Assembly (NCBI GenBank): GCA_031266365.1
Contig: JAISBE010000016.1
Location: forward strand, 1 to 53,720
Source of the DNA: Oscillospiraceae bacterium
Lineage (GTDB): Bacteria; Bacillota; Clostridia; Oscillospirales; Acutalibacteraceae
Length of the DNA: 53,720 nucleotides
Reading direction: 5' to 3'
In this document: piece by piece, positions 1-53,720 of the stretch
Position numbering within the stretch: position 1 is the first letter of the stretch
How the letters are laid out: each line of letters starts with the position of its first letter
Position numbers and translations under genes: made by a program
The notes under the pieces: model-generated
Told to the model about the DNA's origin: nothing
Database searches by the model: none
The model's input: the letters and a program-made list of their open reading frames with translations, nothing else

Positions 1-104
1 TAAATTTATATTGATACACAACAAATCCTCACAATTAATTTACTTTAAAATATGTCCAATTAAATGCAATTTTTTAATAAATATTTTCCCGTATAGATTG
101 CACT
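1..104. repeat. Terminal direct repeat, left copy
   Basis: These 104 nt read identically to 53617-53720 at the other end of the window, and a near-identical third copy occupies 286-385. The repeat contains TTGATA about 10 nt in, followed by an AT-rich stretch, and so resembles a decayed form of the promoter cassette at 33-37 kb. No gene with a plausible start was found in 1-590; the open frame at 272-574 runs through this repeat and has no ribosome binding site. Because an internal copy exists, the end identity is better explained by assembly breaking at a dispersed repeat than by a closed circle. Confidence 0.85.
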
Positions 105-181
105 AACCCTTTATATACCCTACAATTAATTTAAAGCATATTTTCGAATAAATTATTAAGAGAAATTTTACAAAATATTTC

Positions 182-386
182 TATAAATAATATGAACGCT
201 ATTTTCTGCAATTAAAGATGGGTACTAAATAAGAGGCAAGCAGTTGCGTTGGAAATATTTTCTATCCTTCCTTGGGTCGCTCTTTTTTTAAATTTATATT
301 GATACATAACAAATCCTCACAATTAATTTACTTTAAAATATGTCCAATTAAATGCAATTTTTTAATAAATATTTTCCCGTACAGTT
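182..386. repeat. Dispersed repeat, internal copy
   Basis: This stretch matches 53481-53720. Both carry an AATAATATGAACG start, a shared GTTGCGTTGGAAATATTTTC core, and then the TTGATA-containing part of the terminal repeat. The right-hand copy has about 30 extra bases before the last part. It has no coding potential and looks like a non-autonomous or decayed intergenic repeat of about 200 bp. Confidence 0.75.
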
Positions 387-590
387 GGGGTGATAATGGG
401 ATGAGAAATTTTAGCTCAGTGTATGCTATTTTAACACCCAAGTTTGCGCCTCTTGATGGCGAAAAGTTAACGCGAAGGATGGTTAATTATAAATATCTCT
501 TGAAAATAAATGATAAACCTGGTAAAATAAAAATAGTAGTAGTTTATTTTAGCTTTCAGAATTTTCTAAACTAAAGAGCTTTTATAGTTT

Positions 591-935
591 GAGCAAGCTA
601 AACAGTTGCGGGTACAGTGCCGAAAGGCCATATCCGAGGAAAGTCCGAGCTCCACAGGGCAAGGATAACGGCTAACAGCCGCCGGGGGCGACCCTAGGGA
701 AAGTGCAACAGAGATATACCGCCATGCAAAACATGGTAAGGGTGGAAAGGTAAGGTAAGAGCTTACCAGCCGAGCAGGCAACTGTTTGGCTCTGTAAACC
801 CTATCCGGAGCAACACCGCAGTAAGACGTCACATCGGGCCCCGATAGTCTTAAATAGGTGGCACTGAGCTGTTGCGGCAACGCGCAGCCAAGATAGATGA
901 CTGTTCATGACAGAACTCGGCTTACAGGTTTGGTC
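591..935 (+). ncRNA. rnpB: RNase P RNA (bacterial type A-like)
   Basis: This is the catalytic RNA of RNase P, which matures tRNA 5' ends. The conserved core is visible in order: GAGGAAAGTCCGAGCTCCAC near 638, AGGATAACGGCTAACAGCC near 661, GGGGGCGACCCTAGGGAAAG near 683, ACAGAGATATACCGCC near 709, a GGTAAGGGTG block near 735, and the 3' signature AGATAGATGACTGTTC..ACAGAACTCGGCTTA near 891-924. P1 can form between GCTAAAC near 595 and GTTTGGT near 928, which sets the ends to within a few bases. The open frame on the other strand across 566-880 is only a shadow of this RNA. Confidence 0.96.
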
Positions 936-1122
936 AAAAAATATCTATAAAATGTAACTTTTAAATTAGGAAATTTTAGGTGCAATAAATTACTATTTTA
1001 TAGCAATATTATCTCATATTTGCACGAAGCTCTGGGGTCCATCGCCATGGCTCACAGTTTATTGAGACCATCTTGTGAAAATACCGATCTTTCGGCAAAG
1101 CGAAGGCATACTCCAGTTTGCG

Positions 1123-1214
1123 GCATTCAAGAAGCGAACAAAACTTTGCCCCTGGGCGGGGTTAAGCCGCCGGTCAGGGTGAAGTTTGTTTTTAGGAAGC
1201 TATGTTTTAAAATA
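1123..1214. repeat. Direct repeat left of the GNAT gene
   Basis: About 90 bp starting GCATTCAAGAAGCGA and ending AGCTATGTTTTAAAATA recurs at 1772-1854 with scattered differences. Both copies contain the phrase GGGTGAAGTTTGTTT. Together they bracket the acetyltransferase gene. The rest of 936-1273, between rnpB and that gene, shows nothing I can identify. Confidence 0.8.
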
Positions 1215-1273
1215 AAGGAGCAAAAACTATTTTATGAAATTAACGAGGATAAAACTATAAAAGAAGAAAAACC

Positions 1274-1690
1274 ATGATAAACATCGAATTTGCTGAGGAA
1301 ATTAACGCGGCCCCCGAAAATTTTATAGATAAAGAATTTAACAGATATGCAACACAAAACGGTGTAAGCTGTAATTACAGGAATTTTTGTTTTATTGCAA
1401 AAGAAAACGGTGGAGTTGTCGGAGTTTTGACGGGTTATCATTACTATGCTGAAGTTCACGTTGGTGATCTTATCGTTTTAGAAGACCACCGCGGAAAAGG
1501 CATTGGAACAAAGCTTATGCAAGAGTTTGAAAGTTATTTTAAGGATAAAAATTTTAACAATATCAGTCTTACTACAAAAGAATTTCAAGCGCCTAAATTT
1601 TACAAAAAACTTGGATATAAAATTGAATTTATCAGAGAAAATAAAGAGAATCCCAAGCTTACGACATATTTTCTTGTGAAATTCTTTTGA
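1274..1690 (+). CDS. GNAT family N-acetyltransferase
   Basis: This is a 138-residue protein of the size of a single GNAT domain, which transfers an acetyl group from acetyl-CoA to an amine. The acetyl-CoA binding motif A is clear at about residues 69-86: a beta strand DLIVLED followed by HRGKGIGTKLM, matching the Q/RxxGxG/A pattern. The C-terminal part has the APKFYKKLGYK strand-helix typical of motif B. The substrate cannot be told from the sequence. The gene stands alone between two direct repeats of about 85-90 bp, which suggests it arrived or was copied as a cassette. An AGAAGAAAAACC purine run sits just before the ATG, so the ribosome site is weak but acceptable. Confidence 0.85.
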   Translation: MINIEFAEEINAAPENFIDKEFNRYATQNGVSCNYRNFCFIAKENGGVVGVLTGYHYYAEVHVGDLIVLEDHRGKGIGTKLMQEFESYFKDKNFNNISLTTKEFQAPKFYKKLGYKIEFIRENKENPKLTTYFLVKFF

Positions 1691-1771
1691 AAAAGGAAAT
1701 TTTATGAGCTATAAAATAATTTCAAATTTTTAGAACAAGCGACCGATTATTTTTTTCTCAAAACGGAAGCA

Positions 1772-1854
1772 GCATTCAAGAAGCGAGCAAAACTTTACCC
1801 CGGGGGAGCCGGTCTGGGTGAAGTTTGTTTCGAGGTAGCTATGTTTTAAAATAA
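1772..1854. repeat. Direct repeat right of the GNAT gene
   Basis: Second copy of the 1123-1214 repeat in the same orientation. It is slightly shorter, having lost bases in its GC-rich middle, and it abuts a fragment derived from the neighbouring peptidase gene. Confidence 0.8.
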
Positions 1855-1863
1855 CGAAGATGT

Positions 1864-1914
1864 ACCCGGTCTAATCGGCCCGTATTTCCCACCGTGCCAA
1901 GTTGCTCTCTGTAG
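1864..1914 (-). pseudogene. Fragment of an M23 peptidase gene
   Basis: About 50 bp match 2122-2174 inside the intact M23 gene downstream, covering the part that encodes GKVGNTGNSTGPHLHLE. The two share the run CCCGTATTTCCCACC followed by TGCCAAGTTGCT. The reading frame is broken and nothing else of the gene is recognisable between 1915 and 2046, so this is a relic of a second, lost copy. Confidence 0.65.
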
Positions 1915-2046
1915 CAAGTTTCTTTTCAAATACTACGCATCAGAGGATTTTTTATTCCTCGGTCCATGCGACAAGTATCAATATCGCATCCATCTTCACG
2001 CAAAATTTAGATCATGCAATTGAGCTTCTTAAACCCTCAAATAGCT

Positions 2047-3114
2047 TCAAACGCGACCTCGCAGCCACGGCTCCTTCGCCGGATCATAGGCACGTCCATT
2101 AAGTCTACACTCTAAATGAAGGTGCGGCCCGGTCGAGTTCCCCGTATTTCCCACCTTGCCAAGTTGCTGTCCGGCACTCACTCGCTGCCCTGGGTGAACG
2201 TTTATGGTATTTAGGTGAGCACAAAATGCTGCGAACCCGTAACCATGATCAATTTCAATAAAGTTACCATAACCACGGTCTCGGCCAGTTCGAATTACCG
2301 TCCCGTCCGCCATAGCCACAACTGGCGATCCAAATGCACCTGGGCCAGAAATATCCCACCCTTTATGACCACGGCCATCGCCCCAAAGAGAGGTTAGTGT
2401 ATGGAGACGCGGAGTTGGACTGTGGGTGTAGCCATATACGCCGCTTGCCCGTCTAACTTTTCCAATTTCATATTCTAATTGTCTCATCTGTTGGGTTATA
2501 TCTAAACTTTTTTGTCGCCATTCGTTACATTCTGCTTCGTCCGCTGATATTTGCCGATTCAACTCATCTAAATGGCTCCCAAACGTTGCATTTCCTGACT
2601 CAAGCTCTGATTTTAAAATTTCCAAACTTTTTAGCTCTGCATTCACTTGTTCCAAACTTTTCGTTAATTCTGATAATTTTTGCGATAACCCCGCTATTAA
2701 CCTGCTAGTAGCCCCCTGCTCTTGTAAAACGAAGGTAAGCGGATTTTCGGCACATCTAAGCAGCTCAATGTCTTTCATACAACAGCCACATTTTTTTGCA
2801 AAATCGATCTGCTTTTGTCGATTTCGTTCTATATTTTCATTAACATCCTCACAATCAGCACCATTTCGTTGCATTGTAGCTTCCAAATTTTGCAGCTCTT
2901 CTCTCAAACCACGTATGACTTCTTCCCGATTTGCTATAACTTCATTTGCATTATTACGCTCACCTTCTAATTGCCGTAACTGCTCTTCCAGGGCATCTAG
3001 AGAGTCCGCAGCGATTACCGAATTAAATGTATGTTCGGAATCAATATCTAAAGCTAATGTCGTAAATATAAATAACGATAAAATAATTGACAAAATTTTA
3101 ATACTTTTATGCAA
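2047..3114 (-). CDS. Secreted coiled-coil M23 metallopeptidase (EnvC/NlpD type)
   Basis: This is a cell-wall endopeptidase or hydrolase activator of 355 residues. It has a signal peptide at residues 1-35 (lysine at position 3, then a hydrophobic run). A long charged coiled coil rich in Leu, Glu, Gln and Arg covers about residues 38-215. A C-terminal LytM/M23 domain covers about residues 245-350. The zinc-site motifs are present: HKGWD (HxxxD) at about residue 250 and HLHLE near residue 330, plus the usual GYGNFIEIDHG and GNTGNSTGPHLH segments. The coiled-coil-plus-LytM layout is that of proteins acting at septal peptidoglycan. The next gene on this strand, upstream, is a surface nucleotidase with its own terminator, so this gene is probably monocistronic. 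A decayed fragment of a sister copy lies just downstream. Confidence 0.9.
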   Translation of the reverse strand: MHKSIKILSIILSLFIFTTLALDIDSEHTFNSVIAADSLDALEEQLRQLEGERNNANEVIANREEVIRGLREELQNLEATMQRNGADCEDVNENIERNRQKQIDFAKKCGCCMKDIELLRCAENPLTFVLQEQGATSRLIAGLSQKLSELTKSLEQVNAELKSLEILKSELESGNATFGSHLDELNRQISADEAECNEWRQKSLDITQQMRQLEYEIGKVRRASGVYGYTHSPTPRLHTLTSLWGDGRGHKGWDISGPGAFGSPVVAMADGTVIRTGRDRGYGNFIEIDHGYGFAAFCAHLNTINVHPGQRVSAGQQLGKVGNTGNSTGPHLHLECRLNGRAYDPAKEPWLRGRV

Positions 3115-3346
3115 TTTATAACCCCCTTGTATAGCTAAATGCTTTATCTAATTACAAATCTGTAATTACTATATCATGAGAATTACAAATTAACAACAGA
3201 TAATAGAAATTAATTGTAACATTTATGTGTATAAATCGTGAACAAGAATTATATTTTATATAAAAAACAAATTTTAAAAAATAATTTTATCAATATATAA
3301 TACAATAAACTTGATAATTTCAAAAAATTAATTACAAGATAATTCG

Positions 3347-3381
3347 CAAAAAATATACTATCAACAAAAAGTTGATAGTAT
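3347..3381 (-). terminator. Rho-independent terminator after the 5'-nucleotidase gene
   Basis: Read on the minus strand, the stem ATACTATCAAC / GTTGATAGTAT has a five-base loop and is followed by ATTTTTTG. It lies about 45 nt past the stop codon of the nucleotidase gene. Confidence 0.8.
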
Positions 3382-3426
3382 AGCACGGTAATTTTTTATT
3401 TTTGAGGAATTAATTAAAATTTATAT

Positions 3427-4962
3427 TTATATCACTGTGATACAAGCCGGAAAACCATCTTCCCTTATTGGGCTTATGCGAGGCAAATAACTGCTGAATA
3501 TTTCGTCCACCGCTGAAAATTGACCAATTTCCTCCCAGCTCTTAAATGCCTCATACCCATCGCCACCAGCTGCTAAGAAATCGTTCGTTGCAACAATGTA
3601 TTCTTTACCTTTTTCTACCGGAACACCTCCAACCATTAACGATTTCACCCTTGACCCTGCAGGGGCACTGGAATCTAAAGTGCACTGCAGCCCTGCTACT
3701 TGTGGAAATCTTGCCGATGCAGCAGGATATTCACTAAATCCTAATTCTAGTATATCTATTATATCTTTTCCTTTTAACGATTTAGTTATTATATAATTAC
3801 CAAATGGCGAAACCGAAATAACATGTCCCATAGTAATATCGCCAGCATGGATGCTATCTCTAAAGCTACCTCCATTTATAAATACGATGTCAGCTCCCGT
3901 TTCGTTTTTTATAGCAGTGGTTACTAGCTTAGTTAAATTAGTCTCGCTTGTTCTCACGGCTGATTTTTTCCCATTTAAATCAATATCTGTGTGGCCTATA
4001 ACTTTTCCTAAGATTGGTGCGTTTTCTTCATTAATTTTTTCTAAAAGCGAATCAACATTGCTATCAGATCCTTCTGATGAAAAGTCATCGAAAGATAAAT
4101 TCTTGAGATCGATAGATTTCACTCCATTTTCTATATTGAAATCAACAACAACAAGGTTTTCAAGATAAGCACCCCCTGACATAATTTTAGCTTTACCTTC
4201 CATTTGCTGAATTTTCGACATATCGCTATGGCTATGTCCGTCAAGTATAAGATCTATCTCTTTATTATTATCACGAACATCGTAAGAATTGTGTCCTTTG
4301 CTTTCGTCATCTGTTCCAAGATGCGCAATAGCAATAACTCCATCTGCACCATTTTTTTTTAAAAGACTTACTTGCTCTTTCGCCGTTTCCACTGGATCTT
4401 TAAACGTTAAACCTTCAACATTTTTAGGATTCGTCTTTACTTTGGTTTCCGGAGTAGCTAGACCAAATATGCCTATCTTCGCACCGTCGATTTCAATCAT
4501 ATCATTTGCTTTAAACAGCAAACTTCCGTCAGGCAAAGTTATGTTCGCCGCCAAAACTTTACACTTCATGTCTTTACTCAACTCCACCAACCTCTGATAA
4601 CCATAATTAAAATCGTGATTGCCCGGCGTAAAATAATTATATCCTAAAATATTCATAGCCTCTACTGCTGTTTTTCCCTTCGAAACAGTAACAACAGGTT
4701 GCCCATGCAACATATCTCCAGAATCAACTAGCCAAACATTACTTTTTTCAGAACGTAATTTAGATAGATATGCGCTAATTTTAGAAAAACCTATAGATTT
4801 ATTTTCTTCATTATAGTTAATTCTCCCATGAATATCATTAGTATGGGCAATAGTAAATTTTAAATTTACCGGTTTTTTACTTTCTTTCTGAGTGCAACCT
4901 GTTAAAATTACACCAAAAGATAAAATTAAGCTTAAAAAATACAGCCCCCGTTTTTTTAACAT
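3427..4962 (-). CDS. 5'-nucleotidase / UshA-family metallophosphatase lipoprotein
   Basis: This is a 511-residue surface lipoprotein that dephosphorylates extracellular nucleotides or related phosphate esters. The signal peptide ends in the lipobox LTGC, with the acylated Cys near residue 23. The calcineurin-like domain carries the metal motifs HTNDIHGR (about residue 40), DSGDMLHG (about 81), GNHDFNYG (about 116), AHLGTD (about 213) and DGHSH (about 241). The C-terminal 5'-nucleotidase domain has NGGSFRDSIHAGDI, SPFGNYI and GGDGYEAF, so both halves of the family are complete. The length fits gene family members. It probably serves phosphate or nucleoside scavenging, which would suit a host-dependent cell, though that role is inference. 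It has its own downstream terminator. Confidence 0.93.
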   Translation of the reverse strand: MLKKRGLYFLSLILSFGVILTGCTQKESKKPVNLKFTIAHTNDIHGRINYNEENKSIGFSKISAYLSKLRSEKSNVWLVDSGDMLHGQPVVTVSKGKTAVEAMNILGYNYFTPGNHDFNYGYQRLVELSKDMKCKVLAANITLPDGSLLFKANDMIEIDGAKIGIFGLATPETKVKTNPKNVEGLTFKDPVETAKEQVSLLKKNGADGVIAIAHLGTDDESKGHNSYDVRDNNKEIDLILDGHSHSDMSKIQQMEGKAKIMSGGAYLENLVVVDFNIENGVKSIDLKNLSFDDFSSEGSDSNVDSLLEKINEENAPILGKVIGHTDIDLNGKKSAVRTSETNLTKLVTTAIKNETGADIVFINGGSFRDSIHAGDITMGHVISVSPFGNYIITKSLKGKDIIDILELGFSEYPAASARFPQVAGLQCTLDSSAPAGSRVKSLMVGGVPVEKGKEYIVATNDFLAAGGDGYEAFKSWEEIGQFSAVDEIFSSYLPRISPIREDGFPACITVI

Positions 4963-5140
4963 AATCGTTCATTCCTTTATATTTTTATTTTTATTAACTT
5001 AAATTTATATAAAATTATCTCTATATTTATTATATAATTATAAAAATATTTATAGTTTCTTTTATAATAAATTTTCACTAAAATATATAAAAATATTACA
5101 AAATAACAAAAATTATTTACATTAAAAATGGCAACAAAAA

Positions 5141-5162
5141 TAGGGTACATAAAGTACCCTAA
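5141..5162 (-). terminator. Terminator downstream of tRNA-Leu
   Basis: On the minus strand the hairpin AGGGTAC / GTACCCT with a TTTAT loop is followed by ATTTTTG. It begins about 28 nt after the CCA end of the tRNA gene. The rest of 4963-5189 is AT-rich and holds the promoter region of the nucleotidase gene. Confidence 0.75.
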
Positions 5163-5189
5163 GCGCGGTTTATATAATATCTAAATAGT

Positions 5190-5275
5190 TGGTGCGAGAG
5201 ATGGGACTTGAACCCACACGAAAATCTTCACGCGCCCCTCAAACGCGCCTGTCTGCCTATTCCAGCACCCTCGCA
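5190..5275 (-). tRNA. tRNA-Leu(GAG)
   Basis: The minus strand gives an 86 nt class II tRNA. The acceptor is TGCGAGG / TCTCGCA with an encoded CCA. The anticodon stem CGCGT / GCGCG encloses the loop TTGAGGG, placing GAG at positions 34-36. A short variable arm and a GTTCAAG T-loop follow. The anticodon reads CUC and CUU leucine codons. The one-base-shifted alternative TGA (Ser) does not allow a paired anticodon stem. Confidence 0.92.
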
Positions 5276-5487
5276 TATTTAAACTTCTTTTTTAATTTTA
5301 TTCTACACCTTAAGTCCTATAAAGTAAATAGGCTTGATTTATTTTTTAAATAAAAATTTAAAATAAAAAATTTTTTGATTAAAGTTAATAATCTAAAAAG
5401 TTTATTATTAATTTTATTGACTTTTCTTTTAAAGTATTGTATATTAAAAATATAGTTGATTTTGTTGAAATAAACAGACTGCAAAAT

Positions 5488-5554
5488 GCCCATGTAGCTT
5501 ATTTAATAAGAGCGTTGATTTTCAAAGGCGGCGGTGTGAATCCGTCCAGGGGCA
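5488..5554 (+). pseudogene. tRNA-like element, probably a decayed tRNA
   Basis: GCCCATG at the 5' end pairs with CAGGGGC at the 3' end with one A-G mismatch. It is followed by TAGCTTA..AAGAGC, which looks like a D-arm, and by GGCGG-TGTGAAT-CCGTC, which looks like a T-arm with an abnormal loop. A TTTCAAA stretch sits where an anticodon loop would be. The element is only about 66 nt, roughly seven bases short; the anticodon stem does not pair and no CCA is encoded. It is either a degraded tRNA or a chance resemblance, and lies 30 nt upstream of the zinc-ribbon gene. Confidence 0.3.
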
Positions 5555-5585
5555 AATTTTAATAATCCAAAAGCGAGGTAATTAC

Positions 5586-5861
5586 ATGTACGAAGACAAA
5601 ACTCTCAATTGCAAAGAATGTGGAAAAGAATTTACTTTCACCGAAGGAGAGCAGGAATTTTATGCATCCAAAGGTTTTGTGAATGAACCTCAAAGATGCA
5701 AACTTTGCCGCGATGCTCGAAAAAATGCTTTAAAACCAGAACGGGAAATGTTCATTGCAGAATGCGCTTCTTGCGGTGGCAAAGCGAAAGTTCCTTTTAA
5801 TCCGCGTGAAGATCGCCCAGTTTACTGTAGCGAATGCTTTGCAAAAATGAGAGAAGAATAA
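5586..5861 (+). CDS. Small double zinc-ribbon protein
   Basis: This 91-residue protein has paired Cys knuckles: CKEC (about residue 9) with CKLC (about 38) forming the first ribbon, and CASC (about 59) with CSEC (about 78) forming the second. The first half matches the zinc-ribbon proteins common in Firmicutes and Patescibacteria, with the FTEGEQEFYASKGF signature. The second half is the CxxC-x(n)-CxxC domain often fused to it. The molecular function of this family is not established; nucleic-acid binding is a guess. A GCGAGG site precedes the ATG, and a hairpin terminator follows at 6061. Confidence 0.8.
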   Translation: MYEDKTLNCKECGKEFTFTEGEQEFYASKGFVNEPQRCKLCRDARKNALKPEREMFIAECASCGGKAKVPFNPREDRPVYCSECFAKMREE

Positions 5862-6060
5862 GCATAAAATTAGAATCGTATTTTCTTAAAAGTTATTGGA
5901 GATGTATTACTTTATTGAACTGTCGCACTCTAATGTGATTTTTAGAAAAATCATTAGAAAGTTAACAATTTAAATTATTGCTGATCTCTTCGATAAGAGG
6001 ATTTATTTTCAAAAATCATTAAGGAAAACTTTCTCTATTCAAGCTTGTTCGCATTACAAT

Positions 6061-6086
6061 GCTCTGGGAGATCCAGGGCGTTTTTT
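6061..6086 (+). terminator. Rho-independent terminator
   Basis: The stem GCTCTGG / CCAGGGC (one G-T pair) with a GAGAT loop is followed by GTTTTTT. It ends the zinc-ribbon transcript. The 370 nt gap 5862-6231 otherwise holds a small perfect hairpin TGATTTTT-AG-AAAAATCA near 5937 and no gene. Confidence 0.75.
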
Positions 6087-6231
6087 ATTGTTTTTAAATA
6101 AAAACTATGTTAACATAAAATTAGTAAAAATATATTATTTTTAATCGAGAAAAAATACAAAAAACTTCGAGTACATTATATTTGAGTACTAAATTTAAAC
6201 TTTCACTATTAAAAACGACAAGGAGCTCTCT

Positions 6232-6720
6232 ATGGCGCGCAAAGATAAAGAAAATTATTACCTTGACATAGCCCAGACTGTTTTAGAACGAGGGACTTGT
6301 TTGCGAAGAAATTTTGGCGCAATCATAGTAAAAAATGACCAAATTATCTCTTCAGGATACACCGGATCTCCTAGAGGTAGAAAAAATTGCATAGACATCG
6401 AATTTTGTATTAGAGAATCATTAAGTATTCCACGAGGTGAAAGATATGAACTCTGCCGCTCAGTCCATGCAGAAGCAAATGCAATAATCGCTGCTTCTCG
6501 CAATGACATGCTCGGAGGAAGTCTATATTTAGTCGGTAAAGAGAAAAAAACTCATGAATATGTGAAAAACGCCTCTCCTTGCTCGATGTGTAAAAGGCTT
6601 ATAATAAACGCAGGTATAAAAAAGGTTATTATTAGAAACGACTCAGCAAATTTCACTGCTGTTTACTCAGACGACTGGGTAAGCAACGATGAATCACTGA
6701 GCGCCAAGCTGGGATACTAA
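6232..6720 (+). CDS. dCMP deaminase / ComEB-like zinc deaminase
   Basis: This 162-residue cytidine/deoxycytidylate deaminase family protein would convert dCMP to dUMP, feeding thymidylate synthesis. The zinc-site motifs are intact: HAEAN at about residue 79 (His ligand and catalytic Glu) and PCSMC at about residue 115 (two Cys ligands). The N-terminal GAIIVKNDQIISSGYTGSPRG segment is typical of dCMP deaminases of the ComEB type. The length is normal. An AAGGAGCTC site six bases before the ATG fixes the start. The next gene follows after a 34-nt gap on the same strand, but is functionally unrelated. Confidence 0.9.
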   Translation: MARKDKENYYLDIAQTVLERGTCLRRNFGAIIVKNDQIISSGYTGSPRGRKNCIDIEFCIRESLSIPRGERYELCRSVHAEANAIIAASRNDMLGGSLYLVGKEKKTHEYVKNASPCSMCKRLIINAGIKKVIIRNDSANFTAVYSDDWVSNDESLSAKLGY

Positions 6721-6754
6721 CAATAAACTTTTTATTTTGGGAAGTGATTTTCAA

Positions 6755-7276
6755 TTGTTTAATCTTAACAAAGAATATAAATTGGGATTTCGCGCTATCA
6801 AAACTGCTCTCGCAGTGTTAATTAGCCTTATTATTTCATACCTTTTTAGGCGCCCTGATGGCTTCTATGCAAGTATTGCTGCTGTTATTTGTATGCGACA
6901 AACATCCGAGCAAACCATTTCCATTGGGCTACACAGGTTACTTGGAACCACCTTAGGTGGTGGAATTGGCTATTTTGCACTGATAATCTTACAAAGCACA
7001 TCAATTCCTATAAAAGAAATTGTTCCTATTATTATTGCTCCTGTTTTCGTCTTATTAATAATTTATATATGCAATCTAATAAATCACAAATCATCCATAG
7101 AAATAGGCACTGTTGTTCTCCTAGGTATTATATTACAGGCAAATCATGTGTCTCAAAGTAACCTAAGCGCACTTGAATACGTTGGCTTTAGAATTCTTGA
7201 TACTGGCATTGGCGTTGTTGTTGCGATGTTGATTAATCGCTTAATTTTCCCTAGAAAAGAAACTCAACAACAATAA
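6755..7276 (+). CDS. Aromatic acid exporter / FUSC-like membrane protein
   Basis: This protein of about 173 residues has four or five predicted membrane segments. It fits the short aromatic acid exporter (ArAE-type) family of Firmicutes, from the opening GFRAIKTALAVLISLII through the RPDGFYASIAAVICMRQT and GLHRLLGTTLGGGIG stretches to a final FRILDTGIGVVVAMLINRLIFP. Substrate is unknown. A TTG start at 6755 is preferred because GGGAAG lies at 6739-6744; the TTG at 6737 would overlap that site. The protein ends four bases before the convergent pcrA stop. Its short length (no cytosolic domain) suggests it works as an oligomer. Confidence 0.75.
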   Translation: MFNLNKEYKLGFRAIKTALAVLISLIISYLFRRPDGFYASIAAVICMRQTSEQTISIGLHRLLGTTLGGGIGYFALIILQSTSIPIKEIVPIIIAPVFVLLIIYICNLINHKSSIEIGTVVLLGIILQANHVSQSNLSALEYVGFRILDTGIGVVVAMLINRLIFPRKETQQQ

Positions 7277-7280
7277 AAAC

Positions 7281-9677
7281 TTAAGAATTTATCTTTTCTA
7301 AATTAGAAAAACTAGACATAAGTCTTTTTGTTCCCATTTGACCAAAGTTAATTTCCAATAAAAAATCATTTCCCACCTGTCTCGTTGAAAGAACCTTGCC
7401 TGTTCCAAAAACTTTATGCGCAACTGAATCGCCTATATTAAAACTAATAAAACACTCTGGCGCATTACCCCCACCAACCTGCGTGAAACTTCTCGCCGAT
7501 TCGATAAGCCTTAATTTTTCTTCAAAATAAGTTTTTGAAAAACATTCTCCTCTTTCAAGCTTTTTTATATTCCTCACAGCAGAAAATTCCGCTAAATTCT
7601 TAGGGATTTCCATTGAAAATCTCGACGGCTTATTGTGCGAGATAATTCCAAACAGCATGCGACTTTCTGTATTTACAATGCAAAGCTGCTCTTTAGCTCT
7701 AGTAATAGCGACATATGCCAATCTTCGTTCTTCTTCTATATCGCTAGGCCTTGAAATCATCTGTCCTCCGGGGAAAACGCCTTCTTCCATCCCTGGTAAG
7801 AATACAATAGGAAATTCCAACCCCTTAGCTGCGTGAATCGTCATCAGCGTAACAGCCTGCTCATTTAAGTCATATTCATCCATATCAGTCATCAGCGCGA
7901 CTTCCTCTAAGAAACCAGAGAGAGTCGCTTTTTCTTGATACTCTTTTTCATATATTTTAATGTTGGTCGCCAATTCATTTATGTTTTGTATCCTCGATTC
8001 GCTGTCGTCACATTCCGCAGTAAGCGCGTTTATATAATCTGTTTTTTTAAGTATTAATTGGTAAAGCTCAGAAATCGTAATTTGCTGGCCTTCGCATTTT
8101 TCAATAAAATAGTCAATAAGTCCTGTAAACGTCGATAATTTTGCAGATACGCGCTGAAGCTGAGCGTATTCACTTGCATTTTTTAATATATCAAAAAGAT
8201 CCCGCCCTGTTTCTTGTAAAATATCCATAACTCTCAAAATAGTCTTTTCACCAATTGCACGCTTAGGCCGATTTATTATACGTCTAAGTCTAACTTCATC
8301 TTTAGGGTTATTGATCACACTGAGATAAGCAATCATATCCTTGATCTCTTTTCTCTCATAAAAGCGAAATCCTCCCACAATGCGGTAAGGCACTCCAGAG
8401 CGAACGAAAGCCCTCTCTAATATATTCGACTGTGAATTCATGCGATACAGCACCGCAAAATCTGAATAATTTTTCTTTCCAGAAGAAACGCTTTCAAAAA
8501 TCCTATCAGCTATATACTTAGCCTCATCTATTTCATCGCGGGCGGTATGTACTTTTATCTTACAACCAGGCTTATTGTCAGTCCATAATTTCTTCCCTTT
8601 TCTAGACGTATTATTTTCTATTACAGCATTAGCTGCTTTAATAATATTGCTGGTTGAGCGATAATTTTGCTCTAAGCGTATAACTTTAGTAGAAGGATAA
8701 ATTTGTTCAAAATTTAAAATATTTTCTATATTTGCCCCTCTAAAACGGTAAATACTTTGATCGTCATCCCCCACTACGCACAAATTTTTATGCTTTTGGG
8801 CAAGCAAGTTGATAAATTCACATTGAACAGTATTGGTGTCTTGATATTCATCAACTAAAATATATTCAAATTTATCTTGGTAATATTCCAGCACATCTTG
8901 ACATTTTCTAAACAGTAAAACTGTGTTCATAAGAAGATCGTCAAAGTCCATGCTGCCAGCTTCGTGCATTTTTTCTTGATAAAGCTTATATACTTTTGCA
9001 ATTTCAGCCTTTTTAAAATCATTACTCACGGCATTTTCATACTCTTTATAATTCATCATCTGATCTTTTGCTCTAGATATTTCTGCCATAATTGCGCGAT
9101 AAGGCAGAGCTTTTCCGTCTATATTTAAAGCTTTTTGGCAATCTTTAATAATTCCGCGAACATCGTCGGCATCATAAAGCGAAAAATGTTTTGAATATCC
9201 GATTTTTTCTCCAAATTGCCTTAAAATTTGAGCACAAATAGCATGAAAAGTCCCTGCCTTGACCTTTTGCTCATCTTTCTCCAAAAATTTCCCTAAGCGA
9301 GATTTTAGTTCGCCAGCCGCTTTGTTGGTAAAAGTAATAGCTAAAATTTTTGAAGGCTCAATCGGATTGACTGAAAGGTTTATTTTTTCTTCTTCGCTGA
9401 GCTCTCCGTTTACATAATCAAGCTCTAGTTTTTTCACATAATCTTCTGTAATAAAGCTTGAAATCTCTTCAGAATGATAAGCTTCACCGTAGCGCATCAT
9501 GTTCGCTATGCGATTCACAATAGCAGTAGTCTTTCCACTGCCAGCGCCTGCTAAAACAAGAAGAGGACCCTTAACACACATAATAGCTTTCATTTGCATT
9601 GGGTTCATTTTTTTGAAGTCATTTTCAATAATTTTTTTCCTTAAAGATAAAAATTTTTCCTTTTTCCGTTCTGTCAT
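7281..9677 (-). CDS. pcrA: UvrD/PcrA-type DNA helicase
   Basis: This is an SF1A 3'-5' DNA helicase used in repair and in clearing proteins from DNA. All core motifs are visible: Q-motif MNPMQMKAI, Walker A AGAGSGKTT, TFHAICAQILR (Ib region), VDEYQDTN (motif II), GDDDQSIYRFRGA (III), QNYRST (IV), TIHAAKGLEFPIVFLPGMEEGVFP (V region) and YVAITRAKEQL (VI). The C-terminal Tudor-like end is present, with GDSVAHKVFGTGKVL. The ATG at 9677 is preferred over the upstream TTG because GGTGGTGG sits seven bases before it, giving about 798 residues. An insertion around residues 85-110 after motif I is longer than usual. Confidence 0.95.
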   Translation of the reverse strand: MTERKKEKFLSLRKKIIENDFKKMNPMQMKAIMCVKGPLLVLAGAGSGKTTAIVNRIANMMRYGEAYHSEEISSFITEDYVKKLELDYVNGELSEEEKINLSVNPIEPSKILAITFTNKAAGELKSRLGKFLEKDEQKVKAGTFHAICAQILRQFGEKIGYSKHFSLYDADDVRGIIKDCQKALNIDGKALPYRAIMAEISRAKDQMMNYKEYENAVSNDFKKAEIAKVYKLYQEKMHEAGSMDFDDLLMNTVLLFRKCQDVLEYYQDKFEYILVDEYQDTNTVQCEFINLLAQKHKNLCVVGDDDQSIYRFRGANIENILNFEQIYPSTKVIRLEQNYRSTSNIIKAANAVIENNTSRKGKKLWTDNKPGCKIKVHTARDEIDEAKYIADRIFESVSSGKKNYSDFAVLYRMNSQSNILERAFVRSGVPYRIVGGFRFYERKEIKDMIAYLSVINNPKDEVRLRRIINRPKRAIGEKTILRVMDILQETGRDLFDILKNASEYAQLQRVSAKLSTFTGLIDYFIEKCEGQQITISELYQLILKKTDYINALTAECDDSESRIQNINELATNIKIYEKEYQEKATLSGFLEEVALMTDMDEYDLNEQAVTLMTIHAAKGLEFPIVFLPGMEEGVFPGGQMISRPSDIEEERRLAYVAITRAKEQLCIVNTESRMLFGIISHNKPSRFSMEIPKNLAEFSAVRNIKKLERGECFSKTYFEEKLRLIESARSFTQVGGGNAPECFISFNIGDSVAHKVFGTGKVLSTRQVGNDFLLEINFGQMGTKRLMSSFSNLEKINS

Positions 9678-10182
9678 AAATTCCACCACCAAAGATTAAA
9701 TATTAATATTAAAAATTATTTTAACATGACATTTTTAATTCGTTTTTGCCATAAATTTTAAAATTAAGCAAGCCGTTATCTTTAGATAATACATATATCT
9801 TATATATTATAACTGATTTTTATGATAATAGCAAGTATCTTTTCCATATAATATATTTCAATTATAAACCAATAAATTCATTAAAAAAATTCTAATAAAT
9901 TTGGGCAATATATCATTTAAATATCTCATTTATGCTACAAATATATAAAATGCTCTATCTTTCTAAAGATAGTTAAAACCTTTAAATAATACCATATTGT
10001 CGTTTTTTTAATATTCACAAAAATATTCATTTTATTTTCCTTATTTTGTATCAAAATTTAAAAATTGTATGTAATAATTAGTATATAATTTATAATAATT
10101 TTATTTTTAGTAAAAAATTATGATTTACAAATAAGATGTTTTCATATAAAATACCACCTCTTAAAGAAAGAAGGTTGTAAAC
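9678..10182. other. AT-rich gene-free gap
   Basis: About 500 nt with very high AT content separate the divergent pcrA and USP-like genes. No ORF, tRNA or clear hairpin was seen. Several TATAAT-like boxes occur (for example near 10083), but none with a convincing -35 at the right distance. Confidence 0.5.
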
Positions 10183-11142
10183 ATGTTTAGTAAAAAAGTG
10201 AGATCTTTATTTTCTCATTTAGCAGTAAGCATATACGTCTATCTCCACATTTTATTATTCTCTACCTCAACATTCGCTCATAAGCCCGTGGGCATTTGCA
10301 ATATAGGAAATTCTTGCTATTTAAATTCCATTATTCAGGCATTATACGCTAATGAACATCTTAAAACCGTCATTTTAACGGTACCAAATCCTGATCCCCT
10401 TACTCAGCCAACCATTTATCTCTTGCAACAAATTTTCCAATCACTTGAGAGGAAAGATACGGCTTGTATAAACATTTCTCATTTGGTGCAAAATCCAGGA
10501 AATGGAGATATTTATAATGGCCTTCAACAGGATGCCAGCGAAACGTTGCAAATTATACTAAACACAGCTTTTTTTGAAATAAATAATCCCGCACACCCTA
10601 TAAATTTCATTTTTAATATAGAACTAGAAACAACCATTCACTGTCCTCATTGCGGGCAAGAAACTAAAAAAAATGAGACTGCGCTAACTCTCCCTCTCCC
10701 TCTTAGTCCCCGTTTGAGTACCTCTCTTACAAATTTCTTAGCACCTCCAGCGATAAGCGATTATTATTGCGAATTTTGTTGGAATTATGGCGTTTTAAGC
10801 AGAATAAACTTAACACCAAGCCAAACTTTAATTTTGACCCTGAATAGATTCGAGTATAAATCGGGCAAAATGATTAAACGCAATGATAAAATGGAATTTC
10901 CAGAAGAATTAAATATATGCGGCCATACTTATAAACTAAAATGTATAATAATGCACCATGGTGGATATTATAGTGGGCATTACTATGCTTTTATAAAGCC
11001 TTTAAACAGCACAACATGGTTTTTATGCAACGATAGTTCTGTGCGCAACGTGGGCAGCTTCAATGACATCAAACAATCATGTTTCGGCGACGGAAAAAGT
11101 TCACTCAATGCCTATATTTTATTCTTCGATCTAGTGTTGTAA
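10183..11142 (+). CDS. Secreted ubiquitin-specific protease (USP/UCH, C19)-like protein
   Basis: This 319-residue protein has a Sec signal peptide at residues 1-32 (KK, hydrophobic run, STFA cleavage) and a compact USP-type deubiquitinase fold. The Cys box GICNIGNSCYLNSIIQALYA contains the predicted nucleophile Cys45, after the USP consensus GLxNLGNTCYMNS. The USP zinc-ribbon cysteines appear as CPHC (C154, C157) and CEFC (C196, C199). The His box HHGGYYSGHYYAF gives His266, and LCNDSSV gives Asp284, the third triad residue. LTLNRFEY also matches the family's LxLxRF motif. Bacteria have no ubiquitin, so a complete, exported USP points to a substrate in a eukaryotic host. Origin by transfer from a eukaryote is inference. 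It is monocistronic, with an AAGAAGG ribosome site. Confidence 0.9.
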   Translation: MFSKKVRSLFSHLAVSIYVYLHILLFSTSTFAHKPVGICNIGNSCYLNSIIQALYANEHLKTVILTVPNPDPLTQPTIYLLQQIFQSLERKDTACINISHLVQNPGNGDIYNGLQQDASETLQIILNTAFFEINNPAHPINFIFNIELETTIHCPHCGQETKKNETALTLPLPLSPRLSTSLTNFLAPPAISDYYCEFCWNYGVLSRINLTPSQTLILTLNRFEYKSGKMIKRNDKMEFPEELNICGHTYKLKCIIMHHGGYYSGHYYAFIKPLNSTTWFLCNDSSVRNVGSFNDIKQSCFGDGKSSLNAYILFFDLVL

Positions 11143-11440
11143 AACTAAACCAAAAGTTAATATTTCTTTGATATTATCAGCCCTATTTTATCGCACTAAA
11201 TTGTGTTATAATATCTTTGTTTAGATATTTTAGGAAATTTCATTAATTCTCTAAAACCCCTTTAATTTAAACATTTACTTTTAAGATAACGGCAGGTAAA
11301 TTGGTGTTATTCAACTTTAGATTTTTAGAAATATCGATAAAAAGCACAACTATTTTCACTAAATAATTTGAGTTTTTATTGATTAAAGCAATAAAAATAT
11401 CAATTTTTACCAAAAAGCGCTTTAAAAAGGAGGAAATTTT

Positions 11441-13108
11441 TTGACAGACCAAATTATCGATATTTCACTGTTAATAATACGCGGATTCCTCCCGATTTTA
11501 GGCTTTATAATCTTATACGGATGTTTCAGTTCATTGCGAAACCACCGCAGAGATAATTCTCCTTTAATTATGTTGAAAAATAAATCAACCAATATTTCTA
11601 TCCCCGTGATGTTCTGGGAAAATTCTATAGGCAGAAGTAAAAATTCCGATATAATACTCCCGGACCCCTCCGTTTCACGCGACCATGCTGTATTATTCAG
11701 ACGTAAAGAAGGCTGGATAATCGCTGATACCGGTTCTAAGCTGGGTGTTTCGGTGAACGGCAAAAAAATCACCAACCCAACACAGGTCTATATAAACGAC
11801 ACAATCACAATCGGAGGCAGCTCTTTATCTATAAAAAAAACGGATCATAAAAATGAACAAAAAAACTCTTGGTTTTTTGACAATCGCCGCCACAAAAAAT
11901 CGATAAATCCCGGACTACTGCTTTTAGAGGTCACCTTTTTTCATTTTTTAATGGCGATAGAAATTTACTTTTACACTAAAAAAAATATTTTTGCATGTTT
12001 TACGCCCTTTTTATCGATCGGCATTATTTCATGGCTATTTTTTATAATCACAATATTTTTAATAAAACGCGTGAGTTATGAGCTGGAATCTCTTGGAATT
12101 TTCCTTTCCGGTATAGGAATTATATTGATCGGTGGAGAAAATATAAATAAAGCCTTAATTCAATCAATCGCCCTTGGAATAGGACTTTTCATGTTTTGTT
12201 TCCTAATTTGGTTTATAGAAGATTTGGACCGTGCAATGCGCTGTAGAGTCATAATTGCCATAGCGGCATTATTTTTATTTTTTGCAAACCTCGTAATTGG
12301 TAAAGAAATAAATGGCTCTAAAAATTGGATAATGTTGGGCCCGATATCTATCCAACCTTCCGAGTTTATTAAAATTATATTTATTTTATACGGCACTTCA
12401 ACTTTGGATCGCCTCCAAACGACAAAAAACTTAACTGGATTTATCGTATTCTCTGCGGCATGTATTGGCTGTTTATTCTTAATGCGCGATTTTGGTACCG
12501 CATGCGTATTTTTCGTCACGTTTTTGATCATATCATTCATGCGATCCGGCAGTATCCGCACTGTTATTCTTTCATGTTCCGCCGCAGCAATCGGCGCATT
12601 TATGATTTTAAAATTTAAGCCTTACATAGCTGATAGATTCGCGGTTTGGGGGCATGTTTGGGAGTACACACAAGAAGGAGGGTACCAACAAAGCCGCGCT
12701 TTATCATATTCAGCAAGTGGAGGCCTTTTAGGCGTTGGAGCTGGAAATGGAAAATTAAAGCATATATTTGCCGGCATGAGTGACTTGATGTTTGGCACAG
12801 TCAGTGAAGAACTCGGCTTGCTTATCGCTTTTATAATAGCCCTTGCCATCGCTTTTACAGCATTTTTTTCGCGGGCTGTCAGCATACATAGCCGATCCAC
12901 ATTTTACTCAATATCTTCATGTGCAGCTGCCGGCATGCTGGTCTTTCAATGTTGTCTTAATATTTTCGGCACCACAGATATTTTTCCATTAACCGGTGTA
13001 ACTTTGCCATTCGTGAGTCTTGGCGGCTCTAGCATGGTTTCCGTTTGGGGGTTACTCGCTATTATTAAATCCTCTGATGAGTACACATATGCCGCGCAAA
13101 AAAAATGA
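11441..13108 (+). CDS. FHA domain-FtsW/RodA/SpoVE fusion
   Basis: This 555-residue protein combines one N-terminal membrane segment (about residues 10-27), an FHA phosphothreonine-binding domain (about 60-130) and a SEDS peptidoglycan glycosyltransferase with about ten membrane helices. The FHA part shows IGRSKNSDIILPD, SVSRDHA and the late NG before the last strands. The FtsW part shows GSKNWIMLGPISIQPSEF, LMRDFGTACVF, GGYQQSRALSYSASGGLLG and TLPFVSLGGSSM, all SEDS signatures. The fusion is familiar in Clostridia and may couple wall synthesis to Ser/Thr kinase signalling; no kinase or class B PBP is adjacent. The TTG start is set by AAGGAGG eight bases upstream. Confidence 0.93.
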   Translation: MTDQIIDISLLIIRGFLPILGFIILYGCFSSLRNHRRDNSPLIMLKNKSTNISIPVMFWENSIGRSKNSDIILPDPSVSRDHAVLFRRKEGWIIADTGSKLGVSVNGKKITNPTQVYINDTITIGGSSLSIKKTDHKNEQKNSWFFDNRRHKKSINPGLLLLEVTFFHFLMAIEIYFYTKKNIFACFTPFLSIGIISWLFFIITIFLIKRVSYELESLGIFLSGIGIILIGGENINKALIQSIALGIGLFMFCFLIWFIEDLDRAMRCRVIIAIAALFLFFANLVIGKEINGSKNWIMLGPISIQPSEFIKIIFILYGTSTLDRLQTTKNLTGFIVFSAACIGCLFLMRDFGTACVFFVTFLIISFMRSGSIRTVILSCSAAAIGAFMILKFKPYIADRFAVWGHVWEYTQEGGYQQSRALSYSASGGLLGVGAGNGKLKHIFAGMSDLMFGTVSEELGLLIAFIIALAIAFTAFFSRAVSIHSRSTFYSISSCAAAGMLVFQCCLNIFGTTDIFPLTGVTLPFVSLGGSSMVSVWGLLAIIKSSDEYTYAAQKK

Positions 13109-13309
13109 TATTTCGCTTATTTTTCAAATTTTGAGAGTATTCCAAAAAAGATTACAAACCAATCGCCCAAATATTTCCCGCGCACCGTTGGCGTGAAATT
13201 GCGCAAAAAAGCCACATTTACAACTTCACAGTATCTTAAAAAAAAATAAAAGAAGGTGCTAAAATGCAATTTTATAGAACAATATTCAGTATAATACTCT
13301 AAAAAAATG

Positions 13310-13338
13310 TTACTATAAACTAAAGTTTCTCATATAAT
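13310..13338 (+). promoter_or_regulatory. Predicted sigma-A promoter of the duplicated small ORF
   Basis: TTACTA and TATAAT are separated by 17 bases and lie about 58 nt upstream of the small ORF. The same arrangement is kept in copy 2 near 14008-14036. Confidence 0.6.
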
Positions 13339-13395
13339 ATAAATAAAAATACAGCTAAACTATATAAAATAAACTCACAAAGAGGGCACGTTTAA

Positions 13396-13623
13396 ATGTA
13401 CACTATGAAAATATCTTGGTTGAAAAAAGCTGCTTCAAATTGCTGCAAAATTAAAAAAAAGACTCCCTCAAAGGCGAATATTGCACGATCTTCTGCCGAA
13501 AGCCAACCTCTTCCCGCTGCCCCCTCAATGGCTGAACATCAAGCCAAATTTTCTCAAATAAATGTAGGTATAAACCAAAGCTTGTCTATTAATATACAGT
13601 ATAATATGTTTGTATTGCACTAA
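13396..13623 (+). CDS. Small hypothetical basic protein in a duplicated block
   Basis: A 75-residue open frame opens with MYTMKISWLKKAASNCCKI and a Lys-rich stretch, and has a Pro/Ala/Ser middle and a polar C-terminus (INVGINQSLSIN). There is no recognisable domain. It has an AGAGGGC purine run 11 bases before the ATG and its own promoter. The only supporting evidence is that the surrounding block has been duplicated with promoter and start codon conserved; the second copy is frameshifted. It could be a small exported peptide or just an open frame. Confidence 0.4.
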   Translation: MYTMKISWLKKAASNCCKIKKKTPSKANIARSSAESQPLPAAPSMAEHQAKFSQINVGINQSLSINIQYNMFVLH

Positions 13624-13864
13624 ATTAACCAAAGAAGAAAGGAATTCACACTTAAAACTTCAACCCCAATCGCCGTACCCCAAAACAACAGTACCTAAAT
13701 TTTAAACAAAAATCCCGAGAAAAGTTCGTGAAAGTTTTTGCAAAAACCTTGCCTTCTAAAGAGCAAAATTTCCCTCATTTTCCCCTATTAGTGAAGGGAG
13801 GATTTTACACCTAAAAACTCAGCACAAATTCACCCCCAAACGAGAAAATTTCAAACAAATTTCC

Positions 13865-14525
13865 AAATATTTCCACGCGCACCGTTGGCGTGAAATTGCG
13901 CAAAAGACACATTTACAACTTCACAGTATCTTAAAGAAAAATAAAAGAAGGTGCTAAAATGCAATTTTATAGAACAATATTCAATATAATCTCTCAAAAA
14001 ATGTTACTATAAACTAAAGTTTCGCATATAATATAAATCGAAACATGGCTAAACTATATAAAATAAACTCACAAAGAGGGCACGTTTAAATGTACATTGT
14101 GAAAATATCTTGGTTGAAAAAAGCTGCTTCAAATTGCTGCAAAATTAAAAAAAGACTCTCTCAAAGGCAAATATTACACGATCTTCCGCCGAAAGCCAAC
14201 CTCTTCCAGCCGCCCTTCAATGGCTGAACAGCAAGCCAAATTTCCTCAAATAAATGTTGATATAAACCAAAGTTTGTCCATTAATATACAAAATAATATG
14301 TTTATATTACACGAAATTAACCGCAAAAAAGGAATTTGCGCCTAAAAAATCTCAGCACAAACTCAACCTCAGTTGCCACACCTCAAAACAGCAGCACCTA
14401 AAAATTGCACAAAAATCTCGCGCAAAGTTCATGCAAAATTTCGCGAAAACCTTGCCCTCCAGAGAGCAAAATTTCCCTCATTTTCCCTTATTAGTGAATG
14501 GAGGATTTACACCTGAAAACTCAGC
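13865..14525. repeat. Large tandem duplication, copy 2
   Basis: Second copy of 13169-13822, about 696 bp later. Its ORF has lost a base in a poly-A run and ends early. A third partial copy covers only the 3' end at about 14570-14670. No functional gene was found in 13624-14892. Confidence 0.85.
14091..14229 (+). pseudogene. Frameshifted copy of the small ORF
   Basis: The copy starts MYIVKISWLKKAASNCCK, almost identical to the 13396 ORF. One A missing from the following A-run shifts the frame, which stops after about 45 residues. The old frame remains recognisable in the DNA downstream (TATAAACCAAAG and so on). Confidence 0.6.
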
Positions 14526-14892
14526 AAAATTTAATCCTTGCTGCCACACCTCAAAATGACATCATCTAAAAATTACACAAAAATCTCGCGCAAAGTTCGT
14601 GCAAAATTTCCCTCATTTTCCCCTATTAGTGAAGGGAGGAATTTACACCTAAAAACTCAGCAAAATTTAATCCCAGACACCACATCACAATTCTCAAAAA
14701 TACATATATCATTTCACTAAAACGAAAATGTATTTTCTAAGTCAAAAGACCCAACTTACCCGCCGATACTCGCATATGCTATAATAATAGTGTGTTAAAA
14801 TTTGTATTTGCAAATCATAGCCAAAACTGATTAAAATCAAAAAAATCTTCAATAAGCTAACATTTTTAAAGATAATTGGAGGGAACAAATAT

Positions 14893-17800
14893 TTGCTTCA
14901 ACTAATTTTGGGCAGATCCGGTTTTGGAAAGACTCACACAATAAGAAAAATGATCTCTGAAAGGTCTTTTGCTGGAGAAAAAAAGTTAATATTACTTGTC
15001 CCTGAGCAAAACTCCTTTGAAAACGAGAGAGCATTGTTAAAATTAATCGGCGCCAAGTGTGCTCAAAATGTTAAAATTCTGACTTTTACCAGTATGACAA
15101 ACTTAATTTTCTCGCAACTCAGGAAAAATCAGGGAAATAGGCTGGATAATTCTGGGCGAAATATCATGATGTATTTGGCTATGCAACATGTAAAAGACCA
15201 AATGTGCATTTACAAAAGTCTCTGCGACAAGCGCGAAGTGACAAGCCTTATGGTGGATACTTTAAAAAATTTTAAAACAAATTCGATAGATGGAAAAACT
15301 TTAATTGAAAAGTCTGCAATGGTAGAAAATCAAATTTTACAAAGAAAAATGAAAGAGGTCGGGTTAATTTTCACAGCTTTTGATTCTCTAATTTCAGCAA
15401 CCTATTTAGATCCCTTGGACGATCTCACCAAGCTGTATAACCTTTTATTAGATCACTCTTTTTTCGAAGAATACACAATTTTTATTGATGAATTTGATCT
15501 ATTCACAGCTCAACAGCTTAAAGTTTTAGAGTTAATTATAAGCCAAACAAAAGATTGTTACATCACTTTATGCGCTCCTAAACCCTCTAAAGAATCCGAG
15601 CTGTTTTCATGTGTTTACAAAACTATGGAAAATTTAATTTTAATCGCCAAGAGGAATCAAGTTGCCGTTTCAGACCCTATAGCCCTAGAATATCCCCATA
15701 GATTCTATAATAGCTCTCTAAAAACGTTAGAACAAAACATCTTCCAAGAACAAAATTCTCCTAAAAATTTTTCTAAACACAAAGAAAATTTTAATGATAA
15801 CCAGTTTAAAAGTGATTTTTCAGAAAGCGACATAAATATTTATAAAGGCCTTGATATTCAAGATGAATGCGATTTTATAGCTAGAAATATTCGAAAATTG
15901 GTGATCGACGAAGGTTACCACTATTGCGATTTCGTCGTGCTTGCAAGAAATATGGAAAGCTACGAAGGTGTGATCGATTTAATTTTTAAAAAATATCAAA
16001 TCCCATTTTTTATGGATATGCGTGAAAATATCCACATGAAACCTCTAATGCGCCTAGTGTTATCTGCATTTAACATCGTGCACACAAACTTTTCCTCTGA
16101 TTCAATTTTCGAATACGTAAAAACTGGTCTTCTCGGTCTAAAAACAGAAGAAATTTCGCTGCTCGAAAATTATGCCTTCGTTTGGCAGATACAAAACGAA
16201 GATTGGACTAGGCCATTTTTAAAAAATCCTGTTGGTTTCTCCGAAAAATTCAGAGAATGTGAAAAAAATAATTTAAATATAATAAACAGCATAAGAGAGA
16301 AAATAATCGCACCTATTTTGGAATTTTCAAAGGCTATTAAAGCAACCAGCAGTTACGCCATCTCTTCGGCACTTTATGATCTCTTACTAAAACTGAATGT
16401 ACAAAAAAATCTTCGTGAAATGGCCGCCATTTTGCGCGCAGAATGGGAAACAAATTTAGCGCAAGAGCAAGTGCGCCTCTGGGACATTCTAATCTCGATC
16501 CTAGATCAGATAGTCATGCTTTTAGGCGACAAAAAAACAAGCTCCCAAATTTACGCTGAAATATTGCAATTGGCTATTGAATCCAGCGATATAGCATTCA
16601 TCCCTCAGGGTTTGGATGAAGTAAAGATAGGGACGATAGACAGAGTGCGCCCAGAAAAACCAAAAATTGTGTTTGTCATTGGGGCAATTTTTGGAGAATT
16701 TCCTAAAATCCCCGATATTTATGGAATATTCGATAAAAAAGATTGCACAGAAATTGCGTCTATAGGCGTTCCATTTAAAGACAGCCTCGAAGACATTTTA
16801 TTGCGGGAGCGTTTTTTTGCCTATAAAGCATTGACATACGCTTCCCGCAAACTTTTTATCAGTTGGCATCGTATGGATTTTAAAGGAAAAGCTAAATTCG
16901 CTTCAAACATTTTAGATGAGATAAAAAATATATTCCCCAACGTGAAACTCATTGCCTCCGAGCACGAAGAGAGTATAGATAAAGTATGGGCAAAATCGCC
17001 AGGGTTCGAAGCTTGTGCTGCGCACTGGAACAAAAATTCAGTTTTTTCTGAATCTCTCAAACATTATTTTAAATCTGATAAAGATTATAAAAAAATGACT
17101 AATCATTTAGAAAAAATATGTTTAAATAATGAAATAAAATTTAAAAATCCCGAAAATGCGAAAAATTTATTCCACTTTCCAATGGTATTTTCCGCAACAC
17201 AGATTGAACAATATCATTTATGCAAATTTAGATATTTTTGTAAATACGGGCTAAATGCTAAACAGCGAAAACTCGCTAAGTTCGATTCTTTAGAGTACGG
17301 AAATTTTATGCACTTTTTACTGGAAAATATTTTAAAAGAAAATTCTCCCGAAAATTTATTACTTATGGATAAATCTGTATTGCGTTTAAAGATCTCTCAA
17401 CTAATACAAAAATACAGCAAATTGCGATGGGGAGAAGGAAAAGAGCCATCAAAACGGATTAAACACCTACTCTTAAAAATAAAAAAAATATCTTGCGACT
17501 TAGTAATTCACATTGCGCAAGAGCTTTCACAGAGCGAATTTTCATCAAAGGACTACGAATTATCTTTATCTCACAATGGAAAAATTGCTCCTTTAATTGT
17601 GGACGTCGATGAGTTAGGCACAGTTGAAGTTAGAGGAAAAATAGATAGGATCGATATCATGAACAAAAACGGAAAAAGTTATGTTCGAATAATCGATTAC
17701 AAAACCGGAAAGACGGAATTTAGGCTATCTGATATTCTCTATGGACTAAATATGCAAATGCTTATTTATCTTTTAACGGTTATAGAAAATGGAAGCAAAG

Positions 17801-18252
17801 TTTACGGCGACACCATTCCGGCCGGTATTCTTTATATGCCCGCTATTATCCCTATTTTAAACTTAGCAAAAATTTCCAATGACGATACAATAAAAAAAGA
17901 AAGGCAAAAAAAGATGAGAATGAATGGAATTATACTTTCAGACACAGAGGTTATATATGGCATGGAAAAAGATGCCAAAGGTCTGTTTATTCCAGCATCG
18001 ATTAAAAATGGGCAACTAGTTAGCTCTTCTTTCGTCGTGAGCCTTTCTGACATCAAAGCACTCATGAGCCAGCCTAAAAAGTTAATAGCTACTATGGCGA
18101 AAGACCTTTATAATGGTAAAATAAATATTGAACCTTTAAAAGGGGAATTTGATGTCTGTTCTTTTTGCGAATATACCGCTGTCTGTCATTATCAAGAAAA
18201 AAAGAATGATAAAAAGAAATGCGAATTCAACCCATTTATAATTCCAGATTAA
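14893..18252 (+). CDS. addB: AddB-type helicase-nuclease subunit
   Basis: This 1119-residue protein matches AddB of the AddAB recombinational repair nuclease, which resects double-strand breaks to load RecA. The N-terminal Walker A GRSGFGKTH is present. The C-terminal RecB-family nuclease motif shows GKIDRID, then VRIIDYKTGK with the catalytic D and K. The iron-sulfur cluster cysteines are visible: one in QYHLCKFRYFC (about residue 780) and the C-terminal trio in CSFCEYTAVC (about 1100). Length is close to the B. subtilis protein (about 1166). A TTG start is set by TTGGAGGG. The usual partner addA does not follow: the next gene is on the other strand and unrelated, so addA must be elsewhere or lost. 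Confidence 0.9.
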   Translation: MLQLILGRSGFGKTHTIRKMISERSFAGEKKLILLVPEQNSFENERALLKLIGAKCAQNVKILTFTSMTNLIFSQLRKNQGNRLDNSGRNIMMYLAMQHVKDQMCIYKSLCDKREVTSLMVDTLKNFKTNSIDGKTLIEKSAMVENQILQRKMKEVGLIFTAFDSLISATYLDPLDDLTKLYNLLLDHSFFEEYTIFIDEFDLFTAQQLKVLELIISQTKDCYITLCAPKPSKESELFSCVYKTMENLILIAKRNQVAVSDPIALEYPHRFYNSSLKTLEQNIFQEQNSPKNFSKHKENFNDNQFKSDFSESDINIYKGLDIQDECDFIARNIRKLVIDEGYHYCDFVVLARNMESYEGVIDLIFKKYQIPFFMDMRENIHMKPLMRLVLSAFNIVHTNFSSDSIFEYVKTGLLGLKTEEISLLENYAFVWQIQNEDWTRPFLKNPVGFSEKFRECEKNNLNIINSIREKIIAPILEFSKAIKATSSYAISSALYDLLLKLNVQKNLREMAAILRAEWETNLAQEQVRLWDILISILDQIVMLLGDKKTSSQIYAEILQLAIESSDIAFIPQGLDEVKIGTIDRVRPEKPKIVFVIGAIFGEFPKIPDIYGIFDKKDCTEIASIGVPFKDSLEDILLRERFFAYKALTYASRKLFISWHRMDFKGKAKFASNILDEIKNIFPNVKLIASEHEESIDKVWAKSPGFEACAAHWNKNSVFSESLKHYFKSDKDYKKMTNHLEKICLNNEIKFKNPENAKNLFHFPMVFSATQIEQYHLCKFRYFCKYGLNAKQRKLAKFDSLEYGNFMHFLLENILKENSPENLLLMDKSVLRLKISQLIQKYSKLRWGEGKEPSKRIKHLLLKIKKISCDLVIHIAQELSQSEFSSKDYELSLSHNGKIAPLIVDVDELGTVEVRGKIDRIDIMNKNGKSYVRIIDYKTGKTEFRLSDILYGLNMQMLIYLLTVIENGSKVYGDTIPAGILYMPAIIPILNLAKISNDDTIKKERQKKMRMNGIILSDTEVIYGMEKDAKGLFIPASIKNGQLVSSSFVVSLSDIKALMSQPKKLIATMAKDLYNGKINIEPLKGEFDVCSFCEYTAVCHYQEKKNDKKKCEFNPFIIPD

Positions 18253-18255
18253 ATT

Positions 18256-18609
18256 TTAATTACTAGCTTTGAGAAAGCATCTTGAAAAATATTCGGCTTC
18301 TTTTTCAAAAATTGAAACATCAAATTTGCTTTCATTTTCAATTTTTATAGAATTCACATTTTCATGCAAAAATATATGTCCAAGCTCGTGCGCACACACG
18401 CATTCCATATCTTTTAAAGGGATGCTGTTATTTATAATAATAACACGATTTTTCAAAAATTTTACATAAAACCCCTTTACATCATCTGGAAGATCCATAA
18501 GCATAACTCTTATTGCCATTTTAGAACAAATCTCAAAAGCAGAATAAGTTTTATATTTTTTTATTATCCGGCAAACAAGATTTTCTATATTTTTCATAAT
18601 GCACCTCAA
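18256..18609 (-). CDS. ImmA/IrrE-family metallopeptidase
   Basis: A 117-residue zinc protease domain with the HELGH motif in VCAHELGHIFLHEN at about residue 75. In ICEBs1 and related elements, ImmA cleaves the neighbouring Xre repressor to induce the element. Here it lies directly downstream of an Xre gene with a 41 nt gap, the same partner arrangement. The start may be the second Met (MKNIEN, 9 nt downstream), which also has a ribosome site candidate. Probably a relic or working part of a mobile element. Confidence 0.85.
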   Translation of the reverse strand: MRCIMKNIENLVCRIIKKYKTYSAFEICSKMAIRVMLMDLPDDVKGFYVKFLKNRVIIINNSIPLKDMECVCAHELGHIFLHENVNSIKIENESKFDVSIFEKEAEYFSRCFLKASN

Positions 18610-18650
18610 AACAAAACCAAATGCAAGTAATTTTAAATTAAGGTCATAAT

Positions 18651-19019
18651 TTATTTTTGAGTATCCAATACTGCCATAGCTGCTGCTACGCGAATGGCAT
18701 TGACAATTTTTTCGCGATCTTCATTTTTAATTGGCTTTCCATTAAACATCAAACTTTGCTGAGATTTAAAAACTTGTGTAAATTCATCAATAATTTCCTC
18801 AAGATCCTTTTTTTCATCCATTCGTAATCCCAATATACGGTCCACACTTACGCTCAACATATAACATATTTTTTTCAAAGTTTCGTTATCAGGTTCTCTC
18901 CTTCCCTGCTCATACATTCCCACAGTAGACGGACAAACCCCCAATTTATTAGCGAGTTGCGCTTGCGTCATGTTGCGTTTTTTTCTTATTTCTCTAAGAT
19001 TTTTAGCAAATATATTCAT
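18651..19019 (-). CDS. Xre/ImmR-type HTH repressor
   Basis: This 122-residue protein has an N-terminal helix-turn-helix of the Cro/CI type at residues 5-60 (LREIRKKRNMTQAQLANKLGVCPSTVGMYEQGRREPD) and a short C-terminal part. It pairs with the ImmA-like protease downstream. It probably represses its own promoter: a palindrome ACAC-CTATT-GTGT lies in the spacer of that promoter at 19121-19133. A similar site lies before the divergent genes at 19410-19422. Confidence 0.9.
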   Translation of the reverse strand: MNIFAKNLREIRKKRNMTQAQLANKLGVCPSTVGMYEQGRREPDNETLKKICYMLSVSVDRILGLRMDEKKDLEEIIDEFTQVFKSQQSLMFNGKPIKNEDREKIVNAIRVAAAMAVLDTQK

Positions 19020-19110
19020 ACTATTATTCCCTTTTTATTTAAAATATTATTTTAAAGTGGCACTAAAAACCGTTTTTCGAAAACGAATAACATTAGCAAA
19101 CTTTTTTTAA

Positions 19111-19139
19111 ATTATATCACACACCTATTGTGTATTCAA
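19111..19139 (-). promoter_or_regulatory. xre promoter with operator in the spacer
   Basis: On the minus strand TTGAAT (19139-19134) and TATAAT (19116-19111) are separated by 17 bases. The spacer contains the inverted repeat ACAC-N5-GTGT. A repressor bound here would block RNA polymerase directly. A second near-palindrome CGTTTTTCGAAAACG lies at about 19071-19085 in the leader. Confidence 0.75.
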
Positions 19140-19409
19140 GTTTGATAAGATTATTTTAGCTTCTGCTGAATAAACATTCTTAATATAACCATTTTTATTT
19201 ATTTTTTAATTTAAACAGTTGATTATTTTAATATTCCATGATATAATTTTATCATAGAAATATAAAATTCTCTTTTAAAAAATTTTTCACATCCATTCAC
19301 GAGGGTGTCCAGTAAATAATGCATCACTTGTTTCTATTTCTGTTTCTAAAGCGGAAAAGACACACTTAATCATTGAATATTGCGACACTCTTTAATTTTA
19401 TATTTTATC

Positions 19410-19422
19410 ACACGTTATGTGT
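19410..19422. promoter_or_regulatory. Second operator-like palindrome
   Basis: ACAC-GTTAT-GTGT repeats the arms and spacing of the site in the xre promoter. It lies 14 nt before the small gene at 19437, just downstream of a possible promoter (TTGAAT at 19373, TTTTAT at 19396). This suggests co-repression of the divergent operon. Confidence 0.6.
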
Positions 19423-19436
19423 TGAAAGGAGCAGCT

Positions 19437-19679
19437 ATGGATTATAAGCTATGTTCTGCACAATACTTCGCACAATATAAAAAATTGTCGAATCGCATTA
19501 ATGAACTTAAGCAGTTACTCAAAACTGCAAAATCTCGAGAGCATAAAGATCTTAAATCAAGAATCTCTATGCTTTACTCAATGTGCTTGGAACTCAAACA
19601 CACCGCAGAATATTTAAAAGTATGCGAAAGGAGAAAAACAAATGACAATCAAATCACATACCTCTTCGACAATTCATGA
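19437..19679 (+). CDS. Small hypothetical protein, mobile-element type
   Basis: An 80-residue, Lys-rich helical protein starting MDYKLCSAQYFAQYKKL. The start is the ATG preceded by AAAGGAG; longer frames upstream lack a site. There is no recognised domain. It overlaps the next gene by 38 nt and lies behind a probable Xre operator, an arrangement seen in conjugative element regulatory regions. Confidence 0.6.
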   Translation: MDYKLCSAQYFAQYKKLSNRINELKQLLKTAKSREHKDLKSRISMLYSMCLELKHTAEYLKVCERRKTNDNQITYLFDNS

Positions 19680-19956
19680 CGAAAGCTTATTTGAAATCAT
19701 ATGTTGCAACAAAAAATCAGCTGATAAAATCAATTTTGATAGGGAAAAAATCCTTCTAATTCTAAAAAAAATCATTAATAATGAACTAACGCCTCGGCAA
19801 AAGGAGTGCCTGCTCTTTCACTATTGCGAAAAAAAAGCTCTTACTGAAATAGCCCACACATTAAACATACATGTGTCTACTGTATGCCGGCATATTAAAA
19901 AGGCAAAAAATCGAATTTATAAAACTCTGTCTTATAGCTTTCCCAGATTTTCTTAA
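19642..19956 (+). CDS. Sigma-70 region 4-like small regulator
   Basis: This 104-residue protein has a C-terminal helix-turn-helix resembling sigma-70 region 4: LTPRQKECLLFHYCEKKALTEIAHTLNIHVSTVCRHIKKAKNRIYK (about residues 52-97), given here by its positions and key LT.RQ/EIA/S.V.RHIK.A pattern. It lacks region 2, so it is either a partial sigma-like activator, as in conjugative elements and phages, or a LuxR-type HTH. Its 3' end has been duplicated together with the peptide gene that follows (19884-20553). Confidence 0.75.
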   Translation: MTIKSHTSSTIHDESLFEIICCNKKSADKINFDREKILLILKKIINNELTPRQKECLLFHYCEKKALTEIAHTLNIHVSTVCRHIKKAKNRIYKTLSYSFPRFS

Positions 19957-19982
19957 ATTTTATTTATTAATCATATTTTTTA

Positions 19983-20011
19983 TTGACAAACATATAAATT
20001 TATATTATTAT
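19983..20011 (+). promoter_or_regulatory. Promoter of precursor peptide A
   Basis: TTGACA, 17 bases, TATTAT, about 35 nt before the peptide start. It is retained in unit 2 as TTGACT and TATTAT at 20324-20352. Confidence 0.7.
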
Positions 20012-20046
20012 ATAAGTAAAGTACAAAAATTTAGGAGGAATTAAAA

Positions 20047-20205
20047 ATGATTGATGACAAAGAGAAAAAGCTCGATGAGCTAAGTGAAGATGAACTCCTT
20101 TCTGCCTCTGGAGGAGGCGATATCGAAACTATATCTGCCGTTTGCATGCCCAGTGATGGCTCCGACCCCCAAGCCAACCCATTATATGGTGCTCCAACTA
20201 ATTAA
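20047..20205 (+). CDS. RiPP precursor peptide A (double-glycine leader)
   Basis: A 52-residue peptide. The acidic leader contains LDELSEDELLSASGG (Gly-Gly at residues 22-23), the classic leader of C39-processed peptides. The core of 29 residues has one Cys and ends NPLYGAPTN. It shares both the leader and the terminal LYGxP with precursor B. The GGAGG site five to six bases before the ATG is strong. The radical SAM enzyme encoded downstream is the likely maturase; which residues are modified cannot be told, but the shared LYGxP is the obvious candidate. Confidence 0.85.
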   Translation: MIDDKEKKLDELSEDELLSASGGGDIETISAVCMPSDGSDPQANPLYGAPTN

Positions 20206-20323
20206 GAAGAAAATCTTTCTAAATGTCGGCGCATAAAAAAGGCAAAAATAGAATTTATAAAACTATGCCTTAATAATTTTCTCAGATTATCTTAAAATTT
20301 TATTTATTAATTACATTTTTTTA

Positions 20324-20352
20324 TTGACTAATATAGTAATTCATGTTATTAT
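20324..20352 (+). promoter_or_regulatory. Promoter of precursor B and the radical SAM gene
   Basis: TTGACT, 17 bases, TATTAT, the duplicated form of the promoter at 19983. Confidence 0.65.
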
Positions 20353-20385
20353 ATTATAAAATATAAAAATTAGGAGGAATTAAAA

Positions 20386-20553
20386 ATGACTGATGACAAA
20401 GAGAAAGAGCTTAATGAGCTAAGTGAAAACGAGCTAAACGCTGGCTCTGGAGGAGTCGTTATCAACCCGGATGGCAAAATTGACAGGAAATCAACTGACA
20501 ATAGACCAAAAATGCTATATGGTATACCACCTATTAATATGCAGGAGGACTAA
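20386..20553 (+). CDS. RiPP precursor peptide B (double-glycine leader)
   Basis: A 55-residue peptide beginning MTDDKEKELNELSENELN with Gly-Gly at residues 22-23, matching peptide A through the leader. The core of 32 residues differs (no Cys; Asn, Lys and Asp rich) but keeps the motif as MLYGIPP near the end. The last codons (CAG GAG GAC) supply the Shine-Dalgarno for the radical SAM gene three bases later, so the two are translationally coupled. Confidence 0.85.
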   Translation: MTDDKEKELNELSENELNAGSGGVVINPDGKIDRKSTDNRPKMLYGIPPINMQED

Positions 20554-20556
20554 TTT

Positions 20557-21774
20557 ATGAATTATTACCCTCAAACTTGCGTTTGGGAAGTAACTATGGG
20601 TTGCAACATGAACTGCGGACACTGCGGTTCATCTTGCAAATACCCTTTACCAGGTGAATTAACATCTGCTGAAGCGCTCTCTTTCGTGGATATGTGCGTT
20701 GACATGAATTTGAAATGGGTCACCCTATCGGGTGGAGAACCACTAACCCGCAGTGATATCTGTTCAATCATCAAATATTGCAAGCAAAAGGGGCTTGCCG
20801 CAAACATTATAACCAACGGTTGGCTGATGACTGACGATTTAGCCAAAAAATTAAAATCTTCCGGCGTATCCACCGTTGCCATAAGCCTGGATGGTACTGA
20901 GGAAGTTCATGATAAAATAAGAAAAAAAGGGTCATTCGAGAGAATTAAAAACGCATTTCACATTTTGAAAAAGTATGATATTTTCACAGCTAGTATCACC
21001 ACCATAAGCAACTTAAATATAGCCCTTCTGGGTGAAATAAAAGATTTTTTGATATCAATGGGCGTGGATGTGTGGCAGCTGCAAATTGGACTGCCTATGG
21101 GAAATTTTTCTAAGCACCCAGACTGGCTGATAAAACCTGATAAAATAATAGACATAATAGATTTCTGCTACGACGCTGCCGTGGAAGGTAAAATTGGTAT
21201 ATGCCTCGCGGACTGTATGGGTTATTACAGCCGAAAGCAAATTGAGATAGACAAAATATATTTGCGTTCGAAAAACATCCCCCTTTGGGATGGCTGCCAT
21301 GCAGGCATTAGAAGTTTTGGAATGCTGCACAATGGAGATATTTTAGGCTGCACTTCAATAAGAGACAAAAAATTTATAGAAGGCAATATTCGCGAAAAAA
21401 CTTTAAGAGAAATCTGGGAGTCACCTGACACATTTTTATGGCGACGCAATTTCACCAAGGAAATGCTCGATGGCAATTGCAAAGTTTGTAAATATAGCAA
21501 AAAGTGCCTGGGTGGATGCACTAACACCAGGCTTGCTATAAATAAAGACATCAATTCCGACAACAAATATTGCACACACAGCATTTTAATGGATAAATTT
21601 AGAAATCAACTCGCATCAAGGGTAGATTCCGAAAATATACTAAACCACGCTAAAAATATGATAAACCAAAAATGCTACCAAGAGGCCAACCTATCTCTCG
21701 ATAGATTGATCGAACTTGAACCTGAAAATTCTGATTTTAAAAATTTAAAAAATTTCACTCATTCAATAATTTAA
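20557..21774 (+). CDS. Radical SAM/SPASM peptide maturase
   Basis: This 405-residue enzyme has the SAM-binding 4Fe-4S motif CNMNCGHC (Cys16, 20, 23), then the LSGGEPL and ISLDG segments of the radical SAM barrel. A SPASM-type C-terminal region carries auxiliary cluster cysteines in GCTSIR (about residue 265) and CKVCKYSKKCLGGC (about 308-321). SPASM proteins next to double-glycine precursors install C-C, C-S or C-O links in RiPPs. The last 45 residues form a TPR-like helical tail (AKNMINQKCYQEANLSLDRL) that could bind leader peptide; this is inference. It is coupled to precursor B. No peptidase/exporter follows. Confidence 0.92.
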   Translation: MNYYPQTCVWEVTMGCNMNCGHCGSSCKYPLPGELTSAEALSFVDMCVDMNLKWVTLSGGEPLTRSDICSIIKYCKQKGLAANIITNGWLMTDDLAKKLKSSGVSTVAISLDGTEEVHDKIRKKGSFERIKNAFHILKKYDIFTASITTISNLNIALLGEIKDFLISMGVDVWQLQIGLPMGNFSKHPDWLIKPDKIIDIIDFCYDAAVEGKIGICLADCMGYYSRKQIEIDKIYLRSKNIPLWDGCHAGIRSFGMLHNGDILGCTSIRDKKFIEGNIREKTLREIWESPDTFLWRRNFTKEMLDGNCKVCKYSKKCLGGCTNTRLAINKDINSDNKYCTHSILMDKFRNQLASRVDSENILNHAKNMINQKCYQEANLSLDRLIELEPENSDFKNLKNFTHSII

Positions 21775-21811
21775 CATACAAGCAAATTAAAGCAATACTA
21801 TAATCCTAATA

Positions 21812-22912
21812 TTAGCTTAGGAAATCCTTCAGCCTTTTACTTCTACTCGGATGGCGAAGTTTCCTAAGAGCTTTGGCTTCAATTTGGCGAATTCTCTCAC
21901 GCGTGACGTTAAATTCTCTGCCAACTTCTTCCAAAGTGCGTGGGCGACCATCATCCAGGCCAAATCTCAATTTTACCACTTTTTCCTCTCGAGGGGTAAG
22001 TGTGTATAAAACGTCAGCTAGTTGCTCCTTTAACAGCGCGTTAGCCGCCGCATCTATAGGTGCAGGAGTATCATCATCCGGTATAAAGTCGCTCAAATGG
22101 CTATCTTCCTCTTCCCCGATCGGAGTTTCAAGAGAAACTGGATCCTGTGCCACGCGCATAATTTCCCTCACCCGCTCCACAGGCAGGTCCATCTCGCCCG
22201 CTATATCCTCCGCCGTGGGCTCACGTCCTGTTGTGTGAAGAATCACACTTGCAGCCTTTTTAACTTTATTAATAGTTTCCACCATGTGCACTGGAATTCT
22301 AATAGTCCTCGCCTGATCTGCGATAGCTCTGGCTATTGCCTGTCTTATCCACCATGTGGCATAAGTTGAAAACTTAAATCCTTTCGTATAGTCAAATTTT
22401 TCAACAGCCTTAATAAGACCCAAATTCCCTTCCTGAATTATATCTAAAAATTGCATGCCGCGCCCGAGATATCTCTTCGCTATACTAACAACCAATCTCA
22501 AATTTGCCTCAGCAAGCCGTCTTTTCGCTCTTTCATCTCCATCGGCCATACCAATAGCTAAATCTATCTCTTCCTCAGGAGTCAATAAAGGGACGCAACC
22601 AATCTCTTTGAGATAAGTTTTAACAGGGTCATCCACTATTACATTTTCTGATTTTGTTGAGATTTCAATATTATCAGATTGATCCACCTCGCCCAGAGAA
22701 AAATCGAATTCTTCTAAAGGTATATAGGCAAAGTCCTCCACAATCTCTATCCCAAGAGATTCCAGTATATCATAAAACCTTTCTAACTCTTCTGGATCAA
22801 AATCAAGCTCACCCATAGAATCAAGGATTTCTTTCGTGCTCAGATGCCCATTCATCTTTCCTTGATCCATTAATTCTTTAATTACCACTCTTTTATCTGG
22901 CGCAACAGCCAT
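21812..22912 (-). CDS. rpoD: Primary sigma factor RpoD (SigA)
   Basis: Housekeeping sigma-70 of 366 residues. Region 1.2 starts at [13 protein letters not shown]. Regions 2.1-2.4 hold [36 protein letters not shown], and [13 protein letters not shown]. Region 4.2 ends with [19 protein letters not shown]. The N-terminal part is short, as in Gram-positive SigA. It starts three bases after dnaG ends, in the common Firmicute dgt-dnaG-rpoD order. An intact primary sigma factor agrees with the TTGACA/TATAAT promoters in the window. Confidence 0.97.
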
Positions 22913-22915
22913 AGC

Positions 22916-24682
22916 TTAATTCCTCCCACATTTTTCACTTTTGAGTATTTTAAAATAATTCTCAATTTCTATTGAATTTATTGATGAACTTTCTTGAATT
23001 TTCACTCTGTTTTTTTCTAAAGTAATAATATTTATATATTCATCCACACTTTTCTCCATATCGTTTTTTGAAATATAGCTGATAAAAAATTTCGTAATTC
23101 TTCCAATTTCATCTGAAGAAAATTTCTCTGAAAAGTCTCCAATATTAATTTGAGGATCTTTTTTTATCTTTTGCAAAATATTCACGTAAACACGCTTATT
23201 AAAATCAGTGCAAAATTCTTCTGGCGGCAATTTTTTTGAAATATTTTCAACCTCACATGGGTTATGTATCATATAGGAAAGTAATGCCTCTTCTGCACTT
23301 GCTGCACGCAAAAATTTTGATTTTTCTGGATTGATTTTATCCCTTGTCGCCGATATATTTCTTTGTATATCCGTTATTTTTTTATTAAACGAAACTTTTT
23401 TTAGTTTATTTCTCCCTTTTTTTACCTGCTGCATAATAGAAGATTTTTCGATATTTATCTCCTCACTCAGCCGACTTGCATAGATTTCTTGTTCAATATT
23501 ATTTTCTAATGTGCATAAAATTTTCACCGCTTCTTTTAAATAGGCTATTTTTCCGTCGACTGTATCTCTATCAAAAAGTTTTCTTATTTTTTGCAATCTG
23601 TATTCCATATCATTATTAGAATTGTTAATTAATTGTTTAAAGCGAAACACACCTTCCTGACCAAAAGACCTGATAAATTCATCCGGATCTTTACCTCGCG
23701 GAATCGTTAATACTCTAACCAATAATCCCTCATCTTTTAAAATAGGGATAGCCCTTTCGGTGGCTTTTTGCCCCGCTTCATCAGAATCGTAACATATTAT
23801 CACTTCTTTTGCGCATCCCGATATCACCTTTGCTTGTTTGATAGTTAAAGCTGTACCCAAAGTTGCTGTTGCAGTTTTAAATCCAAATTGATGTAAAGCT
23901 ATCACGTCCATATAGCCTTCAGCTAAAATTATGGAATCCTTTATCGCACTCTTAGCTAAATTTAATGCAAATAAATTCGCGCTCTTTTTGAAAACAGCAG
24001 TGTCAGCTGTGTTTAAATATTTAGGCACTTTATCCGAAATAGTCCTGCCACCAAATGCTATGACGTTTCCCCTCAAATCAATTATAGGAAACATTATTCT
24101 ATTATAAAATCTATCAGAAACACCGCTTTTATTGGCAAAAACTAGATTGGCTTTTATCAATTCATCCCTGCTAAACCCTTTTTTTAAAAGATAGTCCGCA
24201 AGCGCAAACCCGCTAATTGGCGCAAAGCCCAGTCCAAAACGCCGTATTATATTATCGGATATCCCACGTAATTTTAAGTAATCAAGAGCTTTTTCATTTT
24301 GATAAAGAGATTTATAAAAAAATTTCGCTGCTTCACGGTTGGCCGCAAAAATTCGTTCCCTCACCTTCATCAAGCCATTGTCTTGATCTATATCAGGAAT
24401 TGACATACCGGCTCTATTTGACAAAAAATGAACAGATTCTATATAAGAGAAATTTTCGATTTTCTCGATAAAAGTGATAACATCCCCACCAGCCCCACAG
24501 CCAAAACAGTAAAAAGATCCACTTTCTGGGTAAACATAAAAAGATGGTGTCTTTTCTCCATGAAAAGGACATAATCCAATCGCATTTTTACCTCTTCGCT
24601 TTAAATTAACATACGATGATACAACATCAAAGATTTCATTTTGAAATTTTAACTCCATCACAAATTGGCCTGGTAATGGCAA
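22916..24682 (-). CDS. dnaG: DNA primase DnaG
   Basis: About 588 residues. The zinc-binding N-terminus CPFH..CFGC (about residues 38-56) binds template, the TOPRIM core has ILAEGYMDV and ICYDSDEAGQKA, and the C-terminal helicase-binding region is poorly conserved as usual. A TTG start at 24682 is chosen because AAGGTGGTG lies just before it and the usual DnaG N-terminus (PLPGQFVMELK, similar to the common IPDEFIDELK) begins there; the longer frame has no site. It lies between dgt and rpoD. Confidence 0.95.
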   Translation of the reverse strand: MPLPGQFVMELKFQNEIFDVVSSYVNLKRRGKNAIGLCPFHGEKTPSFYVYPESGSFYCFGCGAGGDVITFIEKIENFSYIESVHFLSNRAGMSIPDIDQDNGLMKVRERIFAANREAAKFFYKSLYQNEKALDYLKLRGISDNIIRRFGLGFAPISGFALADYLLKKGFSRDELIKANLVFANKSGVSDRFYNRIMFPIIDLRGNVIAFGGRTISDKVPKYLNTADTAVFKKSANLFALNLAKSAIKDSIILAEGYMDVIALHQFGFKTATATLGTALTIKQAKVISGCAKEVIICYDSDEAGQKATERAIPILKDEGLLVRVLTIPRGKDPDEFIRSFGQEGVFRFKQLINNSNNDMEYRLQKIRKLFDRDTVDGKIAYLKEAVKILCTLENNIEQEIYASRLSEEINIEKSSIMQQVKKGRNKLKKVSFNKKITDIQRNISATRDKINPEKSKFLRAASAEEALLSYMIHNPCEVENISKKLPPEEFCTDFNKRVYVNILQKIKKDPQINIGDFSEKFSSDEIGRITKFFISYISKNDMEKSVDEYINIITLEKNRVKIQESSSINSIEIENYFKILKSEKCGRN

Positions 24683-24757
24683 GAAAATCACCACCTTTAC
24701 TATTTTATACAAAAGCTTTCACTTAAAATTTAAAACTTACAGAAATTTCAAGCCTTT

Positions 24758-25750
24758 TTAAACCCATTTAGACCTAGGAACAAATAATTCTTTAAAAATT
24801 TCTATTGCAAAATTATCTGTCATTCCAGCGATATAATCACAAACCGCCCTATCTATGCCATCTTCTTCGACAATTTTAAACATATCATCTGGCAATTTTT
24901 CAGAAAAATCTTTAAAATGGCAGTAAAGTTTTGTTATAAATTCAGGTATTTTTCTTTTATCGGTCTGTATGTTGATGTTTAAGTAAATATTTTTAAACAT
25001 AAATTTATTCAACTCGTTAAAAGCATCATCCACACTTTTATTCATTAAAAGTCTGCTATCTTTGCTATTTTCGACTATAGAATAAACCAATTTATTTATT
25101 CTCAAAGACTTCGTTTTTCCCAAAGCTTTAACAATATTTTCCGGTATATCCTCTTCTTTTAAAACGCCAGCGCGCACTGCGTCGTCAATATCGTGATTCA
25201 AAAAAGCAATGACATCTGCCAACTTCACAATTTTCCCTTCAATCGTGAAAGCATCTCCATTTGTGTGGTTAACTATCCCATCTCGGACTTCCTCCGTAAG
25301 ATTGAGCCCTTGACCTTCTTTTTCCAATTTATCAACCACTCTTAAACTTTGCTCAAAATGTTTAAAACCAGAAGGACAAATTTCATCGAGGGCACTTTCT
25401 CCAGCGTGCCCAAAAGGAGTATGCCCCAGATCGTGCCCAAGAGCAATCGCTTCTGTTAAATCTTCGTTAAGCCTTAAAGCGCGAGATATCGTCCTGGCTA
25501 TCTGAGATACTTCTAAAGTATGCGTCAATCGCGTTCTGTAATGATCACCTTCAGGCGCGATAAACATTTGAGTCTTTCTTTTTAGTCTTCTGAATGATTT
25601 AGAATGCACGATTCTATCGCGATCTTGTTGATAATTTGTGCGCAAATCGCATGCATCTTCCTCTTTAACTCTTCGACTATTTTTAGATAAAGCAGCAAAA
25701 GGGGAAAGAACTCGCTCTTCAATTTCCTCAGTGTGTTCTCTAACGGTCAT
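24758..25750 (-). CDS. dgt: dGTP triphosphohydrolase-like HD protein
   Basis: A 330-residue HD-domain protein that would split dGTP or related dNTPs to nucleoside and triphosphate. It has RTRLTHTLEVSQIAR (first His), then ALGHDLGHTPFGHAGE (the HD pair) and a later VDVIAFLNHDIDD-like segment (KLADVIAFLNHDIDDA). An AAGGGGGGACTTTA ribosome site precedes the ATG. It heads the dgt-dnaG-rpoD cluster, as in many Clostridia. Confidence 0.92.
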   Translation of the reverse strand: MTVREHTEEIEERVLSPFAALSKNSRRVKEEDACDLRTNYQQDRDRIVHSKSFRRLKRKTQMFIAPEGDHYRTRLTHTLEVSQIARTISRALRLNEDLTEAIALGHDLGHTPFGHAGESALDEICPSGFKHFEQSLRVVDKLEKEGQGLNLTEEVRDGIVNHTNGDAFTIEGKIVKLADVIAFLNHDIDDAVRAGVLKEEDIPENIVKALGKTKSLRINKLVYSIVENSKDSRLLMNKSVDDAFNELNKFMFKNIYLNINIQTDKRKIPEFITKLYCHFKDFSEKLPDDMFKIVEEDGIDRAVCDYIAGMTDNFAIEIFKELFVPRSKWV

Positions 25751-25893
25751 TAAAGTCCCCCCTAATTGCGTTTTTGAATATTTTATGCTTTTAAATTATA
25801 TTAAACACGAAAAATAGCACTTCAAAGCCCATTTGTAAATAAAAATTTAGCGCCAGCAAATGATTTTTTGTTTATCTGCAATTTACGCAGATT

Positions 25894-26523
25894 TTAAACA
25901 TTTGGTAGCTTTTTAAACCCTTCACCTGTTATAGTAGGCTGTAAATTTCCTTTAGTTTGATCTGATAACTTGTTACAAAATTTTTTAAAATAGCTTTGTT
26001 TAATATGGAAATTTATTTTTACATTTTCTGTGAAATAAGTGCTATCTATCTCGCCCCCCATTTCAAAAATAAGCCCACTGATTCGCCCATAATCTCCATA
26101 ACCACAAGACAATAATAAATTGTAACAACAATACATTGTGACAATTTTACTCGATTCGATTACCATCTTTGTTGCATTTTTATAAACATATGCAAGAAGT
26201 CCTGTTCCTAGCAAAATCCCGCCAAAATATCTCACCACAACAACGATACAATCTAAAAGTTTATTTTTTTTAATCAACTCCAAAATCGGCAAACCCGCCG
26301 TTCCTTGTGGTTCACCGTCATCGGAATATTTGCTAAAATTATTTTCGTAAAGAGCATAAGCATAAACATGATGCCTTGCATCTTTGTGCTCTTCTTTTAA
26401 TTTGAAGATAAAAGAATTTGCTTCATGATTAGTGGAAACTGGAGATATAAATCCCAAAAATTTCGAACGCTTTTCTACCAATTTCACAGAGGCCAATCCG
26501 TCAACGGTTTGATATTCATCCAC
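25894..26523 (-). CDS. yigZ: YigZ/UPF0029 (IMPACT family) protein
   Basis: A 209-residue protein with the IMPACT N-terminal signature: KFLGFISPV, DARHHVYAYAL, SDDGEPQGTAGLPIL and VVRYFGGILLGTGLLAYVYK. Family members are linked to translation control, but the bacterial role is unclear. The start is the GTG at 26523, with AGGAGG eight bases before it. The longer open frame that continues upstream to 26778 overlaps rpmE in another frame and is not real coding. Confidence 0.92.
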   Translation of the reverse strand: MDEYQTVDGLASVKLVEKRSKFLGFISPVSTNHEANSFIFKLKEEHKDARHHVYAYALYENNFSKYSDDGEPQGTAGLPILELIKKNKLLDCIVVVVRYFGGILLGTGLLAYVYKNATKMVIESSKIVTMYCCYNLLLSCGYGDYGRISGLIFEMGGEIDSTYFTENVKINFHIKQSYFKKFCNKLSDQTKGNLQPTITGEGFKKLPNV

Positions 26524-26605
26524 AGATTTCCTCCTAAGATTCAAGTAAATATATTCATAATACGGCAAAAATCTCAATTCCGCCACAAATATTAACAATT
26601 TTTGA

Positions 26606-26803
26606 CTATAAACCAAACCTCCGTTTAAAGCGATCAACCCGGCCACCGGTATCAACAAATTTATGTTTGCCTGTAAAAAAAGGATGGCAGTTGGAACAAA
26701 TTTCAACTTTGATATTATCTTTCGTTGAGGATGTATCAATAATATTTCCACAAGCGCAAGAGATAGTAGTTTTTTCATATTTAGGATGCAAATTACTCTT
26801 CAT
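26606..26803 (-). CDS. rpmE: Ribosomal protein L31
   Basis: 65 residues with the L31 layout: [16 protein letters not shown] (about residue 16-19), [24 protein letters not shown]. The four Cys pattern shows the zinc-binding form. An AGGTGATTTTGA site precedes the ATG. It is followed 82 nt later by yigZ. Confidence 0.96.
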
Positions 26804-27000
26804 TCAAAATCACCTCTTTATATAACATGTCTACAAATATAGCGTCAGAAAATGTTAAATTTTGTATTTCATATCATCATACTGCACCGACAGCAAATTT
26901 CACAATTCAGCTATTTATAATTTCCACTATCACCACATATTTATATTACATCACTTTATTATTGATGTCAACATTTTCTAAAACTACTTCAACATTTTCA

Positions 27001-27029
27001 TTGACTGCAACCGGATTTTACATTATAAT
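27001..27029 (+). promoter_or_regulatory. Promoter of smpB
   Basis: TTGACT, exactly 17 bases, TATAAT, about 95 nt upstream of the smpB start. The gap 26804-27123 otherwise holds the divergent rpmE leader. The open frame at 26827-27048 has no ribosome site and overlaps this promoter, so I do not call it. Confidence 0.75.
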
Positions 27030-27123
27030 AAGAGTGAAAGAGTGTTAAATATTTTATGAAATGGTGTTCATCAGTTAAGTTTTATAGTTAATTCACTAAT
27101 ATTTTAATCTGGATTGTGAGTAT

Positions 27124-27582
27124 ATGAATAAATGTATTTTAAAAACCATTGCTAAAAATAAAAAAGCTTTTTACGATTACTACATTTTAGAAGATTTCGA
27201 AGCCGGCATAGAGCTTTTAGGGACAGAAGTGAAGTCTTTACGACGGGGCAAAGTTAATATAAAAGACGCCTGGTGTTCCATTTTTGATGGAGAATTACTA
27301 ATAAAGCAAATGCATATCAGCCCTTATGAGCAGGGCAATATTTTTAATCATGACCCTGTTCGTCCGCGGCGATTGCTTGCCCATAAACGCGAAATTTTGA
27401 GATTATTTGGAATAATTAAGCAAAAAGGCTATTCATTAATTCCCATTTCGATTTATCTAAAAAAATCGCTATTTAAAATTCAGGTTGGGCTATGTAAAGG
27501 CAAAAAGTTATACGATAAGCGAAAAGATATAGCTGAAAAAAGCGCTAAACGGGATATAGAACGAGCACTAAAAGAGCGTTAA
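27124..27582 (+). CDS. smpB: SsrA-binding protein SmpB
   Basis: 152 residues, the normal SmpB size. It binds the tRNA-like part of tmRNA and carries it into stalled ribosomes. Signature segments: GIELLGTEVKSLR, ISPYEQGNIFNHDP, RRLLAHKREI, GYSLIPISIYLKK, GLCKGKKLYDKRKDIAEK. The conserved C-terminal tail is Lys/Arg rich. The tmRNA gene follows 20 nt after the stop, so the two partners are probably co-transcribed. Confidence 0.97.
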   Translation: MNKCILKTIAKNKKAFYDYYILEDFEAGIELLGTEVKSLRRGKVNIKDAWCSIFDGELLIKQMHISPYEQGNIFNHDPVRPRRLLAHKREILRLFGIIKQKGYSLIPISIYLKKSLFKIQVGLCKGKKLYDKRKDIAEKSAKRDIERALKER

Positions 27583-27602
27583 ATTACTGTTTAAAATATT
27601 GC

Positions 27603-27950
27603 GGGGATGCAATGGTTTCGACGGGAATTGCAAGCCTTAGTAAGCGAGTAGCGGGGCGGTATCCGCTATAAAAGCCGCAATTGTTTATAAATTAAACAAC
27701 AAAAAAGAATTACCAGTAGCTGCTTAAGCTACCGTCTCCTCGAGGATTACCGCGCCCTAGCGTGAGGCGTCGATTAGCGGTGAACGTGAATAAAAGCCTG
27801 TTCTTGCTTTTATCATGAATTTAGAACTACCGATAAATATAGCCTGTCATTAGGCGATATTCGGAGGGAATTTTAAAGTAATGACTAAACTCGTAGAAAG
27901 CTTTGGTAAACGGTTTTCGGACAGGGGTTCAATTCCCCTCATCTCCACCA
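27603..27950 (+). ncRNA. ssrA: Transfer-messenger RNA
   Basis: 348 nt. The 5' end GGGGATGCAATGGTTTCGAC and the 3' end GGTTCAATTCCCCTCATCTC with encoded CCA form the tRNA-like domain (GGGGATG pairs with CATCTCC). The coding part ends in GCAGTAGCTGCTTAA-like text; read back in frame from TAA it gives a likely tag AIVYKLNNKKELPVAA, resuming at the GCA near 27681. The tag ends -VAA where most end -LAA. It follows smpB directly and is followed by a hairpin. Confidence 0.96.
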
Positions 27951-27960
27951 AACAAATGCA

Positions 27961-28003
27961 AATCCGCACACTTCGATTTTTCACCGAAGGTGTGTTCGGA
28001 TTT
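27961..28003 (+). terminator. Hairpin after tmRNA
   Basis: AATCCGCACACTTCG pairs with CGAAGGTGTGTTCGGATT, leaving an ATTTTTCAC loop, and is followed by TATATT. It is a long stem with a weak U tract, placed 10 nt after the tmRNA CCA. Probably the transcription terminator or a processing stem. Confidence 0.65.
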
Positions 28004-28081
28004 ATATTACAGTTAAGGAATTTAAGTTGACAAATCTGGTAAATTGTGACGCAATGACAGAAAACTCAAAGGAGAATTGTT

Positions 28082-28189
28082 ATGCTCAAAAATGGACGTG
28101 TGCTTTTCATCACGAATTCCAGGATACGATGGTACTTATGCTCGACGTCAAGTTCAGCTTCCAAGCACGCTAATGGTGCAAATAATTAA
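28082..28189 (+). CDS. Possible 35-residue peptide
   Basis: A short frame MLKNGRVLFITNSRIRWYL followed by a Ser-rich tail has an AAAGGAG site seven bases before its ATG and a TTGACA-like box near 28027. There is no homology I recognise. It lies in the 415 nt gap between tmRNA and the aldolase gene. Near 28334-28353 there is also text resembling part of the tmRNA (TAGCCTGT-ATTAGGC-ATAT), perhaps a partial duplication. Confidence 0.3.
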   Translation: MLKNGRVLFITNSRIRWYLCSTSSSASKHANGANN

Positions 28190-28365
28190 CGGACAGTTGC
28201 GATTGACTTCTTCACAGCATATATATTAACTATGTGCCGCCCGGCTTGACGTCTTTCTCTCCAACGTATCTCGCCATTTTCTATCACAAACCATCCTCAA
28301 CACGCCGTGATTTTATTGGCAAAGTTTTTAAATTAGCCTGTATTAGGCAATATACTAGATTATTT

Positions 28366-29304
28366 TCAAGCTTTGTTTTCACAGCCAATCACCATTTTGA
28401 TTTTGTGTGAAACCATATTTTTAATTGCCTCTCTCGCAGGGGCAAGATACTGTCTGGGGTCAAAGTGAGATGGATGCTCTGCCAGATATTTCCTGAGCGT
28501 TGCCGTCATCGCAAGTCTTAAATCGGAATCAAAATTAATTTTACAGACAGCCATCTTAGCGGCCTCTTTTAGCATCTCTTCAGGAATTCCCACAGCGTCA
28601 GGGATAGTTCCACCATGCTGATTTATAATCTCAACGAATTCCGGAATCACAGACGAGGCACCGTGTAAAACAATGGGAAATTCAGGAAGTTTTTTCTCTA
28701 CTTCTTTTAATATGTCAAACCTAAGTTTAGGTTTTTGTCCTCGCTTAAATTTATAAGCTCCGTGGCTTGTTCCAATCGCAATAGCCAAAGAATCCACTTT
28801 GGTTTGAGTCACAAAATCTTCGACTTGCGCAGGATCAGTATAAGATGCGTCTTCTTCAGAAATATTAACATCATCTTCTATACCGCTCAGGCGGCCGAGT
28901 TCAGCCTCAACCGTCACATTTTTAGAATGAGCATATTCCGCAACTTTTTTTGTCAAAGCAACGTTATCTTCATAATCTAAATATGAGGCATCAATCATAA
29001 CTGAAGTAAAACCTTTGTCAATACAGCTTTTACAAAGTTCAAAGCTATCTCCATGATCTAAATGCAAAGCGATCGGGATATTCGCGCACTCGATCGTGGC
29101 GGCTTCCACAAGCTTAATAAGATAAGTTGGATTTGCATATTTTATTGCCCCTGCAGAAACCTGGAGAATAACTGGAGAATTGAGCTCTTTAGAAGCTTCC
29201 GTTATTCCTTGGATAATTTCCATGTTATTCACGTTAAATGCACCAATTGCATAATTTTCGCGGTAAGCTTTTTTGAACATCGTTTTAGTATTGATTAATG
29301 GCAT
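28366..29304 (-). CDS. fba: Class II fructose-bisphosphate aldolase
   Basis: A 312-residue zinc-dependent aldolase that splits fructose 1,6-bisphosphate in glycolysis. Motifs: GAFNVNNMEII, ALHLDHGDS (zinc His/catalytic Asp region), VEAELGRLSGIED, GTSHGAYK and VLHGASSV, INFDSDLR near the C-terminus. The start at MPLINTK is favoured over a frame eight codons longer because AGGAGCGAGG lies nine bases before it. It stands alone, without other glycolysis genes. Confidence 0.95.
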   Translation of the reverse strand: MPLINTKTMFKKAYRENYAIGAFNVNNMEIIQGITEASKELNSPVILQVSAGAIKYANPTYLIKLVEAATIECANIPIALHLDHGDSFELCKSCIDKGFTSVMIDASYLDYEDNVALTKKVAEYAHSKNVTVEAELGRLSGIEDDVNISEEDASYTDPAQVEDFVTQTKVDSLAIAIGTSHGAYKFKRGQKPKLRFDILKEVEKKLPEFPIVLHGASSVIPEFVEIINQHGGTIPDAVGIPEEMLKEAAKMAVCKINFDSDLRLAMTATLRKYLAEHPSHFDPRQYLAPAREAIKNMVSHKIKMVIGCENKA

Positions 29305-29349
29305 AACAAAACCTCGCTCCTGATTCAATTTTATTTGCAGGACAAATTA

Positions 29350-29670
29350 TTAACTTTTTATATTATTTTTCTTTCGCTTCAAAAACCAATTTTTAAAAAT
29401 CGGGTAGCAAACATATATTACCCCCGCACCACCCAACACAATTAACCCAATGCCTATATGAGTAGTATACTCCAGCAAACCGGATGAGCCAGATTTATTT
29501 TTTTTAATAAAATCAAATTCGCTGTTATCTTCTTGTTTATTCTCCGTTGATGCGCTATCTGCAGATTTACTGGCACTTTCTTCTGCACAACAGATAAAGC
29601 TTTTAGAGGATAATATCACTAAAGACATCGTTAAAAGAACAATTTTCAATAAAACAATAGATTTTTTCAA
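29350..29670 (-). CDS. Small secreted protein with C-terminal membrane anchor
   Basis: 106 residues. Signal peptide at 1-28 (MKKSIVLLKIVLLTMSLVIL), then a Ser/Glu/Asp-rich linker (about 30-62), a membrane helix (about 67-90, IGLIVLGGAGVIYVCYPIF) and a strongly basic tail (LKRKKNN). No LPXTG motif, so it is not a sortase substrate of the usual kind. The function is unknown. It has an AGAGATTGAATT-type weak site before ATG. It follows the next gene on this strand (29751-31535) by 80 nt and may be cotranscribed with it, which would place it at the same membrane. Confidence 0.7.
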   Translation of the reverse strand: MKKSIVLLKIVLLTMSLVILSSKSFICCAEESASKSADSASTENKQEDNSEFDFIKKNKSGSSGLLEYTTHIGIGLIVLGGAGVIYVCYPIFKNWFLKRKKNNIKS

Positions 29671-29750
29671 TTCAATCTCTCCAAAAATATATTTAAAGCA
29701 TATTAATTTTAAATGATCTCTCTTACTAACCTATTTATATTATAACATAT

Positions 29751-31535
29751 TTATTCAGCACTTTCAATGCCCTCAGACTCTATTCTAACTGCCTCAAGCT
29801 TTTCTGCGCTTATCCACATAGCTGGCAACAGATTAGCACTTTCTTCTTTTGGCCATGTTCCTGGTCGCCCTCGGTTATCCACCACGCACACGTTGGCACA
29901 AGAAAATCCGGCTGTACGAAGCCAAAATCTGCATAACTTTATCAGGCCCCTATTCCGAGTTGCTATGGCTTGGCGTGCCTGTTGCTCAGGAGTTAACTCC
30001 TGGCAATATAGCGGGGATTGCAAGGAGCAAAAAGCCTTGTATTCTTGCCGACTTAAAAGAAAAACAAAGCAAGGCTCATAGCCATCTGGCACACCGTCGG
30101 GTACTGGTTTACTAAAGCCATTTGGGTCATTTTGCTCTATAATCGTCATACGTAAACTGTACTGACAGTCCTTTGGCACATCTGTAAGATCTACTGCGCT
30201 CAATGAACCTGAGCGCTCAACTTCACTGCAATTTCCCAATTTATGGTTTGCGTCACAATGAACAGCGCACCGTCTTAACGGTGAATCTTGAGGAAAACCT
30301 TCATACCAGGTGATTACGATTCTTTGCGCACCGGAACCAACATAAACATTGCTATCACCAAATGGAACCTTAAAGTTTCTATTCCGAAAATCTGGTTCAG
30401 CTACCTGCACGATGGGCGGTCCTTCAAGCAATAATTTTGGATTAAATTGCCCTCCAAAGTATGCTGAGCTTAATACTGGCGGTGAACCCGGCCTACTTTG
30501 ATCCAAAGGAAAACCACATCCTGATGTTGGTCGAGTAAATCTCGCGGGCGGTGAACCTGGCCTGACTCGCTCCAATTTTATTGATGACGGTTTATTTCTT
30601 CGCGCAGGCAGAGAACCTGGCCCGCCTTGCAAAGTTATTTCCCTAGCATCAAAAACTTGCAATACGTATGGTGCCGCAGAGCCTTCGGCGCCTGGCTCTA
30701 ACTCAGGTGATAGCACTGGCAATGAACCAAACTTTGACCCTGGCCTGCTTAGCGGAGGTCTTTCACCAGCATCTAAAACTGCCAATTCGAATTGTGCCGC
30801 AGGGTCTTCAGCGCCTGGCTCTGGCGGTACAAGTGGCGAGTCACCCTTCGGTCCAGGCAGCGCTGGTCGTCCCGCATCAAACTTCAACCTACTCCCACCT
30901 CGCCGCGAACGTGATGAGGGCGGTAAACCTGGCCTGCCTAGCGGGGGTCTTTTACCAACATCTAAAACTGTCAATTCGAATTGTGCTGCAGGGTCTTCAG
31001 CGCCTGGCTCTGGCTCATCTTGTGCTATACGTATCGGTTGCCTCCTATGCATGCGCTCTGGCAACGATCTTATCCGTGGGCTTCTTTCATCACCAAATCT
31101 AGGTCGCATTCCAGGCAGCGCCAAACTTTCGTCTGTGCTCGAAATCGAAGGGCTCTCCGCATCTAACTCAGGTGATAGCACTGGCAATGAATCAAACTCC
31201 GACCCTGGCCTGCCTAGCGGGGGTCTTTTACCAGCATCTAAAACTGCCAATTCGAATTGTGCCGCATGGTCTTCAGCGCCTGGCTCTAACTCAGGTGATG
31301 CTATACTTAACGGATTTTTATCGAGAGGATTGACTCTAACTATCAAGAAATACAATTTCCCTTCAATTTCTTTTTCGGCAATAACAATCCAGTCAGAAGT
31401 ATCACCTATAGATGCACCAGATATTCTATTTCCCGGAAGAGAAGCATCTACTATTTCAGGTATAGTAGCCAAAGTTTGAATACTGGCTCTCAAGCCTAAA
31501 AACAAAGCTATTATTGTGGATAATATTTTTTTCAT
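29751..31535 (-). CDS. Secreted protein with proline/glycine-rich repeats
   Basis: About 594 residues from MKKILSTII; the Met five codons earlier is possible, but a GGTGAT site favours this one. Signal peptide about 1-23. The region of about residues 75-300 contains at least four imperfect repeats built around PEPGAEDPAAQFELAVLDAG followed by RPPLGRPG and SLPVLSPEL. Further Arg/Pro/Gly-rich stretches (PGSPPA repeats) follow to about 350. The C-terminal 230 residues are non-repetitive with several Cys and a VTWYEGFP-like strand region (VITWYEGFP). No domain was recognised. The coding DNA is clearly more GC-rich than its surroundings. A host-directed surface or secreted factor is plausible but unproven. 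Confidence 0.8.
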   Translation of the reverse strand: MKKILSTIIALFLGLRASIQTLATIPEIVDASLPGNRISGASIGDTSDWIVIAEKEIEGKLYFLIVRVNPLDKNPLSIASPELEPGAEDHAAQFELAVLDAGKRPPLGRPGSEFDSLPVLSPELDAESPSISSTDESLALPGMRPRFGDERSPRIRSLPERMHRRQPIRIAQDEPEPGAEDPAAQFELTVLDVGKRPPLGRPGLPPSSRSRRGGSRLKFDAGRPALPGPKGDSPLVPPEPGAEDPAAQFELAVLDAGERPPLSRPGSKFGSLPVLSPELEPGAEGSAAPYVLQVFDAREITLQGGPGSLPARRNKPSSIKLERVRPGSPPARFTRPTSGCGFPLDQSRPGSPPVLSSAYFGGQFNPKLLLEGPPIVQVAEPDFRNRNFKVPFGDSNVYVGSGAQRIVITWYEGFPQDSPLRRCAVHCDANHKLGNCSEVERSGSLSAVDLTDVPKDCQYSLRMTIIEQNDPNGFSKPVPDGVPDGYEPCFVFLLSRQEYKAFCSLQSPLYCQELTPEQQARQAIATRNRGLIKLCRFWLRTAGFSCANVCVVDNRGRPGTWPKEESANLLPAMWISAEKLEAVRIESEGIESAE

Positions 31536-31770
31536 TACAAAAATCACCATATTTCTAAATAATATTACAAATACTTATAAAATAATTTTATCACGAACAT
31601 ATACATAACTCAATAAAAAATATATATTTAAAAAAAATTTTTAAAATCGTATAATTAAGCTGTAATATAAACAAAGCAATTAAATAATATTTATATATTC
31701 TAAATAAAAGTGTAAAATATCTATAACACAGATAAATGAGAATTTGTCAATTTTTAGGCCTTTTAGGCTC

Positions 31771-31800
31771 TTGACAAATCCTCAATTTTTAAGATATAAT
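31771..31800 (+). promoter_or_regulatory. tRNA promoter
   Basis: TTGACA, 18 bases, TATAAT, about 31 nt before the tRNA. The -35 is part of an inverted repeat (ATTTGTCAA near 31742 with TTGACAAAT), which may be regulatory or chance. The rest of 31551-31770 is AT-rich with nothing else seen. Confidence 0.7.
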
Positions 31801-31831
31801 TAAGATGTTTTAGTGAACTTTTATGAAAGGG

Positions 31832-31908
<77 letters not shown>

Positions 31909-31962
31909 ATTTTTAGCACACATTACTGCTTAAATATGGAATTGTGTTATTAAATCAAAAAC

Positions 31963-31988
31963 GGCACTAAATAAGTGCCGTTTTTTAT
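31963..31988. terminator. Bidirectional hairpin terminator
   Basis: AACGGCAC-TAAATAA-GTGCCGTTTTTT. On the plus strand it ends the tRNA transcript; it also lies downstream of tsaD on the minus strand, where its A-run reads as part of the U tract. Confidence 0.8.
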
Positions 31989-32043
31989 GTGCAATATTAA
32001 AAATATATAATTTCGATTTAATTTTAAATATAAATTAAATTTA

Positions 32044-33051
32044 TCACTCTTCTATGGACATAGTCGCGCTGGCGTTTAAATCTAGTGAAGCTCTTTTTCC
32101 GGCGATATATTCATAATAGCCCTGAGAACCAACCATCGCAGCGTTATCGCCACATAAAGATAGCTGCGGCATATATAATTTTAGTGAGTTTTTTTCACAC
32201 TCGCTTTTTAGGTGTTCCCTTAAATGCGAATTTGCCGAAACTCCACCAGAAATTGCAAGTTTTTTATAATTATTATCCTTCGCTGCAGCTAAAAATTTGC
32301 TAGTTAAGCAGTCAACGATAGCATGCCTAAGTGAGGCGCATAAATCTTCTATTTTTATCATTTCGCCTTTTTGATGCGCATTATGGATTAAATTAACAGC
32401 AGCTGTTTTTAGCCCCGAAAAGCTAAAATCGTATAATGAACCTTTAACACTCGGTCTCGGCAGGAGAAACGCCTGCGGATCGCCGTTCTCTGCAATTTTA
32501 TCAACGTGCACCCCCCCTGGATAAGGAAGGCCCCTTGCTCTAGCAACCTTATCAAATACCTCTCCAGCGGCATCGTCTTTAGTCTTACCTATAACTTTTA
32601 ATTTCGTGTAATCAAGCACCTCCACAATGTGGCTATGCCCTCCTGATACAATCAAGCAGAGGAACGGCGGGGTTAGATCTTTGTGAGTCAGATAGTTCGC
32701 TGCGATATGTGAACGAAGATGGTGAACTGCAACCAGCGGCAAATCATTTGCAAACGCAGCCCCTTTCGCAAAATTTACGCCGACCAGCAATGACCCTATA
32801 AGCCCCGGTGCATGAGTAACTGCAATTGCATCGAGATCGCCAAAGCTGAGATCAGCTTTTTTCAATGCTGTTTGCACCACTTGCACTATCATCTCCACAT
32901 GTTTTCTCGAGGCAATTTCCGGGACAACCCCTCCATAAACTTCGTGATCTTTCACCTGTGAGGCAACAATCGACGACAAAACCCCTCTTCCGTCAGCAAC
33001 CACTGCCGCGGCTGTTTCATCGCACGAAGTCTCTATTGCCAGTATTTTCAT
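32044..33051 (-). CDS. tsaD: tRNA threonylcarbamoyladenosine transferase TsaD
   Basis: 335 residues of the Kae1/TsaD/Qri7 family, which attaches threonylcarbamoyl to A37 of ANN-reading tRNAs. It has LAIETSCDETAAAVV at the N-terminus, the metal motif HHLRSH (HxxxH) at about 108, SGGHSHIV, GEVFDKVARARGLPYPGG, FSFSGLKTA and ISGGVSANS, and a C-terminal GDNAAM. Complete and typical. TsaB and TsaE are not in the window. The 330 nt gap upstream leads into the peptide array. Confidence 0.97.
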   Translation of the reverse strand: MKILAIETSCDETAAAVVADGRGVLSSIVASQVKDHEVYGGVVPEIASRKHVEMIVQVVQTALKKADLSFGDLDAIAVTHAPGLIGSLLVGVNFAKGAAFANDLPLVAVHHLRSHIAANYLTHKDLTPPFLCLIVSGGHSHIVEVLDYTKLKVIGKTKDDAAGEVFDKVARARGLPYPGGVHVDKIAENGDPQAFLLPRPSVKGSLYDFSFSGLKTAAVNLIHNAHQKGEMIKIEDLCASLRHAIVDCLTSKFLAAAKDNNYKKLAISGGVSANSHLREHLKSECEKNSLKLYMPQLSLCGDNAAMVGSQGYYEYIAGKRASLDLNASATMSIEE

Positions 33052-33246
33052 TTTTTATCTCCCTCCATCAATTTGCAAACTTCGCGCTGCGTTGAGTTAT
33101 TTTTACTATAGCTAAACAAATAAAATTTATCACTACATCCTACTCCGGTACTACCATCCTCGACACCCTCACTCGTAGTGTGCCTTTTTATATTTTCAAT
33201 TATATCTTAAATATGTAGCTTTTACAAATTTAATTCTAAAATTATA

Positions 33247-33384
33247 TTGATATGCTATAAAATTTATTATATAATTAACTCATAAATATAATTAAACTAA
33301 TAAAATTTAATTATATTCTCACCCGGAACAGTAATTCACTAACCATATTTATATACGCTTGTTACTATAGAAAGGATGATTTCC
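33247..33384 (+). promoter_or_regulatory. Array cassette 1: promoter and 5'UTR
   Basis: TTGATA (33247-33252), 17 bases, TATAAT (33270-33275), inside the shared text TCTAAAATTATATTGATATG. An inverted repeat AATATAATTAA / TTAATTATATT follows at the start of the transcript. The 5'UTR ends GAAAGGATGATTTCC just before the ATG, as in the other cassettes. The second UTR hairpin seen in cassettes 2-4 is degenerate here. Confidence 0.8.
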
Positions 33385-33741
33385 ATGAGTAAAGCTGAAT
33401 TAAACACCACTGAGGAAGAGAAGCAAGACCAACCCGTCCAACTACTACCCGGCACTGGAATTGACGATATATCAGGAGGGTACAAACTGATAAAAGCAAT
33501 AAACCAGCAAAACAATAAAGTAATCTACGTAGGAGAAGTATCTGGTCAGCTCCTCTGGTCTTACGACCCAGAAGAACTAGACTTTATGCTGTACCGACTA
33601 AATCACTGCGAGCCACGGGAAATATTCTCGCAAACATCGTTAAAACCCATTGACATCACTAATGCGATAGAAGTAAAATCCCAGGATGCGTTCGATTTCA
33701 ATAACCCCACGTGGAAAAAACTAGAAGGAAGACCACGATAA
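33385..33741 (+). CDS. Array unit 1: double-glycine-leader protein
   Basis: 118 residues from MSKAEL; the ATG three codons upstream in the track of the frame overlaps the ribosome site and is unlikely. A 32-residue leader ends LLPGTGIDDISGG, a double-glycine site, followed by a core of 86 residues (YKLIKAINQQNNKVIYVGE, then LWSYDPEELDFMLYRLN). No known domain; beta-strand-rich at first, then charged. The N-terminal MSK(A/D)EL is shared with unit 4. Export and cleavage by a C39 peptidase ABC transporter is inferred from the leader. Confidence 0.75.
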   Translation: MSKAELNTTEEEKQDQPVQLLPGTGIDDISGGYKLIKAINQQNNKVIYVGEVSGQLLWSYDPEELDFMLYRLNHCEPREIFSQTSLKPIDITNAIEVKSQDAFDFNNPTWKKLEGRPR

Positions 33742-34074
33742 TTGTTAACAAAATACTTGCCAAAAAAATAAATTAAAGTGAAGATAGTTACGACAACGTA
33801 CCTCGGATGGCATCTACGACCGGTATCCTCCACCAAGCCAAAGAAACGGAGCAACTATGCCAAGAGCATACCACTCATGCGGTGACCAGGAGAACTTCCC
33901 ATACACTGTATGCCCCAATTACAATACCCGAATACATCCCCCGTATCCTAGATTGCTAACTATATGTTAAATGCGTCACCGCGCATTAATCGCAGTCAAT
34001 TTGATTATGCCTTTTTTTATCTCTCAAGCATATATTAAATATGCAACTTTTACAAATTTAATTCTAAAATTATA

Positions 34075-34216
34075 TTGATATGCTATAAAATTTATTATAT
34101 AATTAACTTATAAATATAATTAAATTAATACAAGTTAATTATATTTTTCAAACCGGAATGGTAGTTAATTACCATCCGAAATTATAAACATTTGTTTCAT
34201 AGAAAGGATGATTATC
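34075..34216 (+). promoter_or_regulatory. Array cassette 2: promoter and 5'UTR
   Basis: TTGATA (34075-34080), 17 bases, TATAAT (34098-34103). A 12-base-pair inverted repeat AAATATAATTAA / TTAATTATATTT follows. A second hairpin CGGAATGGTA / TACCATCCG (34154-34178) is next, then AGAAAGGATG as ribosome site. The CCATCC arm of the second hairpin is also complementary to GGATG of the ribosome site. The preceding gap (33742-34074) has no gene. Confidence 0.8.
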
Positions 34217-34537
34217 ATGTGTACAGATCAGCTAAATGCGAATAAAAACGTAAAACCGCAAAGTTTAACGAACATTAAAGACGTAGAATCGGTGAATGGT
34301 GCCGTGGGCCAGACCGAACGTATTACCGTCGGACGTTGCCCTGAGTATGAGGTAGGTGAGGACGGACAGCTAATCGCCACTGGCAAACAAGAATACTACA
34401 CGTTAAACGGGAAAAAACGCGCCTACTCAGACGACTTGAGTAAAGTAGCAGAATACCTGGAGTGTGCTGTAAAGGACCTTCGCATACTGCCATGCGACAG
34501 AGGACGACGCTTAGACCAAAATTTTACACGTTTGTGA
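34217..34537 (+). CDS. Array unit 2: Gly-Ala-leader protein
   Basis: 106 residues starting MCTDQL. The leader ends SLTNIKDVESVNGA (Gly-Ala at 28-29), an accepted variant of the double-glycine site. The core of 77 residues (VGQTERITVGRCPEYEVGED, then a Lys/Tyr-rich part with three Cys in all) has no known domain. Another frame stays open from 34462 to 34698 downstream (Pro/Thr/His-rich), so the gene may once have been longer and been frameshifted near its 3' end. GC content is well above the flanks. Confidence 0.65.
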   Translation: MCTDQLNANKNVKPQSLTNIKDVESVNGAVGQTERITVGRCPEYEVGEDGQLIATGKQEYYTLNGKKRAYSDDLSKVAEYLECAVKDLRILPCDRGRRLDQNFTRL

Positions 34538-34776
34538 CCGGCACAGGCCCTATACAATCAACTAGCTGTATCGGCGGCGTGGTACCGTTACTGTGCGTAT
34601 ATCCGAAACACGTGAACACGTCACTAACCGCGCATACAAACATGCCCGACACACTGCCTACTCACAGCAACCCAGGCCCGACTCACTTCACCCACTAAGA
34701 TGCTACGGAAATTACCGAGCAAGCCAGAAATATATGTCCTATCGATCACATTTATGCAACTAAATCTAAAGTTATA

Positions 34777-34919
34777 TTGATATGTTATTAAAATTTATTA
34801 TATAATTAACTTGTAAATATAATTAAATTAATACAAGTTAATTATATTTTTCAAACCGGAATGGTAGCTAATTACCATCCGAAATTATAAACATTTGTTT
34901 CACAGAAAGGATGATTTCC
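34777..34919 (+). promoter_or_regulatory. Array cassette 3: promoter and 5'UTR
   Basis: TTGATA (34777-34782), 18 bases, TATAAT (34801-34806). The rest is almost identical to cassette 2 over about 115 nt, with both hairpins (second at 34857-34881) and the AGAAAGGATGATTTCC leader end. Confidence 0.8.
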
Positions 34920-35078
34920 ATGAATCACGATCAATTGGAGCCGCAAACGAGAGAAAAGCCAAATCGAAAATCAGAATCGCAACCTAGAACTCTTACTGAA
35001 GATGAACTCACAGTATGCACTGGGGGAACATCGACCACAGGTCTAGAAGGGAGAAATCCAAATAAACCGCCAGGATAA
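34920..35078 (+). CDS. Array unit 3: short double-glycine-leader peptide
   Basis: 52 residues, MNHDQLEPQTREKPNRK and on to RTLTEDELTVCTGG (Gly-Gly at 35-36), then a 16-residue core TSTTGLEGRNPNKPPG. This is the most bacteriocin-like member: LTEDEL fits the LSxxEL consensus of double-glycine leaders and of the RiPP precursors at 20 kb. No Cys in the core. The ribosome site is the same as in its neighbours. Too short to be picked up by ordinary gene callers. Confidence 0.75.
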   Translation: MNHDQLEPQTREKPNRKSESQPRTLTEDELTVCTGGTSTTGLEGRNPNKPPG

Positions 35079-35262
35079 GCATCGCAAGGCCGGTCTTGAC
35101 TGGCAAAACATAGCAAACAATATGATCAAAACGGCATGTACATCAACATAGACTACTTTCGCCAGGACCGACTACTAACGACACTATCGACCATCACGCT
35201 GATAAATCACCAAAAAGATTATACCTTAACAAATTCTCCTCAAGTTTAATTTCAAAATTATG

Positions 35263-35403
35263 TTGATATACGACAAAATTTATTATATAATTAACTTATA
35301 AATATAATTAAACTAATAAAACTTAATTATATTTTTCAACCGGAATGGTAGCTAATTACCATCCGAAATTATAAACATTTGTTTCACAGAAAGGATGATT
35401 TCA
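35263..35403 (+). promoter_or_regulatory. Array cassette 4: promoter and 5'UTR
   Basis: TTGATA (35263-35268), 17 bases, TATAAT (35286-35291); both hairpins are present (second at 35341-35365); ends AGAAAGGATGATTTCA before the ATG. Confidence 0.8.
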
Positions 35404-35631
35404 ATGAGTAAAGATGAACTGAAATCCACGAACCCAAAAAGAAAAAAAGACACGGAAGCGTCAACAAAGCAGCAACTACCCATGAGGGACGATAGCGCTG
35501 TCACCGGTGGGGTACAAATCAACGATCAAAATGTTAAGTCTGGTCTAGCCCAAGGAATTCCCCGACCTCTGACGCGTGACGAAGATGATCAGACTAAATG
35601 CGGAGAATGGCGAACCATGGAAGAGATATAA
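35404..35631 (+). CDS. Array unit 4: double-glycine-leader peptide
   Basis: 75 residues from MSKDEL. A Lys-rich leader ends QLPMRDDSAVTGG (Gly-Gly at 35-36), then a polar core of 39 residues (VQINDQNVKSGLAQGIPRP..) with one Cys. No known domain. Start chosen by spacing to AAAGGATG; a Met three codons upstream overlaps that site. Confidence 0.7.
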   Translation: MSKDELKSTNPKRKKDTEASTKQQLPMRDDSAVTGGVQINDQNVKSGLAQGIPRPLTRDEDDQTKCGEWRTMEEI

Positions 35632-35885
35632 ATACGAAAAGAGCCCCAATAATACAGCCTACCCGACATAGCGACATATATGTGCTTCAAAATCAAACAC
35701 TCACAATACTAGAATACGGTAGACTTAAACTCTGAAAACAGCGAATAATGACTCACTAAAAACTTAATAAAAATCATTAAAAATTCTATGGCAGTATGCA
35801 CTGATCAGACCTCTAACAGCAACTACACTCAGTAATAAAAAGCAAACCCTACATAAAGCCGCTCTAAAAAAAACATCTATATACG

Positions 35886-36086
35886 ATGGCGAGACGCTCT
35901 GTTACAAAATTTGCTGATGATCTATACGTAATAATAAACCAACTCGCGTCTCGCACCGACGTTGATCACGACAAATTATTTAACTATATATCATGTGTCC
36001 TTATACTCGAGTTAATTGACCAAAAATTGAAAATTGGATCGAACTCAGCTATATATTCCTTCATTCAGTCAAAAAAAGACTATTAA
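35886..36086 (+). CDS. Uncertain ORF in the array
   Basis: 66 residues (MARRSVTKFADDLYVIINQL..). No ribosome binding site, no cassette promoter and no leader. The composition is plausible for a helical protein, but I see no supporting evidence beyond the open frame. Confidence 0.25.
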   Translation: MARRSVTKFADDLYVIINQLASRTDVDHDKLFNYISCVLILELIDQKLKIGSNSAIYSFIQSKKDY

Positions 36087-36185
36087 GCAACGTTAGGGGA
36101 GCATATAGCAAAATTGTTCCTGTTTTTTAATTCTTTAACTTTGTCGTAAAAATAAAAATTTCGCATATTTAATTTTAAAATTATA

Positions 36186-36321
36186 TTGATATATAATAAG
36201 ATTTATTTTTCTAATTTATCTATGAAATAAATTAAAATTGATAAAATTCGTCTAAAAATATTTTAGACTTGGAATAATGCCTGATAGTATCGTAATTTAT
36301 CAGCATCTATTAAGTGGAGAG
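36186..36321 (+). promoter_or_regulatory. Array cassette 5: diverged promoter
   Basis: The AAAATTATATTGATAT block recurs (TTGATA at 36186-36191), with a weaker -10 (TCTAAT at 36210). The 5'UTR no longer resembles the others but also contains an AT-rich hairpin (TAAAAATATTTTA near 36252). It leads to a very short ORF after GTGGAGAG. Confidence 0.55.
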
Positions 36322-36417
36322 ATGCTATCCGTACAAATTAATAAAATAAACCAACAAATCTCAAGTAAGGCAGATAAAGCTAAAGACAAAATCAATTCCG
36401 CAAATAAAAACCAATAA
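36322..36417 (+). CDS. Array unit 5: possible 31-residue peptide
   Basis: MLSVQINKINQQISSKADK and on, a lysine-rich amphipathic helix with no double-glycine site. Supported only by position behind a cassette promoter and a GTGGAGAG site. Confidence 0.4.
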   Translation: MLSVQINKINQQISSKADKAKDKINSANKNQ

Positions 36418-36531
36418 TTTCAGCTATAGAATGTATCCAAAAAACAGATACCTTGTAGTGTTAACCTTACCTAGCTCTATGCCAAAAGTCGCCTTAAAAC
36501 GTTTTTTTGCATATTTAATTTTAAAATTGTA

Positions 36532-36560
36532 TTGACATATAATAAAATCTATCATATAAT
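36532..36560 (+). promoter_or_regulatory. Array cassette 6: promoter of zinc-finger unit 1
   Basis: TTGACA, 17 bases, TATAAT, within the same TTTTAAAATTGTATTGACAT block. The 5'UTR is short (about 50 nt) and ends AGAAAGGATGGTATTT, keeping the array's ribosome site but not the hairpins. Confidence 0.8.
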
Positions 36561-36618
36561 TAATTTATAATGAATATAATTTCTACAATCTTACTCAAAT
36601 TTAGAAAGGATGGTATTT

Positions 36619-36936
36619 ATGCCAAAAACAACAAAATTGTTGCCATTAGATGACCTTGCACTAGAATCGGTCAGCGGCGGAACACACGTAACGGCGGCTA
36701 CAAAGAGTGGATGGCGCCACATAAGTGCGGAGACATGCGGGGGAGGAGCGCCATGCATCAGCCGTTTCAAATGCGACACATGTGAGAAAAAATCGGTCGC
36801 ACAAGAAACGATGAAAAACCACTGTACTAACGTACATGGAATAGACAATCCCGAAGAGGTGGGCTGTTGGATTTGCGATGCAGACCATACCCCATTAAAT
36901 GTATTAGACCATCCAGATATACAAACTTTTACATAA
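36619..36936 (+). CDS. Array unit 6: double-glycine-leader C2H2 zinc-finger protein
   Basis: 105 residues. Leader MPKTTKLLPLDDLALESVSGG with Gly-Gly at 20-21. The core contains FKCDTCEKKSVAQETMKNHC.. with C52-x2-C55-x12-H68-x4-H73, the exact spacing of a eukaryotic C2H2 finger, with an aromatic residue two before the first Cys and Met65 in the usual hydrophobic position; Ser59 replaces the usual Phe. A second Cys pair (C83, C86) with H90 or H98 may form a degenerate second finger, and C40/C46 precede the first. The finger shares HCxNVH with unit 7. In eukaryotes such fingers bind DNA, RNA or protein. Export followed by action in a host cell is inference. Confidence 0.8.
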   Translation: MPKTTKLLPLDDLALESVSGGTHVTAATKSGWRHISAETCGGGAPCISRFKCDTCEKKSVAQETMKNHCTNVHGIDNPEEVGCWICDADHTPLNVLDHPDIQTFT

Positions 36937-37056
36937 TAAGGACAAAAATAAAAGTATAAAAATGTTAAGAAACAGTTAATTACTTGTAAAATATTTGCAA
37001 ACACCAGCATATATTATGAGATCTTATAATAAACTGAATAACAAAGAGGGATACAT

Positions 37057-37326
37057 ATGGACAAACAAAAACGCCGCTCACACACCACCGAAACAAATAA
37101 AACGGTGCTTCCTGATTCGGCGACGGCGCTTTGTGCAGGTGGCTTAAACTATCTCGACAAAATGAAAGTATGCGACGTTACCGTTACGAATGATGGTGGT
37201 GGTGAGGATATAATCTATACTTGTTGCGAGTGCAAAGCAGAGTTCAACACACCAGGGCGACTAACACGGCATTGTCTGAATGTTCATAACGGCCATGCAT
37301 GGATACGTTCACAAAATGAAGGTTAA
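37057..37326 (+). CDS. Array unit 7: double-glycine-leader C2H2 zinc-finger protein
   Basis: 89 residues. A basic N-terminus (MDKQKRRSHTTETNK) leads to VLPDSATALCAGG with Gly-Gly at 28-29. The core has YTCCECKAEFNTPGRLTRHC..: Y54-x-C56-x2-C59-x3-F63-x5-L69-x2-H72-x4-H77, a perfect match to the classical C2H2 consensus including the core Phe and Leu. The finger's helix region (PGRLTRHCLNV) carries Arg residues at plausible contact positions. Start follows AAAGAGGGA. No cassette promoter is directly upstream, so it is probably transcribed with unit 6, 120 nt before. A terminator hairpin lies at 37609. Confidence 0.8.
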   Translation: MDKQKRRSHTTETNKTVLPDSATALCAGGLNYLDKMKVCDVTVTNDGGGEDIIYTCCECKAEFNTPGRLTRHCLNVHNGHAWIRSQNEG

Positions 37327-38103
37327 GAATCTCCTCACGATGGTGGTGTTGCTTATTAGCCTATAGTATCGAACTTATATTCAAAATTAGTCTAGCCTGT
37401 CTTCAGAATACTAACCTAAGATATACGTATAAAGCAATATTTTCAAATTTACCAAATCTATTTAAATATGTTTCATTTGTTATTCCTTATTTAATTGCAA
37501 GAATGATAAGTTTATGATTAAATACCATTTTTGTCAGGTAAGATATAAGTTCACACAGAAGCAATCAAATAATTTCACGATAAACTTGAATATTGCAAAA
37601 ATTTATTACAAGTACCCGGTGAAAACTGAGGTACTTGTTTTACATCAGTAGCGGTGCACCAAAATGCCAAAAGCTACCCGTGATCTAGCTTATTGTTATT
37701 CTTTCTCAATTATATTTTATATTTAAAAATTTTGCGCACTCGATTCTAAAATTATATTGATTTGAATCAAATATCGTGCAGCCGGTACTTTACCTGAGGG
37801 TTATAGCGTTTCCAATTGCGCTGGTAAGCCGATGTACCAGATAACCATGGAAGCGTATAGGGGCTGGTAATTACTGACAGATAAAGTGCCACTTAACACG
37901 CTATATAATACTAAAAACCTACAGCACTAAGAGCTCTAAATGTTACAGTCAAATAATATCAGGCGACTCATTATGCAAGAATTATAACAAAAGTTGCTAA
38001 TCTCATCGTAAACATACACTAAATTGAGACCGCAAGGTTTTACCCCACATTCAAACCTACTTAATCTAAATTACTTATTACCTGTTCCTCGTCCGGCTTT
38101 GAC
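37327..38103. other. Gap after the array with cassette remnant
   Basis: About 780 nt without a credible gene. Holds the terminator at 37609 and, at about 37742-37762, the block ATTCTAAAATTATATTGATT, a cassette promoter start whose -10 region has been lost. Confidence 0.6.
37609..37642 (+). terminator. Terminator of the array
   Basis: CAAGTACC / GGTACTTG stem with a CGGTGAAAACTGA loop followed by TTTTAC, 283 nt after unit 7. Confidence 0.65.
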
Positions 38104-38838
38104 TTAGATGACATATCCGCCATTAGGACTGATAACCTGGCCCGTTATGAAGTCTGCTTTGCTTGAGGCTAAAAATAAAATCGTATTTGCAATGTCGGCT
38201 ACAGTGCCCAAGCTTCTCAGCGGAGTTTTCGCTTTTAATGCGTCCAATATCGCTTTTTCACAATCGGCGTTCATATCTGTATCGATCACACCGGGTGCCA
38301 CACAGTTTACCTGAATGCTAGATGGACCGACTTCCTTCGCCAACGCCTTGGTAAACCCTATGATTGCTGCCTTTGACGCAGAATACGCTGTTTCGCACGA
38401 TGCTCCACACATCCCCCAAATAGATGAAATATTAATGATTTTACCGCTGTGTCTGCGCAACATGTTAGGTAAAACTGCTTTGCAGCAATGGAATGTCCCT
38501 TCGACGTTCACCGCAAAAAGTCTTTTCCAGTCTTCGAATTCGGTTTCAATTAGCAACTTTTCCTCAGCCACGCCTGCATTATTGACTAATACATCTATTT
38601 TGCCGAATAAATCTTCAACAGATTTAAACATGTCAACAACCGCTTGCGGCTCAGAAATATCTGCCTGGATAGCAATAGCACTGTGATGGCCTGATGTGAG
38701 CTCAGCTGCGAGTTTTTCTGCTTTAAGCTTCGAATTGAGATAATTTATCACAACGTTAAAGCCCTCATATGCGAAAAATTTGGCTGTCTCTCGCCCGATA
38801 CCGCGTGAGGCACCGGTGATTACTACTGTTTTATCCAT
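38104..38838 (-). CDS. fabG: Short-chain dehydrogenase, FabG-like
   Basis: 244 residues, NAD(P)H-dependent, best match the 3-oxoacyl-ACP reductase type. TGASRGIG (about residues 8-15) binds cofactor, NNAG at about 88-91, Ser in INISSIWG and the YSASK motif (about 152) form the active site, followed by VNCVAPGVIDTDM and the C-terminal ISPNGGYVI. No other fatty-acid genes adjoin it, so a different substrate cannot be ruled out. An AGGGAGG site precedes the ATG. Confidence 0.88.
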   Translation of the reverse strand: MDKTVVITGASRGIGRETAKFFAYEGFNVVINYLNSKLKAEKLAAELTSGHHSAIAIQADISEPQAVVDMFKSVEDLFGKIDVLVNNAGVAEEKLLIETEFEDWKRLFAVNVEGTFHCCKAVLPNMLRRHSGKIINISSIWGMCGASCETAYSASKAAIIGFTKALAKEVGPSSIQVNCVAPGVIDTDMNADCEKAILDALKAKTPLRSLGTVADIANTILFLASSKADFITGQVISPNGGYVI

Positions 38839-39015
38839 TTAAACCTCCCTATTATAGTATATTTTATGAACGACTAATAATACATTTAAATTATTTTTAT
38901 ACTGCATAAACTTGTTTTCAAATTAATTTCTGATAGAAAAGCGATGTACCTCAAATTTTTGGCAACAGCGAAAGTTTTGACGATATGGCAAATTTTAGAA
39001 TAAAATGACGATGAA

Positions 39016-39650
39016 GGTATAACTTAAAAACAGGATGGCATGAGCGGGGCAATGCATTTCATTGACACCGATTTTAGAGAAATTTGCAACACTGAGAGGA
39101 AAATTTTGGATTTTTTATTATACACTCAAATTCAGCTAAAAATATTTAATTTCTGTGCGAGCAAGCAACCTAATAGCTTACCTACGCTTGCACAATCAAC
39201 TGCGTCGGTGGAAATTTTAGAATAAAAAGGTATAACTTCAAAAAAGGACAGCACGAACGGGGCAATGCATTTCATTGATATCGATTTTGGATAAATTTGT
39301 AATATTTAGGGAAGCAGTTCGGATTTTTCACTATACACTCAAATTCAGTTAAAAATATTTAATTTCTGTGCGAGCAGCAACCTAATAGCTTACCTGCGCT
39401 TGCGCAATCAATTGCGTCGGTGGAAATTTTAGAATAAAAAGGTATAACTTCAAAAAAGGACAGCACGAGCGGGGCAATGCATTTCATTGATATCGATTTT
39501 GGAGAAACTTATAACATTTAGGGAAGTAGTGCGGATTTTTCACTATATACTCAAATTCAGCTAAAAATATTTAATTTCTGTGCGAGCAGCAACTAATAGC
39601 TTACCTGCGCTTGCGCAATCAATTGCGTCGGTGGAAATTTTTAAAATAAA
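39016..39650. repeat. Three tandem repeats of about 212 bp
   Basis: Copies start at 39016, 39229 and 39441 with GGTATAACTT. Each contains GCGGGGCAATGCATTTCATTG, then TACTCAAATTCAG.. and TGCGTCGGTGGAAATTTT. Differences are point changes and single indels; the third copy ends in a diverged tail. Open frames inside are not conserved between copies, so it is non-coding or a decayed coding repeat. The remaining gap (38839-39015, 39651-39940) has no gene. Confidence 0.9.
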
Positions 39651-39940
39651 AATTAAAGAATTGTTAAATTGATTTTTCATATTTTCAAAAATTATCCTTA
39701 ACCGTGCCGCACTCTCGCATATTTGAGAAAGCCAGCCTGTGGAGATTTTTGCAAATTTTAGGCAACTGGGGAAATTATTATCGAAAATTATACACAAGCG
39801 CCAGTAAATCTGGCTTTTAATTGCCACACGCTTCATGACTGGCAAAGGAACCTTATTAGCTTTTTCAGCGATGTGATGAAAAACCGTGTCTCCGCGCGAG
39901 TTTCGGCTTCGTAAATCTCATGTGCTGCCGAGACTATTAC

Positions 39941-41368
39941 TTATACCTGCAGTTGCAAATTATCATATTTTTGCGAAATATCTCTTGCAACCACCACGCC
40001 AGTAATCGAAGCTTGCATCAACCCTCTGGTGATTCCGGCACCATCGCCTATTGTATAAAAATTCTCAATTTCAGTTTCAAAATTATCTTTCACATCGATT
40101 TTAGATGAATAAAATTTCACTTCAACTCCGTATAAAAGAGTGTTTTTTGAATAAAGCCCCGGCGCTACTTTATCGTACGCCTGAAGAGATTCCACTATAC
40201 TCGTGAGATGCCTGTGCGGCAACACGAATGATAAATCTCCAGCAACAGCAGTTTTTAAGGTTGGGATAGTAGTTGATTTTTCTAATCTAGTATAATCCGT
40301 GCGCCGGCCTTTAAGCAAATCGCCTAAACGCTGGACTATTACCCCACCGCCTGTGAGCATATTGCCTAACCCGGCAATATATTTTCCATACTTCAAAGGT
40401 TGATTGAAAGGTGATGTGAATCTTGTGGACACCAGCATGGCAAAATTTGTGTTAGCCGTCTTTCTTGATTTATCTGCGTAACTATGGCCATTTACCACGC
40501 TTATACTGTCATTATAGCGCTCCTCACTGACTATTCCGCCAGGATTCATACAAAAAGTCCGCACTCTGTTTTCAAAAGTATCGGAATAATAAACAAGCTT
40601 AGCTTCATATAATTTTTCCGTTAAATGATCCATAACAGCGTTTGGCACTTCAACGCGGACTCCGATATCAACTTCGTTATTAATGGTTTTTATCTGATTT
40701 TTCTCCGCTATCTTTGTAAGCCAGCGTGATCCTACTCTACCAGGTGCTGCGACCACAATTGGCGCATAAAACATCTTTTTTTCACCATTTTTATCTACTA
40801 CTGAAATGCCAGTGACTTTGCGATTTTCCACCAAAAGTTCGTTCGCCGTGGTGTGTTCCATAAATTTAAAATTCGGTGATTTTTTTAAATGTTCATACAT
40901 ATTACAAAGCACATGTAAAGAGTGCTCCGTCCCCATATGCCTGACAGGAGAAGGAATCAATTTAATATTTACTCTATACATTTCATAAGCGATTTCATCA
41001 GCATAACGGCTATTTTGCCCGTAAACTTTTTCTGGCGCTCCAAAATTTAAATAAATTTTATCAACATATTCAATTAGCTCTTTTGCTTTATTCAACGAAA
41101 GGTAGTTTGTGATATTTCCGCCAACTTCACATGAAAGTGACAGCTTGCCATCCGAAAAGGCACCTGCTCCTGCCCAGCCATTCATAATATTACAAGGTTT
41201 GCAATTCACGCACTTACCAACAGTTCTAGCGGGGCAGTTTCTAGAGCTTATGTTACTTCCAGAATCTAAAATTAAAACTTTCTTTTCTGGCACAATTTTA
41301 TTAAGCTCCAAAGCGGCAAAAATTCCTGCAGGGCCTGCTCCTATTACGATAACATCGAAATTATTCAC
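39941..41368 (-). CDS. FAD-dependent dehydrogenase (COG2509 type)
   Basis: 475 residues. N-terminal FAD-binding VIGAGPAGIFAALEL (about 7-21) with LILDSG at the end of the second strand. The Cys-rich segment NCPARTVGKCVNCKPC followed by GWAGAGAFSDGKL is the mark of this uncharacterised family. A second flavin-site signature, FYTIGDGAGITRGLMQA, lies at the C-terminus. The reaction is not known. It stands alone; the AGGTATTT upstream gives a weak ribosome site. Confidence 0.9.
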   Translation of the reverse strand: MNNFDVIVIGAGPAGIFAALELNKIVPEKKVLILDSGSNISSRNCPARTVGKCVNCKPCNIMNGWAGAGAFSDGKLSLSCEVGGNITNYLSLNKAKELIEYVDKIYLNFGAPEKVYGQNSRYADEIAYEMYRVNIKLIPSPVRHMGTEHSLHVLCNMYEHLKKSPNFKFMEHTTANELLVENRKVTGISVVDKNGEKKMFYAPIVVAAPGRVGSRWLTKIAEKNQIKTINNEVDIGVRVEVPNAVMDHLTEKLYEAKLVYYSDTFENRVRTFCMNPGGIVSEERYNDSISVVNGHSYADKSRKTANTNFAMLVSTRFTSPFNQPLKYGKYIAGLGNMLTGGGVIVQRLGDLLKGRRTDYTRLEKSTTIPTLKTAVAGDLSFVLPHRHLTSIVESLQAYDKVAPGLYSKNTLLYGVEVKFYSSKIDVKDNFETEIENFYTIGDGAGITRGLMQASITGVVVARDISQKYDNLQLQV

Positions 41369-41644
41369 AAAAATACCTCACTTTATTGTTTTAAAAATTG
41401 AAAATCAATGCAATATGAGCCAATCTAAAAATTTCTTATTAAGGCCGATTTAAATATTACACTAATATTAAAAAGTATCCGTCAAAAATCTCAACGAGAT
41501 TTCCATTTCTGTGAATAAAAAAATAAAACATAAAATTCCAAATTATTCAAAATTTTATACTTTTAACCCAATTTTACAAATGTTTAAAGCTAAACAAAAT
41601 AAATATCATTTTTATAAACAATTTTTCTTAAAAGTAGCACCTAC

Positions 41645-41721
41645 TGGTGCGCCAGGAGGGATTCGAACCCCCGGCCTCTTGGTTCGTAGCCAAACACTCT
41701 ATCCAGCTGAGCTACTGGCGC
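41645..41721 (-). tRNA. tRNA-Arg(ACG)
   Basis: 77 nt on the minus strand, acceptor GCGCCAG / CTGGCGC with encoded CCA, D-arm GCTC..GAGT, anticodon stem TTTGG / CCAAG around CTACGAA (anticodon ACG, read as ICG for CGN), T-loop TTCGAAT. The short open frame on the other strand here is only a shadow. Confidence 0.96.
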
Positions 41722-41818
41722 ACAAAATTAATATCATTTTTATTCTATAGTACCAGTAAAAAAAAATCAAGAGCTTCTACCTTCAAAAAATTCTCTAAGT
41801 GCTTTTAGAAAATATATA

Positions 41819-41860
41819 AAAAACCTCTTTTTAAAATAATGATACTAAAGAGGTTTTTTG
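41819..41860 (-). terminator. Terminator after the secreted unknown gene
   Basis: AAACCTCTTT / AAAGAGGTTT stem with a 17-base loop; A-rich on one side and T-rich on the other, so usable in both directions. It lies 26 nt after the stop of the minus-strand gene upstream. Confidence 0.7.
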
Positions 41861-41885
41861 TTAATTTATAAATATTCATTTCGCT

Positions 41886-42593
41886 TTATACTATTCCTTC
41901 TGCACGCAAATCACTAAAATTAAGAGCCCTTGAATCCTGTTCATCTGTGGCTAAATATTGAATATCTAAGTTCATAAGCGGTCCAGCAAAAAAAACTATA
42001 ATTTTAAGTCTCGGTTGCCCTCCATACATAAAATATGGTTCCAATTTTACTCGTAAAGCATCTACTTTATCAGCTAATTCGTGAACACCATTAGCAATAT
42101 TTTCAAGTGCTGCATCTAAACTAGGTGCAAGACAATTAAAAAAATTCATCGACGCATTATTGTTTTCTAACTTAATTATGTGTAAATCTATATTAGCTTC
42201 ATTAATTATATTCTGGCGAAACTCCGTGTGAACACCTTCCTCATTGAGATCGATAACCACGTGAATGCGTTGATTTCCATTATTCGCTATTTGACTTGCC
42301 AGCTCTCCAGGCAGTCTAGCTTCCAAAACTTGTTTATCACTATCACTGTAATCTAGCTCATCAGCGACTCCAACCAAAAAATTGGTCAATGATTCCACAC
42401 CAGAATCTGGTCTACCGCCTAACTTTTTTTGGTTTGTATTCGAATTCTTTACCCAAAAAACGGTAAATGGGAATTGCAATTGAGGAGCAGCTTGTTGAGG
42501 TGAACTACCGAATACTTCCACTGAAGCAGAAAAAGCTGAAATAGCGGCAACACTAAGAACTAACAAAGACGCTAAAATTTTCTTGCATTTCAT
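41886..42593 (-). CDS. Secreted protein of unknown function
   Basis: 235 residues. Clear signal peptide (MKCKKILASLLVLSVAAISA, cut near residue 22-30), then a Gln/Pro stretch and a mixed alpha/beta domain. IHVVIDLNEEG, IDLHIIKLEN and LKIIVFFAGPLMNLDIQYL look like beta strands of a globular fold; helix LDAALENIANGVHELADKVDALRVKL. No Cys in the mature part apart from FFNCLA. I do not recognise a family. A strong GGGGGCG site precedes the ATG. Possible host-directed factor by location of secretion only. Confidence 0.75.
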   Translation of the reverse strand: MKCKKILASLLVLSVAAISAFSASVEVFGSSPQQAAPQLQFPFTVFWVKNSNTNQKKLGGRPDSGVESLTNFLVGVADELDYSDSDKQVLEARLPGELASQIANNGNQRIHVVIDLNEEGVHTEFRQNIINEANIDLHIIKLENNNASMNFFNCLAPSLDAALENIANGVHELADKVDALRVKLEPYFMYGGQPRLKIIVFFAGPLMNLDIQYLATDEQDSRALNFSDLRAEGIV

Positions 42594-43015
42594 ATTCGAA
42601 ACGCCCCCTTAAAATAATATTTATACTTAAATAAAGTATAAATATTATTATATCGTATCTCAATATTTTTTTCAAGTTATATATTATATTTATATCAAAT
42701 ATAGCTTATTTTCCAAGCATAAAATACCATATTAAGGAAAATAAACATTAAAAAATAGATAAGTAACTAAATAATAGAGGCACATTTACCAAATAATATG
42801 TATAATTTACAATATAAATTATATTATAAAGAGAAAAATTAAAAATAAGCAATAAAATTATAATTGATAAAAGGCTAATTTAGCACACTAGCATTTTTAC
42901 TCAATTGTAATTTTTTTAATTTCATGTTATAATTATATTATCAGTAAATAATTTTCATGTAAAAATTTTAAATAATATGATTATTATAATAGAATATTTT
43001 ATTTAAGGTGGGTGA
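42594..43015. other. AT-rich gene-free gap
   Basis: 420 nt between the divergent secreted-protein and glnS genes. TATAAT-like boxes occur (for example near 42928), but no confident promoter pair; no ORF. Confidence 0.5.
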
Positions 43016-44698
43016 ATGCAAACTTTGATAGACAATGAAAAGAAAGAGAAATCAACTAATTTTATATATGAATTTATAAAAGAAGATCTCTCGCAGGGTG
43101 GAAGATTTGAAGGCAAAAAAATTCACACTCGTTTTCCACCAGAACCAAATGGTTACCTTCACATCGGTCACGCCAAAGCGATTTGTATCGATTTCGGCAT
43201 GGCAGAGGCATTTGGCGGTACGTGCAATTTGCGAATGGACGATACCAATCCCAGTCAAGAAAATACGAAATACGTTGAAGCCATAAAAGAGGATATCCGT
43301 TGGCTAGGCTTTGATTGGGATAACCGTTTTTATTATGCTTCTGACTACTTTTCGCAAATGTATGAATTCGCATGTAAACTGATAAAAAAAGGGCTTGCAT
43401 ATGTGTGTGAGTTAAATATCGACCAAGTAAAGCAAAATAGAGGCGATTTAACGCATCCGGCGGTTAGTCCTTATAGAAACCGACCTATAAATGAAAGCTT
43501 AAACCTCTTTCAGCGCATGAAAGATGGCGAATTTAAGGACGGCGCGATGACTCTTCGCGCAAAAATAGATCTAGCATCCGGAAATTTTAACATGCGCGAT
43601 CCCGTAATTTACAGAATCAACCACACTCACCATCACCGTTCAAAGGATAGTTGGTGTATTTACCCAATGTATGATTTTGCACATCCGATTGAGGATGCAA
43701 TCGAAGGGATTACGCATTCATTGTGTTCACTGGAATTTGAAGACCACAGGCCTCTCTATGACTGGGTAGTGAACAACATCGACATTCATTCAAAACCGAG
43801 ACAAATTGAGTTCGCTAGACTTTGTATTAACTACACCGTTATGAGCAAACGAAAATTGCGATATCTTATCGAAAACGGTAAAGTTTCAAACTGGGACGAC
43901 CCAAGGTTGCCCACACTTTCCGGTCTGAAAAGAAGAGGCTATACCCCACGCGCTATCCGTAATTTTTGCGAAAAAATTGGCATAGCTAAGGTCAATAGCA
44001 CCATAGAATATAGTTTTTTAGAGCATTGTCTGCGAGAGGATCTCAATATAACCGCACAGCGGGTGATGGCAGTACTGCGGCCGATTAAACTAATAATTAA
44101 GAACTATCCTGAAGGAAAAACAGAAGAATTCGAAGTAGAAAATAATCCTAATTGCCCCGAAGCTGGCAAAAGAATAGTCACATTTTCTCGTGAACTTTTC
44201 GTCGAAGCTGACGATTTTATGAAAGAACCCATCAAGGGTTATTTTAGGTTATTTCCAGGCAACGAGGTGCGATTAAAATCCACTTATATCGTGCGCTGCA
44301 CCGGTTTCGATGAAGATGTCAATGGAATTAAAGTTTATGCAGAATACGACCCCGATACTCGCGGAGGTACCACAAAAAACGGGCACAAAGTTCGGGGCAC
44401 TATACACTGGGTGGACGCTAAAACTGCAGTCGACGCTCAAGTGAATTTATACGATTCCCTGTTTAAAGATCCTGAACCAGAGTTAAACAAACAAGGATTT
44501 TTAAGCACTTTAAATCCTAATTCTCTCGATGTTTTAAATAATTGCAAATTGGAAAAATCTTTAGAAACAGCAAAACAAGGTGATTCTTTTCAATTCATGC
44601 GTTTAGGGTATTTTTGTTTGGATAATGCAAAGAGCAAATCGGGATCTATGGTGTTTAATAGGTCTGTGTCTCTTAAAGATAGCTTTAAAATAAATTAA
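43016..44698 (+). CDS. glnS: Glutaminyl-tRNA synthetase
   Basis: 560 residues, class I synthetase charging tRNA-Gln. TRFPPEPNGYLHIGHAKA carries the HIGH motif (about residues 39-53); RMDDTNP, DWVVNNI-type core; VMSKRKL is the KMSKS loop (about 278). The anticodon-binding beta-barrel is complete (for example TRGGTTKNGHKVRGTIHW). Typical GlnRS features rather than GluRS, so direct charging of tRNA-Gln is expected here, whereas many Firmicutes use the GatCAB route. AGGTGGGTGA precedes the ATG. Confidence 0.95.
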   Translation: MQTLIDNEKKEKSTNFIYEFIKEDLSQGGRFEGKKIHTRFPPEPNGYLHIGHAKAICIDFGMAEAFGGTCNLRMDDTNPSQENTKYVEAIKEDIRWLGFDWDNRFYYASDYFSQMYEFACKLIKKGLAYVCELNIDQVKQNRGDLTHPAVSPYRNRPINESLNLFQRMKDGEFKDGAMTLRAKIDLASGNFNMRDPVIYRINHTHHHRSKDSWCIYPMYDFAHPIEDAIEGITHSLCSLEFEDHRPLYDWVVNNIDIHSKPRQIEFARLCINYTVMSKRKLRYLIENGKVSNWDDPRLPTLSGLKRRGYTPRAIRNFCEKIGIAKVNSTIEYSFLEHCLREDLNITAQRVMAVLRPIKLIIKNYPEGKTEEFEVENNPNCPEAGKRIVTFSRELFVEADDFMKEPIKGYFRLFPGNEVRLKSTYIVRCTGFDEDVNGIKVYAEYDPDTRGGTTKNGHKVRGTIHWVDAKTAVDAQVNLYDSLFKDPEPELNKQGFLSTLNPNSLDVLNNCKLEKSLETAKQGDSFQFMRLGYFCLDNAKSKSGSMVFNRSVSLKDSFKIN

Positions 44699-44856
44699 AT
44701 TTAGTTATTTTTGATAAAAAAGCTATTGTAAATTTCTTATTTGACAATAACCTCGATTTATTTAATTTTATTCCTGAAAAAGCAAGTTTACAAAATATTA
44801 ATTAATAAGCAATAAATTATTAATAACTAGCATGTTTTCCTCTGCTATGATGTAAC

Positions 44857-44899
44857 CATAATGAAAAATCATGTTGGTACCAATGATATTTTCATTATG
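44857..44899. promoter_or_regulatory. Inverted repeat upstream of exported family member 1
   Basis: CATAATGAAAA(A)TCA..TTGGTACCAA..TGATATTTTCATTATG: about 14 paired bases on each side, ending 33 nt before the gene. The same outer arms CATAATGAAAA / TTTTCATTATG recur at 46160-46197. Could be an operator, an mRNA leader hairpin or a terminator without a strong U tract. Confidence 0.65.
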
Positions 44900-44932
44900 A
44901 AAAATTTTATTAATCTTATAGGAGAATACATC

Positions 44933-45817
44933 ATGTTATCTAAGAAAATTAAAAAAAGAGCGACCAGCCTATCTTTAGCAGCACTTGCTTTTGGCAGTTT
45001 AATTCCATCCGTGGCATATGGATTTAACAATGTGGATGTTGAAAAAGCTGCTGATGAAGTTTTACAAACCGCAAAAAGCCTTTCGACCAATTTTGGTGGC
45101 AATCCCGACCAAATATACACCTCATTAGTCAAGCAACATCGCACAGAGTTCAATCATAATCCCACAGTACTATCCACTGACGAGTTTCATGCACGAACTG
45201 AGGACGTTCGATATCTCGCCGTTAGCCCCACACCAGATGGACCATTAACACATTTACCGCGTTTAACGGTTGACCCCGACTACCGGGTAAACAAGCAACC
45301 TTTGAGTGTTTACAAACGCGCACGACTCGCGGACCTCCATCCCGGCGAAGCCGCGGTACAATGCGCAGAGTGGGCTGGTACGTTCTTCACGGCAGCGGGT
45401 GGTAATATAACTATAGCACAAGTGGCACTGGATCCACAGAGTAAAATAGTTGAGAGACCCTTTTTAAACACAGTACAAGACCAGCTTAAAAAAATGCTTT
45501 CCAGGGAATTTAATCTTGAGAATCCTCAAACACGTGAGCAAACATTTTTAGCTTACATTGCTAATAATCAGTTTTTTGGTACGCAATCACTCGCCTTGAT
45601 ATTGGGCTATGACGCAATAGAAGATGCACACGCACAGAATGAGGCATTTAGCACCGACATACTAAATTATGGGAAATTACTTGTGTGCCAGGAAACAATC
45701 GAAACACCTAACTCCGGACCCATAGCTTGCCATACGATAGCACTCGGAGGAGGATGGTTTGCTGACTCACCAGACGATCATGATGATGGAAAACCTGTAC
45801 TTTTTCAATGTAAGTAA
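44933..45817 (+). CDS. Exported family protein 1 (paralogue of 47025)
   Basis: 294 residues from MLSKKIKKRATSLSLAALAF (signal peptide to about residue 30, SVAYG). The start follows AGGAGAATACATC; the frame continues upstream, but without a site. The mature part aligns with the 47025 protein: an N-terminal helix with (V/I)xxAAxEV, a PTV(L/I)xTxxF segment, then YLAVS versus YRGIS, AVQCAEW versus ISACAQYW, and IAQVALDP versus IASVAFDQ. Function unknown; see the 47025 entry for a tentative fold idea. Here the Arg of YRG is Leu, so if that idea holds this member would be inactive. Confidence 0.75.
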   Translation: MLSKKIKKRATSLSLAALAFGSLIPSVAYGFNNVDVEKAADEVLQTAKSLSTNFGGNPDQIYTSLVKQHRTEFNHNPTVLSTDEFHARTEDVRYLAVSPTPDGPLTHLPRLTVDPDYRVNKQPLSVYKRARLADLHPGEAAVQCAEWAGTFFTAAGGNITIAQVALDPQSKIVERPFLNTVQDQLKKMLSREFNLENPQTREQTFLAYIANNQFFGTQSLALILGYDAIEDAHAQNEAFSTDILNYGKLLVCQETIETPNSGPIACHTIALGGGWFADSPDDHDDGKPVLFQCK

Positions 45818-45839
45818 ACCACTTTAAACAAAATTCAAG

Positions 45840-45868
45840 AATACTTTATTATTGAACAATAAAGTATT
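45840..45868. terminator. Hairpin between exported family genes
   Basis: AATACTTTATT-ATTGAAC-AATAAAGTATT, 11-base arms, 22 nt after the stop of the preceding gene, followed by CCTATAATCC. Weak U tract, so partial terminator or mRNA-stabilising stem. Confidence 0.6.
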
Positions 45869-45900
45869 CCTATAATCCATAATATTTTAGGAGGATCGTT

Positions 45901-46152
45901 ATGCTATATAAAAAAATTAAGAAAAAAACAGAAGAAATTGTTAGTATACTTCATCGTGATAACGAATTGACCACACAAGAACGGCTTAACGCTCTACGCG
46001 GGCAATTGACAGGCGATGCTATTCATGATACAGTATTAGATGAAATTGCATGTTTGATTGAAAATTATAGCCCTGGTGGGTTTTCTCCTGAAGAAATTGA
46101 CTTATTCATAACTGTTTATCAAGCGCAGATTCCTTATTTTTGTTCTGCATAG
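45901..46152 (+). CDS. Small acidic helical protein beside the exported family
   Basis: 83 residues, MLYKKIKKKTEEIVSILHRD onward. The first ten residues mimic the family's MLxxKIKKR start, but no hydrophobic segment follows, so it is probably cytosolic. The GGAGG site is strong and the spacing to the ATG is normal. Helix-rich with Glu/Asp; no known domain. It may have acquired the upstream leader of the family by recombination, with an unrelated body. Confidence 0.65.
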   Translation: MLYKKIKKKTEEIVSILHRDNELTTQERLNALRGQLTGDAIHDTVLDEIACLIENYSPGGFSPEEIDLFITVYQAQIPYFCSA

Positions 46153-46159
46153 TGTAACT

Positions 46160-46197
46160 CATAATGAAAACATTATAGCGATAATGTTTTCATTATG
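46160..46197. promoter_or_regulatory. Long perfect inverted repeat upstream of family member 3
   Basis: CATAATGAAAACATTAT-AGCG-ATAATGTTTTCATTATG: 17-base arms. Followed by AAAAATTTTT then AGGAGG. Matches the outer arms at 44857-44899. Placed 8 nt after the 45901 gene's stop, so it could also end that transcript. Confidence 0.7.
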
Positions 46198-46231
46198 AAA
46201 AATTTTTATAACATTTTAGGAGGATAAAATT

Positions 46232-46492
46232 ATGTTACCTACGAAAATAAAAAAGAGAATAATCAGCCTATCTTTCGCAGCATCTGCCTTTGGCGGCACA
46301 TTTTTACCCACTGTGGCACACGGATGCGCTCCCAAACCAGACGACTTAGATAATCTAGTTAGCGACCGCAGACCTAACCAGCCTGCAGAATTACCCAGAG
46401 ATCCTAACCTTGCGCGCGAACAACAACCAGCGCCCAAACATCCCCGCTACATGTTAGCAGCTTTAGGCTTGGACGGGCTAGTAATACTGTGA
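46232..46492 (+). CDS. Exported family protein 3, short
   Basis: 86 residues. Signal peptide MLPTKIKKRIISLSFAASAF to about residue 30 (TVAHG), then a Pro/Asn/Arg-rich polar mature part of 56 residues ending in a hydrophobic ALGLDGLVIL. No domain. AGGAGG site. Confidence 0.7.
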   Translation: MLPTKIKKRIISLSFAASAFGGTFLPTVAHGCAPKPDDLDNLVSDRRPNQPAELPRDPNLAREQQPAPKHPRYMLAALGLDGLVIL

Positions 46493-46553
46493 GCTTGCTA
46501 TTTTAACTTTGCTCTATAATTAACCATAATAATATTTTTAGGAGGATAAAATT

Positions 46554-46871
46554 ATGTTACCTACAAAAATAAAAAAGAGAATCATCGGCATAGCTTTCGC
46601 TTGGGTCACCCTTGGTTGCAACCTTATACCCACAACGACTCTGGCGCACGATTTGAAACCATTTTCCACCTACACCGACGGTTTATTTCGGCCAATTTCT
46701 CGAGGCGCGAGGAGTAACATGACCAATGCTGATCGTATACCGTGTGACGACAATGGTTTTTGGCAACCAAACAATCCGGCGAATGGCGGTTGGGGAAATC
46801 AGGTTGTCGATAATAATGCGCCGCGGCATCCATTGGATGTTGCCCAGAACCGGAGAACTTTTGGGCAGTGA
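46554..46871 (+). CDS. Exported family protein 4, short
   Basis: 105 residues with the same signal peptide (MLPTKIKKRIIGIAFAWVTL, cut after TLAH) and a mature part of about 73 residues rich in Asn, Arg, Pro and Gly with one Cys. Does not resemble its neighbours outside the signal peptide. AGGAGG site; 61 nt after the previous gene. Confidence 0.7.
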   Translation: MLPTKIKKRIIGIAFAWVTLGCNLIPTTTLAHDLKPFSTYTDGLFRPISRGARSNMTNADRIPCDDNGFWQPNNPANGGWGNQVVDNNAPRHPLDVAQNRRTFGQ

Positions 46872-47024
46872 ACTAGCGAAAATTGATGTCAACGCAGCAA
46901 AGATTCGTCGATCCTTATGTTCATTGAACATCTTGCCTAAAACACTTGAAATATTTAGATATAATTAAGCCACTTTTAACTGAACACAGAAATATTTCTA
47001 TAACACCTAAAGGAGGGTAGAATT

Positions 47025-47984
47025 ATGTTATCTACGAAAATAAAAAAGAGAATAATCAGCCTATCTTTCGCAGGGTTTGTTTTTGCCAATTTGGTTTCAT
47101 TTGAGACGGCGCACTCATTTGGCGAGCAACAAATAAAAGCAGCTGCCTTGGAAGTTTATAACAATACTTTGAGACTTTATGGAGCTAAATTTGCAAATAA
47201 TCCGTCGATAGATGATCTTAGTGATATTAAAGTGGTAAGCAAATTAGCAAGAGATTTTTTCAATCCCAGCTTTAATGGTCTACCCACCGTGATACCTACC
47301 GAACAATTTAATGAAATTCCAGGAGATCAAAAATACTATAGAGGTATATCTGCTTACGAGACGGAAAATCCAGATGGGACCAAACAGAAAGTGCCGGCGA
47401 AAACATTGTTTGAACAATTCACTACAGGTGAATACTTTCCAGGGCAAGCTTACGGTGGCATTTGGCTTTCTAAGTCCGGTTGGTACAGCGATTTACGGCC
47501 AGGACAACTTATAAGTGCATGCGCTCAATACTGGGCTAGAGTGAATTGTCCAACTCGCGAAGATGAGGGAATTATAGCTAGTGTGGCATTCGATCAACAT
47601 AAATTAAAAATTATTAAAAAAAGTGAGCTAGATAAGATAAACACAGAATACCACGCGTTGATTCCAGAGGTGTTTGACAATTCCAGGGTACGCGCACCAT
47701 GGGAAAATTTTATGTATATTGTTGGTATCCCTGGTGAAGCTGGAGATAAAATCCGAGCCGAGCTTTTAAAGCAGCAAGGAATATGGATAGACGACGGCAC
47801 TAACACTTATAGCGTAATACTAGATCGCAGCGCATTATCTGTTGAGGCAACTTGCTCACCCGTAAAAGCACAAAAGCAACCTGAAGGCATTGATGTTATG
47901 GCGCTCGGAGATGATTGGTATTCGGTGCCATCAAATAAGGGCACTGTACCACCTGGAATTATCAGGTTTAGTGAAGCCACTTAG
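47025..47984 (+). CDS. Exported family protein 5 (paralogue of 44933)
   Basis: 319 residues. Signal peptide MLSTKIKKRIISLSFAGFVF cut near TAHS. The mature part contains YYRGIS, then FEQFTTGEYFPGQAYGGIWLSKSGWYSD and ISACAQYW and IASVAFDQHKLKIIKK, and a C-terminal beta-rich end. The order Y-R-G, then G-G-I-W-L-S, then V-A-(x)n-K-I-I loosely recalls the R-S-E type ADP-ribosyltransferase scaffold, but no catalytic ExE or QxE could be pinned down, so this is only a lead. AGGAGGG site. It ends 25 nt before the ABC operon. Confidence 0.75.
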   Translation: MLSTKIKKRIISLSFAGFVFANLVSFETAHSFGEQQIKAAALEVYNNTLRLYGAKFANNPSIDDLSDIKVVSKLARDFFNPSFNGLPTVIPTEQFNEIPGDQKYYRGISAYETENPDGTKQKVPAKTLFEQFTTGEYFPGQAYGGIWLSKSGWYSDLRPGQLISACAQYWARVNCPTREDEGIIASVAFDQHKLKIIKKSELDKINTEYHALIPEVFDNSRVRAPWENFMYIVGIPGEAGDKIRAELLKQQGIWIDDGTNTYSVILDRSALSVEATCSPVKAQKQPEGIDVMALGDDWYSVPSNKGTVPPGIIRFSEAT

Positions 47985-48009
47985 AAACTAAAATAGGAGG
48001 GAAAGAGTA

Positions 48010-49005
48010 ATGATAGAGGTAAAAAACCTCGTAAAAAAATATGGATCGCGAATAGCGCTAAATCAAATAAACTTTTCAGCTACCAAAGGAGAAGTTTTGG
48101 GCTTTCTTGGGCCTAATGGAGCTGGAAAATCCACAACAATGAATATATTAACAGGATATCTTTCTTCCACCTCCGGCACAGTTAAGATTGCTAATTTAGA
48201 TATCATTGAGGAGCCACTTCAAGCGAAATCTAAGATTGGCTATCTTCCAGAAATACCTCCACTCTATCTTGATATGACCGTGAAAGCGTATTTAAAGTTT
48301 ATATTTGAGTTAAAAAAGGTGAAGCTTCCTAAAAACCAACATATAAATGAAATTATCGAAAAAGTAAAAATCAGTCAAGTTTCAGATAGAATTATAAAAA
48401 ATCTTTCAAAAGGATATAAACAGCGGGTTGGAATCGCGCAGGCACTACTCGGTGACCCTCCTATTTTAATTTTAGATGAACCAACAGTAGGGCTCGATCC
48501 CAAACAGATCATCGAAATTCGAGACTTGATCAGCAATCTCAAGGAACGCCGCACGGTAATTCTCTCTTCACATATATTAACAGAAGTACAAGCGATCTGC
48601 GACAGGATACTAGTTATCAATAAGGGCAGAATTGTCGCGGACGATACGACGGAAAATCTTTCGGCTGGTATGGAAAGAAACCACATATTATATGCTATAG
48701 TAGAAGGGGCTAAAGAAAAAATAATATCTGCCATCAAATCTATCGCTGGTGTTTTGAATGTTTTTGTAACCAAAGAAAAAGAACCCGGCGTGTTTGAATA
48801 TAAAATAGAATCAGATAAAGAATTAGATATCAGACGGCAATTATTTAAAACTTTGTCTTCACAAGATTTGCCTTTACTCGGTTTAAAAATAGACTCTCTT
48901 TCACTCGAAGAAATTTTCTTGAAACTCACAGAAGGGTCTGACGTTCCAGACGAGATGCAAAAAAATAAAAAAGAAATCAAAAACGAGGGAGATGAAAACT
49001 CATGA
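48010..49005 (+). CDS. ABC transporter ATPase (ABC-2/Gld type)
   Basis: 331 residues. Walker A GPNGAGKST (about residues 36-44), signature LSKGYKQRVGIAQALL, Walker B ILILDEPTVGLDP, switch His in ILSSHILTEV. The C-terminal 100 residues form the extension found in ATPases of ABC-2 permeases. It overlaps the permease gene by four bases (ATGA-type coupling) and heads a four-gene operon. Substrate unknown. No C39 peptidase domain, so it is not the double-glycine exporter. Confidence 0.93.
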   Translation: MIEVKNLVKKYGSRIALNQINFSATKGEVLGFLGPNGAGKSTTMNILTGYLSSTSGTVKIANLDIIEEPLQAKSKIGYLPEIPPLYLDMTVKAYLKFIFELKKVKLPKNQHINEIIEKVKISQVSDRIIKNLSKGYKQRVGIAQALLGDPPILILDEPTVGLDPKQIIEIRDLISNLKERRTVILSSHILTEVQAICDRILVINKGRIVADDTTENLSAGMERNHILYAIVEGAKEKIISAIKSIAGVLNVFVTKEKEPGVFEYKIESDKELDIRRQLFKTLSSQDLPLLGLKIDSLSLEEIFLKLTEGSDVPDEMQKNKKEIKNEGDENS

Positions 49006-49706
49006 ATGCGATTTTTAAACGGGAAATGGGCAGTTATTTTTTTTCACCAATTGGGTATGCAGTCTTAGCGCTATTTTACCTTGCAAGCGGATACTTTTTC
49101 ACTGCTTCTTCCTTAACTGCTGACTCGTCCAGTCTTACTGGCACTTTCAACGCACTTTTCACGATTGTGGCATTTGTTATTCCCATAATAACGATGCGGC
49201 TTTTTAGCGAAGATAAAAAACAAAAAACCGATCAAGCACTTTTAACAGCTCCTGTGAGGCTTTCATCGATTGTTTTGGGTAAATATCTCGCTGCATTGAC
49301 GTTATTTTTTTTCTGTATCAGCATTACCCTCGTATATGCCTTAATTATTTCTGCATTTACATCTCCTGATTGGGCGGCTGTTAGCGGCAATTTTATCGGC
49401 ATATTTCTCTTAGGCTCAGCGCTGATCGCAATTGGTATGTTCCTTTCGGCTTTAACTGAAAGTCAGATGGTTGCCGCTATTAGCAACGTTGCTATTGGTA
49501 TATTCACCATAGTGATGGACTCAATCATCTCTAAGATATCTGTTAAATTTCTCGCAGATATTTTAAAAAATCTCTCTTTCACTGGGCATTATCAAAGTTT
49601 CCCTTTAGGTATGATTAAATTAGAAGATATCATATTTTTCTTGAGCGTATGTGGCGTTTTTATATTCTTGACCACGCGCGTTTTCGAGAAAAAGCGTTGG
49701 AGCTAG
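49002..49706 (+). CDS. ABC-2 permease (GldF-like)
   Basis: 234 residues with six membrane segments. Starts MNAIFKREMGSYFFSPIGYAVL, typical of GldF-like ABC-2 permeases, with ITMRLFSEDKKQKTDQALLTAP as the cytosolic loop motif. Second gene of the operon, overlapping the ATPase gene. Confidence 0.9.
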   Translation: MNAIFKREMGSYFFSPIGYAVLALFYLASGYFFTASSLTADSSSLTGTFNALFTIVAFVIPIITMRLFSEDKKQKTDQALLTAPVRLSSIVLGKYLAALTLFFFCISITLVYALIISAFTSPDWAAVSGNFIGIFLLGSALIAIGMFLSALTESQMVAAISNVAIGIFTIVMDSIISKISVKFLADILKNLSFTGHYQSFPLGMIKLEDIIFFLSVCGVFIFLTTRVFEKKRWS

Positions 49707-49726
49707 GAAGGAGATAATTTACAAAT

Positions 49727-51280
49727 ATGAAACAAAATGAAAATAAATCTGTAAATCAAGCAAATGAAGATAAAATCGCCCTTAATCCAAAAAAGAAGAT
49801 GAAATTCCGCAATAAAATGAGTTTTCTCTATTCCAAAAAATTCAAATACGGCAGCGCTGCTACGGGCATCACTGCGCTGTTTATAGTTGGTATCGTCATC
49901 TTTAATTTAATAATAAACGTATTGTCATCCAAATATAAGCTAAGTTACGATCTTACCAGTGAAAAATTTTTTCAACTGACACAAGATTCTATAGATTTTT
50001 TATCAAACCTTGAAAAAGATATAGAAATAGACATGCTTAACACAGAAGAAAATTTCACCTCTATACAAGAATTAGGCGCACACGCCCATCAAGCAAATGA
50101 GGTCTTAAAACAATACGCTAAGCATTCAAGTCACATTAAATTAAATTATATCGACGTAGTAAAAAATCCTACCTACACAAATAACTATCCTAAAGAAGAC
50201 TTACACCCAAACAGCATTATTGTAAAATCAGGAGAGCAATATAAAGTTATTTCACCAAATGATTTATTTGAGTTTAATAGCGATTTCAGGCATACTAAAG
50301 CGATTGCTTCCAAAGCAGAACAGGCTGTGACTGCCGCCATGCTGATTGTTACTCTCGATAACAAAACTAAAATTACTTTTTTAACAGGTTATGGAGAAGA
50401 CAATGACCAAGATGTTAGCAATTTGCTCGAAAATAACGGCTATAAAATAGAAAAAATTAACATTTCAACCGAAGAAATTCCTGAAGATACAAACATAGTG
50501 TTAGTTTACGGCCCTGAAAGAGATTATATGCCGGAGAGTTTAGAAAAAGTAGAGAAATTTTTATCAAATGGAGGACAATATGGCAGAAACTTAATTTACG
50601 CTGTAAATCCTAAATCTAAAAATCTCGCAAATTTAGGTGGTTTTTTAGAAAAACACGGAATTAAAGTTGGCGAAGGCCTTATTTTTGAAACAGACCTCAA
50701 GAAGCTCTCTGCAGAAAGAAACCCTTGCTTGTTTTTAAGCGACTATGGTAATAGCGCTTACAATTTGAGCAAAAATATCGATATCTTAGTTTGTATGCCC
50801 TATTCGAAACCTCTTGAAAAAGTTAATGACCCAGATTCCAATAAATTTCAAGTTGAAACTTTATTACAAAGTTCGGAAAAATCCGGTGTATTCCCTGATG
50901 ATGCCTCTGAAGAGTGGAAGCCGACTGAAGACAAATTTACAGGTCCACTTGCAACATCGCTTGCTTCGGCATTTGGGTCAAATGAAGATAAAGAAAGTAA
51001 AAAGTCAAATATAATTGTCTTTGGCTCCTCTACGGCATTCAATAAAAATTTCACTGAAAAAACATTTTTAAATAACTCTGAGTTCATTTTAAACGCTTTC
51101 CATATTCTTTCAGGCGATGAAAAACCAAGAATAAATATCGAACCTAAATCGTTGGAAGGCAAAGAATTAGGCATAAGCGCAAGTTCAGCTAAAACCATCG
51201 GCAATATACTTTACCTCATATTGCCCTCATTAATCCTTATTATAGGTTTAGTTATCTTCTCAAAAAGAAAGAATAAATAA
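49727..51280 (+). CDS. GldG-family ABC transporter auxiliary protein
   Basis: 517 residues. N-terminal membrane helix (about 45-67) after a Lys-rich cytosolic head, a large extracytoplasmic region with the GldG signatures YDLTSEKFFQLTQDSIDFL, SIIVKSG, AEQAVTAAMLIVT and FLTGYGED, and a C-terminal membrane helix (about 490-510, ILYLILPSLILIIGLVIF). Family named after gliding proteins, but widespread in non-gliding Clostridia, where the role is unknown. AGGAGATAATTTACA site. Confidence 0.9.
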   Translation: MKQNENKSVNQANEDKIALNPKKKMKFRNKMSFLYSKKFKYGSAATGITALFIVGIVIFNLIINVLSSKYKLSYDLTSEKFFQLTQDSIDFLSNLEKDIEIDMLNTEENFTSIQELGAHAHQANEVLKQYAKHSSHIKLNYIDVVKNPTYTNNYPKEDLHPNSIIVKSGEQYKVISPNDLFEFNSDFRHTKAIASKAEQAVTAAMLIVTLDNKTKITFLTGYGEDNDQDVSNLLENNGYKIEKINISTEEIPEDTNIVLVYGPERDYMPESLEKVEKFLSNGGQYGRNLIYAVNPKSKNLANLGGFLEKHGIKVGEGLIFETDLKKLSAERNPCLFLSDYGNSAYNLSKNIDILVCMPYSKPLEKVNDPDSNKFQVETLLQSSEKSGVFPDDASEEWKPTEDKFTGPLATSLASAFGSNEDKESKKSNIIVFGSSTAFNKNFTEKTFLNNSEFILNAFHILSGDEKPRINIEPKSLEGKELGISASSAKTIGNILYLILPSLILIIGLVIFSKRKNK

Positions 51281-51286
51281 GCTTAA

Positions 51287-51320
51287 ATGTTATCTCCGTT
51301 AACTTTAATGGAGATAACAT
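51287..51320. promoter_or_regulatory. Inverted repeat before the last operon gene
   Basis: ATGTTATCTCC / GGAGATAACAT, 11-base arms, 12-base loop, six bases after the GldG-like stop. Followed by ATTTCATT, not a clean U tract. Probably an attenuator or stability hairpin giving lower expression of the downstream gene. Confidence 0.6.
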
Positions 51321-51418
51321 ATTTCATTAAAAATGCTTTTGTTGAAATATATTTATTGCCATTTTCAATAAATAGCTTAGAACATTTACTATTAAATACT
51401 GCAAAAAGGAGTATGTTT

Positions 51419-52039
51419 ATGAAAAAACAGCACAAAAATTTAACGTTCATATTCGGATTTGTAATTGTACTTCTCGCCTTACTTTTTTGCTCAAAACTGT
51501 TGCCAGAGAAAGAAAAGCCCGCAAACAAACAGTCTTCTCAGACCAACCCAACTATAAATTTGGTATCATTGAATAGAAATGATATGGTTTCTATACACAT
51601 AAAAAATGAAAAATCCGATTTTCAAATTGAATCGACCAAAGAAGAAAATGGTTTTGTTTATAAGATTTCTAATTTAGAAACAGAAGGCACTCTTTCTGTT
51701 GACTCGATTGAACATTTATTCAGTGATTTAGCAAACTTTAATGCAGTTAGGGTAGCTGTTGAAAATTCCGAGAATTTAAAGGCATATGGACTGGACTCTC
51801 CAAAAGCGCAGATAACGATTAACCACCCTGAAGATAAACCTGCTACAGTCCTCAAACTTGGCGCCGATGCTCCATTAAGCAACGGGGTTTATGTGCAACT
51901 CGAGGGAGATGAAAAAGTATATCTCGTAGCATCGAACGATGCAAAGGGGTTTTCAAGTAAGCCAGAAGATTATTTAGAAAAAAAGGAAAACTCTGAAGCT
52001 AAGAAAGAGTCAGATGAAAAAGTAGATATATCTAATTAA
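51419..52039 (+). CDS. DUF4340-type membrane-anchored protein
   Basis: 206 residues from MKKQHKNLTF with AAAAGGAG before it; the frame extends 44 codons upstream, through the hairpin, without a site. One N-terminal membrane helix (about 8-26), then an extracytoplasmic beta-rich domain with the DUF4340-like stretch LKAYGLDSPKAQITI and VLKLGADAPLSNGVYVQL. The end is Lys/Glu rich. DUF4340 proteins regularly accompany GldG-type ABC operons; here the domain seems shorter than usual (a single repeat). Confidence 0.8.
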   Translation: MKKQHKNLTFIFGFVIVLLALLFCSKLLPEKEKPANKQSSQTNPTINLVSLNRNDMVSIHIKNEKSDFQIESTKEENGFVYKISNLETEGTLSVDSIEHLFSDLANFNAVRVAVENSENLKAYGLDSPKAQITINHPEDKPATVLKLGADAPLSNGVYVQLEGDEKVYLVASNDAKGFSSKPEDYLEKKENSEAKKESDEKVDISN

Positions 52040-52122
52040 AGAATGCGCAATATGCCTTTTTTATTAAACTTATGGCAGATAAAAATTAGGAAATAAAGGA
52101 GCAATAACTTTACACAATCATT

Positions 52123-52160
52123 CCCGGCAGCGAAGGTTTTACTCACTGCCGGAGAATTTT
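52123..52160 (+). terminator. Terminator of the ABC/GldG operon
   Basis: CCCGGCAG / CTGCCGG stem with a CGAAGGTTTTACTCA loop, followed by AGAATTTTCTT, about 85 nt after the last stop. Similar text (CCCAGGCAGCGAAGGGTTT) recurs near 52253 without the second arm. Confidence 0.6.
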
Positions 52161-53480
52161 CTTACAAAAGGCGCAAACTTGTGTGTTAAAATAGCATATA
52201 CTGAACTAAAATTTCTCATCCCGTCGGATTACCCCAAAGCTTAAAAAACTTGCCCAGGCAGCGAAGGGTTTGCGGTATCAAAGTGCAGCTTCACTGATGT
52301 TTAGTCGGCAATTTTCAACGATAACCCAAACCAATCGCATGAAATCTGCGCGCCCCTGTGTTTTCTCTTTTTCAAATGTACGATAAAACGTTATGCTGCT
52401 AGGGATTTCTTTTGGGGGCGCGAGCAATTTTTATCTTTTAATTACTCAATATTAGTAAACTCTTCATCGCACAGTGTTGCGCAAATGTCAAGCTTTGCAA
52501 AGATGCCTTTTTATGCTTTCCCTTCTCTGGCATCTACCTTTGCCACCACGAGCTAAGCGCCACAGCCTCCGCTCTCTTTTTAAATTTATATTGATATGCA
52601 ACAAAATTTCACATATAATCTACAATAAAATATATTTAAAATAAACTAGATTTTTTTCAAAATATCTCAAACTTCAGTTGAACCGGTATCCTCAACAAAA
52701 TATTCCTTGCTTGCTTTATCACTCCTTCTTAAAACATATCCTCATTGAAGAAATGTTACTGCTACCACCTGAACCTACACCAAAATTTTGCTGCTAAAAT
52801 GTGAGTTCATGCACAAAAGCTTACACCTAACTAAATATTTCCTAAATATATATAGTTATATGATAAAATTTCTTATATAATTCACTATAAAATATGTTTA
52901 ATTGGGTATAATTTCTCAAAAGAACGCTTTCTTAACGCAGGATATGGTAGCTTTTTGCTCGAACCGAATTTGTTAAAAAAGCCCACCTTAGCCTCAGCGC
53001 CGCCGATTTTGGCCGTGTATCGGCTAGCTGTATGCAGAAAAATATTTTTCGATATGTTCCTTAGCTTTTTTAAGGACGTATCTTACCGTCGCAAATTAAA
53101 TTATTTTTTTCACCGCACCCTTGCGTGCTCGAGGAGCGGGTGAAAGGTAAAAAGCTTTTAACGGAGTAGTGCCGCATCCACACGGCAAGATGATAGACTA
53201 AACTCGCTGCCTGATATATCGAGGCAAAAGTATCATCAATCTGCTAAAAAAATACGGCTAACAGCAGCTTTCTCCGCTATGGAAAAAGCTAGTTGCAGCA
53301 AGAGAACGAAAAAATTTGGCATTGCTTACACAAGCTTATACCCCACTATATATTTGCTATAAAGCTCAATCAAAAATAAATTATACGATATATCAAAGAA
53401 TTACCATATTCAATATGAAAAAATTGCATCTAATTGAATATATTTTAATTCAAGTTATATAAAAAATTTTTCCAAGTATT
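52161..53480. other. Gene-free repeat region at the right end
   Basis: About 1.3 kb with no convincing gene. It holds one well-preserved cassette-type promoter (TTGATA 52591-52596, 17 bases, TATAAT 52614-52619, after TTTTTAAATTTATA) and a second weaker one near 52868-52886 (TATAAT kept), both without a following ribosome site and ORF. The open frame at 52955-53143 lacks a ribosome site and is not called. Looks like a decayed part of the array seen at 33-37 kb. Confidence 0.6.
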
Positions 53481-53720
53481 GTTATAAATAATATGAACGT
53501 TATTTTCCGCAATAAAGATGAGCACTAAATAAGGGGCAGCCGTTGCGTTGGAAATATTTTCTATCCTTCCTTGGATCACTCTTTTTTCTGCTAAAATTTC
53601 TGCCCTGCTCTTTTTTTAAATTTATATTGATACACAACAAATCCTCACAATTAATTTACTTTAAAATATGTCCAATTAAATGCAATTTTTTAATAAATAT
53701 TTTCCCGTATAGATTGCACT
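53481..53720. repeat. Dispersed/terminal repeat, right copy
   Basis: Matches 182-386 across most of its length; its last 104 nt (53617-53720) match 1-104 base for base. Includes TTGATA at about 53627. See the entry for 1-104. Confidence 0.85.

What the first reader, a model, noticed from the sequence alone, without database searches (positions are those of the whole stretch)
36619..37326. Exported bacterial C2H2 zinc-finger proteins with double-glycine leaders
Two adjacent short genes encode a double-glycine leader (..LESVSGG and ..TALCAGG) followed by a core with the eukaryotic C2H2 spacing C-x2-C-x12-H-x4-H; the second matches the full consensus including the core Phe63 and Leu69, and both share HCxNVH. 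Double-glycine leaders normally belong to bacteriocins and signalling peptides cut by C39 peptidase-transporters. Classical C2H2 fingers are rare in bacteria. The combination suggests zinc-finger proteins that are exported and could act on host nucleic acid or protein. I know of no described system like it.
Basis: partly seen in the sequence, partly recalled or inferred. Interest (0 to 1): 0.95.

Follow-up and report, generated by a model that had tools for sequence, protein, structure and literature searches.

The report
Exported bacterial C2H2 zinc-finger arrays
A bacterium with a small genome carries dozens of short genes whose products start with the kind of leader that tags bacterial toxins and signals for export, and in more than a third of those listed the rest has the cysteine-histidine pattern of eukaryotic zinc fingers; they are predicted to be cut and exported and likely act on proteins of other cells.

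Summary
Both window genes (36619-36936, 37057-37326) encode C-x2-C-x12-H-x4-H after a double-glycine (GG) motif. They end an array of six genes with GG-type leaders (one reads NGA). I listed 41 such genes in the 1.10 Mb genome, two of them interrupted; 16 of 41 cores carry C-x2-C-x(8-30)-H-x(3-5)-[HC], all 16 hydrophobic at H-3. Of the first 37, 14 have it against 0.39 in shuffles. A profile of 19 of them picks out C2H2 fingers in the PDB (E 8.6e-11); one without window or classical-spacing members still does (1.4e-8); a control of GG zinc ribbons does not. AlphaFold2 predicts a beta-beta-alpha finger for both. The genome has one C39 peptidase-transporter, NHLM type. Cleavage, export, zinc binding and target are not shown. 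29 of 37 cores are net acidic, favouring protein targets. The second gene's leader is weak. Best reading: a diversified arsenal of exported mini zinc fingers, probably aimed at a eukaryotic host; bacteriocins are the main rival.

The parts
36619..36936 (+). Gene 1: 105-aa protein, GG leader (36619-36681) and C2H2 core
   Evidence: profile of non-window paralogues E 8.7e-6
36766..36837 (+). C2H2 finger of gene 1, FKCDTCEKKSVAQETMKNHCTNVH (residues 50-73)
   Evidence: AF2 block pLDDT 86-88 over residues 51-70, 80 over 71-80
37057..37326 (+). Gene 2: 89-aa protein, weak GG leader (37057-37143) and C2H2 core
   Evidence: profile of non-window paralogues E 8.6e-4; 93% identical metagenome protein
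37216..37287 (+). C2H2 finger of gene 2, YTCCECKAEFNTPGRLTRHCLNVH (residues 54-77)
   Evidence: AF2 block pLDDT 83-90 over residues 41-80
33385..33741 (+). GG-leader gene of the same array; 86-aa core without the finger motif
34217..34537 (+). Array gene with NGA in place of GG; 77-aa core without the finger motif
34920..35078 (+). GG-leader gene with a 16-aa core
   Evidence: leader 25.9 bits in the profile trained outside the window array
35404..35631 (+). GG-leader gene with a 39-aa core
33220..33285 (+). Promoter-like repeat, copy upstream of 33385
   Evidence: family D2 (98%)
34048..34113 (+). Promoter-like repeat, copy upstream of 34217 (reference)
34750..34815 (+). Promoter-like repeat, copy upstream of 34920
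   Evidence: 62% ungapped; 94% over 162 bases
35236..35301 (+). Promoter-like repeat, copy upstream of 35404
   Evidence: 83%
36159..36224 (+). Promoter-like repeat without a clear GG gene behind it
   Evidence: 68%
36505..36570 (+). Promoter-like repeat, copy upstream of gene 1
   Evidence: 83%

Best explanation
The window holds two of 41 listed double-glycine-leader genes of one small-genomed bacterium, 16 of which carry a C2H2-type zinc-finger motif in the core, and these proteins are predicted to be cut after the glycine pair and exported by the genome's single C39 peptidase-transporter, likely to act outside the cell as small protein-binding fingers. Shown here: the genes (two of the 41 interrupted by a stop), the motif and its enrichment, the profile match to C2H2 fingers, the arrays with leaders more alike than cores, a repeated promoter-like element in the window array, and one C39-ABC gene of the NHLM type with its second ABC subunit on another contig. 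Predicted: the beta-beta-alpha fold. Inferred: the leader docks on the transporter, the C39 domain removes it, the finger leaves the cell and folds on zinc; the zinc site fixes a tiny scaffold while the helix face and loops vary, so that each paralogue binds a different partner. Further inference: the partners are proteins of a eukaryotic host, because the genome is reduced and also encodes a eukaryote-type ubiquitin protease.
For: Motif in 14 of 37 GG cores, shuffle mean 0.39, maximum 3 in 2000; 16 of 41 in the extended list, all 16 with a residue of the set LIVMFCA at H-3, 13 of 16 with an aromatic residue at C-2. Leader-only test: of the 29 places that a profile of 10 leaders found, 19 were not seeds, and 9 of those 19 have the motif (counted by hand). 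Profile A3 to PDB: best E 8.6e-11, the 60 of 220 rows shown nearly all C2H2; A5 without window or classical-spacing members 1.4e-8, rows shown mostly C2H2; control A6 no C2H2 among 10 matches, best E 0.057. AF2 fingers, Foldseek lists led by Kaiso C2H2 fingers, 0.3 A over 26 columns to a BCL11A finger. One C39 match in the genome; TIGR03796 918 bits against a cut-off of 853, TIGR03797 724 against 709; the C39 Cys, His and Asp (positions recalled) are present. Leader identity exceeds core identity in 62 of 65 within-array pairs of genes with cores of 20 aa or more; two neighbours on contig C12 have identical 32-aa leaders and cores 12% identical. USP in the own genome and 3 of 97 relatives, all of 1.0-1.3 Mb.
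Confidence: 0.5

Rival explanations
1. Bacteriocins or contact toxins: zinc-stabilised antibacterial mini-proteins exported by the C39 transporter against competing bacteria of the same niche.
For: GG leader plus C39-ABC is the usual bacteriocin route (recalled); leaders more alike than cores and decayed copies fit an antagonism arsenal; a GG zinc-ribbon array exists in a 2.6 Mb relative in which no eukaryotic trait was tested.
Against: No immunity gene was recognised: the two other small frames examined inside the window array (35886-36086, 36325-36417) match no Pfam family; other arrays were not tested for this. The genome is reduced and encodes a eukaryote-type ubiquitin protease.
Confidence: 0.25
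2. RiPP precursors whose Cys and His are enzymatically modified, so that no zinc site forms.
For: NHLM transporters were described with modified peptides (PMC2887384, passages seen); a radical SAM-SPASM enzyme with two GG precursors lies at 20047-21774.
Against: By eye, the open-frame lists of the C3, C12, C9, C10 and part of the C6 stretches show no modification enzyme beside the C2H2 genes; C8 and the rest of C6 were not examined and the genome was not screened for maturases. The motif keeps the finger's hydrophobic positions, which a modified peptide would not need.
Confidence: 0.08
3. Exported zinc carriers or scavengers (zincophore-like), the finger being just a metal site.
For: Zinc ribbons and fingers with several ligand sets share the leader class.
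Against: A carrier would not need diversified surfaces or many paralogues; some array members have no ligand at all.
Confidence: 0.07
4. Cytoplasmic DNA-binding regulators of the Ros/MucR sort, the GG motif being coincidental.
For: Ros/MucR are the known bacterial C2H2 proteins (PMC9779718, passages seen).
Against: 12-residue rather than 9-residue spacer in both window genes; no Ros/MucR match in the Pfam scans; mostly acidic cores; 38 of the 39 best frames of the leader profile end in GG or AG, though 29 leaders trained it.
Confidence: 0.04

Closest known systems
Eukaryotic classical C2H2 zinc fingers (zf-C2H2; e.g. ZBTB17/Miz-1, Kaiso, Aart)
   Same: C-x2-C-x12-H-x4-H, aromatic at C-2, F and L core positions in gene 2, predicted beta-beta-alpha fold
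   Different: Single finger behind an export leader in a bacterium, no TGEKP-type linker (recalled); mostly acidic cores; many paralogues have loops of 18-30 residues in place of 12
NHLM/NHLP export system (TIGR03796/TIGR03797/TIGR03794; Haft et al. 2010, PMC2887384, passages seen)
   Same: Both ABC subunits over their cut-offs
   Different: The precursors tested match neither NHLP nor Nif11 leader models; HlyD-like partner truncated; not clustered with the arrays
Class II bacteriocin / ComC double-glycine precursors
   Same: GG leader; TIGR01847 reaches 15.6 against 15.7 bits in one paralogue
   Different: The 16 finger-bearing cores are 52-97 aa long with a metal-site motif; no immunity gene recognised (two frames tested)
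GG-leader C4 zinc-ribbon array of relative G258
   Same: Leader and beta-strand plus first CxxC knuckle align (hhalign 95.4%, E 1.9e-8 with leaders; 50.6%, E 1.6e-4 for cores alone)
   Different: Second ligand pair is CxxC, not H-x3..5-H; its profile does not reach C2H2 fingers
Ros/MucR prokaryotic zinc fingers
   Same: Bacterial, C2H2 ligands
   Different: 9-residue spacer, larger bbbaa domain, DNA-binding regulators (PMC9779718, passages)
Acutalibacteraceae small-genome endosymbiont clade (Takahashi et al. 2023, PMC10579323)
   Same: Small genome; eukaryotic-like genes, with ubiquitinyl hydrolase domains in the clade and signal peptides in at least 20 of 42, are reported there (abstract, sections 18-19 and passages seen)
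   Different: No ATP/ADP translocase here; the held main text has no occurrence of 'zinc' or 'bacteriocin' (supplements not seen)

Membership tests
Classical C2H2 zinc finger | Ligand spacing C-x2-C-x12-H-x3..5-H | tested here: met
   Both window genes; 3 of 37 GG cores; other paralogues have 11 or 18-30 residues
Classical C2H2 zinc finger | Hydrophobic core positions (aromatic C-2, F, L) | tested here: met
   Gene 2 all; gene 1 only in part (F at C-2, S for F, M for L); H-3 in LIVMFCA in 16 of 16
Classical C2H2 zinc finger | Curated Pfam score cut-off | tested here: not met
   Gene 2: PF13894 19.4 against 27, PF00096 10.7 against 25.2; gene 1: PF23223 16.8 against 27
Classical C2H2 zinc finger | beta-beta-alpha fold | tested here: inconclusive
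   AF2 models show it with block pLDDT 83-90 and 86-88; Foldseek lists are mostly C2H2 but not significant, VIA lists mixed
Classical C2H2 zinc finger | Zinc binding | not testable with these tools
   needs purified protein
C39-processed GG precursor | Leader with hydrophobic -12, -7, -4 and GG (rule recalled) | tested here: inconclusive
   Gene 1 met by reading, barely above background in the leave-window-out profile; gene 2 only in part and not recovered; most paralogues strong
C39-processed GG precursor | C39 peptidase-transporter in the genome | tested here: met
   One, C1:6191-8347, C39 domain E 3.2e-38
C39-processed GG precursor | Cleavage and export | not testable with these tools
   none
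NHLP/Nif11 precursor | NHLP or Nif11-like leader domain | tested here: not met
   No such match for 4 window/C12 precursors (E up to 0.1) or 10 array precursors (E up to 1)
NHLM export system | TIGR03796 and TIGR03797 subunits over cut-off | tested here: met
   918.1 against 853.3 and 724.3 against 709.4
NHLM export system | HlyD-like TIGR03794 over cut-off | tested here: not met
   50.8 against 156.2, 59 of 421 positions in the best stretch
Ros/MucR | 9-residue spacer and Ros/MucR profile | tested here: not met
   12 residues in the window genes; no such match
Acutalibacteraceae energy-parasite clade | ATP/ADP translocase | tested here: not met
   None in the own genome; 2 of 60 genomes searched have it

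The most novel reading that the evidence does not exclude
A reduced-genome bacterium has turned the bacteriocin export route into a delivery system for a diversifying library of single C2H2 zinc fingers, a eukaryotic-style binding module, each paralogue aimed at a different host protein.
Probability: 0.35. Interest if true: 0.92.

Novelty: new variant of a known kind. Interest (0 to 1): 0.8.

Why it matters
Classical C2H2 fingers are regarded as a eukaryotic module, and GG leaders as a mark of bacteriocins and signals. Sixteen GG-leader proteins with finger motifs in one genome would be a new substrate class for C39 transporters, a natural library of minimal zinc-scaffolded binders, and, if host-directed, an effector route that needs no injection machine. 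The GG zinc ribbons of a relative with a 2.6 Mb genome suggest where such fingers may have come from: the first knuckle kept, the second ligand pair changed.

Tried and rejected
Chance: rejected by shuffles and by the leader-only test (9 of 19 non-seed hits carry the motif). The motif patterns were written after seeing some cores, so the leader-only test is the fairer one; I counted it by hand.

Distribution: a single-protein search of 98 genomes gave nothing at E 0.01 or better outside the own genome. Profile A3: 9 of 398 family genomes at E 0.001, the own one included (at most 12 candidates a genome were scored); I read frames with a GG-like pattern at 11 loci of the other 8 genomes: G258 and G412 have CxxC-type zinc-ribbon-like cores, none showed a C2H2, three loci gave no frame. 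3 of 394 order genomes, the own one included (the two others not inspected). 6 of 13 genomes behind NHLM loci at E 0.05 (not inspected). In one search one GG protein of a Pelotomaculum MAG (L092:16715-16951) has a C-x4-C...H-x5-H pattern, so the design may not be unique. Protein searches in 5.8 billion sequences: only itself; 4 of the own genome plus P0006; 6 of the own genome plus P0011. Two weak own-genome matches (C8:76763, C22:31085) were not inspected.

Literature: papers with both 'C2H2 zinc finger' and 'double-glycine leader' 0; 'peptidase-containing ABC transporter' with 'zinc finger' 0; 'double-glycine' with 'zinc ribbon' 1, a Treponema peptide paper by its listing; 'double-glycine' with 'zinc finger' 11, none on this by title and abstract start. 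Searches were seen as listings, apart from the passages of PMC2887384 and PMC9779718. The library holds open-licence papers only.

VIA and Foldseek lists also hold methyl-CpG-binding domains and archaeal ribosomal proteins; not followed. RNA folding of one 5' region gave z -2.45; not followed.

Full report
What is there. Between a tsaD-like gene (32044-33051, minus strand; named from recall) and a short-chain dehydrogenase-like gene (38104-38838, minus; recall) lies an array of six genes with a GG-type leader, one of them reading NGA (33385, 34217, 34920, 35404, 36619, 37057). A 66-base promoter-like repeat occurs six times (62-100% identity to the reference copy), with a longer conserved 5' region before the first four genes (83-94% to the reference).

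The two genes. Gene 1 has a canonical leader by the hydrophobic -12, -7, -4 rule (recalled), but scores only 6.6 bits in a profile trained on 29 leaders outside the window array; gene 2 is not among that search's 70 best rows. As whole proteins, both are found by a profile of 13 paralogues that contains neither window proteins nor fingers of classical spacing (E 8.7e-6 and 8.6e-4 among 1606 open frames; the 40 best frames are GG-type genes or, in two cases, apparent remnants).

The family. A profile of ten leaders finds 29 places in the genome at E up to 10. I listed 37 genes with leaders in the window and the fetched stretches; a profile of 19 of the family finds 36 places at E up to 1. With three genes on C6 and one on C10 that the list had missed the total is 41, of which two (C12:30777, C10:28726) have a stop in the leader. 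Of the 41, 16 have C-x2-C-x(8-30)-H-x(3-5)-[HC], one of the 16 being the interrupted C12:30777. Spacing varies: 12 residues in the window genes, C12:33319 and C8:116519, 11 in two C6 genes, 18-30 in the others. The H-3 position is hydrophobic in 16 of 16 and C-2 aromatic in 13 of 16, positions that the search pattern did not require. Several others keep C-x2-C and L-x2-H but lack a fourth ligand (C6:4150, C9:5590, C9:7577, C6:12114). The remaining cores show no finger, and a few are acidic and without Cys.

Export. The genome has one C39 domain, in an NHLM-type peptidase-ABC (TIGR03796, 918 bits) with the partner ABC (TIGR03797, 724 bits) and a truncated HlyD-like protein, on contig C1 (L008:3903-8905). 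It is the only candidate found for these leaders. Cleavage is not shown.

How it likely works. Leaders are more alike than cores in 62 of 65 within-array pairs of genes with cores of 20 aa or more, and two C12 neighbours share an identical 32-aa leader with unrelated cores. Gene 2 and its metagenome relative differ at six positions, four in the leader and two on the predicted helix (residues 67 and 70), with ligands kept. Interrupted copies occur. This fits a repertoire under birth, death and diversification. Finger net charges run from -5 to +1, so protein partners are likelier than DNA or RNA (inference). The genome is small and has a eukaryote-type ubiquitin protease, found also in 3 of 97 relatives, all four genomes being of 1.0-1.3 Mb; a clade of small-genomed Clostridia with such genes holds protist endosymbionts (PMC10579323). 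That this genome belongs to the same family is my inference from two relatives with the translocase. Hence host-directed effectors are my first choice and bacteriocins the second. The own genome lacks that translocase, and no record names the organism or its habitat, so the host is a guess. The transporter's nearest relatives in the genome collection are 60-67% identical; the first three rows are Oscillospiraceae MAGs, and that these come from termite guts is my reading of their isolate codes.

Origin. Relative G258 (2.6 Mb, same family) has arrays of GG proteins with C4 zinc ribbons, alignable to the own family through leader, strand and first knuckle; without leaders the support is only suggestive. 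GG proteins with CxxC-rich cores occur beside several other NHLM transporters.

Noticed in passing
window 20047-20202, 20387-20551, 20557-21774: Two tandem GG-leader precursors, each with its own promoter-like stretch, directly before a radical SAM-SPASM enzyme: a separate RiPP-type cluster.
   Followed up: partly
window 10183-11142: Eukaryote-type ubiquitin-specific protease (PF00443, 129 bits) with a signal-peptide-like N-terminus (by eye); nearest PDB match USP47, E 4.7e-19; also in 3 of 97 relatives, all four genomes of 1.0-1.3 Mb.
   Followed up: partly
L181, L190, L193 (relative G258): Arrays of GG-leader proteins with a well conserved C4 zinc ribbon, WHYECPxC...MHxG...LYCDPC; 11 aligned.
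   Followed up: partly
L095:6809-10742, L101:6039-7484: Other NHLM-side arrays of GG proteins, several with repeated CxxC pairs, in uncultured Clostridia MAGs.
   Followed up: no
L092:16715-16951: Pelotomaculum MAG: GG protein with C-x4-C and H-x5-H, a possible finger outside this lineage.
   Followed up: no
window 44861-45817, 46554-46871, 47025-47984: Neighbouring genes with similar signal-like N-termini (by eye); the two longer ones match no Pfam family over its cut-off.
   Followed up: no
window 29751-31550: 599-aa repeat-rich protein with a signal-like start and PEPGAED repeats; no Pfam family over its cut-off.
   Followed up: no
L008:8360-8905: NHLM HlyD-like partner shortened to 181 aa, best stretch 59 of 421 model positions.
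   Followed up: no
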